A DNA stretch of 8,268 nucleotides. Origin: Anaerolineae bacterium. Its GTDB lineage: Bacteria > Chloroflexota > Anaerolineae > JAFGEY01. A program made the position numbers and the translations under genes. Numbering within the stretch: position 1 is the stretch's first letter; each line of letters begins with the position of its first letter. The stretch is from positions 1-8,268 of the forward strand of contig JAFGEY010000511.1 of the NCBI GenBank assembly GCA_016931365.1, written 5' to 3'. Of the stretch, positions 1 through 8,268 are shown piece by piece. The notes beneath the pieces were generated by a model. It was not told the DNA's origin. It saw only the letters and a list, made by a program, of their open reading frames with translations, and did not search any database.

Positions 1-35
1 AAACGATATCTTAACATGCTTTTGTATGATTTCTG

Positions 36-51
36 TCTGATTTGTATCAGA
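36..51. other. Short palindrome in the leader of the first gene
   Basis: TCTGAT (36-41) and ATCAGA (46-51) are exact inverted repeats around TTGT. There is no T-run after it, so it is not a typical terminator; it could be a small operator or chance. It overlaps the second copy of the TTTGTAT repeat (21-27 and 41-47). Confidence 0.25.
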
Positions 52-173
52 AAACCATTAGAGACTGGCTATGCCTGAATAGTTACCAGGCAACTATATC
101 CATGAGTTGTTCTCAACTTCGGAATCGATTGGGTCAAACTCCGCGCGGCATCAACCGGGCATTTTACGGCCCC

Positions 174-178
174 AGAGG
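174..178 (+). promoter_or_regulatory. Ribosome binding site deciding the start of the NTPase-pseudokinase gene
   Basis: AGAGG lies 6 bases before ATG 185. It favours this start over the in-frame TTG at 107, whose extra 26 residues (rich in Ser, Arg and Asn) have no counterpart before a ParA-type first beta strand. Confidence 0.7.
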
Positions 179-184
179 TTGAAT

Positions 185-3100
185 ATGATTTACACATTCT
201 ATTCTTACAAGGGCGGCGTCGGCCGATCGATGGCGCTGGCGAATGTGGCCGAGTTGCTTTATCAGGCCGGATTGAAAGTTTTGGTCGTCGATTGGGACCT
301 GGAAGCGCCGGGACTGGAGAAATTTTTTCCGGTTAACCTGGAGCAGGTGCTTGAGCGTCCCGGCATCATTGATATGTTGGTCAGCTATAAGGAACAGATG
401 AGCCAGGGGCTTCCTGCTTTGGATGAAAATGAGCCACTGCCTTTCGAGCGTCCCGAACAGTTTGCCGTGAATATATACTCGGATGAAAGCGCGGGGCAAC
501 TTGGACTGCTCACGGCCGGTCGGCGCTCCCGCGCACATTTCGCCGAATACGCGCATACGATCCTGGCGTTTGATTGGTCGGATTTTTACGAAAACTGGGA
601 TGGTGAGTTATATTTTGAGTGGCTCCGGCAGCAGTTTGAGCAAATGGCCGATGTTGTCTTGATCGATAGTCGAACCGGCGTGACCGAAATGGGAGGCATT
701 TGTACCTATCAGTTCGCCGATGTCGTCGTGATGTTTTGCGCGGCCAATCAACAAAACCTGGACGGCCTCGATGAAATGATCCAAAACCTCAGACATCCCC
801 AAGTTCAAGAGCTGCGGCACGATCGTCCGCTGGAGATTGTAGTGGTTCCGGCGCGCGTCGAAGACCGCGCGGAGGCCGAACGGCTGGACGAGTTTCACAG
901 GCAATTTGTTAGCCAATTTGACCCGTTTTTGCCACAAAAGTTGCAGGACGAGTTGACGTCATTCTGGGAGCTCAAGATACCCCACGTGCCCTATTATGCG
1001 TTCGGCGAAATGGTGGCCGCCCGCAAAGCCGGCAAAGCCGGCTCCGAAGATTTGACCCGCGCCTTTACGGCGTTAACCAGGGCATTGGTCAAGTTGGGCC
1101 CCTGGCCGGCCGATCAAATCTTGATCCCGGAACACAAGACCACTCAGATTCAAATCCCAACAAGACAGGCAACAACACTGATTGGGAAAACGCTAGGACA
1201 GTACCAGGTTGTTGCCAAAGCCGGGCAGGGCGACCGGAGCAATGTCTACAAAGCCTATGCCCCAGGTCAAAGTAACCCGATAGCCATCAAAGTGTTATCG
1301 CCTGCCCTTGCCCAGGATCAGGATACCGTGGACCAATTTCTCAAGCAGGCTCAAGCAGCGGCGGTTCTCGATCATCCAAATATCACTCGCATCCACCAGA
1401 CCGGCGCCGAAGCTGGTCTTTGTTATGTGGCAATGGACTATAAGGAAGGCGTAACCCTGGATGAGTTAATTGAAGCGCACGGATGCCTGCCGCCCATCCG
1501 TATGCTGCGCATTGCTCGACAAATTGCCAACGCACTTGACTATGCTCATAAAAGGGGGTTTATCCATCAAGATGTCAGGCCGGATAATATTTTTATCGAG
1601 CCTGCAAGAGATGATCGGGTCGCTTTGACGGGCTTTGGTATGCCCCAGTTTATCGGCGACCGCAAAACCGGGACGTCTAATGTCTTTTTGTCACGCCCCA
1701 ATTATATGTCGCCCGAACAGTTCGCCGATGGTGTCGTTGATTACCGCACTGATATTTATTCTTTCGCCAGCACACTGTATTATTCGTTGACGGGAAAAAT
1801 ACCCTTCCAGAGACAAACGACATCGGCGACTATCATCGCTGTCATCCAGGAAGAACTGCCCCCCATGTCGCAATTTAGCGGCCACATATCGCCTGAAATT
1901 GAAGCTGTTATTCGCAAGGGATTGTCTAAAAAACCTGCCCATCGATATAGCAGCGCCAGCGAAATGGTCAGCGATCTGGACTGGGCCATCACCAACCCGG
2001 AGACGTTTGTGTTCCCAGACAAAGCCGCTTTATCATCTCGACGAGCCCACCCGAATGAAAACATCGCCGGGCTGGATGCTGAGCCGGGAACGACAAACAG
2101 ATACAAATGGGTGTGGCCTACAGTGGGTGTGAGTATGGCGGTGATTTCAATCGCGGCCTTGTTGATCCTTTTTGGCCCAACGCTCGTAACTCGGGTGCCT
2201 GCACTTGCTTTTTTGAAACCAGCGCCGCTCATCCAAAAGTTCTCGGTAAGTCCCGTCGAGATCGTCCAAGGGGAGAGCGTCATCATCGAATGGGAGGTGA
2301 AAAACGCGGATTCAGTGTCAATTGAGCCAAGCATTCAATGGAACACATCCCCCAGCGGCCGACTGGTGCACAAGCCGGCAGAAACGACGATCTACGAACT
2401 GGTCGTGCCTGAAGTTGGGCACCGCATTCAGCAGGTGGTCGTCAACCCGGCTCCTGAAACGCCAGTGATCGAGTTCTTCCAGATCACACCCCAGGAGCAG
2501 GTGCGCGGAGGGGATGTCGAATTGTCGTGGCGAGTCACAGGCCAGGTGACCAATGTCGAGATCACGGCAGATTTCAAGACAATGTCTGCCCTCGCCTCTG
2601 AAAGTAAACTCGTCTTGGCTGCCGAACAGACGGCTTCGTTCATTCTGATTGCTTACAATGGCGAACTGCGAACGAGCAGCTCGGTTCAGCTCAAGGTGAT
2701 CGATCCGACGCTGACCCCGACGCCGACATCCACATCCACGCCGACGCCGACGCCGACGCCGACGTCCACATCCACGCCAACAACGACGCCGACGCCAACG
2801 CCGACGCCCATATTGACGCCAGAGCCGGGCGCATCGCTCGACTGGGCGAACGATCAGAGCGCGCTGATGTACGTGCCCGGCATCTCTGGCGTTGACCCAT
2901 TCTGGATCGACCGTCACGAAGTGACCAATGCTCAGTTCGACGCATTCGTCAAGGCTACGGGCTACAAGACCACCGCAGAGATGGCCAAGAAAGGGTGGAA
3001 ATGGACGCCACAAGGCGTCGAATTCATCTGGTATGCCTACTGGTACGAACCGTTGGGGCCCTACTATCCCTCTGTCGAGGAAGCGATGCAGCATCCAGTG

Positions 3101-3589
3101 GTGTCGGTGAGTTGGGATGACGCTGCCGCATACTGCCAGTGGGCCGGCAAGCGGTTGCCTACCGAGGCCGAATGGCAGTTGGCCGCCTTTGGCGCCGATG
3201 GCCGGCAATACCCCTGGGGCAATGAGGCGCCCGGCGGGCAATATTTGAACTATTGTGACGCACAGTGTCAGTGGGGCAACAAGGCTGGCGACAAGGATGG
3301 TTTCGCGCGGACGGCGCCGGTTTGCCAATATTCACAGGGATTGAGCCCGTACGGGCTGTGTGATATGGGCGGTAACGTCTGGGAGTGGACTGCCGATTGG
3401 GAAGTGGAAGGCAAGACACGCGTGATCCGCGGTAGCTCGTGGGCACGTCCGGCCGACGATGCCGGTCTTTCAGGCCGGGCCGGCTACGAGTACAACGGAG
3501 TACTGGACGTTTTGGGCTTCCGGTGCACCCGCGATGCCAACTTTGAGGTCATCAAGCAGGGAGATGCCTGGACGAAAACAAGTCCATAA
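185..3589 (+). CDS. KGGVGR-type ParA/MinD-like NTPase fused to a pseudokinase receptor with Ig-like and FGE-sulfatase-like ectodomain
   Basis: Predicted single-pass membrane signalling protein of 1134 residues; no enzymatic role is established. Residues 1-310 are a ParA/MinD/SIMIBI-type NTPase: deviant Walker A KGGVGRS (9-15, with Arg where ParA has the second Lys), VLVVDWDLEAPG (32-43) with Asp36 and Asp38, and Walker B VVLIDSRTG (157-165). Residues 339-605 have a Hanks-kinase fold that looks inactive: the Gly loop is GQGDRS, Lys369 is kept, the alpha-C Glu is Gln388, HRD is HQD (461-463), the catalytic-loop Lys is Arg465, Asn468 is kept, and DFG is GFG (483-485). A transmembrane helix follows (about 644-664), then Ig-like domains (682-755, 758-840), a TP-rich spacer (841-878) and an FGE-sulfatase-like domain (885-1117) with the family motifs GNVWEW, RVIRGSSW and GFRC. 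There is no signal peptide, so the expected topology is N-in/C-out. ATG 185 was chosen because an AGAGG lies 6 bases upstream and the NTPase strand starts there; an in-frame TTG at 107 only adds an unrelated 26-residue tail. It is probably first in an operon with the next gene. Domain calls are firm; kinase inactivity and any ligand are inferred. Confidence 0.93.
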   Translation: MIYTFYSYKGGVGRSMALANVAELLYQAGLKVLVVDWDLEAPGLEKFFPVNLEQVLERPGIIDMLVSYKEQMSQGLPALDENEPLPFERPEQFAVNIYSDESAGQLGLLTAGRRSRAHFAEYAHTILAFDWSDFYENWDGELYFEWLRQQFEQMADVVLIDSRTGVTEMGGICTYQFADVVVMFCAANQQNLDGLDEMIQNLRHPQVQELRHDRPLEIVVVPARVEDRAEAERLDEFHRQFVSQFDPFLPQKLQDELTSFWELKIPHVPYYAFGEMVAARKAGKAGSEDLTRAFTALTRALVKLGPWPADQILIPEHKTTQIQIPTRQATTLIGKTLGQYQVVAKAGQGDRSNVYKAYAPGQSNPIAIKVLSPALAQDQDTVDQFLKQAQAAAVLDHPNITRIHQTGAEAGLCYVAMDYKEGVTLDELIEAHGCLPPIRMLRIARQIANALDYAHKRGFIHQDVRPDNIFIEPARDDRVALTGFGMPQFIGDRKTGTSNVFLSRPNYMSPEQFADGVVDYRTDIYSFASTLYYSLTGKIPFQRQTTSATIIAVIQEELPPMSQFSGHISPEIEAVIRKGLSKKPAHRYSSASEMVSDLDWAITNPETFVFPDKAALSSRRAHPNENIAGLDAEPGTTNRYKWVWPTVGVSMAVISIAALLILFGPTLVTRVPALAFLKPAPLIQKFSVSPVEIVQGESVIIEWEVKNADSVSIEPSIQWNTSPSGRLVHKPAETTIYELVVPEVGHRIQQVVVNPAPETPVIEFFQITPQEQVRGGDVELSWRVTGQVTNVEITADFKTMSALASESKLVLAAEQTASFILIAYNGELRTSSSVQLKVIDPTLTPTPTSTSTPTPTPTPTSTSTPTTTPTPTPTPILTPEPGASLDWANDQSALMYVPGISGVDPFWIDRHEVTNAQFDAFVKATGYKTTAEMAKKGWKWTPQGVEFIWYAYWYEPLGPYYPSVEEAMQHPVVSVSWDDAAAYCQWAGKRLPTEAEWQLAAFGADGRQYPWGNEAPGGQYLNYCDAQCQWGNKAGDKDGFARTAPVCQYSQGLSPYGLCDMGGNVWEWTADWEVEGKTRVIRGSSWARPADDAGLSGRAGYEYNGVLDVLGFRCTRDANFEVIKQGDAWTKTSP
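2168..3589 (+). repeat. Ectodomain-coding long direct repeat, copy 1
   Basis: This stretch codes for the end of the transmembrane helix, both Ig-like domains, the TP spacer and the FGE-sulfatase-like domain of the upstream protein. It matches 4620-6050 almost end to end with small indels (net 9 bases). By eye about four in five residues of the FGE-like part are identical, and some 40-base blocks differ at only one or two positions. Similarity starts abruptly at the membrane helix (CTTTTTGG at 2168 and 4620). Confidence 0.9.
2705..2818 (+). repeat. Low-complexity Thr/Pro spacer (copy 1)
   Basis: Imperfect hexamer-type repeats (variants of ACGCCG and ACATCC) code for alternating Thr-Pro and Ser-Thr, about 38 residues, between the second Ig-like domain and the FGE-like domain. 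Such spacers are common in extracellular proteins of Chloroflexota and probably act as an extended, possibly glycosylated, stalk. Confidence 0.85.
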
Positions 3590-3622
3590 CACTCAAGATC
3601 GGGTTTTTCTATTGTTTGCTCG

Positions 3623-3629
3623 AAAGGTG
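3623..3629 (+). promoter_or_regulatory. Ribosome binding site of the active kinase gene
   Basis: AAAGGTG lies 6 bases before ATG 3636 in the 46-base gap after the upstream stop codon. No promoter or terminator hairpin is visible in the gap, which supports co-transcription with the upstream gene. Confidence 0.7.
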
Positions 3630-3635
3630 CTTCAA

Positions 3636-6050
3636 ATGACGGCAACAGATTTAGCTGGACAAGTCTTGGGCGAATACAAACTGGTTATCAAGCTGGGTGA
3701 AGGAGGAATGGGAGCAGTATATAAGGCGTACTCGCTTGCCGATCCGCAGCATTTCTTGGCTATCAAGGTACTGTCTTCAAGACTCGCAGGTAGTGATGAT
3801 CTGATAAACCGGTTTTTGCGGGAAGCGAAAGCACTAGCAGCTTTATCGCACCTTCACATTCTTCGTATCATTGATGTAGCCAGTCAGAATGATGTTCGTT
3901 ACCTTGTGATGGAGTATTTGGAAGGCAAATCTCTAGAAAATATATTATCCGAACGTAAGATTATACCGGATGACAAAATCTTACATGTTGCCCGCCAAAT
4001 TTCTGAAGCACTAGATTATGCTCACAACAGACGTCTAGTTCATCGAGACGTAAAACCAAGCAATATTATGATCGATCACAAGAAAGACGATTTTGTCACA
4101 TTGATGGATTTTGGCCTGGTCAAAGTGCTGGATGGTGTCAAAATCACTCGAACCGACATAATCTTGGGAACTCCAGAGTATATGGCACCCGAACAGATAA
4201 GAGGAGAGCAAGTCGACGGCCGTGCTGATGTCTACTCATTGGGCATTATAATTTACCAAATGCTTACAGGGAAATCTCCTTTTCAAAAACCAACCACCGA
4301 GGCGGTTCTCTATGCTCAAGTGAACGAACGACCACCCGCTATGTGGGAAATGGGGGCAGAAGTACCGCCAGAGGTGGAAAGCGTTGTGCTCAAAGCATTG
4401 GCCAAGGATCCCGACAAGCGCTATCAAAGTGCAGGCGCATTAGTCGACGATCTGGAGCGGGCAATGAAAGTGCCAGGATCTTTCGAGATGCCGGTGATTG
4501 GGACTACACCGCCGTTAGTCGAGCCGATAAAAACTTCTGTGCCGCCACCCAAACGCAGGCGCATATGGCCGATGCTTGCTGCTGGCATCCTGATCGAGAT
4601 CGCGATCATCTTTGCTGCTCTTTTTGGTCCAACGCTCGTAGCCAGGGTGCCCTGGCTTGAGATTCTGAGGCCAGTGCCGGTGATCCGGCAGTTTTCGGTC
4701 AGCCCCGCCGAGATCGTTCAAGGTGAGAGCGTTGCCATCGAATGGGATGTAGGAAACGTGGATTCAGTGTCAATTGGGCCGGGCATCCAGCAAAACCTTC
4801 CTCCCAGCGGTCGGCTGGTACAACAGCCGACTGAAACGACGGTTTATGAACTGATCGTACCCGGAGGCGGAAGCCACATCCAGCAGGTGGTTGTCAACCC
4901 GGCTCCAGAAGCGCCAGTGATCGAGTTCTTTCAGATCACACCCCAGGAGCAGGTGCGCGGCGGGGAGGTTGAATTGTCCTGGCGCGTCACGGGTCAGGTG
5001 ACCAATGTCGAGATCACGGCCAACTTTCAGACCATGTCCGCTCTTTCCCCGGAAGACAAGATCACGTTGGCTGCCGAACAAACGACTTCGTTCATTCTGA
5101 CCGCTTACAATGGCGACCTGCGAACGAGCAGTTCGATTCAGCTCAAGGTGGTCGATCCACCAACGCTGCCGCCGCCGCCAACGCCCACATTCACGCCGAT
5201 GCCGACGCCGACACCCACACCCACATCCACGCCAACAGTGACGCCACCGCCGCCGACGCCGACGCCCATATTGACGCCAGAGCCGGGCGCGTCGCTCAAC
5301 TGGACGGTGGATCAAAGCACACTGATGTACGTGCCCGGCATTTCTGGCGTTGACCCGTTCTGGATCGACCGTCACGAAGTGACCAACGCCCAGTTCGATG
5401 CATTCGTCAAGGCCACCGGCTACAAAACCACCGCAGAAAAGAACAAGAAAGCGTGGAAGTGGAAGCCACAAGGCCCCTTCGAAGTGATTTGGAATGCCTA
5501 TTGGTTCAGGCCCTTGGGTCCCAACAAGCCATCTGTCGAAGAAACGATGCAACATCCGGTGGTGTCGGTAAGTTGGGATGACGCCGCTGCATACTGCGAG
5601 TGGGCTGGCAAGCGGTTGCCTACCGAGGCCGAGTGGCAGTTGGCTGCCTTTGGCATCGATGGATGGCAGTACCCGTGGGGCAACGAGACGCCTACCGGGC
5701 AGTACTTGAATTATTGCGATGCGCAATGTCAATGGGGCAACAAGGCTGGCGACAAGGACGGTTTCGCGCGGACAGCGCCGGTCTGTCAATATGGGCAGGG
5801 ATTGAGTCCGTATGAGCTGTGTGACATGGGCGGCAACGTCTGGGAGTGGACGGCAGACTGGGATGCTGAAGGCAAGAAGCGAGTGATCCGCGGCGGTTCG
5901 TGGGCACATCCGGCTGGCGATGCCAGTACATCTGGCCGGGCCAGCTATGAATACAATGGAGCACTGGATGTTTTGGGCTTCCGGTGTGTCCACAATGCCG
6001 ACTTTGAGGTCGTCAAGCAGGGAAACAGTTGGACGAAAACAAATCCATGA
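3636..6050 (+). CDS. Transmembrane Ser/Thr protein kinase (PknB-like) with Ig-like and FGE-sulfatase-like ectodomain
   Basis: Predicted receptor-type Hanks Ser/Thr kinase of 804 residues, transferring phosphate from ATP to protein Ser/Thr in the cytoplasm under control of an outside sensor. The kinase domain (13-278) has every canonical residue: Gly loop GEGGMG (21-26), Lys44 in LAIK, alpha-C Glu63, HRD 136-138, Lys140, Asn143, DFG 158-160, Thr179 in GTPEYMAPE and alpha-F Asp198. Thr171, Thr173 and Thr179 of the activation loop are plausible autophosphorylation sites. A KRRR cluster (307-310 region) precedes a transmembrane helix (about 310-332), matching N-in/C-out. Outside are two Ig-like domains (348-420, 427-508), a TP/PP-rich spacer (508-547) and an FGE-sulfatase-like domain (555-786) with six Cys at the same places as in the upstream paralogue. 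ATG 3636 was preferred over longer in-frame starts because AAAGGTG lies 6 bases upstream and the kinase begins at once; earlier starts overlap the upstream gene. The 46-base gap suggests an operon. The kinase half is clearly AT-richer than the ectodomain half, pointing to mosaic origin. Substrates are unknown. Confidence 0.95.
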   Translation: MTATDLAGQVLGEYKLVIKLGEGGMGAVYKAYSLADPQHFLAIKVLSSRLAGSDDLINRFLREAKALAALSHLHILRIIDVASQNDVRYLVMEYLEGKSLENILSERKIIPDDKILHVARQISEALDYAHNRRLVHRDVKPSNIMIDHKKDDFVTLMDFGLVKVLDGVKITRTDIILGTPEYMAPEQIRGEQVDGRADVYSLGIIIYQMLTGKSPFQKPTTEAVLYAQVNERPPAMWEMGAEVPPEVESVVLKALAKDPDKRYQSAGALVDDLERAMKVPGSFEMPVIGTTPPLVEPIKTSVPPPKRRRIWPMLAAGILIEIAIIFAALFGPTLVARVPWLEILRPVPVIRQFSVSPAEIVQGESVAIEWDVGNVDSVSIGPGIQQNLPPSGRLVQQPTETTVYELIVPGGGSHIQQVVVNPAPEAPVIEFFQITPQEQVRGGEVELSWRVTGQVTNVEITANFQTMSALSPEDKITLAAEQTTSFILTAYNGDLRTSSSIQLKVVDPPTLPPPPTPTFTPMPTPTPTPTSTPTVTPPPPTPTPILTPEPGASLNWTVDQSTLMYVPGISGVDPFWIDRHEVTNAQFDAFVKATGYKTTAEKNKKAWKWKPQGPFEVIWNAYWFRPLGPNKPSVEETMQHPVVSVSWDDAAAYCEWAGKRLPTEAEWQLAAFGIDGWQYPWGNETPTGQYLNYCDAQCQWGNKAGDKDGFARTAPVCQYGQGLSPYELCDMGGNVWEWTADWDAEGKKRVIRGGSWAHPAGDASTSGRASYEYNGALDVLGFRCVHNADFEVVKQGNSWTKTNP
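4620..6050 (+). repeat. Ectodomain-coding long direct repeat, copy 2
   Basis: Second copy of the ectodomain module, in the active kinase gene. Upstream of 4620 the two genes resemble each other only as distant kinase domains, so the duplicated unit is the sensor, not the whole gene. Two long direct copies in tandem genes are a substrate for gene conversion or deletion between them. Confidence 0.9.
5157..5276 (+). repeat. Low-complexity Thr/Pro spacer (copy 2)
   Basis: Equivalent spacer of the active kinase, about 40 residues. It is richer in consecutive prolines (PPPP at two places) than copy 1 and differs in unit order, so the spacer has changed faster than the domains on both sides. Confidence 0.85.
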
Positions 6051-6055
6051 CAGCT

Positions 6056-7780
6056 TTAATTGGCACAGACAGGTTTACCCAGGCTGGTATCTTGACCAAC
6101 TCGCTGCCCGCCTGATTCAACCCATACGGTTCCGACAAAGAAAGATCTGTCTCCCGGAAACTGAATTACTGCTACATCACGTTCGTTATCAGCCTTAACT
6201 ACAAACGAAACCGGGTCCGTATTCCAATAGAGTTTGTAATTTTTGCCGTCGCCGCCGGAAATTCTAACTTCAAAATAAGCCGTCCATCCCCCTGTTGGAT
6301 TGCAGACAGCAGCCGACCAAACATGCTCAATCTTGAGTGTGCCGGGAGCAATCACGAGGCCGGTCGGGGTCGATTTGGGGGTGGGAATGACAGTTACAGT
6401 TGGAGTAATGATTTCTAGCGACTGCCAATCAGCCGTGTAGGTAAACCTGGGCGCATAGGCGAACCCTTCTATGGCCTGGCTGTTGCGAATGTAAAGCCAC
6501 TTGCCGTATAATTGATCGTTGGCCCGGCCGAGGATGGGGACAGATTCTTTGGCCTCAACAATGCCCAATTGGCGCGAGTTGTCGAGCGGCGCTTCAAAGA
6601 TGCTCGATGCCAGGTTGGCAACGGCGACGGGCGGTGTCGGGGTGGCAGTAGGCGTATCTGTGAACGTTGGAGTAGCCGTCGGCGTTGCGGACGGCGTAGG
6701 CGTCGGAGATGACGTCGATGTTGGGGGCAATGTTGAAGTAGGCGATGACGTAGGGGGTAAGGTCAACTCTGGCGTTGGTGTCGGGGCCAATGTTGAGGTA
6801 GGCAGTGGCGTAGGGGATAAGGTCGGCTCTGGCGTCCGAGTCGGCATCAGTGTCGGAGTCCAAACTGCTATCGGCGTTTGCGTAGGAAAAAGAAAAGCCC
6901 ATGCGGTGGCAATAGGATTTGATACCTGGATCGGGGCTAACGCAATTCCGCCAATAACTAACAGCACCAATGCAACTACCAGACCCCACACAAGAGCTTT
7001 TTTGCCAATTTTGAGCTTGGCAGGTATCCTGGGTTGGGTATCATCGTCGGTAATCGACAGTGCGGACAGCATCTGCTCAACGTTGCTAAATCGCTTTCGA
7101 GGAGATTGGTGAGTGGCCCTTTGAACTACATCTTGGATTTGCCTGGCGCGCTTTTTTATGCCAGGCACCTGGGCATTTACAACATATTCTTCAAGTAGCT
7201 TACCCAACGCATAGATATCCGAATAAAGATCGGGCGGATCTCCCTGCTTTTGTTCAGGAGAAACATATTCAGATGCCTTTATATCCTGTTCCGCGCTAAA
7301 CAAGTTGGGATATTGGCTCGTTACTGCGCCCGTTTCAAAATTGGTCAGCAATGGCTGGCCGGTCTCGTCAAACAGAATATTTTCTGGATTGACATAGCCA
7401 TGCACGATGCCTGCTTTGTGAGCAGCAGACAATGCTTGACCTATTTGCATACTGATGTCAATAGCCTCGTCAAAAGAGAGCGATTTTCTTCGCTCTTTCA
7501 GAGATGTAGAGGAAACGTCATTAGTGACACAATATACAAGATCGTCCCGGCAACCATAATCCAAAATAGTCAAAATATTTTTATGCCGCAAAGCCTCCAA
7601 GTCTTTGAACGCTTGAGCCAGGCGTTTCTGCGCATTGGTTTGCCCCGCTAGCCCCTTGAAGACCCTGATTATGACATAACGGTCCAGACTTTGCTGATAG
7701 CCTCTGTAAACATCGTCAAGTTCGCTGCTGCTGATCCTGGATTGAATGAGGTAATGGCCCAAAGTGCTTCCGATGTCCAT
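6056..7780 (-). CDS. Transmembrane pseudokinase with TP-rich stalk, bacterial SH3-like module and unrecognised C-terminal domain
   Basis: A 574-residue membrane protein with a protein-kinase fold (about 8-240) that should not catalyse phosphotransfer. The Gly loop has no glycines (RISSSELDDVYRG), the VAIK Lys is Arg39 (VIIRV), the alpha-C Glu is Asp60, HRD is HGY (127-129) with Tyr for the catalytic Asp, the loop Lys is Asn131, and DFG is NFE (147-149). Fold-supporting elements persist: Asn134, SPE (175-177) and alpha-F Asp188. After a basic stretch (KIGKK) comes a transmembrane helix (about 262-283), a TP-rich stalk (301-383) containing a 20-residue tandem repeat, an SH3_3-like module (about 388-447) and a beta-rich domain (482-573) that I do not recognise, whose only Cys (493, 572) sit at its two ends and could form a disulfide. 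ATG 7780 is supported by AAGGAT 7 bases upstream and a consensus promoter before it. It converges on the kinase gene with 5 bases between stops. It may be a scaffold or allosteric regulator of the neighbouring kinase; this is inference. Confidence 0.93.
   Translation of the reverse strand: MDIGSTLGHYLIQSRISSSELDDVYRGYQQSLDRYVIIRVFKGLAGQTNAQKRLAQAFKDLEALRHKNILTILDYGCRDDLVYCVTNDVSSTSLKERRKSLSFDEAIDISMQIGQALSAAHKAGIVHGYVNPENILFDETGQPLLTNFETGAVTSQYPNLFSAEQDIKASEYVSPEQKQGDPPDLYSDIYALGKLLEEYVVNAQVPGIKKRARQIQDVVQRATHQSPRKRFSNVEQMLSALSITDDDTQPRIPAKLKIGKKALVWGLVVALVLLVIGGIALAPIQVSNPIATAWAFLFPTQTPIAVWTPTLMPTRTPEPTLSPTPLPTSTLAPTPTPELTLPPTSSPTSTLPPTSTSSPTPTPSATPTATPTFTDTPTATPTPPVAVANLASSIFEAPLDNSRQLGIVEAKESVPILGRANDQLYGKWLYIRNSQAIEGFAYAPRFTYTADWQSLEIITPTVTVIPTPKSTPTGLVIAPGTLKIEHVWSAAVCNPTGGWTAYFEVRISGGDGKNYKLYWNTDPVSFVVKADNERDVAVIQFPGDRSFFVGTVWVESGGQRVGQDTSLGKPVCAN
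6629..6880 (-). repeat. Thr/Pro-rich stalk of the pseudokinase gene
   Basis: About 84 residues of mostly Thr, Pro and Ser, directly outside the membrane helix and before the SH3-like module. It is about twice as long as the spacers of the two neighbouring proteins, although here it starts close to the membrane rather than after Ig-like domains. Confidence 0.85.
6716..6835 (-). repeat. 60-base tandem duplication within the stalk
   Basis: Two adjacent 60-base units (6776-6835 and 6716-6775) differ at about 12 positions. Each encodes a 20-residue unit starting TPE, with the pattern TPExTLxPTxxPTSTLxPTx. The exact 60-base period keeps the frame and lengthened the stalk by one unit. Confidence 0.85.
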
Positions 7781-7787
7781 CTATTCG

Positions 7788-7793
7788 ATCCTT
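7788..7793 (-). promoter_or_regulatory. Ribosome binding site of the pseudokinase gene
   Basis: AAGGAT on the minus strand, 7 bases before ATG 7780. It fixes the start of the gene and agrees with the beginning of the kinase-fold homology. Confidence 0.75.
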
Positions 7794-7823
7794 GCGTACC
7801 ACAATATTCGAAGACTTGATTGC

Positions 7824-7851
7824 ATTATACTGCTTATGCTCATTTTGTCAA
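7824..7851 (-). promoter_or_regulatory. Consensus sigma70-type promoter for the pseudokinase gene
   Basis: Read on the minus strand, a perfect -35 TTGACA (7851-7846) and a perfect -10 TATAAT (7829-7824) are separated by 16 bases. Transcription should start near 7817, giving a leader of about 37 bases before ATG 7780. Both hexamers match the consensus exactly, which is unlikely by chance at the right distance and orientation before a gene. The spacer is one base shorter than the optimum of 17. No operator-like inverted repeat overlaps it, so it looks like a housekeeping promoter. Confidence 0.85.
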
Positions 7852-7859
7852 TCCAGTTG

Positions 7860-8073
7860 GCTGCGCTTGTGCGTTGGTGCTGCTGTTGTTGAGGCGGAAT
7901 TTGCAAATCAAAAAAGTCTGCCAGATATATTGTCCCGACGATAAGTAAGCAAGTGCGTCCGGCTTTTCCGTTTTCCTCGAAACACGCTTTGTCCAGATTT
8001 CAGGTTATTCCACCTCATCCGAACTGGCTGGAGACTGAGCCAAGCTAGCGGATTGCTCATGCTTATGATATGA
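7860..8073. other. Intergenic stretch without a recognised gene
   Basis: Between the promoter of the pseudokinase gene and the hydrolase-like fragment I see no convincing coding region, RNA gene, hairpin terminator or mobile-element end. A minus-strand open frame of 67 codons (7908-8111) depends on a TTG start or an internal ATG without a ribosome binding site and shows no motif. Confidence 0.5.
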
Positions 8074-8268
8074 ACACCCTCACTCAGGACACTATCGTCC
8101 TGGCTTTTCAAGCACCACCCGCCCGATCAACCATCTCTTTTGCCCATCGTGGTCGGCATGGTGGGCAGCGCCGAGGCGGCCCAGGGCAACCGCTGGAGCC
8201 AGGCCGTGCTCGAAACGGGCAACGCCGAGATCGACTACTTTGTGATCCACACCTACCCCAACTATTAC
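8074..8268 (+). pseudogene. Start-less fragment resembling the inside of a glycoside hydrolase, running off the window
   Basis: An open frame follows a TGA at 8071-8073 and continues to the window end (65 codons). From about 8143 the translation reads like the interior of a TIM-barrel glycoside hydrolase: LPIVVGMVGS, then a Trp-containing helix (NRWSQAVLETG), then IDYFVIHTYPNYY, similar in style to the beta-strand D-(F/Y)-x-x-x-H-x-Y-P motif of arabinofuranosidase-like and related families. The first candidate starts, GTG 8149 and ATG 8158, fall inside this conserved-looking part and have no ribosome binding site, so the N-terminal half of the enzyme is missing. The stretch before 8143 looks unrelated, and G+C content rises at about the same place. 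It could be a decayed gene, a rearrangement breakpoint or an assembly join. The family assignment rests on pattern memory of a short segment and is tentative. Confidence 0.4.

Follow-up and report, generated by a model that had tools for sequence, protein, structure and literature searches.

Bacterial pseudokinases have been little explored experimentally, according to the introductory parts of PMC12599244, where a pseudokinase is defined by the loss of at least one of the VAIK lysine, the HRD aspartate and the DFG aspartate. Its section on MviN describes a dimerising, dead Hanks-type membrane protein of the ActPs3 family that is phosphorylated by PknB and recruits the FHA protein FhaA. The ActPs2 pseudokinases, as portrayed in the corresponding section, are related to Act2 and combine arginine for the β3 lysine with the loss of the catalytic aspartate, most members having asparagine in its place and a deletion at DFG. 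Passages of PMC7159879 on NTPase conflict systems describe a MinD/ParA domain coupled to a kinase, as well as FGE-type domains, and related module types are described in the relevant part of PMC10907252 on DGR conflict systems. The kinds of component found in the present locus, bacterial membrane pseudokinases and conflict-type NTPase modules, are known; their architecture here is new.

The window, an 8,268-nucleotide stretch from an Anaerolineae bacterium (contig JAFGEY010000511.1), contains three adjacent genes with kinase folds, as the first-pass annotation had stated (Pfam Pkinase E = 1.1e-38, 1.2e-58 and 1.5e-17 for genes 1, 2 and 3). Gene 1 (positions 185..3589, forward strand, 1134 residues) and gene 2 (3636..6050, forward strand, ATG at 3636, 804 residues) lie head to tail with a gap of 46 bp, and gene 3 (6056..7780, reverse strand, 574 residues) is convergent with gene 2, 5 bp separating their stops. 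A promoter-like TTGACA-16-TATAAT site (7824..7851, reverse strand), 43 bp before the start codon of gene 3, matches the sigma-70-like consensus at 12 of 12 positions; such sites come from a consensus scan alone, which found 10 in the window against 6.8 expected. The common plan of kinase fold, membrane helix and TP-rich spacer also holds, the helices being modelled for genes 1 and 3, and the gene 2 helix and the spacers read from the translations.

Gene 1 consists of a KGGVGR-motif MinD/ParA-like NTPase domain (185..1114, residues 1-310, mostly confident in the model), a pseudokinase domain (1181..2020, residues 333-612), a membrane helix (2120..2194, residues 646-670), two β-rich domains that look Ig-like in the structure model (2240..2707, residues 686-841), a TP-rich linker (2708..2821) and an FGE-sulfatase domain of the C-type-lectin fold (2822..3586, PF03781). 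Gene 2 comprises the kinase domain (3666..4469, PF00069), a membrane helix recognised as a hydrophobic stretch of the translation (4564..4629), two β-rich domains (4692..5153), a TP linker and an FGE-type domain (5283..6047, PF03781). On the reverse strand, gene 3 encodes a pseudokinase domain (7046..7780, residues 1-245), a membrane helix (6941..7000, residues 261-279), a TP-rich linker (6626..6886), an SH3-like domain with a weak SH3_3 match (6458..6622, E = 0.044) and a C-terminal β-rich part of low model confidence (6059..6358). Outside sensors were rightly assigned to all three genes, but that of gene 3 is unlike those of genes 1 and 2 and has no FGE-sulfatase domain. The N-terminal KGGVGR domain of gene 1, the FGE ends of genes 1 and 2 and the distinct sensor of gene 3 were absent from the earlier description. 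No PASTA repeat was matched in genes 1-3 at E ≤ 0.1, and the NF033483 match is below cut-off and covers the kinase part only.

The motifs were read by profile alignment of the three kinase domains, which bears out the claim that the middle gene alone has the full catalytic set: gene 2 displays GEGGMG, AIKV, FLREAK, HRDVKPSN and DFG, and so keeps the lysine, the αC glutamate, HRD and DFG. The HQD and GFG noted for gene 1 are likewise present (GQGDRS, AIKV, FLKQAQ, HQDVRPDN, GFG); the αC glutamate is replaced by glutamine and the DFG aspartate is lost, and the VAIK lysine and the HRD aspartate are retained. In gene 3 (SSSELD, IIRV, HGYVNPEN, NFE) the reported arginine for lysine, HGY and NFE were recovered together with the absence of the glycine loop and the αC glutamate, so that the lysine, both aspartates and the αC glutamate are all gone. 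By the residue definition gene 1 is a pseudokinase through its DFG aspartate and gene 3 through all three positions. Among 168 kinase domains in which the three key columns are covered, five have lost at least one of these residues, and two of the five are genes 1 and 3. By source, losses number 2/117, 0/40 and 1/8 in three best-hit lists, which are non-random samples, versus 2/3 in the window. The catalytic aspartate is missing as well from P0099, a further protein in which KGGVGR and kinase domains are fused, and this hints at a repeated route.

The KGGVGR domain of gene 1 scores 150.4 bits against NF047398 (curated cut-off 90) and has a CbiA match at 2.8e-7. Its second P-loop lysine is replaced by arginine, as in 109 of the 120 relatives listed (the other 11 fall outside the pattern), and NTPase activity is therefore uncertain; the MinD/ParA domains of NTPase conflict systems are predicted to be inactive in the passages of PMC7159879 that treat them. 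KGGVGR domains are fused to kinases and FHA domains in P0014 and P0016, and in the four of six KGGVGR loci for which neighbours were scanned these genes lie near kinase, PP2C, death-like (bDLD1, given as EAD3 in a passage of PMC8195603), TIR, NACHT-FGE or EAD7 genes. A relative with the full architecture of gene 1 was not recognised among the 120 listed of 5,665, for some of which the Pfam annotation is truncated. No row listed spans both KGGVGR and kinase in a search of 150 genomes with residues 1-612 (up to 8 candidates scored per genome), and with P0099, for which 3 candidates per genome were scored, 7 of 396 genomes have a match at 1e-55 and not one of the 9 rows extends across both domains. 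The KGGVGR part has one match in a defence database, to PDC-M28B. The PD-T4-6 and Mad6 matches lie on the kinase domain and were not accepted as a sign of membership in a defence system.

Genes 1 and 2 resemble each other far more in their sensors than in their kinases. Identity over four consecutive segments is 74 and 83% for the β-rich domains and 87 and 73% for the body and end of the FGE-type domain (dN/dS 0.23, 0.17, 0.12 and 0.40), versus 40% for the kinase domains and only 40% for the membrane region (dN/dS 0.60). Silent differences amount to 0.31-0.45 in the sensors and 0.73 in the kinases, although a GC3 step within gene 2 from 0.43 to 0.63 could inflate the latter. In a five-row tree built from the sensors, genes 1 and 2 group together (100/100) and a grouping of gene 1 with P0242/P0243 is rejected (p = 3e-10), and in the kinase tree gene 1 with gene 2 is not rejected (AU p = 0.079). 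Silent divergence and trees favour gene conversion or exchange of sensors between the two genes, which is a likely origin of this pattern. In 396 genomes, 71 have matches to the gene 2 sensor at 1e-30, the best with 52% identity over residues 184-464 of 476 (4 candidates scored per genome).

An active formylglycine-generating enzyme carries a pair of active-site cysteines near its C-terminus. No such pair showed up when the C-termini of genes 1 and 2 were aligned. In a separate comparison FGE/SUMF1 chains align only as far as residue 194-195; Treponema variable protein 1 and ToxD reach 234, and SUMF2 aligns with the gene 2 domain over residues 23-239 of 255. Targets of diversity-generating retroelements are marked by adenine-directed changes in a C-terminal variable repeat and by a reverse transcriptase nearby. 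The FGE ends of genes 1 and 2 differ mostly by transitions (AG 14 and CT 12 of 31), and in view of these ordinary changes and of purifying selection a target of a diversity-generating retroelement is not favoured.

The dead state of gene 3 is common to its relative P0122, which is 62% identical and has arginine for lysine, HGN and NFE. With columns classed by us as catalytic (17) or other (30), gene 3 has lost 13/17 versus 10/30 conserved columns (p = 0.0065) and P0122 12/17 versus 9/30 (p = 0.014). Both keep the PknB L33/D76 dimer columns, and the kinase fold of gene 3 is predicted with confidence (pLDDT mostly >90). The SH3_3 match is better in P0125 and P0131 than in gene 3, and a similar C-terminus was judged by eye to be present in P0125. 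In 150 genomes of the class of L001 (Ardenticatenaceae), the locus used as the entry point to related genomes, 148 have some match (best-scoring 38%, highest among the matches listed 39% identical) and no orthologue is among the matches listed, with up to 9 candidates scored per genome. Part of gene 3 is matched by 282 plasmid records, none reaching 80% coverage, and a contig scan with gene 3 and P0122, whose loci all entered a motif count, gave mainly kinases of actinobacteria with 26-33% identity among the 80 relatives kept out of 370. Gene 3 could be a separate, conserved receptor pseudokinase with an SH3-like sensor.

The conserved adjacency sought for the three genes was not found: the trio is present in 0 of 49 distinct related loci (21 hand-picked, 20 further and 8 more), a count that leaves out the contigs of the closest relatives, P0122 (2,166 bp), P0242 (9,746 bp) and P0243 (15,287 bp). 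At least two kinase frames occur in 9 of the 21 hand-picked and 7 of the 20 further loci. In their tandem receptor kinases the three key residues are mostly preserved, L151 being the exception, and L150 and L164 have αC or DFG-glycine changes. L160 holds a parallel pair, CHAT-kinase-TM-FGE beside kinase-TM-FGE.

The single signalling complex proposed by the first-pass annotation survives in part. Open frames and confident folds, and for gene 3 the relative P0122, suggest that the two degenerate domains have been retained as pseudokinases, and the short gap and the like sensors tie genes 1 and 2 together; the other strand, the promoter-like site and the different sensor speak against membership of gene 3. 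We tentatively prefer the reading that the products of genes 1 and 2 pair up as a membrane receptor that has a single phosphotransferase and the gene 1 NTPase domain as its output, gene 3 being separate. Because the sensors, each with two β-rich domains and a lectin-fold domain, are nearly the same, a common ligand could join them. Ligand would bring the two products together, gene 2 would supply the kinase activity and phosphorylate gene 1 or work by contact, and the pseudokinase of gene 1 would be the coupling and docking part between sensing and the NTPase arm at the far end, whose nucleotide or assembly state would be altered. This pair is unlikely to make the customary back-to-back contact between kinase domains, since gene 1 has glutamine in both PknB-type dimer columns and gene 2 proline in one, a column made uncertain by an insertion. 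Gene 3, with these residues kept, may influence gene 2, or a kinase like it, and may or may not join the pair. A more specific proposal, in which dead gene 1 is the obligate output-bearing partner of gene 2 in a bacterial heteromer with a shared lectin-fold sensor and dimer-competent gene 3 adds input, appears rather unlikely; if true, phosphorylation-linked sensing would be turned directly into a conflict-system-type NTPase switch.

It is doubtful, yet a substantial possibility, that the locus is an ordinary tandem cluster of three independent receptors in which the two pseudokinases act alone as scaffolds or phospho-docking sites. The frequency of tandem receptor kinases in the related loci agrees with this, as do the sensor, strand and promoter-like site that gene 3 has to itself, whereas the closeness of genes 1 and 2, their sensors alike under purifying selection, and the unusual presence of two pseudokinases at one locus argue against it. 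The kinase of gene 1 might instead be decaying after duplication, leaving a passive spacer in a protein that works via NTPase and sensor. Its losses are scattered (7/17 catalytic versus 7/30 other columns, p = 0.32), so plain relaxation is possible, and its tips are long in two trees (0.84 and 1.03). However, intact gene 2 is also long-tipped (0.63 and 0.76), the 1134-residue frame is open, the kinase fold is confidently predicted with its lysine and HRD aspartate kept, and the parallel loss in P0099 points the same way; decay is improbable. The two retained residues make residual activity possible, and DLHK pseudokinases, one with GFG, may keep activity according to the part of PMC12599244 on them. 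That gene 1 still works as a kinase, weakly or atypically, by bypassing its DFG loss, so that the locus would have two active kinases, is nevertheless very unlikely, with the DFG aspartate, the αC glutamate and one conserved loop glycine gone.

The paired receptor thus preferred resembles MviN in combining a membrane protein that bears a dead Hanks-type domain with an active kinase. MviN has other motifs, belongs to another organism and lacks an FGE sensor and an NTPase domain, and the section of PMC12599244 on MviN reports no adjacency to a kinase gene. Gene 3 shares with ActPs2 the arginine for the β3 lysine and the missing catalytic aspartate, but HGY in place of asparagine, NFE with no deletion, and a TP-rich, SH3-like outside part set it apart from that family as described there. 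The PASTA-type kinases PknB, Stk1 and StkP, the nearest solved kinases, likewise consist of kinase, single helix and outside sensor; this locus differs in its FGE-type or SH3-like sensors, in lacking PASTA and in having two kinases without key residues. HER2/HER3-type receptor pairs also join active and inactive receptor kinases with similar outside parts, although they are eukaryotic with another dimer logic and serve as an analogy only. The cluster gives a hint that bacterial receptors may signal by way of dead kinases, and it offers a compact system for asking how bacteria employ such kinases. In the conflict systems, as far as the passages describing them go, the MinD/ParA domain comes after the kinase, whereas in the single membrane receptor encoded by gene 1 KGGVGR precedes the pseudokinase, and TM and FGE follow; with a pseudokinase that is fused to an NTPase domain and shares the sensor type of the active kinase, the locus connects receptor kinases to conflict-type NTPase modules.

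Gene 1 occupies positions 185-3589 of the forward strand (1134 residues, ATG at 185; the mechanical frame opens earlier, at TTG 107) and is followed, after a gap of 46 bp, by gene 2 (3636-6050, forward strand, 804 residues, with the ATG at 3636 as the best start). Gene 3 (7780-6056, 574 residues) lies on the opposite strand and is therefore convergent with gene 2, 5 bp separating the two stop codons. A sigma-70-like site at 7851-7824, proposed on its 12/12 consensus match only, perhaps gives gene 3 its own promoter. All three products match a protein kinase domain in Pfam and also contain one hydrophobic helix, a spacer rich in Thr-Pro and an outside part. The named relatives often belong to Anaerolineae or other Chloroflexota, so the host is probably a member of this phylum. 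At the right edge, a short open frame (8140-8268, ...IDYFVIHTYPNYY) may be part of another gene that the contig end truncates.

Aligned to a profile, the kinase domains show the following motifs, in the order glycine loop / VAIK / αC / HRD / DFG: GQGDRS / AIKV / FLKQAQ / HQDVRPDN / GFG in gene 1, GEGGMG / AIKV / FLREAK / HRDVKPSN / DFG in gene 2, and SSSELD / IIRV / no Glu / HGYVNPEN / NFE in gene 3. The motif letters read in the first-pass annotation were correct. Gene 1, in which the ATP-site Lys and the catalytic Asp are kept and the αC Glu and the metal-binding Asp are gone, is the milder case of degeneration. Such losses are rare: at least one key residue is missing from five of the 168 kinase domains in which the three key columns are covered, rows identical to the window genes being excluded, namely gene 1, gene 3, its relative P0122, and the related proteins P0154 and P0099. 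This corresponds to 2/117 gene 3 relatives, 0/40 gene 2 sensor relatives, 1/8 gene 1 relatives and two of the three window genes, the relative lists being best matches and not random samples. Across loci L001-L144 and the window genes, all five checked residues are present in 152 of 161 domain rows; the other nine are gene 1, gene 3 (two rows), L093, L097, L111 and partial rows. A related receptor at L151:4457-6133 has a degenerate kinase (no αC Glu, HGN, DFA) and a TP-rich spacer, and no second kinase was found on its 6.3-kb contig. Two adjacent kinases at L150:2698-7503 both lack the αC Glu and carry DFD in place of DFG.

Gene 3 has the appearance of a pseudokinase that has been maintained. 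P0122, a partial protein of 461 residues from a contig of 2,166 bp, shares 62% identity with it; in P0122 the glycine loop is absent, Arg stands in place of Lys, and the HRD and DFG motifs read HGN and NFE. In the tree, the two share a long stem (1.86) and have tips of 0.36 and 0.35, close to the median of 0.27, which we read as fast change first and restraint later. Among 47 columns conserved in at least 80% of 165 active domains (17 classed by us as catalytic, 30 other), gene 3 has lost 13/17 catalytic versus 10/30 other columns (p=0.0065), and P0122 12/17 versus 9/30 (p=0.014); P0154 shows the same catalytic bias (p=0.0062). The columns of PknB Leu33 and Asp76, the residues of the back-to-back dimer, are Leu and Asp in both gene 3 and P0122, and PknB L33D and D76A mutants are named in the titles of structure matches. 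MviN offers a parallel for back-to-back dimerization, according to a review (PMC12599244) that also covers bacterial membrane pseudokinases with scaffold roles. The AlphaFold model of the gene 3 kinase domain has pLDDT values mostly above 90 (63-78 around residues 151-170), and the 50 Foldseek matches listed are protein kinases.

The N-terminus of gene 1, unmentioned in the first-pass annotation, is a MinD/ParA-like NTPase domain with a KGGVGR motif (NF047398, 150.4 bits; cut-off 90). The second P-loop Lys is replaced by Arg in gene 1 and in 109 of 120 listed proteins, the other 11 not matching the P-loop pattern. Eight of these 120 relatives are KGGVGR-kinase fusions (P0002-P0004, P0010, P0014, P0016, P0019 and P0099); P0014 and P0016 additionally contain FHA domains, and the catalytic Asp is missing from P0099. 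Judged by their Pfam assignments, some of which are truncated, only gene 1 has a kinase and an FGE domain behind KGGVGR among the matches listed; some other listed proteins combine KGGVGR, NACHT and FGE. Six KGGVGR loci were read, and neighbours were scanned in four (L155, L209, L210, L212). At L155:2232-9451, a KGGVGR-FHA protein has a kinase, a PP2C phosphatase and two proteins with a bacterial death-like domain (bDLD1) nearby, in what looks like a phosphorylation-linked conflict-type locus. The KGGVGR neighbourhoods include a TIR gene in L209, an EAD7 gene in L212, and bDLD1 with a NACHT-FGE-EAD7 frame in L210, where the KGGVGR frame hits stop just before.

On the outside, the products of genes 1 and 2 each have two domains, beta-rich and Ig-like-looking in their predicted strands, followed by an FGE-sulfatase domain (Pfam). 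The 255-residue FGE-type query aligned to FGE and SUMF1 chains only up to residue 194-195, and to SUMF2 up to residue 239. The C-terminal alignment showed no Cys pair at the end of the domain in either gene. Active FGEs require this pair, and SUMF2 is inactive. The early end of the FGE/SUMF1 alignments, the reach of SUMF2 and the missing pair make it probable that this is a binding domain. The outside part of gene 3 is unlike these: it has a weak SH3-like match (E=0.044), which is stronger in the relatives P0125 and P0131, and its end is beta-rich but modelled with low confidence.

The trio of architectures occurs in 0/21, 0/20 and 0/8 of the related loci read, and within the 21 and 20 loci KGGVGR is found in L155 only. 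Tandem receptor kinases are present in 9/21 hand-picked loci of the first set and 7/20 of the second. L001:474-17296 and L149:111-11946 carry six and five membrane receptor kinases in tandem, respectively, all of which retain the three key residues. The gene 2 plan recurs with intact kinases in P0242 and P0243, on contigs of 9,746 and 15,287 bp.

In our reading, genes 1 and 2 encode a paired receptor, the whole mechanism being inferred. The gene 2 kinase would serve two sensors, those of genes 1 and 2; and the dead kinase of gene 1 would carry the NTPase output. Gene 3 is a conserved pseudokinase receptor beside the pair. A literature search that covered few subscription papers, judged by titles and abstract starts, found no publication on a KGGVGR-pseudokinase-FGE receptor or on the gene 1/gene 2 pairing. 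Conflict systems with kinases coupled to MinD/ParA domains, and with FGE-type domains, are described in three papers (PMC7159879, PMC10907252, PMC8195603). A parallel receptor pair is located at L160:772-6595, where a protein with a CHAT protease-like domain, kinase, TM and FGE adjoins a kinase-TM-FGE protein; it differs from genes 1 and 2 in that the kinase motifs of both receptors are intact.
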